The notes under the pieces: generated by a model
Seen by the model: the letters and a program-made list of their open reading frames with translations, nothing else
The model's database searches: none
Told to the model about the DNA's origin: nothing
DNA from: Hexactinellida sp. DTS-2022
Lineage: Eukaryota > Porifera > Hexactinellida
DNA length: 64,000 nt
Direction: 5' to 3'
Assembly: GCA_028753945.1 (NCBI GenBank)
Contig: JAPNXP010000002.1
Coordinates: forward strand, 7,626,001 to 7,690,000
Shown: piece by piece, positions 1-64,000 of the stretch
Layout of the letters: each line of letters starts with the position of its first letter
How positions within the stretch are numbered: position 1 is the stretch's first letter
Translations under genes and position numbers: made by a program

Positions 1-297
1 ATATACTCATGTTGAACAATTGGATGCAGAATCACTCTATAAGTAAATGTGTAATGTGATTCAGAGCTGCAACCTATTTCCATAAAACTGTGGATGTCAA
101 TGCTACGACGGAGCATCTGTTATGAGCGACAGGTGTTCAGGTGTCCAGGCGCGATTTAAAGTTTCTGCTCAAATGGCACTATATATACATTGTTGTGCCC
201 ATCGCTAGATCTTGTTCTTCTCGACTCCATAAGGGGTATACCTATAGCTCAGGTCTTTTTCTCGCTATTGTAACAGGGTTGCCGTGGGAATGGGAGT

Positions 298-520
298 CGT
301 ATTTATCATATGGGAATTCCCACAGGTTTTCCCTTGGGAATTCCCATATGGGAATCTTGAAATTCCTTATGGATTCCCATGGGAATTCCCACAGGTTTCC
401 CATGGGAATTCCCACAGTTTTTCACATGGGAATTCCCACAGATTTTCCCATGGGAATCTTTAAATTCCTTATGGATTCCCATGTGGGAATCCTAAGAGTT
501 TTCCCATGGGAATTCCATGG
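298..520. repeat. Palindromic minisatellite built on GGGAATTCCC
   Basis: About nine occurrences of the self-complementary word GGGAATTCCC or its variants, often within CCATGGGAATTCCCA, alternate with short spacers such as ACAGGTTTT and CTTTAAATTCCTTATGGATT. Units are irregular (about 20-40 bp) and the array reads similarly on both strands. The open frame crossing it (141-617, plus strand) is only the translation of the repeat, with recurring SHGNSHRF-like peptides, and I do not count it as a gene. Confidence 0.85.
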
Positions 521-845
521 GTTTATAATATATTTTATATGGAAAGACAGAACACTATCTGATAGGAATATTCGTAATAATATTAATTTGGAGTGTTACA
601 AATTTCTCCCTAGCTAACTGTGTACTACAGCCTACACACACCGAAATTAACTAAACTTGGCTACAATAATAACGAACGTCTTAATCTAAACTCTAATAGA
701 AGCAAATCCATGTTCTATACGCTCTCATCATCATCACTGGCGTCATCTTGACTTTCAACAATCATGTTTTCTACTAACTCTAACGTATCATCTTCAGGTA
801 GGCCAGTTGGACGAAGATCTTTGTACAAGTCTGAGTACATGGAAG
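521..845. other. No recognisable feature
   Basis: AT-rich unique-looking sequence. I see no open frame with a recognisable domain and no terminal repeat. Confidence 0.5.
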
Positions 846-910
846 CAGGGCCGGATTAAGACTGTGCGGGGCCCTAGGCTATACAATTTTGGGGGCCCCC
901 TAGGACTAAA
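846..910 (+). mobile_element. hAT-type MITE end (CAGGGCCGGATTAAG)
   Basis: Begins CAGGGCCGGATTAAG and continues with a G+C-rich stretch (GGGGCCC, GGGGGCCCCC) typical of common animal hAT MITE termini. The partner end was not located, so this is a solo end or a truncated copy. A very similar start lies at 8070. Confidence 0.45.
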
Positions 911-1298
911 TACATATTAATGATTATAAATTTATTATGTATTATTTTCTTAGACACATGAATCATTACATATCCATCAAATCAACTTTTTTCAAGCTTT
1001 TATTCTTGCTAAGTAATCAATGATATCCGAGCGATGACTGCATGTCTAACTAGTTAAACTTATATTACGTACTACACATAATACGTTGCCACTTCGAGAC
1101 ATAATTATCAAATATTCAGATCACATTAATGATTGATGAAATGTCAAACCAGTCAAAGTTTCCAAACGAAAACTATCATTTAATAATTTAGATGTATAAA
1201 AATCAATCTAACTTCTATTACAAGGTAATATTTTGTATAGAAATAGGTTCTCAACATTAGTAGTCCAACAGTAGAACTTCAAATAACACAACATATAT
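911..1298. other. No recognisable feature
   Basis: AT-rich, probably the interior of the hAT-type element that starts at 846. No coding signal. Confidence 0.4.
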
Positions 1299-1380
1299 TT
1301 ATAATACTTATTACAAATAAGTGCTCATTGAGAAAATTTTTATAATACTTATTACAAATAAGTGCTCATTGAGAAAATTC
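1299..1380. repeat. Tandem duplication of a 41-bp unit
   Basis: Two adjacent, essentially identical copies of a 41-bp unit beginning TTATAATACTTATTAC and containing AAGTGCTCATTGAG, starting near 1299 and 1340. The second copy abuts the hairpin at 1381. Confidence 0.85.
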
Positions 1381-1489
1381 AAATTTGCAGCCTGTGCCGA
1401 CGCATGTTCCTTTGGTGGCACTATATTTTGTTGGTGGTTTATTGATAGTGCCTCCAAAGGAACATGCTGTCAGCTCAGGCTGCAAATTT
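1381..1489. repeat. Compact long-stem hairpin, 44-bp arms
   Basis: Arms 1381-1424 and 1445-1489 pair over about 44 bp with only a few mismatches (starts AAATTTGCAGCCTG, includes GCATGTTCCTTTGG), leaving a loop of about 20 nt. It may be a tiny foldback MITE or a pre-miRNA-like transcript. Nothing else in the window repeats it. The ORF across it has no recognisable domain. Confidence 0.75.
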
Positions 1490-1792
1490 GGATTTTTTTT
1501 AGCCATGTCATGAACGCGTCAAGGTGTTTAGTTAGACTCAACTAACAAGTTGTTACAGGACAAAGGAAGGATTGATAAATTTGAATTTGTTTAAACCATC
1601 TTAAACCATCTTGACTCTTGAGTATATTGCCTTTCATTAATTATGTAAAGATAACAAATAATATTAATAGTTAACTATTTTCGCAATGTTATCCACGGTG
1701 TGTTGAGTTGAGTCAACAAATTCCTCATGTTATTTATTATAATTCAATCCATTGTATATTCTACAATTAAATAGAAGCCAGCTGGAATTTTT
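1490..1792. other. No recognisable feature
   Basis: AT-rich, includes a local near-duplication (TTTAAACCATC / TTAAACCATC near 1590). No gene seen. Confidence 0.5.
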
Positions 1793-1945
1793 TTGTTAAA
1801 ATACTTGCCTGAGACTTATTTTTATACAGTACTTCCATTGCAATTTATGATTTTTCACCACTGTTTTAGAAGAATATTTTGGTTTCTCCTGTTCGGATTA
1901 GCGAGGATTCGGATTAGCGGGATTCGGATTAGCGAGGGTGTACTG
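1793..1945 (+). mobile_element. Pogo-like MITE, one end (5'-truncated)
   Basis: The last ~150 bp match, in reverse complement, the start of the complete element at 12007-12972 (shared GAGACTTATTTTTATAC, GAATATTTTGGTTTCTCC). The terminal CGAGGGTGTACTG is followed by TA. GGATTAGCG is repeated three times at the terminus. It is inserted in the Tc1/mariner transposase that follows. Confidence 0.7.
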
Positions 1946-2520
1946 TATTTACTTCTATCAATGGGCCCAATGTGTTGTTGCATTTGCAACTCCAAAACAT
2001 GACGGACCCCCACCACTATGTACCATTTTAGAACGTCACGAATAATCAATCCTCTCTCCTGGCTGTATCCAGACTCGGACTCGTCCGTCGTTATATACGA
2101 GTTTAAACTTAGACTCGTCCGAGAATATGACATTATTCCAATCAACACCAGACCAATGTTTTATTTATAATAAAATTCCTCGCTTTTTTATGATTTTTCT
2201 TGGGAATCATTGGCTTCCTACAGGCCTTACGTGCACGAAATCCCAGTGCGAGCCACTGTTTTCGGTGTAACTTGATCATCCTTTCCTGAATCGAATAATT
2301 TCGTTAGATATTCTAATGTTTAAGTTCTATTAGATTTCACAATAACCTTCAATTGACGCGTACCATGTGCTGTGAACTTATTTGGGCCTCTGTACATTTT
2401 TGTGTCACTTCTCCACCCCCATTTCTTGCTTATAGAGATGATCGTTGAGTGTGATAGAGAAAACATACGAAAAATTTCTCTAACTCCATGTTTCTTTCCA
2501 AACAATAAACAGATTATTTG
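1946..2520 (-). pseudogene. Tc1/mariner transposase remnant
   Basis: Read on the minus strand this is a DNA-transposase remnant. The N-terminal part (2320-2505, 61 codons) has a helix-turn-helix-like segment, GVREIFRMFSLSHSTI, followed by RGPNKF and TRQLKVIV. Further downstream, in shifted frames, come PKKNHKKARNF, then VIFSDESKF (the catalytic Asp region of Tc1-type DDE transposases) and GRVRVW, then GGGSVMFW and GPIDRS. Frame changes and a missing C-terminus make it non-functional; the 3' end is cut off at 1945 by the pogo-like MITE. A complete Tc1 transposase is about 340 residues; roughly half is recognisable here. The family call rests on motif order, which I regard as strong; the exact subfamily is unknown. 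Confidence 0.8.
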
Positions 2521-2702
2521 GTTTCGAATTTCATAAGGAACTTCACAAGTCTTGGCATTTAAAATAGCTAGATTAAAGTTGCTTCGGTCGAAGTTTGTAT
2601 TAGCGATACGAGAGAATTCTAGACATTGTCATATTCTAAGTAGTTATCTATCTCTAACTGACTCAATACCTTAAGTCCAGACTTGGACTTAAGCTCAAAT
2701 TT

Positions 2703-2992
2703 CACGGTACGTGGTATACCGATGGTATAATTAGGTATAACCAATTATACCAAGTTAGTGTCTAGTTTCTGTATACTACCTTATACTTAATATTTATTAA
2801 ATTTTACCTAGATTGCACCTAGATTAGACCAATATTATACAACAATATACTACGTTAATTTCGAGTATTTAAGGTAGTATAGATGTAGGTATATTAAATG
2901 TGTAATGGAAGTTTTGAATGTTATACCAAACAGTTCCTAATTTAGTATAATTAATTATATCTATTTATACCATCGGTATACCACGTACCGTG
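2703..2992. mobile_element. 290-bp MITE with >45-bp terminal inverted repeats
   Basis: Ends are CACGGTACGTGGTATACC and its reverse complement, with pairing continuing about 45-60 bp inward (ACCGATGGTATAA). The flanks show AGCTCAAA on both sides, a probable 8-bp (or longer, decayed) target duplication separated from the left end by TTT. Superfamily undetermined; no coding capacity. Confidence 0.85.
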
Positions 2993-3064
2993 AGCTCAAA
3001 ACCTTCAATACGTGAAATGCTTTAAGAATGAAATCAATGATGTTAGTAATTTTTCATATACTAT

Positions 3065-3170
3065 ACAGTAAGGCAAAGGAACTGATATACTAATTGAATT
3101 GACATCGTTAATAGTTTTGATTTCACCCATTACGTCACAGTCCTGACTAGTCGTAGGTTGCGTTAAACTT
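3065..3170. repeat. Dispersed repeat, inverted copy at 13990-14095
   Basis: About 100 bp (GGAACTGATATACTAATTG ... CACAGTCCTGACTAGTCG) recur almost identically, reverse-complemented, just left of the hAT element at 14097. Probably part of an older element of unknown type. Confidence 0.75.
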
Positions 3171-3463
3171 AAAAAAAATTAAAATTGTGAATATTTTGTG
3201 TTTCCCATTGAATAATGTTGAGTAAGTGCCACCGTCATCCCAATGGTAACGTGACCAATATCTCCTGGCTTTTAACTAATGAAATATACAACCGAATGCT
3301 CCTAAATTGGAGAAGTTATTCTTTGTGACTACACTAAAAATGCTTGCATAATAGGATATGTGATATTTGTACTTTTACCTTGGTGGCATGACAACTGATA
3401 AGAGGTGAAAAAGATCCCAAAATCTTGATTCTTTTCCACCTCAACAGGTCTAAGGACATGATA

Positions 3464-3727
3464 TACCGTATTTATTCGAATAGTAGCCTCTATTCGAATA
3501 ATCGCCTACCTCCAATAATCGCCCCCCTAAAGTAGTAAATAAAAATTTATTACTGCTACCCGGAGTAAACATTTATATCTAATATAACTCACAATATGAT
3601 CATCAACCAATTATCATAAATAAATTGTAATAAAATGTGATATTCTGGAAAATTGCTCAAAATTATTGGTCGAAAAATTGAGTAAAAAACAATAATCGCC
3701 TAGGCTACTATTCGAGTAAATAAGGTA
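3464..3727. mobile_element. TA-flanked MITE (CCGTATTTATTCGAATAG ends)
   Basis: Terminal inverted repeats CCGTATTTATTCGAATAGT / ACTATTCGAGTAAATAAGG, flanked by TA, as in Tc1/mariner-type MITEs. The interior has tandem AATCGCC words. A second copy, inverted, is at 39528-39789. Confidence 0.85.
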
Positions 3728-4614
3728 TTCATTATTTTGTTTGTACATAGGTTGCGTTTGTTGGTTCTAGTATAAATTATGGCCTCTGAAAGTTTCAAGT
3801 ACTTCAGGATCGATATTTTTTAAGATAAAAGTCTGAGAGTTCCAAAAAACCATGTTCTTGGGAAAAGGATGTTGAAAAACTACACAAATTGCATAGCATT
3901 ATCTTCCAGGATAGTCATTAAATATAGCAATTTGGCATTGAATTCTGTTTGTTTTGCAAGGCGTGGACTGCCAATAACCTATAAACATATAATTAGCTTC
4001 AATTAATCGAATTCCAAACAAGTTGCTGACATATTAACGGAGTCCGCTTTCTTTTGGGACATATTTATCTGGGATTGAACATGGCTAACGTAGTGATTAA
4101 TATTCTAATGTGTATAATATGTCTAAACTAGTTGGGATACAGTATGAATATACTAATATTATTGAGAGTTGAGTTGAATTATATAATATAGTCAATGAAT
4201 CTGTTGATGATGCAATAAAAAAATTAAAATAAATGCAGATCAAAATTTCTAACCCATGATCAACTGATCTTTGGCAATATATGCTAACCACTGAGATATT
4301 TGTGCTTATTAATGTTAGTTTATATATATAAAGTAATTAAGTGCACGATATATTACACATAATACCAAGGAAAGTCAATATCATCTCGGTGAAGTGCCCG
4401 TATCCAACCTTTCTGAGTTCAGGTGGATGTTCAGGCATCCTGAAATAGGAACTCGATCATCTGGGCTGTTGTTACTTCTGCATCCGGGCGCTCAGCTACT
4501 GCTGGGCATAATGTAAATTAATCTAATAGTTAGAAGTGAATAGGAACAGTAAGTGGACAAGAAAATGACAAAAAAATAAAAAGAGAGGCTAATACATATA
4601 TAATCAATACAAAT
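3728..4614. other. No recognisable feature
   Basis: AT-rich, short spurious open frames only. I see neither terminal repeats nor motifs. Confidence 0.5.
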
Positions 4615-4618
4615 TTAA

Positions 4619-5303
4619 CTGTAGACTGCCTAACTGATACACGTTGTGTCAGGTGGACAATTGGTTGATCAAAATATTCAAATTTAGAGAAAATTCGGAT
4701 TTAGACATTGTTTTGTACTCTCTTTCGATTTTAATCAGAAAATCAAAAATTTCAGAAATTGTTATGATGACGTAGCATAATTGTGTACTGCTCCACTTGC
4801 CTGCCACTTACTTTCGTATGTTCGAAATGTTAAAATTACAGCGTGGAAATACCCGTAAGAAGTTATTTTACTAAATATTAACAATTAAGGATATTTGGTA
4901 TAGGCAAATAGAGTGTTGTGATAGATATAACTCAAATATCTGTATTTTTTCGTAATCCATGGTTCATCAAAGACATATTTGCAATTTTTTATAAAATTTC
5001 GTAACTTTCGTTTACATAGGCAGAATTGTTCGAAATTTGAAATCTGACAACATAGAATATAGTCGTATTTGTAAATGTTTAGAAACAAAGGATTACTTAT
5101 ATGGTGAGGGGGGTATATAGATTTGAAGAAAAAGTATGTGTCATCACTTTTTATCAAAATCATGGATGAAATATTTTCAAAAATTGTGTCATGATTGTAT
5201 ATTAATGTGCTCATGCTGGATTTCAAATTAATATTTTCTAAATATAAAATACAAAGAACGGCAGTGAATACTATTTTCCGGAATTTCATCCGGCAGTCTA
5301 CGG
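4619..5303. mobile_element. TTAA-flanked MITE, family C, complete (685 bp)
   Basis: Ends CTGTAGACTGCC / GGCAGTCTACGG, flanked by TTAA on both sides (4615-4618, 5304-5307). Other copies: 23961-24594 continued at 35700-35750 (split by the 11-kb element) and 55903-56581. The internal minus-strand ORF (4885-5289) is not conserved as protein between copies and is treated as noise. Confidence 0.85.
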
Positions 5304-5454
5304 TTAAACTTAGTATTTAGTGGGGTAGTTGTAACAAAAAATGTGGTTCATTATAAATGGAAATATGGGTTAAAATATTGTGGTTGGTTAAATATTACCA
5401 TCTATTAGTGCATCCCTAGTCCATAATTTCAGGGTTACTCTTATCAGGATCCAC

Positions 5455-5715
5455 TATGTTTGACATTTATTATTCATATTTCTCGAATATACACCCGCAC
5501 TTCAACTGGTACTACCGGCCAGGGGGAGGGGAAGACTGTCCACAACTATATTCCTTGTCGTAGTCCACATTGGTTTGACTCTAGTTATACTTATTTCTCT
5601 AATATAGACCCACACTTCTACAGGCCCTAACAGCCAGGGGGAGATGGAGACTACCCACCTAGGTATTTGTTTGTCAGTGTCCACTTTGGTTGAATTCAAT
5701 CATGCTTATGTATTT
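5455..5715. repeat. ~120-bp repeat array, two units
   Basis: Units carry ATTTCTCTAATATAGACCC, CACTTC, CACTACCGGCC, GGGGGAGGGGAAGACT, TATTTGTTTGTC and TCCACTTTGGTTGA in fixed order. Further arrays of the same unit are at 6155-6520, 46785-47240 and 48435-48620. Open frames crossing the units are shadows of the repeat. Confidence 0.85.
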
Positions 5716-5739
5716 CTTTAAGAGTGTGCTAGTAGATAC

Positions 5740-6120
5740 ATCCAAGCTGTTTCTAACGTTGCAAATAGATCTAAAGAATTGTTGTAATATTTTGAATCAA
5801 AAAAATGCCAAATAATCATGAAATCATTGTCTAGGTTTCATTATCTGAATAATAAATATATATTAAGCACGAAAACTGAAGAGGAAATAGATTGGATGTA
5901 TTCACTAATATATCTATTGAATGTATTAAGCTCTATAAGCGCTTAAACTTCTGTGGTTTTTGGAGTAAAATAGGCGCACATATTTTCAGTCAGTATAGGA
6001 ATGCAGTATTACGTAATTTTAATTATACTCAATCACTCGAGCGAATATTATTCGAAATCTATTCTGATGGTGGATTTGTTATCAGTATAGTGTAGGCTTT
6101 TACTGATATAACTATGGATT
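5740..6120. repeat. Dispersed repeat H, copy 1
   Basis: Matches 20205-20470 closely (GTTGCAAATAGATCTAAA, TTTTCAGTCAGTATAGG), and its right part (near 6030-6110) also matches 18270-18350 in reverse complement. No terminal structure resolved. Confidence 0.75.
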
Positions 6121-6154
6121 CGAATGGAACAAAAAATCTGAACTTGCGGGTCGA

Positions 6155-6520
6155 GCCTTAATATAGTCCCACACTTCATCAGGCACTACCGGCCAAGGGA
6201 GAGGAAGACTACCCACTTTGGTATTTGTTTGTCAGGGTCCACTTTGTTTGACATTTATTACTCATAGTTCTTGAATATGCACCCGCACTTCAACTGGTAC
6301 TACCGGCCTTGGGGAGGGGAAGACTACCCTCCTAGGTATTTGTTTGTCTGTGTCCACTTTGTTAGATTATTTTATGCATATTTCTCTAATATACTCCCGC
6401 ATTTCATCAGGCACTACATGCCAGAGGGAGCGGGAGACTGTCCACTTAGAATATTGTTTGTCGAGTCCACCTTGGTTTGACTCTAGTCATACTTATTTCT
6501 CTAATATATACCCACAGTGT
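6155..6520. repeat. ~120-bp repeat array, about three units
   Basis: Same unit as at 5455. Three TATTTGTTTGTC or TTGTTTGTC landmarks and three CGGCC/CATGCC landmarks spaced about 115-120 bp. Confidence 0.8.
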
Positions 6521-6569
6521 AGGGTGTCCCGAAAAATCGAATTTTTGAAATGTTTATGGGGGACACCCT
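6521..6569. mobile_element. Minimal MITE-like inverted repeat
   Basis: AGGGTGTCCC and GGGGGACACCCT bracket about 27 bp. It lies directly after the ~120-bp array and may be an internally deleted element. Confidence 0.5.
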
Positions 6570-7027
6570 AGGAAGTTTCTATGTGTCATAAAATGATTGT
6601 GAAGAAAATTTCAGGTATTTATGAACTGATTAGGGGTCCCCCAATGGCTTCGTAAATTATATTTTTACACCTGTTTTTTGACAATTTTAAAATTTAATTT
6701 AATGCTAGAAACTTGATTTAAAAGGCTAACCTGGGTGAAACGACCACGTAGATTTCAGATTGACTATCAGAAATTTGTTATCTGTACAATCTATATTTTT
6801 TCTTCGAGAAGTAAAATATTTTTGTAATTCAATGTATATTTTTTATAGATTAAATGAAATTTAGCTCATAGTTGAACTAGTGCTGAAGTGTTTCCGATGC
6901 TGCTCTATGTAGCTTAGATCAGAGCTACAACTATTAACAGGTTTTTTGAGAAACGACGAGTCTAATCTTGATATTTCAAAAAATGACAGTGCTGCATGAA
7001 GTTCATTAAGAGAGCCCGGTTGCTCAG
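6570..7027. other. No recognisable feature
   Basis: AT-rich DNA between a small inverted repeat and a transposon-derived pseudogene. No open frame of note. Confidence 0.5.
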
Positions 7028-7805
7028 TTAAAAGATGTCTGACTCGATTTTCTGCATACCTGCAACAAGCTGAACTTTGACCTCGTCATGTACATGGTTT
7101 GAGAATAGCGCAAGCGAAGCCAACTCTGGAGAAAGGTACCAATAGTGTCTGACCATCATCCGCAAATGGACACGACACAGTTCAACATCTTCATATTCCT
7201 GTAAACTATGAATCAACGCGATATCGGTGAATGCAGCATCAACAGCGAGGCTGCGAACTGTATGTGAATGTCCTATCAATACTCGTGTCTTCACTAGTAG
7301 TCTCGTCAGGCTCTGAATCAATTTCCTGGCTGGTGAACTGCGATTTTGGTGCAGAGAATGGTAACAGTTCATGATGTGCGCGTCTTTCGGCCGACAGCCC
7401 TTCCAGCGTTTCTATTGAGGAATATATCCCTCCGATACTCCCAGAACGATCTATGCGCTGCTGAGCCAGGAATTGCCTATCCTCTTCAAACTGAATTAAA
7501 TAATTTGCGTGAGTATGAGCTATGTCAAACAATTTATCAAGTTTGATTGAGCACTCTTCCTGGTTTTGAATGTCTGACAGATTGCTACGCTGCATGCTTT
7601 TCAAAAGCTGTTGATGTTGCTTCTGGAGTTTCTCTATTTTAACGATTATATCTCTCTTTGATTTCACTGGAATCCTGCACTGGTCCCATATCTTAATTAA
7701 TTCCTCATAGGTTGTATGGGCGCTTTCCCGTTTTGTGCACTTATTTTGGAGATGTTTGATAAAAAAAGCGCATAACATCACGTCTACTAGGCAACTTTGC
7801 ACCAA
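7028..7805 (-). pseudogene. Transposon-associated invertebrate protein remnant
   Basis: Two overlapping minus-strand frames (7239-7805 and 7028-7372) together read as one protein broken by a frameshift near 7240-7370. The first has ESAHTTYEELIKIWDQ, RIPVKSKRDIIVKIEKL, LFDIAHTHA and EEDRQFLAQQR; the second, near its end, YWYLSPELASLALF. I associate this motif series with a multi-copy family in arthropod and other invertebrate genomes, probably carried by a mobile element; I cannot name its biochemical function. Charged helices (about residues 60-110 of the first frame) look coiled-coil prone. No splice sites were needed to join the parts. It has no partner gene beside it. Family recognition is from memory of motif order, so moderately confident. 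Confidence 0.55.
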
Positions 7806-8069
7806 TTATTTTGTCAGTGGGGAACCCGATCAACCAAACGTGTTAAGAACAGCGAGTCTTTGCTGCCATAATGCCAAATTGTTAAACATTTCAAATTAGA
7901 GTCAGAATTTTTAAGAGTTTTATGAATCATTTGTTATTGTTCTTCAAGTTTCAAGTTTATTTTGATTACTTCCAAATAACTAAAGAATAGATTGTGGTTT
8001 GTAATTGAGTAATATTTCCGATGCAAATATGATTAATTAAATTACTAAGGAATTATTGTGTTTCAATAG

Positions 8070-8140
8070 CAGGCCCGGATTAAGGAGCATTTGGGCTGGA
8101 GGCAATTAATATAATTGGGGCTCCTTGAGTAATAGCATTC
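8070..8140 (+). mobile_element. hAT-type MITE end
   Basis: Starts CAGGCCCGGATTAAGGAG, the same terminus type as at 846. No partner end or target duplication was found. Confidence 0.45.
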
Positions 8141-8880
8141 AAATGAAATATATAGTATACTCACTCAGTAGAAACGAATATAGTAAAGTAAGCACTAAGC
8201 AGTCATCGGTGACTGTAGCGATGCCAAAATTATTATTATTCAAATTTTAAGTATCTGATTCTGATTCATTTTTCAGCTAAACAACCATAGTAATAAAATG
8301 ATATATATAGTAAACACAATAAACAGTTAACATCTTTCGAGTTTGCACACCAGGTCAATTGGAGCTGATGTCTTGGAAGGTAAATTAGAAGGGCTATTGC
8401 TTGTATTGCCTGCCACAAATGCAGGAGTGAGAGGTCCCTCAATGCTGTGCGACGCATCAAGACATTTCTTCGCTAGACGATTTCTCAGCTGCGGTTGAAC
8501 CATTTAATGCTTTTACACATCCACAAGAGCTTCACCGATGAGCTCAACCTTGTGGTTGTGGATGTTGCCAATGACTTTATTGCAGGGCAAATCACAGGAA
8601 ACATGTGTTTGACACCGAGTTCAATCCGAATGATCTTCCATAATTTTTCTATAACTTTTCTATAATTCAATATTGTAGAATTCAATTTTGTAAAATTATT
8701 CATTCCCGTAGTTGAGCAGCTAGCTAACATATTCTTAACCTTGTTGTGCATTGATAAAAAATATACTCTAGGGCAATTGATCTCACATTTTGAATCCATT
8801 TCCTTAATCGTAATATATATGGGAGGGGTTTGCGTAACCCTAAATTTCGCGTGTTGTAAAAAAAATTCGTCTCTTTTTCT
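8141..8880 (-). other. Unassigned; short minus-strand frames
   Basis: Minus-strand frames at 8266-8460 and 8485-8886 have no motif I recognise and run into the neighbouring hairpin. They may be interior to the hAT-type element that begins at 8070. No function offered. Confidence 0.3.
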
Positions 8881-8934
8881 TGCCATATTTTCGGACTTGA
8901 TCTATTATTAAAGATCAAGTCCGATAATATGGCA
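8881..8934. repeat. Near-perfect 23-bp-arm hairpin
   Basis: Arms 8881-8903 and 8912-8934 (TGCCATATTTTCGGACTTGA and its complement) with an 8-nt loop and one mismatch. The word TTTTCGGACTTGATCTATTA also occurs once at about 12739 inside the pogo-like element, so this is likely a relic of that family. Confidence 0.75.
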
Positions 8935-9189
8935 AAAAAAAAAGTATTAAAATTAAAAAATTTCAAAAAAATTCACTTTGCGAAAAATTAGAAAAAAAAA
9001 TAAAGAATTTAAAATTATAATAAAGTATTTCTGACACAAATTATGTTGTTTTTGATAAGGCCACACTATACTGCAAATGGGAAAATGAGTTAAATTCGTT
9101 TTCCTGTTTGTTTCACACTGGTAGATAATCTGGCAATTTTTTTTTGAATTCTGAGTAGATTTGAAGTCAGTAGGGCTCTGTGACACAGG

Positions 9190-10690
9190 AATTCTCTGTT
9201 ATATAGCCAATTTCGGACGAAAATTTAAATTACGGCCCCACAATGCTCGTCAGATAAATTGAGATTCGATTGTTTTTGGATAGTACCCTGTAAAGTATAC
9301 CTACATTTCAAATTTCAGGTGAATCTGACCGATAGATTTGCTGTAGCGACCTTTATAAGACCCTGGAATGTGATGGACATCATGGAGGGTGACATTTTCA
9401 AATGGGTTAAAAGGTTTGTCAGCTCGCACTGCCATAATTTACTATCAATTTCGTTGTTATTCATCCAATAGTATCCTTGCATATATACTTAGGATCTAAA
9501 CCAAAATTTTCAACATTCTAATCAAAAAATTCTGAGTTATAGTCATTTAAAGTCAGATTTGGATTGTCAATGAGCCAAGTCAGACTTCAAAGGGCTGGAA
9601 CTCTGAAAGTTCGCATTGTAGAGTTTAGAACAAGGGTCATTCCCAAATTGAATATATATTCATTAGTTTACACTTGGTTTCAAACAATTAGGATAAAAAC
9701 TGTGAACGCTCAAGCAATTAAAACATTCTGACCTTTCAACTCATTGGGTGGTCCTTTCACTTTTCTATTTTGAATCTCAGTAACCCGTAGACTAATAAAG
9801 AAAATTTTGAGTGCAAAATGATCCCAATACCCGGTTTACTATCCCTCAATAATACATTTTGAGACCCTAACTCTCACAATTTTTCCAAATGACCATATAT
9901 GGGCATAAAGTGTGCCCATTTTTGATGATTTAGCAAATATTTTTCTCGAAAAATATAAACTCTAGAGCTTAGCACTAACTTTGTATTCACATCTATGTAC
10001 TATTACCAACTGATATGAAAAACGGATGAAAGCTTTTGCAAAATTGTTATGAACATATAAATTCACTTGATTTGAGTCAAAATAGTGGTGTATGTATAAA
10101 CCTAGGATAATAACCTATGGTCTAGATTTCACAGATTTGGTTCAATATGCTTGAAACCAAGTTTAAATGAATGAATACATATGTTCCTTTATAGAAATTC
10201 GTTTTTTAACACTTCCGACAAAAACTTTCAGAGTAACAGCCCATTGAAGTCAGTCTTTGACTGCCAAACATCGAAATGTTACAGGTTGGCGGTAGAAATC
10301 TGACTTCAAAGTGCTGTAACTCTGAAAGGTTTTGTCGGAAGTGTTAAAAAACGTATTTCTATAAAGGAACATATGTATTCATTCATTTAAACTTGGTTTC
10401 AAGCATATTGAACCAAATCTGTGAAATCTAGACCAAAAGTTATGATCGTCCATTTGAAAACTGACCTTTTGATGTTGATGCACACATTCCTAAGCTCTAA
10501 AAAGGGTGCAACGTCAAAAGTATGAGTCAGATTCAGCTGAAATTTTTAATGCTAGTTTACTTTATGGGTTACTATCCAAAAAGATCATAATCTCAATATC
10601 ATTCTTGAGTATAGTTTGGACATTATTCTGATTTTTTTAGAAAACAAATAAAAAATTTCAATATAATATTAGACATTTTCAGAAAAGATG
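9190..10690. repeat. Repeat-rich block around a foldback
   Basis: Contains the foldback 10127-10435 and a third, diverged copy of its arm at about 9589-9690 (CTTCAAAGGGCTGGAACTCTG, ACTTGGTTTCAAACAATTAG). TCATTTGAAAA and CATATATGGGCAT words also occur. No coding domain seen. Confidence 0.5.
10127..10435. repeat. Inverted repeat, ~130-bp arms, ~45-bp centre
   Basis: Left arm 10127-10255, right arm 10298-10435. They pair through GGTCTAGATTTCACAGATTT, GCTTGAAACCAAGTTTAAAT and ACATATGTTCCTTTATAGAA, with few differences. The arms are more alike than their surroundings, suggesting a recent foldback duplication or gene conversion. Confidence 0.85.
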
Positions 10691-10788
10691 ATGCTGGAAA
10701 AATATAAATTTTTGAGACAGACATGCATTGTAAAAATGCATATAAATTTGGAATATTTAATATTAAAATCAAAATTGTATTCCCTACA

Positions 10789-10968
10789 TCAGGGTCCGGC
10801 AACCTTTTGAATGAAGTGTGCCAGTTTACCTATAATGTCAACATATTTATGACCTTCCGTACCAAATATAATCCTCATAGTTTTGTCACTGGAAAAATTT
10901 TCTCCGGTACCAATTTACCTTCAAATCTTTGTTCGGTGGGCCAATATTCGATGGATAAATGGTCCAAG
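10789..10968 (+). mobile_element. hAT MITE (family F), left part
   Basis: Begins CAGGGTCCGGCAACCTTTTG and matches 16618-16800 closely (GAATGAAGTGTGCCAGTTTA). Interrupted at 10969 by a Harbinger-type terminus; its right half was not found. Confidence 0.7.
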
Positions 10969-11115
10969 GGCCGTATTCACTAATAAGTTAAGACCGAACT
11001 TAAGTTCGAACTTAAGACTTAAGTACTAAGTTCGAACTTAAGTCGTATTCACTAAGATTGGTATTTACTAAGATTTAAGTTCGTACTTAAGTTCGAACTT
11101 AAGTACGAACTTTAA
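10969..11115. mobile_element. Harbinger-type terminus with palindromic subrepeats
   Basis: Starts GGGCCGTATTCACTAA, the usual PIF/Harbinger-like terminus, followed by at least four overlapping copies of the palindrome AAGTTCGAACTT / CTTAAGTTCGAACTTAAG. These may be transposase or Myb-protein binding sites. Confidence 0.65.
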
Positions 11116-11320
11116 GCAAGCTAGGGAGGTTGCTTAAGTAATTTTGTATTAGACTAATTTAAGAATTTCATCGGATTCGTAATAATAATACTAGTATACT
11201 TTTATGCTACTCTCTAATTTGGTAGGCATATACAAGTAATCGTTATATATCTACACACTATCTATGATTCTATGTAGTCTAGCTAATAACAAAATTTATG
11301 ATTTTTCTAACAGCTTCTGG
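11116..11320. other. Harbinger interior, noncoding
   Basis: AT-rich spacer between the terminus and the Myb-like remnant. Confidence 0.4.
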
Positions 11321-11985
11321 CGTTTCAGACTGTAATACTCCCTCCCTCTGCTCTTCAATTAGCTAAAGTTGTGTGCGAATGCAACCATCTGTTGTAACAG
11401 CACTTCCAACTGTAAGGTTAATGTTGGGTTCTTCGGGAGCATACAAAATTGACGTATCGTCTACAGTACTAGCTGAGGAATCAGTTTGCTGCTGGCTGCT
11501 GTTGATGGTGATACGAAATTATCGACTGCACCTGAGATTCGGATAAAAGCTGGGGTGGTCTCAAACATCTCTATAATTCTATCAGATTTATTTATACTCA
11601 TATCTTCAACTAAAATTAACACGTCTTCGTCTTCGACAATTCCAGCGGAATTTGAGCCCCCTCCGGTTATTCTAGATTCCCTGAAGCTAGCATAAACTTT
11701 TGACTTGGCAGCTAAATTCAAGTTATCCTATTTTTTTAAAAGTCTTCTACCACTCTATTATTTCCATATACAGCGATTACTCTTCCTGTAATGGTTTTCC
11801 ACAGTTCCTTCTTTTTCCTATTGAGGTCAGCGCTGTTTCCTGAACCTCTCAATAAGTCGCCAGCAGATTCAAAGCGCACTCTCCTTCCTTCGTCCGATTT
11901 ATCTTCCTGGATTTTTCAATTCCGTTTTGAATTGGTTTTGTTCAACAGCAATTTATCAAATGGGAGAAAGAACATTGATCATGAA
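11320..11985 (-). pseudogene. Harbinger-associated Myb/SANT-like protein remnant
   Basis: On the minus strand one frame near 11800 reads LNRKKKELWKTIT, then YGNNRVVEDF, the pattern of the trihelix/Myb-SANT-like proteins that accompany Harbinger transposases in animals. After a frameshift and stop near 11740 the next frame (11461-11721) continues with a Ser/Asp-rich middle and ASSKLIPQLVL, and beyond a stop there is LQLEVLLQQMVAF, resembling the C-terminal helices of such proteins. In Harbinger elements this protein binds DNA and brings the transposase to the nucleus. Frameshifts and stops show it is dead. Located between the terminus at 10969 and the pogo-like element at 12007. Confidence 0.55.
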
Positions 11986-12006
11986 AATTAATCTTCAATG
12001 GAATTA

Positions 12007-12972
12007 CAGTACATCCTCCCTAATCCGATTCCCGCTAATCCGAATAGGAGAAACCAAAATATTCTTCTAATAAATGTGGGAAAAATCGTAAATTGCAATG
12101 GAAGTATAAAAATAAGTCTCAGGCAAGTATTTTGAGGAGACACTAGATGTTTAGTGCGGATTAAGGGCAACCGCTAGTTAATTTTCAAACATTGAATTTG
12201 AAATTTTTTGAAATAGCCATAAATTTGTCGATAACTATCTAGTAAATATGCATAATATTACAAGTTGAGAATTCATATATCCTCAGTTATAGCTTATTCA
12301 AATTTCTATACTGTACTGATCCATACTCATCCATACTAGGCAATTATCGACAATTCACTATCTAGAATTATGATTATGAATAGTAACCTTAATTATGAAA
12401 AGTTCCTTACTCTATTTAGCGAAGTCTGTACGGTTTAGAATTTTTGTTTTAGATATAAAATTATATAAATTTTATTTAGTAATTTTAGTAGAAAATATAT
12501 ATAAATTTTGTTCTAAAAAAATTAATGCTCAATAAAACTTAATGAAAAAGTGTCGTTTATAAATATTGAAATTTTTAATTTGTTTTCTAAAAAATTCAGA
12601 GTGATCAAAAACAACAACAATTGTGGCAATTTTTTTTTATAATTTTTAATTCTGTAAAGAAAATTTTAATTTTTTCCCAAAAGTGACCTCAAATGTAAAA
12701 AATTTTTAGTTTTTTTCGGATTCTTTTTCTTGACATATTTTCGGACTTGATCTATTATATATTGGGTATTAAAATATTTCTTCCTTTTGCAAAGGGAATT
12801 CACTAGCGGTTTTCCTTAACATGTTTTGTACAAGTTTGTTTCGGATTATCGAGATTCTCATTTATAGATACCCATAGAAAATGCATTATTTCACTAATCC
12901 GTCCGAATTTATTAATCGGAACAGAAGATTTTGAATCGGTACACCTCTGTTCGGATCAGCGAGGGTGTACTG
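12007..12972. mobile_element. Pogo-like non-autonomous element, complete (966 bp)
   Basis: Ends CAGTACATCCTCCCTAATCC and CGGATCAGCGAGGGTGTACTG, flanked by TA on both sides. The subterminal GGTTTCTCC and AATCCG motifs recur. The interior is very AT-rich and noncoding. It splits the Harbinger remnant. Relatives: 1793-1945, 21949-22402, 56890-57040 and a start at 62891. Confidence 0.85.
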
Positions 12973-13160
12973 TATATGCATTTGTTATTTTGTATATTTA
13001 TAGAGAACTTTACTGTTTCATGTTTAGACAGACTGACGTACGTAGACACTCCTCTAAATGTTCATAGGAAGCACTTGTCTCCATTCCAGTATTATATTTC
13101 TTTTTTGAATTAATTAAATATACGTACTTCAACTAATTATCTTCATTTACATATATAAAT

Positions 13161-13360
13161 TCAATCAAAATTATGAATAGCAATATGGTCTATGTAATGC
13201 TTTTCAGCCAAATGTCCCAATTCTTCAATTACAATAGGTTCATCCATATGTTGCTCAATAGGCGAATCGTCCAGTATTGGTTGCTTCCAAACTATTGCCA
13301 TATTATGTAGCACAGCACATGAAGTAATAATGGTGGAAACCTTGTCTGGAGCCATTCGGA
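13161..13360 (-). pseudogene. Harbinger transposase, C-terminal end
   Basis: A 64-codon minus-strand frame with APDKVSTIITSCAVLHNMAI, the C-terminal signature of the DDE transposase of PIF/Harbinger elements and the HARBI1 family (an alpha-helix ending in CAVLHN). The catalytic DDE core upstream is missing or unrecognisable beyond 13400. It is in the same orientation as the Myb-like remnant, as expected for one element, with the pogo-like insertion between them. Confidence 0.75.
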
Positions 13361-13399
13361 TCTCCCCATGTAGACAATGACCTAAACTGGCTCCCGAGC

Positions 13400-13989
13400 T
13401 AGAGATTCTTGTTGTTGTTGTTGTTCAGAAATGATTAGTGGAATCAAACCCGCCATTTGAATATAAATTATGAAAAGTAATATAGTCTTTGATGTATTTA
13501 CGGTATTTTGTATTGATTATCTGAACTTATACTCATGTCTATACACTAGAAATTAATCATACTCTAACAACGTTTATGTAAATTGTTATGTGCTAGTGAT
13601 TAATAAATGTGTTTACAATCCTTTCACCGCGTACAAGCACTTTGACTTTGATTATCTAAAGTATAATCTAAGTTATTTTATATATATTCTTTAATAAATA
13701 AGAGATCCACAAAACATTGTAGGCAACAAATATTTATGTAAATATTTAGGTATATTAACTATATTATTATTTGAGGCTGATTCCAAACTCCAAGAGAATA
13801 GAAATTGAGTGAAATAAAATTAACCTCAGTCAAACATTGTGTTAAATATTTACATCTTTGAAATCGGTTACTTACAATCAGTAATGCAAATGATTCCTCC
13901 CTTATGAAGAATTTTTAATTTTAAAACATTACCTGAACATTATTATCGACTCCAAAATTTGGGAAAATAATATTACACATTCCTTATTT
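13400..13989. other. No recognisable feature
   Basis: AT-rich. A short (GTT)n run lies near 13410. No gene seen. Confidence 0.5.
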
Positions 13990-14095
13990 GTTAACGCTAC
14001 CTACGACTAGTCAGGACTGTGACGTAATGGGTGAAATCAAAACTATTAACGATGTCAATTCAATTAGTATATCAGTTCCTTTACCTTACTATAGA
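13990..14095. repeat. Inverted copy of the repeat at 3065-3170
   Basis: ACGACTAGTCAGGACTGTG through ATATCAGTTCCTTTACC match the earlier copy on the opposite strand. Confidence 0.75.
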
Positions 14096-14176
14096 GCAGT
14101 GGTTCCCAACCTGGGAGGAATCCTCCCTGGGAAGGAATTTGGCCATCCTCGGGGAGGAATTCCACCTACTTAGATA

Positions 14177-14520
14177 TCTATATTATTAAATCTCGATTGT
14201 TGTGTTTGTTTGTGCGTTAATCCGGGTTGTAATAAAATGATGGGGGAAAAGAAACCGCATTTATAATTTTGATTGAAACTAACTTCCAAGTATCCTGAAC
14301 ACGAATTTCGCGATTATAAATTTATAATACGAGTTTTGTTGTTGTTATTTACACAAATAGGTAAACAAATTAGTGAAAATTCATAATAAACCTAGAAGTT
14401 GGCTTTCAACCGGTATTATAAGTATATAACTATGACAAATATTACTAATAAGGTAATCAATCGTTTAGCGAGGAGTAAGGCCGCGTAGCGGCCGTTAACT
14501 TGTAATGTGTAGCACCGATC
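14177..14520 (+). mobile_element. Helitron-like fragment (candidate)
   Basis: Begins A|TCTATATTATTAAATCTCG, resembling Helitron 5' ends, and has a 3'-type hairpin GGCCGCGTAGCGGCC near 14480. No CTRR end followed by T was fixed, so the right border is a guess. Confidence 0.4.
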
Positions 14521-14687
14521 TGTCGAAAGTGACCGAGATCGAAGGGCTCGTATTATGAAATTTTCTGGATCACTTTGTCTCACTGAGTGATTTAATCACT
14601 GAGTAATTAAAAATACCTAGTATTGATAATATTGACTGTTCTCATTAACAGTATTATTTATATTTTCACTTAGTTTTTCAGTAACCG

Positions 14688-14855
14688 CAAGGCCGCATTA
14701 AAGGGGGGGGGGACTATGGGTGCTGCAGCACCAGGGCCCAGGGCCTGAGGGGCCCATTAGGGGCCCGCGTAGCGTGCCTCCAGACAGTATAAGACAAATA
14801 GGGGCCGTGAAATTTGGACAGTACCAGGGCCCAGACGACCCTTAATGCGGCCTTG
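14688..14855. mobile_element. Nested hAT MITE, 168 bp
   Basis: Ends CAAGGCCGCATTAA / TTAATGCGGCCTTG. Flanks AGTAACCG and AGTAACAG form an 8-bp duplication with one mismatch. G+C-rich interior with a run of ten G. Lies inside the hAT element 14097-14970, so it is the younger of the two. Confidence 0.9.
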
Positions 14856-15389
14856 AGTAACAGTATTTCATGACCAAAATAGTACATTGTAGTGCTGGGG
14901 AGGAATTATAGCAAAAATATATGTTAGGGGTAATATCGTGACATTTGTTGGAAAATGTTGGGAACCACTGCTATAGAGTATTTGAAAAATAACTAACATC
15001 ATGGATTTCATTCTCAAACTTGCCTATATTCAATGAAAACATGTATAGCGTTGCTATGTAATATAAGCCATAGATATATCTAGTAGAAAAACATGATAAC
15101 TATAAACACTTTGTTTTTAATTCATAACTCGTCAAATAAATATGCATTCAACTTGCGTATACGAGAAAATCACCAATATTATCTAAATTTATATTATTTA
15201 TTTGGAATTCAAAAATTTAGGACAATTTTTCGATGGAATTTCCCTATTTATGAGAAATGTGGCCATACAACTTTGCGAAATTAGAAAAAAGTATGGAAAC
15301 GCTCTGAACGTTATTTAGATATACATATATATAAACTACATCTCCCCGAAATTTCAAGTTGATACGATAAATAATCACGGAGTTCTCTA

Positions 15390-15905
15390 GTTTTTGCCGG
15401 TATTAGAAAATATTTATGTGGAGTAGAGGGTATAGAAGGACACAATAGTGGCACAAACCTTCAATACTTCTTACAGATAATGGTTTGAAGATAATTGAAG
15501 CAGTTCATATTCCTCGAAAACGATTACTGATAGTGTTAGCAAGTTAGAGCTAAGCTCTTGCACAACTCTGATTTTCATGATCGATGGTTTGTGATGGTCA
15601 CATGACACCTCCATATATGGGCATGGGCTTCTTAGCATGGTAACGATTTGGAAAATAGTCCAATTTGTTATTCCAATGATATATGCATGATATATTGATG
15701 TGAATAATCGATTAGAGCTAAGCTCAGCTTTCTCTAGTTTATGAGATACAAAATTGCTGAATCATCAAAATGTGGCACATATCCATGCCCATATATGGTC
15801 ATTTGAAAAATGGGGCGTCTGAGGGTCACAAAATGTATTAGGGACGCATAGGAAGTCGTATATTGAGAGCCTTTTTCCTAGTGCATTTTAATTCTAGGTG
15901 CACGG
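15390..15905. repeat. Family D repeat (ATATATGGGCAT), copy
   Basis: Shares the order AGTTAGAGCTAAGCTC, CCATATATGGGCAT, GAGCTAAGCTC, TGCCCATATATGG, GGTCACAAAATGTATTA with 27600-28030, and less well with 47860-48180 and 19540-19880. Ends not resolved. Confidence 0.65.
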
Positions 15906-16199
15906 GTGTCTGAGAAATGTTTTCAGAGGGGGTGTGTTAGAAATAGGACCCCAAGGATAGATAATGGCCCTAACTTAGCGAATTTTCTCTTTCTATATGA
16001 TTTTTTTATCAATATTGTTTTTTTTCCATACAGACTATCTAATGGGCCAGGTGTATTCAAGGAAAATCACAAAAAATCACGTCAGTTACAGCAAACAATC
16101 CATCTGAAAGTGCTGAACCACTGAAAAAGTACACTCAGCACCCCAAATATCGTACTTATAGAGGTCAAATTAATCGAGATATTGTACGTTTGACCTTTG

Positions 16200-16370
16200 C
16201 ATATCCTTGGGGGCTTAATCAAGCGTCTATATATAGTCCCCCCTCCCAAGAGAATTTAGGAAGTGTTCGTTATAGTAAATAGAGTGATTCGTCCCCCCTT
16301 GCCCCCCCCCGACTCCCTGAACTTGCCCCCCCAACATAAAACTTGCCCCCCTGAATTACATACTCTAGCC
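16200..16370. repeat. C-rich low-complexity segment
   Basis: Several poly-C runs (CCCCCCTTGCCCCCCCCCC, CTTGCCCCCC repeated three times) within otherwise AT-rich DNA. Probably a MITE interior; ends unresolved. Confidence 0.5.
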
Positions 16371-16617
16371 ACGTGCCTGCTTTATGGTTTCAAGAATTCC
16401 TCATTTAACGCCATTGTTATATTGGATTGAAGGAATTCTTTACAGTTCATCAGAAGAGGTGTTTTAATTAAGTATGAACTTTTACTTTTAAATTAACTTG
16501 CTACTAAATTAACGAGACCGAGATTGGAGATCTTGATAACGGTTTCAGAAACGCGATTTTTCATTTAATATATGATCATGCAACTTTTTTTAAAATATAT
16601 CCTAGATCAGGAACCTG

Positions 16618-17611
16618 CAAACTTTTGAATGAAGTGTGCCAGTTTACCTATAATGTTGACATATTTATGACCTTCCGTGACAAATATAATCCTCATAGTT
16701 CTGTCACTGGAAAATTTGTCTACAAAGTTTACCCGCGTAAAATTTACCGGCAAAATTTGTTTCGGTGGCCCAAATTTCCATGGAAAATGGTCCAGGCAGT
16801 GTCGCCCACAGGGTACGCAGTATAAGCACGTGCGTTTACAAATTTAACTGGGTAAGTTTCTTGGTTGTTTAATGCGTATTTTATTGATACTTATTAACTA
16901 TAATTGGTTTTTCAGCATTATTCGTATATCTTACTTCTTATATCGCACTATTGGAATTGCAATGAACAACTTTCGTTTTATTCGTTATTCTTTTTAAAAT
17001 AAAAATGCTATAAACTTACAGGGCATCATGTTAATCGACCTATAGTATAGTCTGTATAGTATAAATTTGATTACTTGCTAGCATCTTGTTTACAAAAAGA
17101 TTTTAACATATATTACTGAAATACTTTGAAAACATCCCTGGTAGATCATATATTCAACGGAAAACGTACTGATGGATAGCGTATATTGTATTATACGTAT
17201 TATACGCAATACGCATATCAATTAACTTAAGGCTCGAAGTACACCTTCAGAACGGAGGCCCAGAACATTGATTAAATAAATATTATTGCATATTTCGCAT
17301 ACTCTATAGATGTTGTATATTCACAGGAATTTTCATCCGGAAATTCCAAATACTCTAGGAAATATGCCACCTTCCGCCACTGACGTAATCCATAATTTGG
17401 TGGAGTTTTCGTCACAATTTAGAGCGGAATTATCTAATTTTTATTGATTAATACTACATAACTTAAGATTAATTATTTGAGAGCAGTGAAATTCGCCGAT
17501 GTACAGACGCAAATGATAAAATTACTTAAATAGGAAATGTTCACTCTCTGGCCCGCAACACTATGACATTTATCCATTTTGGCCGCAGCTTAAAAGGATT
17601 GCCCACCCCTG
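16618..17611. mobile_element. hAT MITE, family F, both ends (994 bp)
   Basis: Left end CAGGAACCTGCAAACTTTTG, right end AAAAGGATTGCCCACCCCTG: imperfect inverted repeats of the common CAGGGGTNGGCAA type. Flanks TCCTAGAT and CATTAGAA share only TAGA in register, so the duplication is decayed. Left part equals 10789-10968; a solo end of the same type is at 21780. Confidence 0.7.
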
Positions 17612-17862
17612 CATTAGAACCTACCTAAATATTATATTCTGAATTTTTCACAAAAAATTCATGATAATTTTGGACCACGAAAACAATAAGCGCCGGGGCG
17701 CTTATTCTGGGAAATACGGTAAGTATAGTAAAATAATAAATTACAATAAATTAATTAATTTTATGAATTGTGTATGTGTATATAATTATACCTTTCTAGA
17801 TTAGATAAGGGAATAGGACTTCAAAATATAAGGCTTAAGCAAATGCATAATTTTCCCTAATT

Positions 17863-18240
17863 CAGTAGACTCCGCTTAATTTAGCCACCGATTAAGAGAT
17901 TATCCGCTTAATGGGTCAAAACTTCACAGAATTTATAGTACGGATTGACAGTTTGGAATAAAAGATTTCCGATTAAAAGATAAGGGCAACAATTTTTGAA
18001 TTTCTTCGAAAAACGAAGAAATTTTTTATAAGCCAATATATAATAGATAAAGTAAGAAAATATGTCAAGAATACGAATCTGAAATTTTTTTAAAGATTTC
18101 ACCTTTGAGGTCACTTTTGGGGTAAAATTGGAATAAAATTTAAAAAATTTGACATTATACAAAAAAAAATTCTACCACAAATGTTTTTGATTTCGATCAT
18201 TCTGAATATATTTAAGGGTCGACCGGCATCATCACTAAAT
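17863..18240 (+). mobile_element. Pogo-like element fragment
   Basis: Starts CAGTAGACTCCGCTTAATTT with repeated GATTAAGAGA/CCGCTTAATGGG words. The AT-rich interior (TTTGAGGTCACTTTTGGG, GATCATTCTGAA) matches 12580-12690 in reverse complement. Confidence 0.55.
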
Positions 18241-18440
18241 TGCTGATATTGTAGACTTTGGATTTTATAAGATTTGACCTTATCTATACTGATGACAAAT
18301 CCACCATCAGAATTGATTTCGAAAAATACTCATTCGAGTGATTGATTAAGGATGACAGACAAAACTACTTTACTTTATGCAGGTAAACTATTAGAAAATA
18401 TTTCCAAATGCGTTGGAAGGAGTAGAGCAGAGGTACTTAA

Positions 18441-19125
18441 GCAGATATGTAGTAGATTTAACAAATTATACAAATACTATATTTCTTTAATTAAACACTA
18501 CTAGCTATACTTTGACAAGTTAACTATCCAAACCGAAAGAAAGATTTGATTCTGAGATTTTTTACCTTTTTGACGTCACTAAAGTTCAAAGACTCCGTCA
18601 TTTAGTACAAAAAATTTCTGCGGTAATTTCCCGAAAGTGACCTCTGTATAACTCGCATATCTCAAAAAGTATAATTCGGAGAGAAATAAACTATTACTCA
18701 AAAATTATCCTTATCAGTATTTGTTAAAGGTTTGCCGTGTCGAATTTCAACTTTAATAGAAAGTTATAGAGTTAATAATTATATAATGCCAAATTTCTGC
18801 AAGAATCGAGTGAATATTTGAAAATCTTGAGAAAAAAAGAATAAAATAAATATCGAAAATTCTGTGTGGAGAAATCTCTTGTACTAATAGAGTAGAGTTA
18901 AATTGTACTAAATTAGAACTAGCGCCAAACAGAGAAAATTGCTAGAATTTTAATTGACTAGTATGGATTCACTATTACGCTATTTTAAACTATCAATATC
19001 TAATTCAAATCTTCATTTTAGAGAATTGTGATCATACTGTTATTTGTTCCAATCAAAAAGTAATGTCTGAAAACGCAATAAAAATTGGGGGTTATCTGGT
19101 GTCGAAAACCTACGACCCTATCTCG
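18441..19125. mobile_element. TTAA-flanked MITE, family A, copy 1
   Basis: TTAA at 18437-18440 and 19126-19129. Diverged ends GCAGATATG and CCCTATCTCG. Interior landmarks GACGTCACTAAAGT, AAAGTGACC and ACTCGCATATCTCAAAAAG match the copy at 25161-25851. Confidence 0.7.
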
Positions 19126-19260
19126 TTAACCGTTGGGGAATTACCCACTAGTGGGCAATTGAGGATCCTCAGGTGGGGAATGGAGCTTCAGGCTAAAAAG
19201 TTTACAAATCATTAACAGTAGCTTGGAATATTTTCTTGGAATTCAACATGTTCAATTTAA

Positions 19261-20141
19261 GGTGTCACAAGGTTAAATATGGCCAGTTACTACAGAACGT
19301 CTCCACAAAATTAATCAGAACACTCCAATTTTTATATCAGCATGACTGGAAGCACATAAAAAGTCATCAAAAAAATTTCTAGAAGATTCTGAAGTATATT
19401 CTTGGCAGGATGGATCAAAACGTCGTAAATCCATACGTGCAGGGCCAGCAGGGGGCAGAAAATGGACCATCAGCTATAAGTCCTTCAAATTCAATCGTAT
19501 TGCTTAGCAAATTTAGATTTAGACCAATTAGAATGACTCTGAACAGTTGAGATACTAAATTCATATTTCAGCAAATTTTAATTTATTTGACCATATATGG
19601 TCATATGGATGCGCCACTTTTGATGAGGGAGCAATTAATTATCTCACGAATGAGAAGTCGTTGCGACTAGCTCTAACCATTTGACAATGTCAATAAATCA
19701 ATACAAATTCACTGGGCAACAAATTGGAACTACATACAATGTAGTTTACATTCCATTATTTTGTTTACCATATATGGATGTGTCATGTGGCACAATTTAA
19801 TGACGTAATCAAAAATAAAATCTTCTTTAGAGCTTAGTTCTAACTTCCGGACACTAACAGCGGCATATTTTAGACTTCTTTAGCAGGATTATGATTATAT
19901 ATCAAAGTTATTTAGTTACAAATGACCGGTGCCACGTGGTTTAGTGTCCTTTTGACCGAATTTCAGACGGATTTTGGGATGTTTTGTACTTTCCTGACAA
20001 GAATATACATTAGAATCTTCTAGAAATTATTTTGATGACTTTTTAAGTGCTTCCAGTCATGCTGATATATAAATTGGAGTGTTCTGATTAACTTTGTAGA
20101 GACGTTCTATAGAAACTGGCCATATTTAACTTCCTGACTCC
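19261..20141. mobile_element. TTAA-flanked element with 150-bp inverted repeats
   Basis: Arms 19261-19410 and 19992-20141 pair over about 150 bp (GGTGTCACAAGGTTAAATAT start; TCAGCATGACTGGAAGCAC within). TTAA lies on both sides (19257-19260, 20142-20145). The interior carries family D words (CATATATGGTCATATG). Noncoding. Confidence 0.85.
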
Positions 20142-20204
20142 TTAATGTATTAAATTATACTTGCACATATTTTCAGATTTCTAGGTTGAACTCGTACGTA
20201 TATT

Positions 20205-20470
20205 AACGTTGCAAGTAGATCTAAATAATTGTTGTAATATTTTGAATAAAAAAAATGCCAAATAATCATGAAATCTTTGTCTAGGTTTCAGTATATGAAT
20301 GACTAATAAATATCTAGTAAGCACGAAAACTGAAGGGGAAATAGCTTGGATATATTCACTAATATATCTATTGAATAAATTAAGCTCTATCAGCGTTTAA
20401 ACATCTGTGGTTTTTGGAGTAAATTGCCGCAAATATTTTCAGTCAGTATAGGAATGTAGTATTCTTGTTC
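20205..20470. repeat. Dispersed repeat H, copy 2
   Basis: Near-identical to 5750-6010, ending abruptly where the Tigger sequence begins. Confidence 0.75.
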
Positions 20471-20504
20471 CAATACCATGTGTCTCTTGTTGTAACTAAG
20501 GAAT

Positions 20505-21400
20505 CGCATATTCATATGGAGCTGTAGCACTTCTTTTGATGACTTCTTCTGAGCGCCCCCACTGTTTTCGAGGCGTCCTGAACCTTTCAGTGGAGTATGA
20601 TGCCAACCGGACCGCTTGGATGACAAGTAAGAAGTTTGAAAAATGGCTAAGGCAGGTGAACAATTCCATGAAGTAGAAGACAGGAAAATCGCCAAGATTC
20701 TTGACAACTTCTCTGGTCATCCTAACTTAACCTTGTCCCATGTCAAGCTTTTCTTCCTCCCACCCAATAACAACTTCCATGACTCAGCCCATGGACGCAG
20801 GCATCATCAAGAACCTCAAACACCACTACCGGCGTTTTCTGATTAGAAAGCGGTTGTTGGCAGTTGATTCTGAAACGGGGTTCAAACTTGACTTGCTCCA
20901 GGCCCTAGACTGGCTGAAAATGTCTTGGATAATGTCTCCCCTGCAACCATCAAGCATTGCTTTCAGCACGTTGGATTCAAGGATGTAGCTGGCACTGAAG
21001 ATACCCGAGCGCCCGACACATCACTCTGGAACAGTGCTGAAGAGGCTGGGTTTGTGTCGGATGGCTTATCATTCGATGACTTTGTTACTCTGGATGATGG
21101 TGTGGCAATCGGACTGGTGCAGAGGGTCTCGAAGTTGACGATCTTTTTAATATCCTGCACCCTGTAGTCTTGCCTGATGAAGATGAAGATGTTGATGAAG
21201 ACGATGAGGATGAACCCACCCTACCAGCTCCGTCATTCGACACTGCTGCCTCATGCCTTGACACCGTTATGAAGTTCTTGCGCACTCTTCCATGCTCAGA
21301 GAAACGGAGTCAGCCCATCCGCGAGATTCAAGTTTTCTTGGCAGACCGTCAGTTGAATCGGTTGCAGCTGTCCTTAGTAACCAGTTTTCCAGTCTAATGA
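20505..21400 (+). pseudogene. Tigger/pogo transposase remnant (DDE_1, CENP-B-like)
   Basis: Plus-strand frames spliced by small indels give the C-terminal half of a Tigger-type transposase. The order is: NRTAWMTSKKFEKWL (about 20610); ILDNFSGHPNL, containing the second catalytic Asp region; VKLFFLPP; MTQPMDAGIIKNLKHHYRR, the signature after it; then ALDWLK, NVSPATIKHCFQHVGF; and an acidic tail with DEDEDVDEDDEDE. At least three frame changes and an internal stop make it inactive. The N-terminal CENP-B DNA-binding domain is absent. Base composition is clearly more G+C-rich than the flanks, as is usual for a transposase ORF. Its left border coincides with the end of repeat H, so it may have inserted there. 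Confidence 0.85.
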
Positions 21401-21539
21401 CAAACATTAAATTCCGTCATATAATTTTATTATCCAACTACAAGTACTACTACATAAGTCTACATTGTATATCATCATATTTATACCTCATCAATTGTTA
21501 TTGGTTCGTGTTCAAATTAGTGTTGAACCATATGAAAAT

Positions 21540-21779
21540 ATGAATAAATTTGGGATAGAAAGTATATAATGCATATTTGGAGGTACTTCCGATTTACCGA
21601 CACATCGCATATAGTGACCTTTTTATCTTGCCCAAACGAATGTCGTTAAATCCAATGTTTACTGTTCTTCGAAGTACAAACTTGTGGAAACAAATTGTAT
21701 CTACAGTTCAATTAATATATGTATGAGGCAGACAAAATCTGGAAAAACAAAACCTCCAACTGTGTCAGATGTTCTAAAT
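21540..21779. other. No recognisable feature
   Basis: AT-rich unique sequence. Confidence 0.5.
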
Positions 21780-21850
21780 CAGGAGTTGGCTACCTTTTGA
21801 GCCTGCGGGCCAGAATGATTAATTAACCGCATTAGTGGGGCCAAGTGACT
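21780..21850 (+). mobile_element. hAT family F solo end
   Basis: CAGGAGTTGGCTACCTTTTG followed by GAGCCTGCGGGCC, the common animal hAT MITE terminus. Partner end not found. Confidence 0.5.
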
Positions 21851-21948
21851 TACCATCCTTTAGTCTTACTCGTGTAGAATTGGTAATTATGAGAAATATG
21901 CTTGGACTTATCTGAATAATGTTAGCATACTATTATTTATAAAAATAT

Positions 21949-22402
21949 TGTACACCCTCGTTAATCCGAACCTAGCTATTCGAACAGCAAATCCCCAACT
22001 ATTTTTCATATAAATTTGGACAATGGAATTATGAAAAAATGTCTTATGTATGTACAGTAGATGCCGGATATAAGCACACCGGTTATAATAACATATCGGA
22101 TATAAGCACACTATGTTTGAGTATCGGTTGCAATATACCCTGTATAATTTATGTCGGTTAGAAGCACATTAAGTGCAGTTCCCGAAGATGTGCATATAAC
22201 CGGCATCCACTGTATTTAGGTAGTACTGTTATATGTTTAGTTTTGATTTAAAAGGTTTGGACTTGTTTTGTTCGCAATTTCAGTGTCTCATTTCATAGAG
22301 GACGATATAAATCCTATTACTTCACTAATCCGTTACTAATTCACAATTTGGACAGATTTTTTTAAAAATCAACACCTCTGTTCCGATTAGCGACGGTGTA
22401 TC
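21949..22402. mobile_element. Pogo-like MITE with a nested MITE
   Basis: Left end TGTACACCCTCGTTAATCCG, right end CCGATTAGCGACGGTGTATCG: same family as 12007-12972. It contains the complete mariner-type MITE 22055-22212. Confidence 0.75.
22055..22212. mobile_element. 158-bp mariner-type MITE
   Basis: Ends CAGTAGATGCCGGATATAAG and ATAACCGGCATCCACTG, TA on both sides. Interior repeats ATAAGCACAC / TAAGCACA. A diverged partial copy is at 51275-51350. Confidence 0.85.
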
Positions 22403-22404
22403 GT

Positions 22405-23600
22405 ATTTGGATTTCATTTGAATGACCGAATCGGATGTTACTATGAGCATGTTTATAGAGAGGTGTGGGCCGGAGAATTTCGCCTCGAGGGCCAGATCTG
22501 GCACGCCGGCCGGGAGTTTCCGAGCCTTGTTCAAAATTATGACAATCTGCAAAAGATGATTGAAAATGATAGCAATTTCAAATTCCTGAAAACAATACGC
22601 TCAACCACAGCATTCTGGCAACAAAAGCACAACGAATTGATGAGTATGATGCGACAACTAGGCTAACCTATATTTTCCTGACAATGTCTGCAGCTGAAAC
22701 TAAGTGGCCTGAATTGCTCAAAATATTAAAGGAGATCACGGAATTGTATACAATTATCATGTGATGACATAATAGATTTGCAGTGGAGTGAGAGAGCAGA
22801 CCTCATAAGCATAGGCGTCGTAACCCGGCCGGGTGCCCGGAAATGTCCGGGCGGCCCGGAAGGGTTGCTACTATGCTACTAATACTATACCCGGAGTTAC
22901 CCGGACATTACCCGGAATTTCCGGGCGGGCCGAAGGATTGACCTTTGCATTTACGACGCCTATGCTCATAAGGAGAAAACCTGTCACCAGTGCCAGGTAT
23001 TTCGATCATCGGTTAGGGAATTATTTATGGTTCTCAATGCGAAGGTTAGTACCCTTTGTGTATTAACTGACTTTTATTTGAGAATAGGATTCCAACATAG
23101 AGGGTCTCCTCATGTACATTCATTACTTTGGAACCAAAATGCACCAAAATATGGTAAAGCTAGTAATAGTGAAATTATAAATTTTATCAATGCTGCGATT
23201 ACATGCAATTTACCGAACGATGACAGTGTACTTAGTCAGAATGATATCCAATTACAGTTGCATAAACACACGCATACATGCTATAAGAAAAAGGAAATTA
23301 GACGTTGTCGATTTGGTATACCTTATCCTCCTAGGTTTCAACTCAAATTTTCGAGCCATTTAAATATAATGAAGAACTAACTACGAAGAAGGATAAATTG
23401 CTAATAGATTCCTATAAAAAGGCTAGAAAAAATATACAAGTTGATTGACGAAGTTGATAAGATAGATAGTTATTGATGGCTAAAGTCCTTCTGGAATTGG
23501 AAAGTCTAACTATCTTCCTTAGCTTGTATTCTCTTGACCCTCTTTATTATCTATCACTTAAAACAAAGTTTGACGGTCTAGCTCATATACATTCCAAGTT
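22405..23600 (+). pseudogene. Helitron Rep/helicase protein remnant (HUH domain)
   Basis: Plus-strand fragments give the Helitron-like N-terminal region and Rep nuclease. In order: FKFLKTIRSTTAFWQQKHNE and MMRQLG (22540-22660); after a frameshift, TMSAAETKWPELLKIL; WSERADLIR; then, beyond an inserted MITE, KPVTSARYFDHRLG; and finally GFQHRGSPHVHSLLW (about 23080), where HVH is the metal-binding HUH motif, followed by NAPKYG and a Cys/His cluster, HTHTCYKKKE..CRFGIPYPP. The Rep of Helitrons nicks and joins DNA for rolling-circle transposition. The helicase part is not recognisable, and only degenerate coding (KARKNI, LLELESLTIFLSLY) continues to about 23600. Several stops and frameshifts plus the MITE at 22810-22964 show it is dead. 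Confidence 0.85.
22810..22964. mobile_element. hAT MITE in Helitron Rep, perfect 8-bp TSD
   Basis: Ends CATAGGCGTCGTAA / TTTACGACGCCTATG, with CTCATAAG at 22802-22809 and 22965-22972. Interior very G+C-rich (CCCGGCCGGG, TGTCCGGGCGG). The same terminus style (CATAGGCG) occurs at 37769 and 63259. Confidence 0.9.
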
Positions 23601-23956
23601 ACAGTGAGGTATGTGAATATCGAACTAAATGACGTGTCATTATATTTAACATTAATTCAGATTTACTTTGAACAAAGTCTCTTGAGAAATTTGGGTAGTT
23701 ATCAATGCGATGTTAATGCCTATATAGTTTGTACTAACTAGTAGAACGGGGGAGACAGAGCTATAAATACAATTCGCATAAATTCATAAAGGTATTAGCA
23801 TTATATATATGCGAGTGCCGCAGGCCCGAGTGCAAGTTGTAAGAACGTGCGTAGCGCGGACGAGCAGCTTGATTAAGTTTTTCAGATGACAATCTTAGTT
23901 CCAAGTTATACTACAATAAACTCCCGTTATAACCATGAGGAAATAACTGCTTATAA
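23601..23956. other. Intergenic; G+C-rich Helitron-like stem
   Basis: Mostly AT-rich. Around 23810-23870 GCGAGTGCCGCAGGC and CGTGCGTAGCGCGGACG resemble Helitron 3' hairpins, but no CTRR end was fixed. Confidence 0.35.
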
Positions 23957-23960
23957 TTAA

Positions 23961-24594
23961 CTGTAGACTGCCTACTGATACACGTTGTGCCAGGAGGAAA
24001 ACAGGTCGATCAAATAATTCAAATTTCAAGAAAATTGGGATTTACACATGGTTTTGTACTCTCTATCGATTTCATTCAAAAAATCAAAATTTTCAGAAAT
24101 TGTTATGATGACGTAGCTTGAAAGTGAACTGCTGCAGTTGCCCGCCACTTGCTTTTGTAAATTCTAAATATTATAATTTCACCGTAAATACCCGAAAGAA
24201 GATATTAGACTAAATAATATCTATTTTAGTATATTTGGTTTGGCTAATACAGATTTGTGAAAATAATACTCAAATAGAGGTATTTAGTAATCCATGGTTC
24301 ATAAAAACAGATTAGTCGATATTTCACAATGATGTAACTTTCGTTTACTGAAACGGATTTGTACAATTTTTGAAAACTGATAGCTGATAACATAGTCGTC
24401 ATTGTTCAAGTTTATAAACAAAGGATTGCATACATGTTAACGGCGTTTTATCGATTTAAGGAGAAAGTATGTGTCATCACTTTTTCTCGAAATCCTCCAG
24501 TAAATTTTTTCCATAATTCTAGTATGTTAATATATTATTGTGCTCTTTATGGATTTCAAATTAATAGGTTGTAAATAATAAATACATAGAACTG
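23961..24594 (+). mobile_element. TTAA MITE family C, left part, split by 11-kb element
   Basis: TTAA at 23957-23960 then CTGTAGACTGCC. It matches 4619-5240 up to ATACATAGAACTG, where the 11.1-kb element starts. The remaining ~50 bp of the MITE (ACTACAGGGTAGG ... GGCAGTCTACGG, TTAA) resume at 35700-35754. Confidence 0.85.
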
Positions 24595-24745
24595 TTGTGT
24601 GGTATTTTGAGACGCTGTGGTATTTTGAGACGCCCATATGATACACTCTATACACCATGGATGTGCTATTACAAATTAGACTGTGGTATTTTGAGACGCT
24701 GTGGTATTCTGAGGCGCAACTATACAAGGCAAATTTTATCCACTC
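24595..24745 (+). repeat. Left TIR with paired 18-bp motifs
   Basis: TGTGGTATTTTGAGACGC occurs twice head-to-tail at the outer edge and twice (second copy TGTGGTATTCTGAGGCGC) about 80 bp inward. Between the pairs lies ATGATACACTCTATACACCA. A fifth, single copy (TGTGGTATTTCGAGGCGC) is at about 24834. Such paired subterminal motifs are typical transposase-binding sites (inference). Confidence 0.85.
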
Positions 24746-24849
24746 TAACTATAAGTTTACTGAACATTTAATGTTATACTAAATTATTAATTTAATAATT
24801 AAATTGTGAATTTGATACTTAGTATCCAATCTACTGTGGTATTTCGAGG

Positions 24850-25156
24850 CGCTGGTAGTGAAAAGAATTTTCCACTTTACAGATTAATTGTAATCCACTA
24901 GCTTTATTAAAAGCAGGTGTTTATTAATTAATACGTAGTAGCAACTCAACTTTATTTCATTAATTGACACAACAAACATCTAAATAATAAAGTATACAAA
25001 TTATTTTAGTTTCCAATGATATCCCTCCACTTCTCGGAGCCCTCCAGCTAAGTCTCCATGTTTCGCAGTTTTCTACTCTTCTCCCTAATTTTTCTTTTCA
25101 AAGCATTTCTCTCATCCTGCCATACTCTTCTCTCATTCTTCAGGGATCCTCTGCTC
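24850..25156 (-). pseudogene. Element 3' region with coiled-coil exon
   Basis: On the minus strand 25020-25156 reads NERRVWQDERNALKRKIRE and RKLRNMET, then a TAG, then KWRDIIGN and a stop. Its N-terminal continuation, TLTEEIQNQPKSRSSCQDA, is at 25860-25960 on the other side of MITE A. A homologous segment is at 49540-49700 in the shorter relative. A highly charged, helix-forming C-terminus is suggested; function unknown. Confidence 0.55.
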
Positions 25157-25160
25157 TTAA

Positions 25161-25851
25161 GGAGATAGAATATCAAATTTTAAACACCCGATAACCCCCA
25201 ATTATTATTGCGTTTTTAGACATGACTTTTTAGTAGGAACAAATAACAGTATTATCACAATTCTCTAAAATGAAAATTTGAATTAGATATTGATAGTTGT
25301 AAAATAGCCTAATAGTGAATCCATACTAGTCAATAAAAGTTCTAGCTATTTACTCCATTAGGCGCAAGTTCTATTATAGTGCAAGTTTAACTCTACTACA
25401 TTAGTAGAAGGGATTTCGCCACATAGAATTTTCGATATCGATTTTATTCTTTTTTTGTATAGATTTTCAAATAATCACTCGATTTTATCAGAATTTTGGC
25501 ATTATATAATTATTAACTCTATAACTTTGTATTAAAGTTGAAAATCGACGCGGCGAAATTTTATCTACTACTGATAAGGATCATTTTTGATGGATAGTTT
25601 TTTTTTCTCCGACTTATACTTTTTGAGATATGCGAGCTATACAAAGGTCACTATCCGGAAATCGTGAGGAATTTTTTTTGTACAATTTGACGGCGACTTT
25701 GACCTTTGGAGACGTCAAAAAAGTTCAAAAATGTTCGATTCGAATTTTTCTTTCGGAATTGGATAGATACTGTATTAAAGAATAGTTGGAATGCTGAAAC
25801 AAGAATTTTGCATGTTTGAATAATATACATTAAATTTGATATTCTATCTCC
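25161..25851. mobile_element. TTAA MITE family A, complete (691 bp)
   Basis: Ends GGAGATAGAATATCAAATTT and its complement, with TTAA at 25157-25160 and 25852-25855. The empty site is visible in the relative at about 49680 (CTTTTAATTAAAG), confirming TTAA duplication. It interrupts a coding exon of the 11-kb element. Confidence 0.9.
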
Positions 25852-26747
25852 TTAATTAAAAGAATCAATTACTTAAAATTGATCGACTGCATCTTGGCAG
25901 CTCGATCTGCTCTTCGGCTGATTCTGAATTTCTTCTGTCAACGTCTCGTCCACATAAATCATTGAAACCATCCTAATTCAATATTTCTAAACTGTAACCT
26001 ATTTATAGTTTCTAAGTTTATACATCTTTGATCAAATAGAAAGACTCACGAAGTAATCACGAATATCATGTGCATTGATCATTAAATTTGATGTAATCCG
26101 AACTAATAGCTTATATTCTTTAATCAAATCCGGAATTAAATGGAATGCGTTAGTCATTTATCACTTCCGATTACAAGAATGAGGAACTGGTTCCCAAAAC
26201 GATTACTAACTTCGATATCTTGCAAGTCTTAATTTTTTTCTATCTAAGGCATTTTGTTGGCTAACGGTGTCCTTAACATGAATATAATTTTTTCCTATGG
26301 TGCTATGCTAATCTCTTATTATTTCGCTTTTCGTAACAGTTCTCTGGCATTAACTTTTAAGGTAAAAACATATGTAATTTCATTCTGAAAGTAAATTCTT
26401 CGTATAAGCGTGATTATTTTAAAAATAGAATAAGAGCGTCTATCCATACAACACGTTTTATAAACATGATATATGCAAATATACTTGTTCTAGAATGTTC
26501 TAATTCACAACAGAGCTTCTAGGTATTATACCTGTTGAAAAAGGTTAACGTACCCGATCGGTGATTAATCAATTCTACGATACAGAATTTAATCACACAT
26601 CGTCCGGGGACAGATTTTGTTGATAATATACTGATTTATTTGGTATTTTGCATACTATTCTGTTGATAGTTCGTTTTTGATGAAAATAATACTGGCACAT
26701 TTGAGAGTAGGCATCATATAGTGTATAAATATTTTGTCAAACCTTAA

Positions 26748-27464
26748 GGTTAAATTACGGCAGATTCACCCAAAAAAACACATGAATTTAGTTTTGAAGT
26801 GGGAGTTTGAATTTCACATATATGATGGAAGACATTATGGCTATATCGAAACTGAAAACAAAATCTAATTATCTTCTATAAATTCGAAATTATTTGGCTT
26901 GCAGTATTATATAATACAAAAGTCCCATAGGGGGATTTTTCAGACTCCACCTGATAAGTGTGTGGTTTACAAGATCATTATTTGCTATAGACCTGTACTG
27001 TGTGATCTATCAGATAGATCATCGTTATGGGCGGTTGGTGGGCGGTTTAGAATTTTGATAAGATCTAAATAAAAAATATTGCGACCTTTTGAAACCAAAA
27101 AATGAATAAAAAGGTTTTCTTTTTATGCGAAATTTGATTAAATGCTTGATAAAAAAAATTCCAAGTCATAATTCAAAAATGTAAACCGTCTACCAACTCC
27201 TTACGCTTAAAATCTTTAAAAATTGATTCTGATAACAAACATTGATGGCCGCATTGCCAAATTACCGCATAATATCTACCACCACCTTTGGAAATCGCCC
27301 TATGGGAGATTTGTATTAGCCAAATTTTGAAACCGACAAAAAATAAAAAGTTTAATAGATGGGGACATTTTCTTTTTGGTTTATTGATTTGTATCGTATA
27401 AAAATATAGTTCTCACAATTACAGATTAATACAAGAACTTTCATTCACGTGGGGTAATTTAACC
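26748..27464. mobile_element. TTAA MITE family B, complete (717 bp)
   Basis: Ends GGTTAAATTACGGC and GGGGTAATTTAACC, with TTAA at 26744-26747 and 27465-27468. Copies at 33314-34033 (inverted), 36829-37510 (partial) and 55193-55898. Confidence 0.9.
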
Positions 27465-27599
27465 TTAAACTATCATAATTTTGTCTGAATCCAATTCCGT
27501 AGCCCCCTGTCTCCGGCATTAACATTATATTTAGAAAACGCCATAAAGAGGTCCCCACACCTTTCAAAATATGATGTAATATTCGAAAACATTACCATC

Positions 27600-28030
27600 C
27601 AACTTGAAATGGATTAATAATGTGACCAGGAAGTTAGAACTAAGCTCTAGTGTTGTTTTTAATTTCCAAGTTTATGGTCACATCACTGAAATGACACCAC
27701 CATATATGGGCATGCGAATTTATAAAATTGTAGCGATTTGGATTATGGTCTCAATTGTTCTACCAATGAGTTTGTAATGGAATATTTATGTCATTATATG
27801 GTTAGAGCTAAGCTCTAGCGTCTATACTTTAGGAGAGAGTAAATTTGCTGCGTAATCAGAAATCGGCACATTACATGCCCATATAGGGATCATTTTGTAA
27901 ACGGTGCGTCTTAGGGTCATAAAATGTATTATTGAGGGATAGGAAGTTGGGTATTGCGAGCATTTTGAGACGTATAGTAAGATTCTAGCACCTTGGGTGC
28001 CTGAGAACAATAAAATGTTCCCTCGAATTA
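27600..28030. repeat. Family D repeat copy
   Basis: Matches 15540-15930 in order and spacing (CACCATATATGGGCATG, AGAGCTAAGCTC, GGGTGCCTGAGA). Confidence 0.7.
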
Positions 28031-28514
28031 GATTATAGGCCAAAAAAGTTGTAAATTTCACATATTAAGTATTTTTTTTGATCAATTGTTGCTTATTTTC
28101 GTCAATGATAGCTTGAATAGAGTTTTGATACTACCAATCTCACCATTGTTGAGGAAAACAATACTGATAATCTTTTAAAGTCGTGAAACCAGGGATCCGC
28201 TCTACACAATAGGTCATAACTCTGAGAATACGCTTGGACGAGACTCCAAACCATGTATAAACGATATTTATGATCCTTCGGCAGTGCTTGGTAAAAAAAA
28301 AAAAATCGGGTCATGTTGAGTTTTGGACTAAATTTTCGGTTTTTTTCATGTTAAGGACACCCCTAATATCATATTTATAATTCTTATAATTGAAAGATTT
28401 AACTCTCTAATCCACTTGCCTTAAAAAAGACAGGATCTAGTCAAGCTATAGGCATTTTCCCTTATAGATTAATTAATTAAAAAATACCATAAATTAAAAT
28501 ACTAGTAAAGTACA

Positions 28515-28598
28515 ACTTTATTTAATCTTATGAATTAACAAAAAACACATTACAAAACTTTATTTAATCTTATGAATTAACAAAAAACACATTACAAA
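28515..28598. repeat. Tandem duplication, 42-bp unit
   Basis: Two identical adjacent copies of a 42-bp unit (ACTTTATTTAATCTTATGAA start). Appears recent because no differences were seen. Confidence 0.9.
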
Positions 28599-28680
28599 CT
28601 AAAGTCTAATACTCTTCTTCTAATTAAATAATTCTTTACTTAATCTGAATCTATATCCCCCATTCGTATTATCGTTTGTT

Positions 28681-28899
28681 TTAATTTTCTGATTTTTTTT
28701 TCAAATGCTTTTTTTCGATTTCCCATTCCGCCCTTTTCATATCTCTATACGCTTTGTGTTCATCAATCATTTTGCATGTCTCTACCATCATGCTCATTTT
28801 TTTTTCTTCGTATTCTTTTTCCATCTGTTCAATTAATTGAATATAGTATCTATCTGAAGAATCATCCATTATAGCTGTAATTACTTTTGCATATTTCAT
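28681..28899 (-). CDS. Small coiled-coil ORF inside the 11-kb element
   Basis: A 72-codon ATG-initiated minus-strand frame. From residue 20 on it is nearly all charged and helical (QLIEQMEKEYEEKKM, MKRAEWEIEKKHLKKK), predicting a coiled coil with a basic end. It lies on the same strand as, and downstream of, the integrase-OTU gene, beyond the right border of the 2.1-kb insert. It may be a separate small protein or a further exon of the same gene. No family recognised. Confidence 0.4.
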   Translation of the reverse strand: MKYAKVITAIMDDSSDRYYIQLIEQMEKEYEEKKMSMMVETCKMIDEHKAYRDMKRAEWEIEKKHLKKKSEN

Positions 28900-29500
28900 G
28901 TGGTATTTATAGTTGTAAGTTGTAAATCATTGTAGCACAAAACTGAGTCATGAAACATTAAAAACGTAATTTGGGCCAAGTGCACACATTGTGGAAGCTT
29001 AAAATACTTCCTAAGTAACACGATATCTAATTTATCTAACTACTAGTTTATTATCTTATTTCTCCACTTTATTTGGCTACAATACATACCTTATTACTCC
29101 CTGATTATATTTTTGATTATAAAAATTATGTCTAACTAAAAGCAAATTATATTAAAAATTTACTTTTATCACCCTGTTATTAAGATTAGCCACTATTATG
29201 CATTGATATCTTTTATTAATAAATTTAATGGGAAATATCAGAGTAACAGTTTCAGAAAGATGTTATAAATATACCACATAACTAACGTGTAAAGGATATA
29301 AACTAATCCATCAAAATACACAAATTCAGGACGGGAACTACTTGTTCTGGCTTGTACAATGTTCAGGCTCGATTCTTCTCGCAGAGTAATAAGATAAAAA
29401 TGTCTTGATAACTGCCTGTTAGTAAGCTATATGGAAAGATAATTGATTATGCTGTGCGCTGTGAAGTAGTGTTAATTAATTAATTTATTAATGAATAAAT
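28900..29500. other. Element interior, no feature recognised
   Basis: AT-rich. No motif or open frame of note. Confidence 0.4.
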
Positions 29501-29504
29501 AGTA

Positions 29505-29700
29505 GGTTGGTCCCTCAGGGCTGCAGCTAGCTACTAAAGAGTAGTTTCGCTGTGAGTGTACTTGGAACACACTCTGTACCTTTCCCCAACCGCGAGCCTA
29601 ACGGTTGAGGGATGTCAAGAGCTTACCTGAGAACACCTAACTTATCTCTTGACACCATTAGCGGGACCTAGGCTCAGGACAATTTACCCATTACATGAGA
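29505..29700. repeat. Dispersed repeat shared with 46625-46700
   Basis: TCGGTCCCTCAGGGCT-like start and TACCTTTCCCC ... GAGCCTA words recur in the same order at 46630-46700. It may be a SINE or MITE fragment; no tRNA-like boxes were recognised. Confidence 0.5.
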
Positions 29701-30263
29701 CTGAGGGTTTTTATTAAACAGAAGGTTTAATAAAAACTATGATAAGTTATCACAACGAAAGTTTTAACTTAGCTAACTGAAAGGAATGGAAATTTTGGCT
29801 AGTTATTATCTCAGTATTCCACAACAACAACCAAATTATAGCCAGACATTTGTACTGAAATTAGATACTCTTTTTTATGGCATACGACAGCGCTATATAA
29901 CAATTATTAATTAATATCGTTTCTAGCTGCTGTACCTAGTGTAGTATTAGTAAATTAATTATTATTTCTTTTTAATTAAAAACCAGTTTGTTTGTAAATT
30001 GTTCTAATTTCCTATTATAATTTAATCGAGAGTTCGCTATATGTTTATGAAACTGGATAAACGGAAGAATTGGCATGGGAAATTTTGTTGATCTAGTTTC
30101 AGGTATTATGAAGAACCCTAAGAAGGCGAGGCGGTTTCCAATGTACCTAAAACTTAAAAGAAATAAACGCAAACAATATTAACTACAATTAAAAAAATAA
30201 CTTTAAAACTCACTTGATTCCATAGGTATCTCACTTACCTATTTGTTGTCATCTTTTATTTAC
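29701..30263. other. Element interior between OTU exon and downstream ORF
   Basis: AT-rich, probably intron. The minus frame at 29972-30172 has no recognised motif. Confidence 0.4.
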
Positions 30264-31548
30264 CTTGTAGATAACAGCTCGTCTCTCGCCACTGGGGATG
30301 TGCCGTTGCAGGTCACGTTTCCATTATCTGGGCTCACCATGATAGGGATTGCGTTGCTTGAATAACCTCGAGCAGAGGTCCCCACAAAGTTCGATGTACC
30401 TTGTCTTTGAGCGCTTTCGAAAGAGTGTTGTGAGTTGTTATTACACTGTTAGGACTTCATCTGTTGTAGTTCCATAAGTCGGGATAGGAGATTTCAGCAT
30501 TGATACAACAGGTTCATAATGTAGGACGAAATTTTTGATGTAAAGATTGGCAGTCGGGCTGTTAGTAGATCTGAGCAAGCTCCAACGCACATGACGAATT
30601 ACAGACTCTGGCATTCTATAATCGTTGTTAGCAACGTAGATATCGGCATTCAGAATAGCAGAAGCAGCCATAATTTCAACATCACTTCCCCAAATGGATT
30701 CACGATAGATAGCATTTTCGTGTGTGAGGTAATGACACGGTGTTGTTTGCTTTGATTTAAAATACCATCCAAGTTTTGTTGTCCCCTCACTGGCTATAAA
30801 TCGGCATATAATGGAACGAAGCTGTAGGTGGCTGTTTTCACTCCCAGTAATTATTTTGGAGAGACATCTGAAGAGACAATTACCATCTCCTTTGATTTTC
30901 TCTGTCAGCTCTGGTTCGTATTTGCTTAGTGGCTGTCCAACGAGATCCGATGGTTGCTTGCTAACTGAATCAAATGTTATCCCCAAGAGAACACATTTAC
31001 TACGCTGCCAATTCTCATCTATAACAATAATTTTGGGTCATCCGGATAGGCATCTGTAATAACGGTTTGATCTTTTTCGTCGAACGTGTCCCATAGCATT
31101 GTATTGAGATACTCCATCGCCTAATAAAGGTATATAGGAATCATTAAGTATAATAAAATTACACAATTAATTAGAGCATCCATATAAGGTATCTCAATAA
31201 TATTGTGTAGAATACTTACCACGAAATACAGTATTTTGTGTGTATGTCTAGCACGCTCATTATCTGTAAAACTAGGATAAATATCTGGTGTCCATTCCAT
31301 TACAGTCTCAATTATGTCTCTCTTCTACAGATATATAAATACAATGGATATAAGTTGTGTTTAACTAATCTAAAATTTTCTAATTTATACTCGGTTAGAC
31401 TTACAATTTTATCTTCTTTTTCACCATTCAAAAACTGAAATAAATAGGTGTTGGGAGTATAGATATGTTGTTTGTTTAAGCTTCTGTACAATTTCTCATG
31501 TAAAGGAGTCGCGAAGGTTCCTTGGAGAATATTCTGTTTTAGAATTTC
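30264..31548 (-). pseudogene. Ginger1-like protein, OTU protease half (exons 7-9)
   Basis: Minus-strand exons with good borders: 31405-31548 (begins EILKQNILQG, ends EKEDKI, donor GTAAGT); 31220-31324 (KRDIIETVMEW ... KILYFV, donor GTAAGT); and from 31130 leftward. The last contains the OTU cysteine-protease core: GDGNCLFRCLS holds the catalytic Asp and Cys, WGSDVEIMAAS.. and ADIYVANN follow, and FVLHYEPV holds the catalytic His. OTU enzymes cleave ubiquitin; their role in Ginger transposition is unknown. One frameshift is needed near 31038 (joining DDPK to VIDENWQ) and another near 30440, after which coding runs on to a donor at 30264 (DNGNVTCNGT is shared with the relative at 50200). Most likely one polypeptide with the integrase; a separate gene is possible. 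Confidence 0.8.
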
Positions 31549-33313
31549 CTAGAAATTCAAAAAAATGATGAAGTAATCATTATTGCCTGGAAGTTTATGA
31601 GATAACTGAAATTGACATCAATTGGAGAAGTAAATTATAAAATAACAATGACTTCTCAACAATAATTCAGGAATGTAAAGAGAATGGAATCCTTACTTTG
31701 AAAGTAGTTAGATGTGTAAATATAGATACTGCTGTAAATCCATAGAGATTCAGGCAAGTCTAAAATTGAATATTTTCAATTAAATTGACACTAATTTCTA
31801 ATTATGTATGATTTGATCAATAGTATCTGTGATGTGTCGACACCTATGCTCGAATCGAGGTTTACTTTCTTCTTAGTGTTTCTTACAAAATAAGGACGTG
31901 TGATATGGATTGGAATTTTCTTGTCTTTTTTGGCTCCTAATTCTGTCTGAGAAATAGTAACATGACTATCTGTTACTTTCGACACCGTGTAAGGCCCAAT
32001 ATATTTTGATTGCTTCTTCGTTTTGGGTAAGTGTTTGATCTTTGGCATGTTAGTGTATATGATCTTATCATCCATCTTCAGAGAGGCACTACAGATGTCA
32101 TAATGATAATAAAATGTGAGTAAGAAAACATTGTTGAATATATAAAGCTCAACTAACCGTCCTTCGTTGACCTTCTTATCATACTGCATCTTCTGTTTTA
32201 TTTGCTCAAAGTTGATACTATCCATTGCTGATTGCTGTGTAGAAGTACGAGATTCATCAATACTAGTAACTTCTTCTTGGGGAATGTCAAGTGGTGGAGA
32301 AAAGATGTCTGATATTTCTTCAATATCATCGAGTGGAGGAATGAATTCGCTCATAATAGCATCGTCTATTGTAAAATCTTCTTCAGTGTTGCACTGCAGG
32401 TTGTTAATGGTCGATAGAAGATCTTGATGCCTGGACTCTCTTCCCCACATAACCTTGAATGGAGTTTGTCCATGGGACCTTTTAAAGGTAGAATTCATTG
32501 TTATTGCAGCAGCTTTTAGAAGATTTGTCCAATGATCCCCAGTCTGGATCTCCATTTTGTTCAGTTTACTAAAAAAGAACTTTCATAGTTGGTATATTAT
32601 CCTAAATCATGCATTCGAAATGTTGTTATCATTTACTAGTTAACTAATAACACTACCTTTTGAGAATCTTATTGTGTGCTTCGACTAAACCGTTAGCCAT
32701 CGGGTGGTATGCACGAGTGCTACGATTTTCAACTCCTAATTTCCGGTGAAATTCCTGAAATATCTATGAATAATACAAGCAAAATTACAATCGAATACGT
32801 ACTAATATTATAAAAATACATATTTAGCAATATGTCACTGATAATATTCGATTAGAATGTAGAAAAATGATTATGCAACTCACATTACTTGTAAACTCCC
32901 TTCCTTGGTCGTGCTGAATAATATCGGGTAATCCCATATCGAGGTAGATATCCTTAAGATTCTGGATTACTTCTTCTGATGTCTTCGACTTGAGAGCGCG
33001 CACTGCAACGTATTTGCTCAGATAACAAACAGTGACTAAGATGTGTTTATATCCATCTTTGCTCTCAGAGAAATCACATATAAGGTCCATCCCTATATGT
33101 TTCCACGTTTTAGATGGAGGTGGGATTGGTTGGAGCTTCTTTTGCGGTTGTGGTGGCAAGGCCGCTGTCATCTGACATGTATGGCAAGTCCTTACCTTTA
33201 TTATACAAGAAAGTCATTATAATATGGCATTTTTTAATAATTTTGTATTAGTTACAGCATCGATATCTAATTACACCATTATATAAAATTCGTAAATGGT
33301 TGATTAAAGTTAA

Positions 33314-34033
33314 GGTTAAATTACCCCACGTGAATGAAAGTTCTTGTATTAATCTGTAATTGTGAGAAATATATACCTATCCGATACAAATCAATAAACC
33401 AAAAAGAAAATGTCCCTATCTATTATACTTTTTATTTTTTGTCGGTTTCAAAATTTGGCTAATACAAATCTCCCATAGGGCGATTTCCAAAAGTGGTGGT
33501 AGATATTATGCGGTAATTTGGCAATGCGGCCATCAATGTTTGCTTTCAGAATCAATATTTAAAGATTATAAGCGTACGGAGTAGGTAGACGGTTTACATT
33601 TTTAAATTATGACTTGGAAATTTTTTTATCAAGCATTTTATCAAATTTCGCATTAAAAGATGACCTTTTTATTCATTTTTTGGTTCCAAAAGGTCGCAAT
33701 ATTTTTTATTTAGATCTTATCAAAATTGTAAACCACTCACCAACCGCCCATAACGATGATCTATCTGATAGATCACACAGTACAGGTCTTTAGCAAATAA
33801 TGATCTTGCAAATCACACACTTATCAGGTGGAGTCTGAAAAAATCCCCCTATGGGACTTTTGTATTAGCATAATACTGCAAGCCCAATAATTTCGAATTT
33901 ATGGAAGATAATTAGATTTCGTTTTCAGTTTCGATATAGCTATAATGTCTTCCATCATATATGTGAAATTCAAACTCCCACCTTCAAAACTAAATTCATG
34001 TGTTTTTTTGGGTGAATCTGCCGTAATTTAACC
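33314..34033. mobile_element. TTAA MITE family B, inverted, in intron 2
   Basis: TTAA at 33310-33313 and 34034-34037. 720 bp, highly similar to 26748-27464 in reverse complement. It lies between exons 2 and 3 of the integrase gene. Confidence 0.9.
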
Positions 34034-34037
34034 TTAA

Positions 34038-34907
34038 CTGAACATTATAAAAATAAATATAAAAACAATTTGGGATCTTGCGAAATCATGATAGTTGCTA
34101 TTAGTCGTCAAAATAAAATGCTTTACTAATTAGACAATCTAGAACTTAATAATTACGATTACAGCACATGGATGATTCAACTGAAATGTTCCACTAACAC
34201 TGCATTCTAATGCTATTTTGGGATGTACGTACATCAATTAGAATAGAAATATAATAGAACTCGATTAAGGCGTACCAGCCTTGGGAAATAAGACAAAGTA
34301 CGTACTAACGGAAGGCATGTCGAAATCCGTATGCATAATCCACAGGTCGAAATGCTGACTTGTTGAATTGTGTAAATACGATGTAAAGGGTATACAGTCT
34401 TCAAACATACTCAACGATAATATAAAAGTATTTTGGTTGTCACGTACTCAGACAATCAAAACACTAACGAAGTTCTGCTGACAATTTTCTAAGAGTACAT
34501 ACTAGCAGAATTTAGTTGGGAATAGAAATTGGTACGTCTGATTCGAGTATGTACTGAATTGATAATTGCAATGCAATTTACCCAGTAATTGTAAAATAAA
34601 TCAAATGAATATATCTACATAACATTACAAATTGATTTTAATTGAAAATAAATCGAACTAATAGTAGGTTAAGGGATAATTATATAATTATATAATCGTT
34701 AGGAAATAGGGAAATTTTTCGTACAGAAGTCAAAGATTAGATTGGTTGAAGTTGCAAAATGAGGACCAGGGTGATCCAGTTGGCTATAATTTGAAAAGTA
34801 ACTACTTTTTCCTATTTTGAGTAGATAAGTTACCCTTATTATTTAAGCAATTTTAATTCGAAAGACATCAAATACAAATTGTTCAAATAAATTTCATTAT
34901 CATATTA
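34038..34907. other. Intron sequence of the integrase gene
   Basis: AT-rich, no feature recognised. The donor GTAAGT is at 34908-34913 (minus strand). Confidence 0.5.
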
Positions 34908-35547
34908 ACTTACATAATCTCGAACGTCAATGTGCATGCCTGTCCATGTGTATCTTTGCTGAACTGAATGAAGAGTGGCGTGAATCCCTGGATGACCAAC
35001 TTGGTCATGGAACCTTTGATAAATATCATCCAACTGAGACTTCAATGGAACTTCCAAATCTGTTTCTGTACCTCCCAGTTTAACTCTCTAAGGAGAAGAT
35101 TAATTAAAAGTATTAAATCAAATATAGTAGAACCTGCTAAGTAATAAGGACCAGGAAAGGACAGGGCAAAATGGCCGTTATAGACAAGTAACCGTTATGC
35201 AGTGGCTGTTAATTAAAGAGGATCTACTGTATTTTTAATTAATATATAAATAATGGGATTATTTATTAGTATAGCGAGTCATTTTTGGGGTTAAAAAAAA
35301 TCTCACCTTGAATAGTGTGTCGGATTCTGCAATGAAATAGGAGGACAGTTTTCTTTTGTAATTCCATCTTGTTTGCCGTGAGTCTTGTACTGTCTCAGGA
35401 TATTTTTGTTCGCGAAGAAACTGAATAATTTCTTGATACTCTTCTGAATTCATTTGAAAATCAGAATAGAAATGATTGATTACTTGGTTTGGTTTGATTA
35501 GTTTGTTTGATTGATTGATTGATTGTGTTGTGATAGTTGTAGACAAG

Positions 35548-35699
35548 CAGAGTAATATAATTTACCTTATATAGTTGCGCCTCAGAATACCACAGCGTCT
35601 CAAAATACCACAGTCTAATTTGTAATAGCACATCCATGGTGTATAGAGTGTATCATATAGGCGTCTCAAAATACCACAGCGTCTCAAAATACCACACAA
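35548..35699 (-). repeat. Right TIR with paired 18-bp motifs
   Basis: Reverse complement of the left TIR: four copies of the GCGTCTCAAAATACCACA motif in two pairs. Pairing with the left TIR continues to CTATAAGG and fades within the next 30 bp. Confidence 0.85.
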
Positions 35700-35934
35700 T
35701 AGAACTACAGGGTAGGGTATTTTCCTGAAAATCACTCCGGCAGTCTACGGTTAATGTGAAATTTGATGCGTGTTGTTGAGCTGAAACAAGATTCCAACTA
35801 ACAAGGCCTAGTTTGAAATCAACTGTGATTGAATGCTCCTGTCACAACTAATATGATATCATTTGAAGGAAATGTGGTATCAAACTTTAAATTCTGCGTC
35901 GAAGCGGGAATTCGGGCAAGTTTATACTAAAGAT

Positions 35935-36346
35935 CAGTGGCGTTAACTTTGGGGATGCCGGGGCTGCATGGCCTTCCGGCTAAAATCATGGGGGTGCCAG
36001 GCCTGGCTGGCACCCCCATGATTTTCTGTTGCCTTGCCAAGACGAAATGCTTGGTAGTGCCGATTTTGCTAAGATGTAGAATACCTTATTATGGACATTA
36101 CCCGAAGGAAATTAACGCGTTAGGTGCAAAACATTCTCAAATACAAGAAATTAATGCGTTTGAGAGAAGAACATTGTTTAGTACATGAAATTAACGCGAA
36201 TAATTTTTTTAAAAATATTCAAGTTAACGTCATCTAAATTAACGCTGTAATACATTGGTTCTATCCACTACCAAATGTCTCCATTTGGTGTAAGTGGGAT
36301 TTTGCCATGTTGGCACCCCCATTCCAACCTCGAAGTCTACGCCCCT
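35935..36346. mobile_element. hAT-like MITE, no TSD kept
   Basis: Ends CAGTGGCGTTAACTTTGGGG and TCGAAGTCTACGCCCCTG, the same terminus type as at 44054. The flanking octamers do not match. It contains a perfect hairpin at 35982-36025 (18-bp arms AAAATCATGGGGGTGCCA, 8-nt loop) and AAATTAACGCG repeated near 36110-36200. Confidence 0.65.
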
Positions 36347-36828
36347 GCATAATGTTCAGGTATACTCTAGAAAATTCCAAAATTTAGATAAAATCCCATT
36401 ATTGTCTATTTCGCTTATATTGCATTTTTGGATTGTATGGGTTACCGATGTGTATTCTCAAGATACTACTAAGAAACATTCCTAATATTTTTCCAGTTTG
36501 ACACACTTTGGTCACCTAAATCTGGGAATAAAAGATTCAAAAATCTTTTTTCAAAAGCCTATATCTCAAAACTAACATTTTCAGAATTGTCGGTGATGTC
36601 ATATTGTCAATTTAGCTCGTAGAATCAAAAAATCAACGGTTTCGGATAGATCTCGTGAAGCTACAACTTATGAGTTCAGCGATTTATTCTATTATGAATA
36701 GTTCATGTGTTTTCAGGATTTTGAATCAGGAAAATTTTCATCTGAAAGTCGACATCACGTAAACTATTTAAATTCATAAAAATGACGATATTCACAATCC
36801 CTTTCTGTCTCTATCTGTTGTGTTTGAG

Positions 36829-37510
36829 GTTAACTTAGGGCAGATTCAGTCAAAATAACAAGTAAATTTCGTTTTGAAGTTAGTTCTTTGATTTTCACAT
36901 ATATTATGGAAGACATTATAGCTAGTTCCAAACTGAAAACGAATCAAATCAACTTCTATAATTTAGATTTTATGAGGCTTCAAGTTTTCTGCTAATACAA
37001 ATGTCCCATAGGGGGATTTCTTCAGACTCCACCTCATAGGTGTGTGGATTTCAAGATCATTATTTGCTAAAGACATATTCTGTGTGATATAACACATAGA
37101 TCATCGTTATGGGTGGTTGGTGGCCGGTTTAGAATTTTGATTTGACGTGAATTAAATAATTCTCGACCTTTTGAACGCTTAAAATGAATAAAAAGGTCAT
37201 CTTTTCATACGATATTTGATCAAATGTATGGAAAAAAATTCTGATTCATATTTCACAAATGTAAACCGACTACCAACTCCGTAAGCTTATAATCTTCAAA
37301 TGTTGGTTTATAACAAACATAGATGGCCACTTTGCTAAAACTTGGCATAAAAACGACTATCACTTTTGAAAATCCCCCAATGGGAGATTTGTATTAGCCA
37401 AATTTTGAAACCCACAAAAAATACAAAGTATAATAGATAAAAACATTTTCTTTTTGGTTTATTGCTTTGTAACGTATAGGGAACTATTTCTCACAATTAC
37501 AGATTAATCT
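36829..37510. mobile_element. TTAA MITE family B, diverged, right end missing
   Basis: Follows 26748-27440 throughout at lower identity (TCCCATAGGGGGATTTCTTC, GTTATGGGTGGTTGG). Ends at ACAGATTAATC without the right terminus. The oldest of the four copies by divergence. Confidence 0.8.
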
Positions 37511-37768
37511 TACTTATGCAATTACAGAGCAGATTGGAGAATTACACTTCAATATCTACAAAGACGCTAAAACCACCCATACCGCTAATACATTTTTCAC
37601 CCTAAGCACCCTTAGGTAAGTTTGTTACCTATTACTTAATTAAAGTAAACTTTGTATTGCCCTCAAACGAAAATATAATACACAGTGTCAATTACTTCAA
37701 TTGCCAACACATACCTTATCTGATTACAATTAACGTAATATGGTATGCTAATACTTTTGTTGTGTATG

Positions 37769-38016
37769 CATAGGCGCCGAAAGGGGGGGGGTCAGGGAGG
37801 GTGTCACCCCCCCTGGCCGAGGAGAATTCAGGGGAAAAAAATGGAAAATTCTTGATTCCATAACGAGTTTGTATAAATATCAGTGGATGATGTATATATC
37901 TTTACAATTATGCCCATCAAACATTGATTTTATCCCCATAAGCATTGTTTTTTGAACTTTCACATTTGAATATTACGTCACACCCCCCCTAGCGTTTGAG
38001 AGTTTCGGCGCCCATG
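37769..38016. mobile_element. hAT MITE, 248 bp, perfect 8-bp TSD
   Basis: Ends CATAGGCGCCGAAA / TTTCGGCGCCCATG, with TGTGTATG at 37761-37768 and 38017-38024. Runs of G and C flank the interior. Confidence 0.9.
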
Positions 38017-38239
38017 TGTGTATGTATACAAACTTACTGAGCATATTTACTGAACTTGGTTTACGTGTTGTACTACATAAAAATAAATCTAAAAATGACA
38101 CATCCAATTATTGGAAGAATTTATTAATTTTCCAATCAGCTAGTCATCTAACAGTAAATACCCATCAGGAAAGGTAGGCCCATTGTGGAAGGCCGTGGGC
38201 AAGTTCCCAGTTTGCCCATGCTTAAAGACGGTACTGCTG

Positions 38240-38475
38240 GCCCCTACACCGGCCTCTACACTTGCCTCTATACTTGCCCCTACACCGGCCCTACTCCGGC
38301 CTCTACACTTGCCTCTACACTTGCCCCTACACCGGCCTCTATACTAGCCTCCACACCGGCCCCTACACCGGCCCCTACACCGGCCCCTACACCGGCCTCT
38401 ATACCGGCCTCTACACCGGCCTCTACACATGCCCCTACACCGACCTCTACACTTCCCTCTACACTTGCCCTACAC
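38240..38475. repeat. G+C-rich 12-bp minisatellite
   Basis: About eighteen units of CCTCTACACCGG or CCCCTACACCGG/CCTCTACACTTG. Since 12 is a multiple of three, all plus frames stay open and give repeating peptides (YTGP/YTGL in one frame, PTPA/ASTL in another). No flanking coding sequence supports a real protein. Confidence 0.9.
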
Positions 38476-38479
38476 CCAG

Positions 38480-39060
38480 TGCTGCCAAGTCTCCGTAAAT
38501 TTAAGTAGACTACGTAAATATACCCCTATCTACGTGTCGACGTATTTCTAGCGAAATATATTTAAGAGTTCTTGTTTAACATATAACTGCGTTTTGTTGA
38601 TACTAGTGAACCACCATATCATTACACTGATATACAAAATGTAAAAAATGTTTTGATGATTTTAATGGACCTGGGTAATAAAAATGCATGCTACAATAAA
38701 TTACGAATCCTTTTCAGATGAAACTATTATGGTTCAGGTATACTGTAAACTAATTCTACCAAAAGTATTTACCCGAATTAATTAAATTTTTTAAAGCGGA
38801 TTTACTTCATCTGCAAGATCAGGGCTTCCCAATTATATTGGATGGTGCGCCATATACCTTTAATGGGAATGTTCGAAGCGCCACTACCTTGAACTTCTCA
38901 TAAATAATGAATTTTCACTTACAACTCCAATAAATTATACCTTTCCAGGGTTTCATAGAGAATTTGTTTCTGGAGGGGAATGTTTGTGGATCCACGTTGA
39001 AAAAATTATCCCATCGCCAGGTGGGTATCTGGGAGGCGCTGTAACAGTGATGTTTTGCCA
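38480..39060. other. No recognisable feature
   Basis: AT-rich. Only short chance frames. A segment at about 38760-38830 (CCAAAAGTATTTACCCGAAT) is repeated inverted at 59820-59900. Confidence 0.45.
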
Positions 39061-39340
39061 ATTTTTGAAGTGGGGGAACGCTCATGAAAATCAAAATTGG
39101 AAACATCCACATGACCATATATGATCAAAAAAATTAAAATTTGCAGAATTGCGAATTTTCGAGTGTGTACTGTTGTTGAGTCATTCTAATTGGTCTAAAT
39201 CCAAAAGTGGTTAGGAATATGAGTGAATTTGAGGCACTTATTTTGTTTGCCCAATTTTGCAACCTGCAGGGGTTGCATTTGGGAAATTTTGACTTTCCTG
39301 ACAAGTATATACCATATAATCTTCCAAATTTAATTCTCAA
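39061..39340. repeat. Family D-like fragment
   Basis: Contains CATATATGATCA, GTCATTCTAATTGGTCTAAAT and CTTTCCTGACAAGTATATA, which recur in 19500-20010 in the same order reading the other strand in part. Truncated. Confidence 0.5.
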
Positions 39341-39527
39341 TGACTAATTATGATCTTCCAGCAAGTGTAAAGTAAGTTTGGAGCTTATTGACGAACTTAA
39401 TAAAGACATCCTATACAAAACTTCTAAATTAGGCTAAACAGGAGCTTCGCTCCCTTTAACAATTGATGACACTAGTATTAAACAAAGCATCATATAATTT
39501 AACTATTCTATTTCATTCTTGTTAAGT

Positions 39528-39789
39528 ACCGTATTTACTCCAATAGTAGCCTAGGCGATTATTGTTTTTTACTCCATTTTTCCACCAATAATTTTGAGCA
39601 ATTTTCTAGAATATCACATTTTATTACAATTTAATTATGATAATCGGTTGATAATCGTATTGTGAGTTATATTGGATGTAAATGTTTACTCCGGGTAGCA
39701 GTAATACATTTTTATTTGCTACTTTAGGGGGGCGATTATTGGAGGTAGGCGATTATTCGAATAGAGGCTACTATTCGAATAAATACGGT
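39528..39789. mobile_element. TA-flanked MITE, inverted copy of 3464-3727
   Basis: CCGTATTTACTCCAATAGTA start and CTATTCGAATAAATACGG end, TA on both sides. Interior matches the first copy in reverse complement. Confidence 0.85.
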
Positions 39790-39899
39790 ATGTTATTAAC
39801 AAACCCTCGTTGAGCCCTAGATTGACGGTCTCGTCTGATTAAAAAAGACATCAAAGTTCAAACAACACGTAAACAAACAGTTGTACAACTGAGTGATCT

Positions 39900-40115
39900 T
39901 TAGGGGAACGCTGTTCCCTCCGGGCTTGAATTTTCTCATTGGGAAACGATGTTCTCCCAGAGAAAATAGTGGGAGAACGGCGTTTCCCCGCGTTCCCTAT
40001 GGAAAACATTACTGCCATTGGGGGAACGGCGTTCCCCCGCGTTCCCCCTGGAAAACATCACTGCGCTGTAAGCCCCACAGTAGGGTCTAGGGGCGAAGCC
40101 CCTGGAAGCCATAAA
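39900..40115. repeat. G+C-rich short tandem repeat block
   Basis: Three to four ~60-bp units containing GGGAACGGCGTTCCCC and CGCGTTCCC(C/T)(A/C)TGGAAAACAT, followed by the hairpin AGGGGCGAAGCCCCT. The frames across it are repeat shadows. The hairpin resembles Helitron 3' stems, but no CTRR-T end was seen. Confidence 0.7.
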
Positions 40116-40224
40116 CAAAAGAGTGCTATAGAGTTCTACAGAATAGTGTTGTGGAGTATTATTATTGTTATGTACTAAGTTTACACTAGGAAAGCTATTC
40201 CAACTGCTGTTACATCTTAAGCAC

Positions 40225-40300
40225 TGTTTTTTATTCAAGACAAAAAATTTTATTCCATAAAAATGTTTTTCTGGCATAAAAATTTCGAGAATGAATTTTA
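40225..40300. repeat. Possible left terminal region of the hAT element
   Basis: GGCATAAAAATTTCGAGAATGA here resembles, inverted, the segment at 42585-42655 rich in GGAATAAT/ATTATTCCG. Identity is limited; no exact ends or 8-bp duplication could be fixed. Confidence 0.35.
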
Positions 40301-40429
40301 TTAATTTTCTTACTACTGCTGACTAGTGACGATCTATCACTTTCCGAAATCCTTCCTGAATCCTAATCCATTCCACATTAGCGTCATGTCCAAGAAACCA
40401 AGCCTGTCTGTCCTCGAGGAGCTAATGGC

Positions 40430-42442
40430 ATGGAGAAGGATTTCCCTTGGATTGAGACATCGGCGTCTGCAGGATATCAGAGGTATCGCTGCTCTGCGTG
40501 CGCGAAAGCCGGAAAGGGGGTTTGGGTTTCCTTCCGCAACTTCGACACCGACAAGACGCAGAAGTCCCAGTTCAAGACCCATGACTCCGAGACCAAGCAT
40601 GTCGCAGTAGTACAGCTCATCGCTACACGCGACAATAACGACACGTTCTGGAGAAAACAGGCTGATGAGGCAAAGGCGAAAGAAACCGCTAGGAAGTCTA
40701 AGTTCCTGCAGAATACGCGTGATCAGGTTCGGTCAGTCCTGTTCCTGGCTAAAAAAGAGATCTCGATCGAAAAGTACCGTTCCCTCCTCAAGTACGCTTC
40801 GGAGATTGATGGTAGCTCCGTGGAGGTGAGCTACCATTCTTCCACTAAGGCCGGATGGTCTTTCATTGACTCTGTGAGCGAAGTGATTCTCAAGAGGGAC
40901 AGCAAGATAGTTAGGGACGCTGACATGCACAGCATTATCCCCGACTCCACAAACGATGGGGACGACTGGGTAGCTGTACTCGCGAGGTGCGTGGACATCA
41001 AGGGAAATGTGCAGATTGTGCTGTGGGACCTTGTCTGCATGGCCTACGTCAAGCACGACTCGTTCGTTAACACACTACTTGGCCTCTATCAGCGCGATGA
41101 AGTGGACTTGCGAAACGTCGTCGGCTGGGCTTCTGATGGCTGCGCCACTATGAAGAAGGCTGCCAAGGAGTTCCAGGCACAAGCGAACGTGAACCTCATC
41201 TTCTGCTGCCTGGCCCACCGTATCGACCTCAGCCTTCCTGCCGATATGTGGAAGTCTTCGGACCACTGCAAAGATGTGGAAGAGGCCCTCAGGGCGGCAT
41301 ATACCATGTTCAATCGCAGTACCCAAAGGCGGAAGGAACTGCATACTTTGGTGAGAGAGTTTGGCAAGGTGAAAGTCCCTGGTGCACTAAATGACATCCG
41401 GTGGTTGTCCAAGCTCCAGTGTTTAGAGGTGTTCGCCTCGGAAGCCACTGCAGCGGCACTGAGAGAGTACATCAATGCCAAGCCTCCCGATCACCTGTCT
41501 GCAGGCGAGCAAGCAGTTATTTCAATTCTGGATGGCAGGATGGAAGAGCTGACAGACCTGCTGAAGATCCTGCGCCCTGTGGGTGCATTGACAGGAAGGC
41601 TGCAGAAGCGGATTCTCGACCTCCCTGGGGAGCTATCTCTTCTCAATCAAAGCAAAGAGGAACTGACAGCCATTGGTGGTCTAACAAAGGAAGTTGCCGG
41701 CCTGAGAGACGATCTCATCTACTACCTGAGCAAGAGGATCCCAGTGGAGGTGACTTCGTGGCTAGGATTCCTGAAGTTGGGAGCAGCCTACCTTGACGAT
41801 GTGGTGATCTTCAAATTCAGTCTGCTGCAAGCTCGGCTGGCCCACCTCGACTGGCAATGCACACCCCAAGAATTCCTGGAGGACTACAAGAAGGCTCGTC
41901 GAACCGTGCGAGAGCTGATAGAGAATGGCGCTAAAGCCAGGGACCTGAACATGGACGCTATTGCGGCTGACCTAGACATGGGAAGGGCCTGGGACATGTA
42001 TCGCGCCGTAACTAGGTGAATCTCTCCCACTTCCGCTGAAGCTGAGCGCACCTTCCCGTGCCTCTTCATGCTCCGCTCCAAGTTCCGCCGAAACCTCCAT
42101 CTTCACCTAGAGGCGTGTGTTCGCGTCTCCAAGGCGAAGAATTTGGGGGCCGGTATCGAAGGTGATGCATTCATTGACGAGGTGGTGGTTTCAAGGGACA
42201 GGGCCAATCCAAGAAGTAACAGGCCTATGGGTCTTGCCACTGGGCCCCACGCCAAGAAGACCAGACTGCTGGGTCCGGCTGCTCTCCAAGGGGAGGATGA
42301 GCAATACGATGACACCACGTCTGATGATGAGGTGGGTCCGGAACAGGTGATGCCAGTGCGCAGGGCAAGGTTAGAGGCGGCTGCTAGGATGGCGGTCTAT
42401 TTCGGGTTCGAGGCTGAGAAGGAGTCTGACTCAGAATTCTAG
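40430..42442 (+). CDS. hAT transposase, one in-frame TGA
   Basis: A 529-codon frame (ATG at 40430) ends at TGA 42017-42019 and continues in the same frame to a stop at 42440-42442, about 670 codons in all. In order: a CxxC..HxxxxxH zinc finger (YRCSACAKAG .. HDSETKHV, residues 20-60); GWASDGCATMKK with the second catalytic Asp (about residue 230); IFCCLAHRIDLSL, the C..H signature; RWLSKLQCL; and, just past the TGA, SPTSAEAERTFPCL, the hAT dimerisation/third-acid region. hAT transposases cut and paste with 8-bp duplications. G+C is far above the flanks (about half versus a third). The single lesion suggests a recently active copy, or readthrough. An ATG at 40387 lies in another frame. Confidence 0.9.
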
Positions 42443-42584
42443 GACTCAAATCAAGAGTCAGACAAGTCTTCTTCTACTATGATGCTCTCTATTAGGATTT
42501 ATAGATCTAAGTTGTTGGATTCTACATGCACTAGGGTTGTGATGCTCATTATCATATTTAATGAGTGATATACTGTATCTGGAT

Positions 42585-42655
42585 AATCATTCTCCGGAAT
42601 AATTTTTTTATTCCGAAATAAAAAAAATTATTCCGCCAAAATAAGAAAATCTTTT
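42585..42655. repeat. ATTCCG/CGGAAT inverted motifs, possible right end of hAT
   Basis: TCTCCGGAATAATTTTTTTA, ATTCCGAAATAAAAAAAATT and ATTCCGCC form overlapping short inverted repeats downstream of the hAT gene. Interpretation as a subterminal region is inference. Confidence 0.4.
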
Positions 42656-42689
42656 TTTGTTTCTTAAGAAATACTCTGGACTGCTGATT

Positions 42690-43510
42690 ACCAAATTCTA
42701 CAAATCTACCTCCCAATTTGTAACATGACCAAACTTTATTGTAGTACTGTATTTGATTGGGGGTACTAATGTGAGGGAGAGTATAGAAGGGAGTATAAAA
42801 AATTAATCAAAAACAATATAATAATGCAAGGCCAGTCCATGATGACAAGGTATTCTATAGAAAGTTAGCCGACAATTAATAGAAAATTTACACAATTAAA
42901 CTTCAGCTAGTGCTCCCTTTAAAATTCCAACAAACAAAAGAGCATTCCCTTCGGCCCTAGATAAATTTATTTTTTGACCCCTAGATTTGCCGAAATAAAA
43001 ATCTCAAGTTCCTCAAGTGGAAGATCTGGTAAGATGATTTGTGAGATTTTTGATTTGGCAGTTGTAAGTTTAGGCTGACATTCAGATAACGGAGTTTCTT
43101 GAAGTTCATGGCTATCGAAAAATTGTATGGTCTCGTTTTGCGTCTCCACAGAAATTATGGGGACCTTCGCGGATAGCTGAAGAACTTCAAGTGACTCCGT
43201 TACTCTTGCTCGGCTCAAATTGTATGCTACTTGTAGGAACGGGAGCGTACTCAGGAGCTAAGGTGACGTTTCGCGCTCTATGAGTCCACGAAATCTATTA
43301 GGACGCTTTATAGAGGCAACAAGAAGTCTACGTTTTTGCATTTTAGTAAGGGAGTCATTGGAGCAGAAAATTCATATTTACCTTTCGATATTCCTCCAAA
43401 TTCAAAATCCTTAGGCACTTCAATATCTTCCTCAGAACTGGAAGTAGAACTAAGATCTTTTTTTGGAGGTCCAAGATTGATTTCCAAACCAGAAACAATA
43501 AGTAATATAA
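42690..43510 (-). pseudogene. Mutator-like transposase N-terminus, second copy, eroded 2A
   Basis: On the minus strand, from 43510 leftward, the sequence follows the N-terminal region of the transposase at 51652: IILLIVSGLEINLGPP (2A-like region with Pro changed to Leu), KKDLSSTSSSEEDIEVP, ISKGKYEF, then TESLEVLQLSAKVP, QPKLTTAKSKISQI and, further on, DNA matching 52330-52590. Frameshifts and stops break it. The 5' end is cut by the TTAA MITE starting at 43515. It shows the 2A-like segment belongs to the family and not to one copy. Confidence 0.75.
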
Positions 43511-43514
43511 TTAA

Positions 43515-43790
43515 GGAGATAGGCTAGTAGATTCATGATTAACCGCTGTGTCAAAGGAACCTATGATAAATACTCCTCATTATACTTTGGTATGTAATCT
43601 ATCCATTTCCAAAGAAAAATTCAATTCGGAAATTACTTTAGACCTTTTTGACGTCACTAAGGTCAAATTCGTCGTCATTTTGACAAAAGAAATTCGCGGT
43701 ATACCGGAAAGTGACCTTGCTTATCTTGAGGTTAATATTCGAATATACTATTGTTATTCAATAATTGAATCTATTTATACGTAGTTCCGC
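43515..43790. mobile_element. TTAA MITE family A, one end
   Basis: TTAA 43511-43514 then GGAGATAG. The interior CTTTTTGACGTCACTAAGGT and GGAAAGTGACCTTG match other family A copies. Truncated on the right. Confidence 0.7.
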
Positions 43791-44053
43791 AAACGAGTAA
43801 ACTAAATTTTATGCATATAAAATAATATACATCGTGTGTGGTAAATTCACCCCCTCAATAACTAATTTTAGATGTGAATTACCTACAATAATATTTGTTC
43901 CTTTCATACTGTTTGCCAACTTTGATGCACTTTTTATTTTGTCAAATTATGCTATTCTTATCATTCAGACGCAATAAGTGCATCTATATTTGTAACGAAT
44001 AAAACCACCAGTATTTCCGTTATGACATTAAATCACTACTAGTCCAGTGTAAC

Positions 44054-44971
44054 CAGTGGCGTAACTAGGCGCTTGGTGGCCCCTGGACAAATAAAATTTT
44101 GAGGCCCCTCCCATTTCCTAGACAATTGCTTTCTAAGCATCAAACCTCAACTTAAAATATTAATCATAATTTTAGTAATCCTAAATTTGATGATCCATGT
44201 GTATCTAAATTCAATACACGTAGGTTGAAACATAAAATAACAGAGGTTTACAAAAGGATTTAGAATGTTCTTCTCCGAGATATATAAAGAATTAAGTCCT
44301 AATAATCTCATTATCAAAAAGGTTATTGTAGTCAGGCCTAGAAAATGTATTATCAATGAATAGGAAGTTATCAATTGCGGATAGATCAGTACTAGCATAG
44401 TTTACATAAAATAGATAGTTTTTGAGTTTTGGCTCATTTTACGAAATATACATTTCCCTGGAAACCGAGGAATGTGTCAACATTCCATTTATAATTCGAT
44501 ATATTTCATTCAACTAGTTATGGACATCCTCATGTTCCAATTTTGAACATTTATAAGGCACATAACTGTGTTAAAAGCAAGCTATAAAAACACGATAATT
44601 CCCACGAAAAATAGCGATTACGCAATCAAATGGTGATATATCACAGTTTTAAATGGTGTTATGTATGCCTTGATATCATGTTCCTAACTTGCTATATAAT
44701 TATAATGCATTTCTCAGGTCTGTCAATACTAGCTACTGAGATAAAGATATGTCAGCTAATAATCAATGGCCTTTAAGTAATCCATGGTTCGGAGTAGTAG
44801 TAAGGCCTTATCTAACGAAGGACACGATAAAAACTAATTCTCGCTGTACATTCTTATAATTGATAATATTTTATGACTCTTCTACGGAACTCTCGGAGGC
44901 CCCTAGGCCGGTCTAGGGGCTTGAGGCCCCTGGACATTGTCCACCCTTGTCCTATAGTAGTTACGCCCCTG
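44054..44971. mobile_element. hAT MITE, 918 bp, perfect 8-bp TSD
   Basis: Ends CAGTGGCGTAACTAGG and GTAGTTACGCCCCTG, with AGTGTAAC at 44046-44053 and 44972-44979. G+C-rich GGCCCCTGGACA at both ends, AT-rich noncoding interior. Confidence 0.9.
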
Positions 44972-45009
44972 AGTGTAACTATTATTATATAAATACCTTC
45001 ACTAAACTC

Positions 45010-45257
45010 AAAATGTCATTCAAAATTTGTTAGTTCCTATTCCTTGATTCATTATTCACTTTGTTTTTCAATTTGTTTTCTCATTTGCTCAATTCAACGA
45101 ATTTGAGGAGGATTTCTCCAGAAGCCTGGAGAGGCAGAATTGGTAGCTGGAAGGACGGGCGAAGTTACCTTCAAATTCAGGAAGCCCGTTTTTTGATATT
45201 TATTTTGGATCGGTTAGAGATAATTAAGGGGCAGATCCACAAGTCTATTGACTGTTA
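45010..45257 (+). pseudogene. Mutator-like N-terminal fragment, third copy
   Basis: The plus frame reads ISPEAWRGRIGSWKDGR, matching ISLEAWRSRIGLWAGR at the very start of the 51652 transposase. The match then stops at a TTAA MITE (45258). Only the first ~25 residues are recognisable. Confidence 0.6.
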
Positions 45258-45261
45258 TTAA

Positions 45262-45690
45262 GAAGAAAACCGCTAGATTCTCGACACCCGATGAACCGCA
45301 ATTACTATTGCTTTTATGAACAGTACTAGGTATTCTAAGAAGTATCCAAATACTCAGAATTTTAGACTCTGAAAATTAAATTTGATATTCATAGTAAAAG
45401 TTTGGCCTAATTTTGATCCATACTACTTAATGTAAAAGCTAGCAATTTGAACGATGATATTGATTAATCTTATTGATCAATCCTCAGACCCTTAATTAAG
45501 ATTTGAAAAAATTTGATTTAAAATTGATATTGCGACTCAAAAAAAATAATTCGAGTGCACTAGCGTTATCTCAAAAGTATAAGTCGGAGTAAAAAAACTA
45601 TGCGTCAAAGATGATCCCTATCAGTAGAACTACCAGATCCGCCGAGTCGATTTTCAACTGCTAAACAGAGATCTTTTGTTAGGGGTCAAG
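45262..45690. mobile_element. TTAA MITE family A, diverged copy
   Basis: TTAA 45258-45261, then AGAAGAAAACC and TCTCGACACCCGATGAACCGC (compare ACACCCGATAACCCCC at 25185). The right part includes CAAAGATGATCCCTATCAGTA. Right end not found. Confidence 0.65.
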
Positions 45691-45920
45691 CAGCATATCG
45701 AAGGGGACGCGGGGCCTTAAGTTTCTATTTGGATACCAAGTATGTCAACTAATTAATTAACAAGTACTTACTTGTACAATAAATAGGCATATCAGTGAAA
45801 TATAGTTGTATATATTTACTAAGTACACGTAGCTCGTTTCAGCTGAGTCATAAGTCTAGCTCGTTTCACTTAGATCATAAGGGTAGTTCGTTACAGTTGC
45901 ATCATATGGGTAACACGTAG

Positions 45921-46426
45921 ACCATGAGGGTGGTTCTCATCGTGGTCGTATCCATGGCCATGGGGGTGGTCCTCATCGTGGTCGTGGGGCAGGTCAATTG
46001 CCTCGAAATTTAATATCTGCTCGATATCTATATCCTCCATCTAGGTAACTATCTTGTAGTCAAATTCAAAAATCTACAATCAATTAATTGTAGTATCCCT
46101 TAGTTCCCCAAAGTAAGTGTAATCGTAGACGTACGAATAATGGTATATGCAAATAATACTACAGTAGAATTCTCTAATATAGAAGCTATTCGAATTCCTA
46201 TAAATACTAACTAAAGTGATACTGTCATCTAGTAAGGAATATTCTAGAATACTATAGCGATACTACAGACCATGAGGGTGGTTCTCTTCGTGGTCGTGAC
46301 CATGGCCATGGAGGTGGTCCTCATCGTGGTCGTGGGGCAGGTCAATGGCCTCGAAATTTAGTATCTGCTCGATATCTATATCCTCCATGTAGGTAACTAT
46401 CTTGTAGTCATATTCAAAAATCTATT
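45921..46426 (+). pseudogene. Duplicated RG-rich coding block
   Basis: Two direct copies of about 158 bp (45921-46078 and 46268-46426). Each keeps one plus frame giving HHEGGSHRGRIHGHGGGPHR / DHEGGSLRGRDHGHGGGPHR, then GRGAGQ-PRNL, SARYLYPP, a Cys or Ser, Arg and the same TAG/TAA-type stop (TAG|G TAA context), with mostly conservative differences. This looks like the C-terminal exon of an Arg-Gly-rich protein, duplicated. TAGCTCGTTTCA and TCATAAGGGTA repeats precede it (45830-45910). RG-rich tails often bind RNA; no gene can be named and no upstream exon was found. Confidence 0.45.
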
Positions 46427-46439
46427 ATCAATATATTGA

Positions 46440-46784
46440 ATAATTAATGAAATTTTGGTGTGGAGCGAATAATTAGTTATTGATCTCCTGTATTTATAGC
46501 TAGTGACATTAATTTTCAAGTGATTATGTGTTATTTATTATAATCAATACTTTTGAGATGAATAATCATGACCTCAATCTGTTTGTAGGACAATTTAAAT
46601 TTTCTTAGTATGTAAAATAAACTACAGTATTGGCTCGGTCCCTCAGGGCTATTCTAAAATAGAACGGACACACTTGGAACATAATCCGTACCTTTCCCCG
46701 AGCCTAGTGCCAATATGATCCGTTTTTTCGGGAGGCAAGAAACAGTATCAATACAGTTTTCTACACTTTTTAATACCTCAATAG
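46440..46784. repeat. AT-rich spacer plus dispersed repeat
   Basis: 46625-46700 shares GGTCCCTCAGGGCT and CCGTACCTTTCCCCGAGCCTA with 29505-29600. The remainder shows nothing recognisable. Confidence 0.45.
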
Positions 46785-47240
46785 GGTTAAAAGAGATCCA
46801 CACTTCAACAGGCAATTCCGGCAAGGAGGAGGGGAGACTGTCCACTTGAGAATATTGTTTGACTTCTTCACTTTGGTTTGAATCTAATTATCCTTATTTC
46901 TCTAATATAGACTCACACTTCAAAGGCACTAGGTACACCGTTTGTCAGGATCCACTTTGGTTGACTATAATTGTGCATATTTCTCGAATATGTACCCACA
47001 CTACATACAACAGGCTAAAATTAGGTTTGTGTATCCAATATAAACAACACTTCAACATGCACTCCGGCAAGGGGTAGGGAGAAACAATCCACTTAAGCAT
47101 ATTGCTTGTCGTATTCCACTTTGGATTGACTCTAATTATGCATATTTCTCTAATATAGACCCACACTTCAACAAGCGCACGGCGAGGGGGAGAAGGAGAC
47201 TCGCCCCACGTATTTGGTTGTCAGGGTCCACTTTAAGGTT
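46785..47240. repeat. ~120-bp repeat array, about four units
   Basis: Same unit as at 5455 (TATTTCTCTAATATAGAC, CACTTCAACA, CGGCAAGG-GG, TTGTTTGTCAGG). Units are more diverged than those at 5.5 kb. Confidence 0.8.
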
Positions 47241-47540
47241 AACGCTAGTAACCTCAAAGTCAATGGGAACCTTGTATTATAAAGCAGTAACTATGATAGC
47301 CAGATGAATTATACTATTAATTGGTGGGTGCTGGTCTATGTAAAGTATTTTAAGAGCATCAGATTGCATTTATCATATTTCTAAAGTAAGGATTTTTTAA
47401 TTTGACAATTTTGTTTCAATTCAATTTAATACATTAAAACCAATTTTTTTGGATACTCACACTACACAAATTGGATGTTTTTTGTTCATAGAACTAAGCT
47501 ATAATATCCAATACAACCTCGTCATGTCTACGATTCACTC
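47241..47540. other. No recognisable feature
   Basis: AT-rich spacer. Confidence 0.5.
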
Positions 47541-48310
47541 ACAAATTTCGCAGAACTTGAATTTAGTGGTATATGTCTGGAGAAACCCGTTTTTCATGGT
47601 TTTTTGACATATTTTGGCACAAAAGTGCCCACATTACGTTCAAAAAAGAAGTAATCTAAATTCTATCTTCCATTTACATTGTTTAACTTGTTCTCAACAC
47701 TCTGTTAAAATTTCAGACAAACACATTAGCCAGTGTTCGTATTAAAAATTCTTCCCAAAGGCCAATTTTCCCGAACTACTCTTTGTGTCCAAGTGGCTGA
47801 GTCCAGAATTTGAAAGCGCGAAGAAAATTAGTTCCAAAGCTGCATTTGAAATTGAATTAGATTATTTTTAGCAATTTAGATCTAAGCTCTATCTCATTTA
47901 GATCAGAATTTGGATTTTTGTCACGCATTAAGTTATTGCCACTCTGCCACCACCATATATGGGCATTAGAAATCAGAACATATCATTCGAATTAAAATAT
48001 ATTCCCAAAAGGTTATCCAATGAGAAAGAAATAGTATTATGATGTAATTAGAATTTTAGAGCTTGTCTCTGTTGTCCATAGGTCAAGAGTTAGAAAATTT
48101 GCTTCGTCATCAAAATTGGTCACATTAAGTCTACAATATATGGTCATGTTGAAAATTGTGACACCTAGGGTCCTAAATGTATTTCACTGTTTTCTAATGG
48201 CTATAATCATTTTATCTCAACAGGTGTGAAATGTGTGATTTTTTCCCCTTCTGAATATCAACAGGTGTGAAATGTGTGATTTTTCCCCCCTTTTGAGGGG
48301 TAAATGGCCA
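47541..48310. repeat. Family D repeat copy, diverged
   Basis: AGATCTAAGCTCTATCTC, CCACCATATATGGGCATTAG, TTTTAGAGCTTG and CCTAAATGTATTTCA in the family D order. A 26-bp word with GGTGTGAAATGTGTGATT is duplicated near 48222-48285. Confidence 0.6.
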
Positions 48311-48434
48311 TAACCAAACGAATAATTATTGGATCTATTTATCCACAAATCGCGTTCATATATAATATGTTATGAATTTGACAAATTTGTCAAATATTAA
48401 TTGTTTACAATCGGAATAATTTCGGGGTTACAGG

Positions 48435-48620
48435 CGTTAATTATGCATATTTCTCTAATATAGTCCCACACTTCAACAGGCTCAAACGGCGAGAGGAACG
48501 GGAAACTCGCCCTACGTATTTGTTTGTTAGGCTCCACTTTAATTATGGATATTTCTCTAAAATAGACCCACACTTCAACAGGCACTGCCGGCCAAGCGGA
48601 GGTGAGACTGGCCACTTAGT
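48435..48620. repeat. ~120-bp repeat array, two units
   Basis: Fourth cluster of the unit described at 5455. Confidence 0.75.
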
Positions 48621-48621
48621 A

Positions 48622-48713
48622 TACAGTAGAACACCGCATATCGGGGCATTCGCGTATCGGGGTACTGTTTCGACGGATTTTGATCACCCACGGATTTTGA
48701 TCACTTTCCTATT
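48622..48713. mobile_element. Mariner-type end (CAGTAGAACACCGCATATCG)
   Basis: CAGTAGAACACCGCATATCG after TA, with ATCGGGGCA / ATCGGGGTA and CGGATTTTGATCAC repeats. Partner end not found. Confidence 0.45.
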
Positions 48714-48770
48714 AAATAGTACCGCTGGTAGTGAAAACTATTTTCCACATTCCAGATTATTATGAAATTA

Positions 48771-49261
48771 CAGTGTAACCTCGCTAACCGGGGAATTTGG
48801 GACTACATATTTTGAAGTTATTTCCCTGTCCCCGGTTAGAGGGTGTCTCTATTTCTGATTTTCCTATGGTCTTGACTTTCTAATGAAACTTATATTTTAG
48901 CACACTTAAGCAGGCAAGCATCACAGACTTTTTCGGAAATTCTAATTAGCCGTGTAGCTTATTTGTGTTCCAGAAACTTTCAGATTTAGGGGAACTAGTA
49001 GAATGATTGTTTGTATTAAGTAAAGTTCTATTAGTAAGACACTGTAATAATACTATTGATCTCGACTTATGTTATAAATTCCCCGTTTAGCGAGGTTAGG
49101 ATTTAAAGTAATATACGAAGTCGTAACCAGATCACATTCCCCATTCCCCGCTTAGGGCAATTCCCCGGTTAGAGAGTGTCATTTGTATATCAAACGACGA
49201 AATCAAAAAAGGAATTCCCCGCTCCACGGTTATCGAGGCCCCGGTTAGCATTGTTACACTG
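48771..49261. mobile_element. Mariner-type MITE, TA-flanked (491 bp)
   Basis: Ends CAGTGTAACCTCGCTAACCG and CCGGTTAGCATTGTTACACTG, with TA at 48769-48770 and 49262-49263. A second copy at 58436-59772 (interrupted) and a partial inverted one at 54405-54555. Confidence 0.85.
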
Positions 49262-50199
49262 TAATTGTTTATCTAAATTTAATCTCTGCTATAATAAATT
49301 ATCCCGTTGAATTATCAGTATTTAATGATTTAACTGTATTCCACTTGCTTAATTAAAACTTAATTAAAAGAATGCCGGATTTAATTATTGTATCTATATT
49401 TTCCGTTATTTATTTATTAGTTGATACAATTAATTAATTAATTAACTTAATAGTATAAACTCTATTTTATTTTATTAATCCTATTAATTAATTGACATAA
49501 CAAACATATAAATAATAAAGTGACAAGTTATTTTAGTTTCCAATCATATCCCTCCATTTTTGGAACCGTCCAGCTAAGTCTTGTCTTTCAATTTTATGAT
49601 TTTCTCCATTATTTCCTTTTAACAGCATTTCTCTCATCCTGCAATTCTCTTCTCTCCCTCTCCACGAATCCCCTGCTTTTAATTAAAGAGTTTCTCTAAA
49701 TAGTTGACTGCATCTTGGGATGGCAGCTCGGTCTCTCTTTGTGCTGATTTAGAATTCTTATAATCTCATAAATAAATCATTGAAACCATCCCAATTAAAT
49801 ACTTCATAAACTGTGAACTATTTATTGTTTATAAGTTTGTACATCATTGATATACGAAAATACTCAACCAGTTATCAAGAAGATCATTTGCATGACCATT
49901 GGTTGATGTATTCCGAACTAACAGCATATATTCTAACCTCAAATTTAGGATTATAATGTAATACGCTAGTTATTCATCACATGTTCCGATTACAAAGGAT
50001 GAGGTAACTTAAACACGATTGCCAAATTTGAATACTCTAGCAATTCTATATTTCTTTATGGCAAGGCTTTGTTGGCTACAATGTATTATATGACTTCTAA
50101 AAATTATTATACATAATTGTATGATATAATTTAATTCACTTTCCTTCAACAGCATCTAGTCCATTTTTATCACCCTGGTTAGGATTAGTATTTCGTCAC

Positions 50200-51169
50200 T
50201 GCGAATGTACCGTTGCAGGTCGCGTTTCCATTATCTACCTGAATAACCTCTACCTCAGCTCAGAGGCGGCGCCACCCTGGGGCAAGGTGGTGCAAATGCC
50301 CCACCTGGCCTTCGGCTTGCCCCACCACTGGTGGGGCAAGCCTTATCAATAGCTTAGAATTTATTTGGGCGCTTTTGAAGTTTTTTTTCGTTCCTCTTCT
50401 TAATAGGACGCTTTTTGAAGCCAATTTTGTAGCATGGATTACGTTTAAATTGGTTTTCATGTTTTGAACCTAGTTGTTACTGTTAATTTACCATGAAAAA
50501 CTTTATGGCGTCGCCTACCGCTGCCGAAATTACTAGCTCAGCCTCCAGCTCATGCTCTATCGATGTGACCGGTCCTCCTGCCTATCGGACAGACGGATGG
50601 GGCTCATATAGTACTAGCAATATTGTGTCAATTTGTGTGTCTACCTATATTTTTTGATAGTGGTTTTATGGTTAAACATTTTGCCCCATCTCAAATGTCC
50701 CTTGCCCCGGCCAGCCCCATTGCTCATTTTGGTCTCGCGCCGCCACTGCCTCAGCTGCCCATTCCCTCTCACGTGTCCGGCGAGCTTCGGCCTCCCACCG
50801 ACTAAGAGAACGCACTCGTTGCTCCCAAATTCTTGCGGCATACTCTGCACTCTCCCCTCGAATTTGGTAGCTGCGCTCCCAACGCCAACTTTCATCAAGA
50901 CGCCGTTCAGTCTCCTGAAGGCGTCTAATAATTTCTTGTTCCCTCAATCTGGAACCGCTTAGCTCATTTATGGTTGCCAATACCTCCTCGCGAGTAACAC
51001 GCACCTCCTCTCGAGTTACGCGTACCTCCTCTTCCAAATGAAGGTGACGTCTCCGAAGCCTCGCTGTCATCTCCTCCTGGGCGTCTCTCCCCCGTCTCAT
51101 TTCCTCTTCCTGGGCGTCCATTCGCCGCCTCATCTCCTCCATTGCCAGAACCAATTCTCTATTATCCAT
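50200..51169 (-). pseudogene. Coiled-coil protein interrupted by hAT MITE
   Basis: ATG at 51169; about 138 codons run to the MITE at 50748: MDNRELVLAMEEMRRRMDAQ start, then Arg/Glu-rich heptads with two exact VRVTREE repeats and LREQEIIRRLQETERR. Removing the MITE and one copy of its 8-bp duplication puts the frame back in register at 50252 (VEVIQVDNGN, ATCNGTF), ending at a stop near 50193. The DNGN.TCNGT tail is shared with the 11-kb element at 30300. G+C-rich relative to its flanks. The predicted product is a long coiled coil, probably element-encoded; function unknown. An upstream in-frame ATG at 51220 adds a hydrophobic stretch and is less likely. Confidence 0.6.
50261..50748. mobile_element. 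hAT MITE, 488 bp, perfect 8-bp TSD, in coiled-coil gene
   Basis: Ends CAGAGGCGGCGCCACC and GTCTCGCGCCGCCACTG, with CCTCAGCT at 50253-50260 and 50749-50756. Same family as 58802-59650 in the opposite orientation. Confidence 0.9.
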
Positions 51170-51274
51170 TACTAATAAGTAAATGTAGATTGCAAAATTA
51201 TTATTACTAATATTATCCATAATCTAGTTTGTATAATGTAGGAAATTTTATAATATGCATAACATAATTTATAT

Positions 51275-51350
51275 ACCGTAGATTCGGAAATAAGCACACC
51301 AGTTATAGGAACATATCGGATATAACAACACTATAACATCGGTTATATAT
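51275..51350. mobile_element. Partial mariner-type MITE
   Basis: CCGTAGATTCGGAAATAAGC, ACATATCGGATATAA and ACACTATA follow the element at 22055 at low identity. Right end missing. Confidence 0.5.
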
Positions 51351-51651
51351 GCTGTCTGTCAAAGTTTGATGCTTGTATTATTTTGAAATCTGCGCATGCG
51401 CAAATTTCAAATCTATATTTGTAACAAATGTGCCCACACAAGTAGAATATATTCACATATATATACCTCATATCTCTTCATTTTAATGTTTCCAAACTTA
51501 TTCTTTCCAAACTCTTACAAATTAGATTCTTTCTCTTGACTTTTCGTCTTTCCTTCTCATATATTATTTTTGTTACATTTTATATCTTTTTTTCATTTTT
51601 GTTTCTTATTGTTCTAATTGTTTACTTATTCTAATATAAATTATTTCTCAA

Positions 51652-54336
51652 ATGATTTCCCTTGAGGCCTGGAGAAGTCGAATTGGATTGTGGGCCGGAA
51701 GAGTGAAGATGTATTCTAATGATAGTGTCCCGAAGCTAAACCTTAGTTTACAGCAGAGCTTCGATATTTTGTGGGGCATATCCACACTAATTGTTGCAGC
51801 TGTTATTTCAGTATTATTGTTTGTTGGCGGTGTGGAGTTGAACCCGGGACCTCCTCGGAAGGATCTCAACTCTAGTTCAAGTTGTGAGGAAGAGTTTGAA
51901 GTACCTGAAAGTTTTGATTTTAGTGAAACTTCGAAAGGTAATTATGTGTTTACCGCTCCTATTACTCCCATACTAAATCTGAATAAACGTAGATTACTTG
52001 TTGGATCTAAAAGGCGTCCAAATAAATTCGGTGGACACAAAAATATCGATATGGTGGCCCTAGCTCCAGAGAGCTATTCCGTTTCGATAACTAGCAGCCA
52101 AACAAGTGTAACGGACTCTCTTGATGTTCTTGAGCTATCTGCTAAGGTCCCCAGAATTTCTGGGGAGACCCAAAACGCTACCATTCCATTTTTAGATAGC
52201 CAAGAAAATCAAGAATCTCCGTTACCTGAAAGTCAGCCAAAATTTACAACAGCCAAATCAAAAATCTCCAGAGTAGTCCTTGATGATGTTCCGTTTGAGA
52301 AAATGGAGGTTTTTCTTGTCGGAAAATCTAGGGGTGATAAAGTAGATTTATGTAGAGTAGAAGGGAATGCACTTTTGAATGTAGGAATTTTAGAGGGAGC
52401 ACTAGCGTAAGTTTCAGTGTGTAAGTTCTGTAGTTAAGTTCGGCTAACTTTCTATCGAACGTCTTATAATAATGGATTGGCCTTGCATTATTATATTGTC
52501 TGTGATCATTGTTTTGTAGCCACCCCATTCTATACTCTCCCTCAGACTAGTACCCCCCATTCCGACACAGACAATAAAATACAGTTTGGCCATAATATCT
52601 TGCAAATTTTGGGTGGTAGGATAGTGGGCATTGGTAAATCGGGGCTCGATTTGAAAAATACTTTCATTGGTATCCCGACAACTTTATCTAATAGGGCATT
52701 TTATAAAACTCAGACATTTTAATCGAAAGTTTCCACGGATATAGCACATGCAAGCTGTATGCGGGCAGCAGAAATACAACACTGGTGATTCTGAATTTTT
52801 AGAGGTTACGGTTTATTAAAGGGTGGTAAATCGGGAGGGGGATTTTCGAGATACTGTGTTGCTTGTGCTATCTCCGTGGAATCTGGGAAAGTCCTAAATT
52901 ATGAAATAGCATGTAATAGTTGTAAATTATGTATTGAGAAGCAACAAGCCCTTAGGGAGAAACGAATCGATTTGGCAGAATACAAGTTATGGATTGAAAT
53001 GCATGAATCTAATTGCCAGGCTAGAGAATATGGTAAATTTAGTTCTGTTGCGCTGGAATAATAATTAGCACCTGTAATTTTTCGTAGCTCAATCGAACAG
53101 AAATTGATTTACTCCACAGTTATAGCTGATGGTGATGATAAAAGTATTAATATATTAACTGAAAATAACATTTATGGGGAATTTAATATAACAATAAGAC
53201 GGGAGGAATGTTTGAGCCATGTTCAGAAGCGTATACGTGTTCATTTAGTTGAAAAACAAAAAGAGTTTATTGCTTCTCAGAAAACATTGTTGCAACATGA
53301 ATTGAGACTATGTAAAACTGATGCACTGAGAAAATCTATTAGGGAGGAGTATCGGCCATCTACGCTTAGGGATTTGAAAAAGGGGAGAGATAATTGGGGT
53401 GATAGTGAAGATATATTAGATGTATCTAACGAAATAAACCTTCTACTAGATAATATGATTGATAAAATAACATCTTTATATGGTTTTGTTGTGAAAAGTA
53501 GAATAGGCGGAGATCTAGTTGTATTTCGTGATGCATTGTTTGGAATTGTTTATCATTTAGCAGCTAATGATGCAAATTGTCAGGAGATGCATAAATATTG
53601 TGAGAAGGGTGCTGATTCATTTTTCATGTATCAAAAAGCAGTAGCTGCTGGAGATACTATTCCAAAACATCCCAGGTGCATCAGTTTAGCCTGTAGAGAT
53701 CGTATTTTAGAAATTTTAGACCATATCTTTCTTGCGCTGTCATTTTTGGAAAAGGTTCAGGGTGGTAACACCTCAAATCTGAATGAGAACCTTCATGGGA
53801 TAATTTGGAATTGTATAAGTAAAAGGAAGCAGTTAGATTTGAGTTTGATGAATTTAGGATGTAGTTTAGGTATAATTCGTTTCAACGAAGGGGTAGCTGG
53901 CCTTCAAAAGATTATTGTTTTTTTAGGATTAGAATCCTATATATCAATAGATACATTAGTAAATGAATTTGATAATGCGAGATTACTAACTAGTATAAAA
54001 TGTGTTGAAAATACTAAGCGTAGATGGTCCCTAAAACAGGCAAAGCGTTCGCGAAAGCGTGGAGCTACTTATAAGAGCGGGGCCTATTCCCAAGCAACAA
54101 GGGTGCCACCGAATATGGACTTGAATTGTAAAATATGCGGAGGGAGTGAAGATAGTGGGATATTAAACAAGGCGGGTAAGGGTAATAGTAAAGATATTAG
54201 TGTTGAAGTTGACTGGTTGTGTTGTGATATTTGTAATTGTTGGCACCATGAACAATGTTTGAGAAGTTTTAATATGCTAATTGTTTCTGTTAGAAAAGAA
54301 GATTTGCGGATATGCCCCGCATGTAATTGTTCTTAG
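51652..54336 (+). pseudogene. Mutator-like transposase with N-terminal 2A-like motif and PHD finger
   Basis: A single reading frame from ATG 51652 to TAG 54336 (about 895 codons) broken by stops near 52408, 52429, 52720, 52790-52796 and 53059-53064 but, by my reading, without a needed frameshift. Order: ISLEAWRSRIG; a hydrophobic segment (ILWGISTLIVAAVISVLLFV) ending in GGVELNPGPP; an acidic/Ser linker; VEGNALLNVGILEGAL and CKFC/CDHC; GIGKSGLDLK; VESGKVLNYEI; IADGDDKS; HVQKRI; NENLHGIIWN; IRFNEGVAG; then a PHD finger (CKIC, CCDIC, WHHEQC, CPAC). The middle motif series matches the animal Mutator-like transposase family. The 2A motif would make ribosomes skip between Gly and Pro, releasing a short membrane peptide. 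Stops show decay. Other copies: 42690-43510, 45010-45257. Confidence 0.8.
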
Positions 54337-54339
54337 TCT

Positions 54340-54404
54340 CGTTATTCTGATTTGAATGCTTAAATGTCAAACTTTTTTGTTTTGTATCATTTTTCTTATA
54401 TATA
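54340..54404. other. 3' flank of the Mutator-like gene
   Basis: AT-rich, no polyadenylation or terminator signal that I can defend. Confidence 0.4.
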
Positions 54405-54555
54405 CTCAATATCTATTTAAGTGTGCTAAAATATAAGTTTCAATAGATAGTCAAGACCATAGGAAAATCAATAAATGGAGACACCCTCTAACCGGGGACT
54501 GGGGAATAACTTCAAAATCTGTAGTCCCAAATTCCCCGGTTAGCGAGGTTACACT
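54405..54555. mobile_element. Mariner-type MITE end, inverted partial copy
   Basis: Reverse complement of the first ~150 bp of 48771-49261, ending GCGAGGTTACACTG then TA. Whether this is a separate insertion or the outer end of the Mutator-like element is unresolved. Confidence 0.7.
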
Positions 54556-54930
54556 GTATATCCAATATATCACTATACCCATTATATCACTATATCCACT
54601 GTATCACCGCATCTAATATATGGCTGTATACATTGTCAATACTTATATTCTGATTTGAATAATCAAATTGCTTATCAAATTTAAGTGGTAACGATATTTA
54701 TACTGTAAAATATGAAATTATGGCGTCCAAGGAAGGTCAAAAATCCAATATTCTTGTCTAATATGTACACAAATTATCACTATATCCAATAATGATATCA
54801 CTATAACCAATAAAATTTGCATGGGATTTGCTCGGGGACGCAAATAAAGCTGCAAAATTATCACTATATCCAATATATCACTATATCCATTATTACTATA
54901 TCTATTATGTACTGTATCTTCATATTTACA
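54556..54930. repeat. Degenerate ATATCCAATATATCACT repeats
   Basis: The words TATCACTATATCCA and ATCCAATATATCACT recur about eight times in 54560-54910 with irregular spacing. Confidence 0.65.
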
Positions 54931-55192
54931 TTGGGAATATACAAAAATGAGTTTCTGTCAAATATTAGGTAATATCTATACTATTAAAACACAAGGCTGG
55001 GTATGTGTTTATATATATTTGTTTGTATGTTACGAGTTGATTGAAGAAAGTGGACGGTTTCCAAATGTGATTTTTGGCATATAGGGGTAACCTTTGGCAT
55101 CCGCCAACAAGTTGAGGTTTCCACTCAAGATTCTCACACCTCGACAAGTTATACGTCATTGTCACATTTCGAGAACCCTAAAATTCACTTAA

Positions 55193-55898
55193 GGTTATAT
55201 TACGGCAGATTCACCCAAAAAAACACATGAATTTAGTTTTGAAGGTGGGAGTTTGAATTTCACATATATGATGGAAGACATTATAGCTATATCGAAACTG
55301 AAAACGAAATCTAATTATCTTCTATAAATTCGAAATTATTGGGCTTGCAGTATTATGCTAATACAAAAGTCCCATAGGGGGATTTTTTCATACTCCACCT
55401 GATAAGTGTGTGGTTTGCAAGATCATTATTTGCTAAAGACCTGTACTGTGTGATCTATCAGATAGATCATGGTTATGGGCGGTTGGTGGGCGGTTTAGAA
55501 TTTTGATAAGATCTAAATAAAAAATATTGCGACCTTTTGAAGCCCCAAAATGAATAAAAAGGTCATCTTTTTATGCGAAATTTGATTAAATGCTTGATAA
55601 AAAAATTCCAAGTCATAATTCAAAAATGTAAACCGTCTACCAACTCCTTACGCTTATAATCTTTAAATATTGATTCTGATAACAAACATTGATGGCCGCA
55701 TTGCCAAATTACCGCATAATATCTACCACCACTTTTGGAAATCGCCCTATGGGAGATTTGTATTAGCCAAATTTTGAAACCGACAAAAAATAAAAAGTAG
55801 AATAGATAGGGACATTTTCTTTTTGGTTTATTGATTTGTATCATATAGATAATTACAGATTAAAACAAGAACTTTCATCCACGTGGGGTAATTTAACC
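55193..55898. mobile_element. TTAA MITE family B (706 bp)
   Basis: TTAA 55189-55192 and 55899-55902. Very similar to 26748-27464. Shares its right TTAA with the neighbouring MITE C. Confidence 0.9.
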
Positions 55899-55902
55899 TT
55901 AA

Positions 55903-56581
55903 CTGTAGAATGCCGGGCTGATTTTCCGGCAAATAGTATACACTGCAGTTTTTTGAATTTTATATTTTGAACCTATTAATTTGAAATCCAACAAGAGCAC
56001 AATAATATATTAATATTCAACAATTTTTGAAGATATTTACTAGAGGATATGGACAAAAAGTGATTATACATACTTTCTCCATAAATCGACATAACGCCGT
56101 TGACATGTAAGTAATCCTTTGTTTCTATACAACAAATACGACCATCTTATTAGTTATCAGATCTCAAAATTTGAACAATTCTTCATCAGTAAACAAAAGT
56201 TACTCCATTTTCAATAAAATGATAAACCTGTATTTCATGAACCATGGATTACGAAAAAAAACATTCATTTGAGTTATATCTATCACAACTCTATATTAGC
56301 TAAACCAAATGTCCTAATAATAATAATTTAGTCTAATATCTTCTAGCGAGTATTTCGACTGTGAAATTTTAACATTTCGAATACACGAAAGCAAATGGCA
56401 GTCAAGTGGTACAGTACACTTTTATGCAACGTCATCATAACAAAATCTGAAAATTTGGATTTTTTCATTGAATCAATTGAGAATACAAAATCATGTCTGA
56501 ATCCGAATTTTCACGAAATTTAAATGATTAGATCGATTTGTTTTCCTCCTGTTACAACGTGTATCAGTTAGGCAGTCTACG
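55903..56581. mobile_element. TTAA MITE family C (679 bp), inverted
   Basis: CTGTAGAATGCCGGG start and GGCAGTCTAC end, with TTAA at 55899-55902 and 56582-56585. Reverse complement of 4619-5303. Confidence 0.85.
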
Positions 56582-56889
56582 TTAATCGCACATAATTCGC
56601 GCCCTTTAAAAGATAAAAAACTGAAAATTTAATTGAACATGCACATTATTGATGCGGACACTTTGGTCACACCAGATTGCCAGTATGGTAACTCATTATC
56701 GCATGATGACGTAATCATTAAAATCTTACATTGTTAAATTTGACTATTTAGGCCTATTTACGCTTTATGATCTATATTAGGAGTATATAAACCACACACC
56801 AACCGAAAATCGGTTGTTGTGTCGTTGTGTTCTGCCGCGAAGCGATTTAGCAAGCGAAGCGTGCTAGTACTATATGTTTTGCTTGGATA

Positions 56890-57040
56890 TATAAGATTCA
56901 AACAAGCTTGGTTCTGATTATCGGGGTCTCATTTATAGATTCCTAACTAAAATGTATGAGTTCACTTTCAGAAGGAATCGACCTTTCGGAACAAGAATTT
57001 TTTAATCGGAACACATCTGTTCTGATTAGCGGGGATGTTA
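56890..57040. mobile_element. Pogo-like element end, truncated
   Basis: TTCTGATTATCGGGGTCTCA through CTGTTCTGATTAGCGGGGAT follow 12835-12960. The left part is missing. Confidence 0.65.
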
Positions 57041-57182
57041 TAATAATAATGATAATAATTACAATAATTATAATTAAAATTATTATATTTATTTTTAGAA
57101 TATAGGTAATAATATCTATGCTAATAGCTACATGTATATTATTATTAACTACTGCTGCGACTGATGCAAATTGTCATGTTCT

Positions 57183-58203
57183 GAAATCTGAAGTGTCTGT
57201 TACGGCTAAATGTCTCCGGTGTTTTCCAAAGGTCCGATTGATTGTAGCTTATTTTATTTGTATAGATTAATGTATTAGCTATCTACTGAAAAAAAAAATC
57301 GACTCTAGCTCTTATACTTTTCTTAATATACAATTATTTGTGAAACTGGAACTATAAATACGATTAATGTTATCAGTTAATTGGATATTTGGATGGTCAT
57401 TCAGCTATATGGCCAGAAGACGAATATTATGCTTCTAGAATACCTCTGTTATTTAGATCAATGTAATAGAAGTATATTAACAAAAGAGAGTAAGTGTCTA
57501 GCTCGTATACTTTTCTTAATATAGCCAAATATATTAAACTGGAATTTATACATATTTGATAGACCACCCATGGAGATTTGAGTCTCGAATTTGCTATATT
57601 AAGAAAAGTATACGAATAATTTTTGGTGAATTGTTGATATACCAAAAATTATGTTCGGTCATTGCTCTAACATAGAAATCAAAGTTGTAATCAACTATAC
57701 AAGTTCACGTGTCCCTACTCAAAACAATGCTGATGCATGCTCTATAGTCAAATAATGTTGATATCAAAGCATGGAGCCATCTAGTACTAAGCAAATTCGA
57801 GACTCAAATCTCCATGGGTGGTCTATCAAATATGTATAAATTCCAGTTTAATATATTTGGCTATATTAAGAAAAGTATACGAGCTAGACACTTACTCTCT
57901 TTTGTTAATATACTTCTATTACATTGATCTAAATAACAGAGGTATTCTAGAAGCATAATATTCGTCTTCTGGCCATATAGCTGAATGACCATCCAAATAT
58001 CCAATTAACTGATAACATTAATCGTATTTATAGTTCCAGTTTCACAAATAATTGTATATTAAGAAAAGTATAAGAGCTAGAGTCGATTTTTTTTTTTCAG
58101 TAGATAGCTAATACATTAATCTATACAAATAAAATAAGCTACAATCAATCGGACCTTTGGAAAACACACGGTGACATTTAGCCTTACACTCAGTTTCTGT
58201 TTC
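57183..58203. repeat. Large inverted repeat, ~410-bp arms, ~195-bp centre
   Basis: Arms 57183-57595 and 57790-58203 are nearly identical for most of their length and diverge in the outer 40 bp. Landmarks: CAATCGGACCTTTGG/complement, AGCTATCTACTG, TTGATAGACCACCCATGGAG. TATACTTTTCTTAATATA occurs twice in each arm and again in the centre. Frames inside (for example minus 57427-57645) are not conserved proteins. Confidence 0.9.
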
Positions 58204-58801
58204 AAATTTGATCGTTTTTATATTTAGAACTTGTTACTACAGTCACCCACACTAATAATTTTTTAAATATATATCTTTAGTATTTTATGAAAATTGTACA
58301 GGCTAAAGGATATAATAGATGTCATTAAGGGGTGAGTCTAGTGGCTAAATGTTGAATCTGCTAAAAAACAACAAAGTTCTTTTTATATAGGATATGTATG
58401 CCTTATATAACATATATGTTACATACAGTGTAAGCGCGCTAACCGGGGAATTTGGGACTACAGATTTTGAAGTTATTCCCCAGGCCCCGGTTAGAGGGTG
58501 TCTCTATTTATTGATTTTCCTATGGTCTTGACATTCTATTGAAACTTATATTTTAGCACACCTAAGCAGGCAAGCATTACAGACATTTTCGGAAATTCTA
58601 ATTAGCTGTGTAGCTTATTTGTGTTCTAGAAAATTTCAGATTTAGATAAACTAGTAGAATGCATTGTTTGTATTAAGTAAAGTACTATTAGTAAGACACT
58701 GTAATAATACTATTCATCTCGACTTATGTTATGAATTCCCCGTTTAGCGAGGTTTGGATTTAAAGTATTATACGAAGTCGTAACCAGATCACATTCCCCA
58801 T

Positions 58802-59650
58802 CAGTGGCGGCGCGAGACCAAAATGAGCGATGGGGCTGGCCGGGGCAAGGGACATTTGAGATGGGGCAAAATGTTTAACTATCGAACCACTATCAAAAAA
58901 TATCGGTACACACACAATAGTGGGATGGGGAAATTTCATGGTAAGACTAACAGTAACAACAAGGTTCAAAACATGAAAAACATTTCAAACGTAATCCATG
59001 ATACAAAATTGGATTCAAAAAGCGTCCTATTAAGGAGATAGAGGCTCAAATTTTCGACACCCGAATTTTCGTTGATTGGCGCTAGTTCTAATTTAGTGCC
59101 AATTTAACTCTACTCAATTATTCGAAGTTTTCCCCCCACACAGAATTGTAGATTTCTATTTTAATATTTTTATATATAGATTTTCAAATAATCACTCGAT
59201 TTTATCAGAACACGGCGGGGAAAAACCAACTACTGATAAGGATCATTTTTGAGGGTAGGTTTTTTCTCTACGACTTATACTTTTTAATATATGAGAGCCA
59301 TGCAAAGGTCACTTCATGTAAATCTTGCGGAATTTTTTTAACAAAATGACGGGACTTTGACCTTTAGTGACGTCAAAAAGGTTAAAAAAATGTCCAATCG
59401 AATTTTCCTTCCGGATTGGATATATAGCGTATCAAAGTATAGTTGGAATGCATAAACAATAATTTTTGCATTATTTAATAATTGATAATGATTTGATCCT
59501 CTATCTCCTTAAGAAGACGAGCGAAAAAAACTTCAAAAGCGCCCGAATAAATTATAAGCTATTGATAAGGCTTGCCCCACCAGTGGTGGGGCAAGCCAAA
59601 GTCCAGGTGGGGCATTTGCCCCTCTTTGCCCCAGCGTGCCGCCGCCTCTG
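58802..59650. mobile_element. hAT MITE, perfect 8-bp TSD, holds a TTAA MITE
   Basis: Ends CAGTGGCGGCGCGAGACC and GCCGCCGCCTCTG, with TTCCCCAT at 58794-58801 and 59651-59658. Net of the MITE at 59034-59508 it is about 370 bp. Same family as 50261-50748. Confidence 0.9.
59034..59508. mobile_element. TTAA MITE family A, short form (475 bp)
   Basis: GGAGATAGAGG start and CCTCTATCTCC end, with TTAA at 59030-59033 and 59509-59512. The empty site is visible in the other hAT MITE at about 50402-50412. Confidence 0.9.
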
Positions 59651-59774
59651 TTCCCCATTCCCCGATTACGTCAATTCCCCGGTTAGAGAGAGTCATTTGT
59701 ATATTAAACGACGAAATAATAAAAAATTCCCCACTCCCCGGTTATCGAGGCCCTTTTAGCGAGGTTGCACTGTA

Positions 59775-60470
59775 TTTTAAAAAATAAAAATATCACTGAG
59801 TTTCCTAGATCAAATATTATTGAATTTTTGCCGTCTAGAAGATGAAGTAAATCCGCTGTAAAAATTTAATTAATTTGGGTAATACTTTTGGTAGAAGTGG
59901 TTTACAGGATGCCTGAACCTTAAGCGGAATACACTGCAAATTATGTAATTACGATATTAATAGTCACTTATGCAGCTATTATTTGGGCCATTTATGTTTA
60001 CAAATGATTTTGGAACATTAGATTGTTTTAAATGAATTTATCGCAAAGAATAGTTACCGGTCACAATTGTTTTCGAATTTCTAATTGTATTGGTCATAAA
60101 TATACACTAACCAGCCAAATGTATTTGAACAATAGGGATTTTAATTAATCACAGACAAGTTTATAGAGGTAGTAGATTACCCTTGTGTGTTTGCTGTTCT
60201 CAAGAGAGACTTACCTGAAGACATTTCTATCCTCAAGAGATCAAATTCTGACATTTTGAGGTTAGTTACTATCTAATAACACTGTACAACAAATTTAAAC
60301 TTTTTTACTGTTTCTCTGATCTTATTATCTGTTATATACACATTCAGGTATGCTGAATTTAAACACTTTGTTTTTTGGTAGAACGCATAGATATTACGAA
60401 ATTACAATTCAAAATTATCACGTATTTTCAAGAAATTACGTTATAAAAGTAAACAAAATAGTCTAACTAT
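59775..60470. other. No gene; one short dispersed repeat
   Basis: 59815-59930 repeats 38750-38830 inverted (GGGTAATACTTTTGGTAGAA). Otherwise AT-rich and featureless. Confidence 0.5.
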
Positions 60471-60473
60471 TTT

Positions 60474-62151
60474 CTAAAAATGCTTTGAATATGTCATTCT
60501 CTTGTGACTCGGATAGGTCTCATCTCTTTTCAGATTCCAGCAATATTCAGCAAGCATATTTGGACTCCATTTCCCCTTATAACGCTTTTCCATCTTAGAA
60601 ATATCTTGGTGAAATCTTTCTCCTTGTTCATCACTTACTGAACCGAGATTCTCAGGGAAAAACTCTAGGTGGGAGTGTAGAAAATGTATTTTAAGAGACA
60701 TGTTGCAACCCATAGCCTTGTAGCTTCCAAGCAGTGTGTCCACAATTTCTTTGTAGTTATTTGATTTATGATTTCCAAAAAATCCTGCTACCACATCCTT
60801 GAATGCAACCCAGGCATCTCGCTCTAATGCATTTATTGTCAAATCAAAATTTGCATCATGAATTAAAACTCAGATTTCTGGTCCAATGAAAACCCCTTCT
60901 TTGATCTTTGCATCGCTGATACCGGGAAATTTAGATCTCAAGTATGCCAATCCTTCGCCATCTTTATTGTACTTCACTATTCCCTTGACAAAATTCTTGA
61001 TTAAACCCAACTTTATATGTATTGGAGGCAAAATAACCTTCTGTGGGTCAACTAGAGGTCGCTGACTAACATTTTTTATTCCAGGCACTAGATTTTGACG
61101 AGGGGTCCAATTTTTTTCTACGTAGTGCAATTGCCGGGCACGACTATCCCATTCACACAAAAAGCAACAATATTTTGAATATCCGGATTGCAAACCCATC
61201 AACAGACCAATCACTTTGAGATCGCAGCATATATTCCAGTTATATTGCAAATACTTTATGTGATCTAGTAGAAAAACCATATTTTCAAAGGATTCACGCA
61301 TTTGAACTGAGTGTCCTATTGGGACTGAAGGATAATCATTGCCATTGTGGAGTAATACAGCTTTTAAGGGAAGATTTTGAGGAATCGATGAACAAACGCC
61401 ATTCTTCAGGATTGTGTTGTGTACCTAGCTCATTCATTAGTGACTCAATGTTACTACAATAACATAATGCATCTTGCATTTTAAAATAACAAGAAAAGTC
61501 CTTCTGGCGTGTTCGAAAAACAGATATTCTTGTTTCATCTGACAACAAGTTCCACTCCTGAAGTCTTGACCCTAGGATTTCTGCTTGATTGTTTGTTAAA
61601 CTCAAATCTCTTACCAAATCATTTAACTCTGATTGGTGTATTAAATGAGGAATCCTAGTATGTTTGTCTACATAATCTTCATCAGGATCTAGAGGAACAA
61701 TACCTTCGTCTAGAGACTCTATATCAGAATCAAAATCAAAGTTTGTTGGAGGTTTAGGAATCAGCAATTCATCCGAATGAGGAATGGGGCGAATCGCTGA
61801 ATTGAGATTCGGATATCTAATGCTCTTTTTGAGTTTAGAAGTGAATCCAGTTGTAATTGTGGTACAAAAGTAGCAGTCTGTGGAATGATTTTTTGGTTCT
61901 GTCCATATCATAGGTATTGCGAAAGGCATAGATTTGCGTACACCGTTTATCCAGGCTCTTAGATTGATAGTACACTTCGAACAACTAATATGTGGAGCCC
62001 AAACCTTGTCTTGATCACCAATATGGCATTGAAAATAGATTTGATATGCTTTCTTCACGAGAGGAATCATATTGCGTCTTTGAACCTTGGTGGTAAATTC
62101 ACCGCAAATATAACAGAAAGAATTAGGATCAATGACACATCCTCGAGACAT
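60474..62151 (-). pseudogene. Conserved invertebrate transposon-type protein, broken
   Basis: Three minus-strand blocks form one ~555-residue protein. Block 1 (62151-61336) begins MSRGCVIDPNSFCYICGEF with CxxC pairs (CYIC, CSKC, CYFC) giving zinc-binding modules, then a linker with two acidic patches. Block 2 (61330-60870) has LLHNGNDYPSVPIGH, CCFLCEWDSRAR, ILPPIHIKLGL. Block 3 (60866-60474) has FFGNHKSNNYKEIV, CNMSLKIHFLHSH, SDEQGERFHQD and MLAEYCWNLKRD. Joining needs one frameshift near 61360 and reading through a TGA near 60869. I recognise the motif series as a multi-copy family in arthropod genomes, generally annotated as uncharacterised; the HIKLGL and DEQGERFHQD motifs recall the core of a DDE-type transposase, but that is inference. 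The ATG at 62151 fits the family start. Confidence 0.7.
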
Positions 62152-62204
62152 AGTTATGCTAGATCGATGAAAGAAACAATTTAGAATTTAATGATACAAG
62201 AGCA

Positions 62205-62890
62205 AAATGTGTAAATATAAATATTTATAGTATATATTTTTGATTGAAATTTCGGAAATTTTTAAGATTGAACAAAAATAATTTGAGACGTTAAACAAAA
62301 AATCTAAGTATATAATCATTAATATACATGTTCAATTAGCCTGGAAAGTTATATTTCATTGAAGAAACAAAAACTTTGTTGGACAGTGTAATACTTAAAA
62401 TCTCAATCTCTACTATATACATAATTTTGTTACTCAACCATGCATATTCTTAAAGTTAAATGATCATGACATCCATGGTCCAATATCAATTTTTTTATTT
62501 AAATTACAATTAATTAAGTTTCAATCTAATTTTCGAATCTTCTAATGAGACTTCCCTAGAAATGATAGCTGATGTAGGACTAACATTCCTCTGCTACTTC
62601 TCAAGTAAAACTGGTGGAGACAGCTAGTCTTAACAAACTCATTTATGGATATTTATTGGCCTTCGCCTTAAATTAAACTTGTCTCATTTAGGCCGATACC
62701 ATTACTGATCAACTACCAAAATGGCTTTTCATACGGGTTTATTGAAAATTATAAATTTATAATGATTAATTGTCACGAAATGTCTTGTAGCGAAAAGCCC
62801 TGTCACGTAAAGTCTGTATCCCCATTCACACATCATGGTTGTTAATGTAATATTCCTTTTATACTAGTATGTAATATGTATAGTAAAATA
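62205..62890. other. No recognisable feature
   Basis: AT-rich. May include the promoter side of the element carrying the preceding gene. Confidence 0.45.
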
Positions 62891-62945
62891 CAGTACACTC
62901 TCGCCCATCCGACCCACTCTAATCCGAACAGGAGTGGCATTTTTG
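62891..62945 (+). mobile_element. Pogo-like element start
   Basis: TA then CAGTACACTCTCGCCCATCC, CACTCTAATCCGAACAGGAG. The sequence to 63165 may be its interior; the far end was not found. The minus frame 62919-63143 has no recognised domain. Confidence 0.55.
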
Positions 62946-63258
62946 AAGGAGGAAAACTTCTGAGAACCCAAATAGGGATTTATCAAGGAATTTCTGGGCA
63001 ATAAAGATCTGGGCACATGGCACCAAATCAGGTGCCAAACCGGCTCTTAATTGAACCGCGCTGCAAGCACATTTGCAACTAACCCGATGCTTGGCTGGTA
63101 GCCAAAGTGCCGGCCAGACATCTAGATAAACCTCTGTGGACAAGCCTACTCTGAAACAATAGTACTACTGTTACGTGGGTCACTAGCGGTCACCAAAAAT
63201 ATTAATTTATGATTACCTGCAATATAATCAACCTGTCTATTAAGTTATGCTCAGGGGG

Positions 63259-63696
63259 CATAGGCGTAGAGTATGACGGATCGGCCGGGGCACGCCCCTT
63301 CTGCCCGTATGCATTACGGGGCGGAGGCCTCTTCGCCCAGTTAGCTTTCTGTTAAAGATTTCGGAAAATATATAAATATATACAGAGTATGAAATCTTGA
63401 CCATTTCAATCAAGAATAACTATACTTTCCGGATATTTTATCAATAATATACTGTACGAGTATACCAATTGGGGAATCCCGCTTAACGACTACCTCAGAA
63501 TATCGATCATCCCGATATTGCTACTACTTTATATATTCTCGTTCAACGACTCATTAACATTAGTATTAATTGATTTTGGAATTACGACCACCCGCTATTC
63601 AAAATTTTGGCCATTGTTTATGAACGAAAAATTATTTTAAACACAGAATCACGCCCCGTCAGCTTTTGGTAAATAATTAATAACTCTACGCCTATG
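63259..63696. mobile_element. hAT MITE, 438 bp, perfect 8-bp TSD
   Basis: Ends CATAGGCGTAGAGT / ACTCTACGCCTATG, with TCAGGGGG at 63251-63258 and 63697-63704. Terminus style shared with 22810 and 37769. Confidence 0.9.
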
Positions 63697-63704
63697 TCAG
63701 GGGG

Positions 63705-64000
63705 TTAGTGTTCCCAATGTGACAGCTCGTATTTTTTACGTGAATGGCAAAATGCGGGATGTAGGGATTTCGTTAAATTTTTCGTTACATAACCGAAGAT
63801 TTTTCTGCTCACCTAGATTCAATTTGAGGTCAGCCGCCGAAATACTATATTTGCGTTAGGTCTTTTGGAGTATCTCTCGATTTTAGCATGTCTGGAAGGT
63901 ATTGCTCAAGTTCACGAACCTGGATGACTGGCCGTTACTATCTGGTATTCAGGTTCCACAGTTTTTATTAATTACAACCGGCATTTAATGCGAAAAGGCA
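63705..64000. other. No recognisable feature to window end
   Basis: No gene, repeat end or motif recognised. Confidence 0.5.

Follow-up and report, generated by a model that had tools for sequence, protein, structure and literature searches.

A 2A-like leader on a Mutator-like transposase of a hexactinellid sponge, probably a portable module also found on Helentrons and OTU-bearing elements

In the genome of Hexactinellida sp. DTS-2022, the transposase of one family of Mutator-like transposons appears to be translated with a 66-residue leader in front of it, and this leader appears to end in a working 2A (StopGo) ribosome-skipping motif. The genome also has Helentron-type Helitrons and an OTU-protease element that begin with a homologous leader, MISxExWRxRIG...GG[VI]ExNPGP. 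Because unrelated elements begin with leaders that are homologous and carry the same 2A, the leader is best read as a portable module that has moved between element classes. Judged from sequence, we put the probability of this reading, working 2A and movement together, at about 0.84.

Results

The window is the stretch of 64,000 nucleotides that was analysed (C11:7626001-7690000), and the genome searched comprises 112.4 Mb on 18 contigs. On the forward strand of the window an ATG at 51652 opens a frame of 252 codons (51652-52407) that is closed by a TAA at 52408-52410, and the translation of 51652-52410 runs MISLEAWRSRIGLWAGRV...DILWGISTLIVAAVISVLLFVGGVELNPGPPRKD. The first 20 residues (MISLEAWRSRIGLWAGRVKM, 51652..51711) form a conserved module, MIS(L/I)ExWRxRIGxWxGR. 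They are followed by a variable and poorly conserved polar spacer (residues 21-37, 51712..51762) and by a hydrophobic segment (residues 38-59, 51763..51828), with a Kyte-Doolittle 19-mer maximum of 2.59 at residues 43-61. This segment abuts the 2A core GVELNPGP (residues 60-67, 51829..51852). The bond predicted to be skipped, Gly66-Pro67, lies between codons 51847-51849 and 51850-51852, and the leader ends GVELNPG/P. A Ser/Glu-rich linker and the start of the transposase coding sequence occupy 51853..52407, open up to the TAA. The remaining Mutator-like transposase continues in the same frame at 52411..54333, as seen by blastn to the copies in L009-L020, and its longest open piece (53065-54333) matches PF20700 at E 1.2e-6. 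Further stops lie in this frame at 52435, 52720, 52786, 52792, 53059 and 53062. With seven in-frame stops ahead of the final stop at 54334, this copy is unable to make a leader-transposase fusion. The window copy is dead.

The sequence-only reading of the window had proposed a 2A-like motif that is N-terminal to and in frame with a Mutator-like transposase, with a hydrophobic segment running straight into it, and both proposals are borne out. It had also flagged the Gly that replaces the consensus Asp. This is no obstacle, since (D/G/C/N)(V/I)ExNPGP is described as the expanded functional 2A core and Gly for Asp as a common active variant (PMC12846837).

Elsewhere in the window there is an OTU-domain ORF (30441-31037, reverse strand) and a fragment of Helitron_like_N under Pfam's cut-off (22883-23377, forward strand). 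A 545-residue open frame at 40382-42016 (forward strand) has no Pfam match at E 0.01.

The N-terminal ORF of the window copy has 115 tblastn matches in the genome, and twelve further places (L009-L020) hold whole or partial copies of the family. In one of these, L018, leader, 2A and PF20700 (E 1.5e-36) all lie in a single ORF, 912 codons long (910 counted from the leader Met), which also has a C-terminal PHD match below Pfam's cut-off. The single ORF of L014 has 879 codons (834 from the Met) and the same parts (PF20700 E 1.1e-37); it stops short of the C-terminal part present in L018. Coding sequence is in frame on both sides of the 2A in L018 and L014, but not in the decayed window copy. The database relatives P0016 (911 aa) and P0017 (900 aa) are single ORFs with the same plan of leader, 2A and transposase. 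In P0019 (883 aa, approximately 50% identical overall) the leader is divergent, with 14/59 residues identical, yet it carries GGIELNPGPP. The predicted proteins of P0018, P0020 and P0021 (50-80% identical, 551-568 aa) begin downstream of the 2A. More distant proteins (P0022-P0033, 29-37% identical) contain no NPGP, and several of these are short and may be truncated. A protein search with an alignment as query found no further relatives. The leader-2A is absent from all eight of the other Mutator-domain loci sampled in the genome that have readable N-termini; a ninth has no ORF >150 aa and no motif.

In the eight copies checked, the next Met beyond the 2A falls only at residues 102-368, and the leader Met is therefore the likely start. 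In L018 this next Met is residue 225, which is still ahead of the Mutator domain (approximately residue 269), and P0019 has a Met three residues past the 2A. No convincing pair of terminal inverted repeats was found near the ORF in eight copies. An inverted pair of 21 nt, 19 of them matching, flanks the ORF of L018 (L018:2202-2222 and 7122-7142, 4.9 kb apart) and is a candidate for the element ends. It was not found as a pair in the 12 other copies. Mutator-like elements create target-site duplications of 8-11 bp, and none was seen by eye beside the candidate pair.

In an alignment of L018, P0016, P0017, P0019 and L014 the core (residues 60-69) is invariant in 8/10 columns, compared with 8/59 in the leader, 41/191 in the linker and 304/649 in the rest. 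It is the best-conserved 10-column window within residues 1-260. The sequence-only reading had named conservation of the core against the linker as a check on its claim, and the core is clearly the better kept. A wider alignment takes in 21 copies (the window, L009-L018 and 10 proteins; P0002, P0004, P0007, P0010, P0011, P0013, P0015, L019 and L020 are left out). Here E62, P65 and G66 are invariant and P67 is present in 20/21; at position 63 (x) L, E, V and I all occur and none is in the majority. Residue 64 (2A position 16) is N in 16 copies and H in the other five. The full core is found in 15 copies, H at position 16 in five, and L015 ends NPGL. Upstream of the core the context is LLFVGG or LLIVGG, L-rich and ending GG. 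As aligned, the conservation pattern is that of the 2A rules, with x free and E/P/G/P nearly fixed. The five HPGP copies (L009-L013) are one Mutator subfamily with a 20-base core that is identical in 5/5, and they may therefore reflect one event. Among the sequences outside this alignment, the core is changed in P0004 (NPGT) and P0007 (R for E), and P0011 and P0013 have no leader. Other core losses in the family are HPGH (L036) and HPGL (L037); leaders of other elements show NPGF (L044), NPGL (L048) and NSGP (L051).

Estimates of dN/dS come from nine copies, after L012 (a near copy of L011) and L017 were additionally dropped, and pool all copy pairs, which are not independent. The ratio is 0.20 for residues 1-20, 0.63 for the spacer (21-37), 0.23 for the hydrophobic segment (38-59), 0.09 for residues 68-75 and 0.58 for the linker (78-130). 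For the core it is 0.61 in full and 0.14 without x and N, a comparison of little power because silent sites are conserved there too (dS 0.175). Retention of (N/H)PGP was counted in the 92/115 leader matches that cover residues 60-67, the query itself containing the motif. It is kept in 64/72 open leaders versus 5/20 leaders with stops; the Fisher p of 6.9e-8 overstates independence, since the copies share ancestry and two decayed places entered the count twice.

An invariant MIS.E..R..I, followed by L..GG.E.NPGP, is common to thirteen leaders taken from the Mutator family, from two groups of Helentrons and from the OTU element. These leaders were picked for having a 2A, and therefore the upstream columns alone are informative. 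Mean leader identity between groups is 0.38-0.48, and leader-only matches have tblastn E-values as low as 8.7e-12. To our knowledge the MIS.E..R..I start is part of no known 2A motif. For OTU-type leaders the match to the window protein begins at residue 1 or 2 and ends at residues 67-75, mostly at 68, which adjoins the skip site. This sharp boundary is true of one class only, as Helentron leaders match on to approximately residues 77-111. The 2A leaders of L029-L034 and L020 lack the MISxExWR start.

The setting of the leader differs among the classes. It lies within one uninterrupted transposase ORF in the Mutator family and within an ORF1 of 372-434 aa in Helentron group a. The leader ORF of Helentron group b (L021, L022, L024) extends 22-24 residues past NPGP, and that of L028 extends 34 residues past it; these short ORFs resemble what might be a first exon. 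In one Helentron group (HELa) the 2A is kept although the segment before it is much less hydrophobic (maximum 1.13-1.17). The Helentron assignment is clearest in L026, where Rep, PIF1 helicase and a C-terminal endonuclease are over Pfam's cut-off; L022 has Rep, PIF1 helicase and an endonuclease just below it. Helentron-type elements are seen at L022, L023, L025, L026 and L027, where the 2A leader is found in the first ORF together with repeats of the type RLKDPEKRAEHN; in L022 the 2A leader is in a separate short ORF. The OTU element (L028:1744-5523, reverse strand) has a 1260-aa OTU-bearing ORF behind its 2A leader, with no convincing Pfam match besides OTU, and is found on C1, C9, C10 and C18. 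It has probably moved recently, since four full-length places, L028 included, are 100% identical after rounding. Three leader copies with equal match scores stand approximately 9 kb apart at C11:9014644, 9023173 and 9032769, and in the last of these (L051) the core is mutated to VGVELNSGP.

A degenerate nucleotide pattern for V/I-E-x-N-P-G-P occurs at 137 sites in the 112.4 Mb, versus three for the reversed pattern. Split by codon, the counts are 95 versus 0 (ATH) and 41 versus 3 (GTN). Neighbouring domains were compared for 136/137 sites (one ATG-type site was left out), with 150/151 Helitron and 114/116 Mutator matches. At least 54/136 sites are followed by a domain within 8 kb on the same strand (Helitron_like_N at no fewer than 26, OTU at no fewer than 25, Mutator at no fewer than three), against 3/136 in the upstream control among the matches listed. 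Conversely, a 2A site lies within 6 kb upstream of 25/150 Helitron, 24/150 OTU, 3/114 Mutator and 1/150 RVT_1 matches listed, and by these counts most elements of the Helitron, OTU and Mutator classes here carry no visible 2A. Reverse transcriptase was rejected as the main carrier, as none of the best 150 of 608 RVT_1 candidates follows any of the 136 sites within 5 kb. One locus, L070, by eye resembles a non-LTR fragment.

Among the matches listed, 82/136 sites have no domain within 8 kb downstream, and eight such loci were fetched. At L064 and L065 the 2A motifs precede integrase (rve, H2C2) pieces, and one of the two also has a SCAND3-type zinc finger; we take these to be possibly Ginger-like transposons. 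The integrase-bearing elements carry other 2A leaders. L067 shows a weak OTU match, L068 precedes a copy of the OTU element, and L066 and L071 show no clear element type. No hydrophobic segment precedes the motif of L069, which may be a chance occurrence.

Discussion

Skipping, the separate products and their localisation are predicted here from sequence. On most passes the ribosome would fail to join Gly66 to Pro67 and the leader would be released. Translation would then continue to give a transposase that starts with Pro (PPRKDLSSSSE...). The remaining passes would yield a leader-transposase fusion, which could be drawn to membranes. The released leader would have its hydrophobic part at the C-terminus; when skipping occurs this segment would not yet have left the exit tunnel, and any targeting of the leader would therefore come after its release. 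Leaderless Mutator proteins start at a Met shortly before a Ser-rich stretch that resembles the stretch after the 2A (e.g. P0022, MARRYVSSSSDDE). Skipping would therefore restore an N-terminus like the ancestral one, although a likeness between serine-rich sequences is only suggestive. The module itself may have been moved by recombination or capture.

The sequence-only reading had further suggested that the leader serves as a membrane peptide or sends some of the product to membranes. The hydrophobic segment of the window leader fits this role, but the role is weakened by the HELa leaders, which keep the 2A at a low hydrophobicity. Because of that group, the function that the leaders have in common appears to be skipping and not membrane insertion.

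Several known systems are close parallels. The 2A/StopGo sites of picornaviruses and other RNA viruses share the core G(V/I)ExNPGP and H at position 16, and their L-rich upstream sequence ending in GG resembles the one here, but they sit inside a polyprotein, whereas here the 2A is at the N-terminus of a DNA transposase (PMC12846837). Natural viral HPGP sites are reported to be >95% active, and F2A with N16H in a foreign context to be only modestly active (PMC12846837). The upstream GG context resembles motif 5 of the same source, which prefers Pro at x and is outside the four motifs assayed there (PMC12846837); x is not Pro in our copies. The 2A-like signal sequences described for sea urchin NLR proteins likewise have an N-terminal hydrophobic stretch ending in the 2A, with possible dual targeting (PMC4981915). 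That signal is 26 aa long and heads an immune receptor, whereas the sponge leader is 66 aa long, begins MISxExWR and heads a transposase (PMC4981915). Compared with an NLR-type N-terminal signal, the hydrophobic segment here starts approximately 37 residues into the leader. Non-LTR retrotransposons with a 2A include L1Tc (Heras 2006) and APE-type elements (Odon 2013), as cited in PMC11512398. These carriers copy through RNA, in contrast to the classified carriers in this genome, which have Mutator, Helitron or OTU domains. Helentrons are described as Helitrons with an endonuclease (PMC4067079); L026 and L022 have the same domain set and differ by the 2A leader that heads ORF1. PF20700 Mutator-like elements with a PHD-like C-terminus have the same transposase domain as the family described here, and the other loci sampled lack the leader-2A.

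Three other explanations must be weighed. A leader that serves as signal anchor or membrane peptide, with no skipping and with NPGP kept for some other role, e.g. as a turn or a protease site, is quite unlikely. The position of the hydrophobic segment right before the motif, and the purifying selection on it, would suit such a peptide. However, the fixed and free positions match those of a 2A, down to the H variant at position 16; the HELa leaders retain the 2A where hydrophobicity is low; and P0019 retains the core despite its divergent leader. Still less credible is that the motif, having worked in the past, is a relic in a decaying leader and that the transposase comes from a spliced RNA or from translation that begins further downstream. 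The stops of the window copy, HPGP and the other core variants, the downstream Met of L018, the Met just past the 2A in P0019, and the leaderless predictions P0018, P0020 and P0021 are all compatible with decay. But the conserved module and the hydrophobic segment have a lower dN/dS than the linker, and the motif is kept far more often in open than in broken leaders.

The third explanation, that the Mutator, Helentron and OTU leaders are convergent and represent no shared cassette, is compatible with working 2As and is somewhat less improbable than the other two, although still unlikely. Many unrelated 2As have a hydrophobic region before NPGP, and leaders such as those of L020 and L029-L034 lack the common start. 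Against convergence, MIS.E..R..I lies far from the 2A and is invariant in 13/13 leaders of three classes, and leader-only matches reach low E-values. The reading that we prefer is a leader with a working 2A, moved between classes. An extension of it has about an even chance of being correct: a single leader-2A cassette would have been traded among Mutator-like, Helentron and OTU-bearing class II elements, its start module giving a membrane microprotein and a free transposase. Under this extension the leader, once released, would insert in the manner of a tail-anchored protein, as its hydrophobic part is at the very end, and might have a function of its own.

Conclusions

In the accounts of PMC12846837 and PMC11512398, 2A signals are mostly viral, with a few in non-LTR retrotransposons and NLR genes. 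The literature searched yielded no report of a 2A in a Helitron or a Mutator-like element. The statement of the sequence-only reading that it knew of none in a Mutator-like element is thus uncontradicted, and the novelty is provisional. In this sponge genome a number of DNA transposases and rolling-circle elements have a 2A at their head, with one leader across unrelated enzymes. This makes testable the exchange of translation-control modules between mobile elements. It also makes testable that transposition may be tuned by the efficiency of skipping, and that the leader peptide may work by itself.
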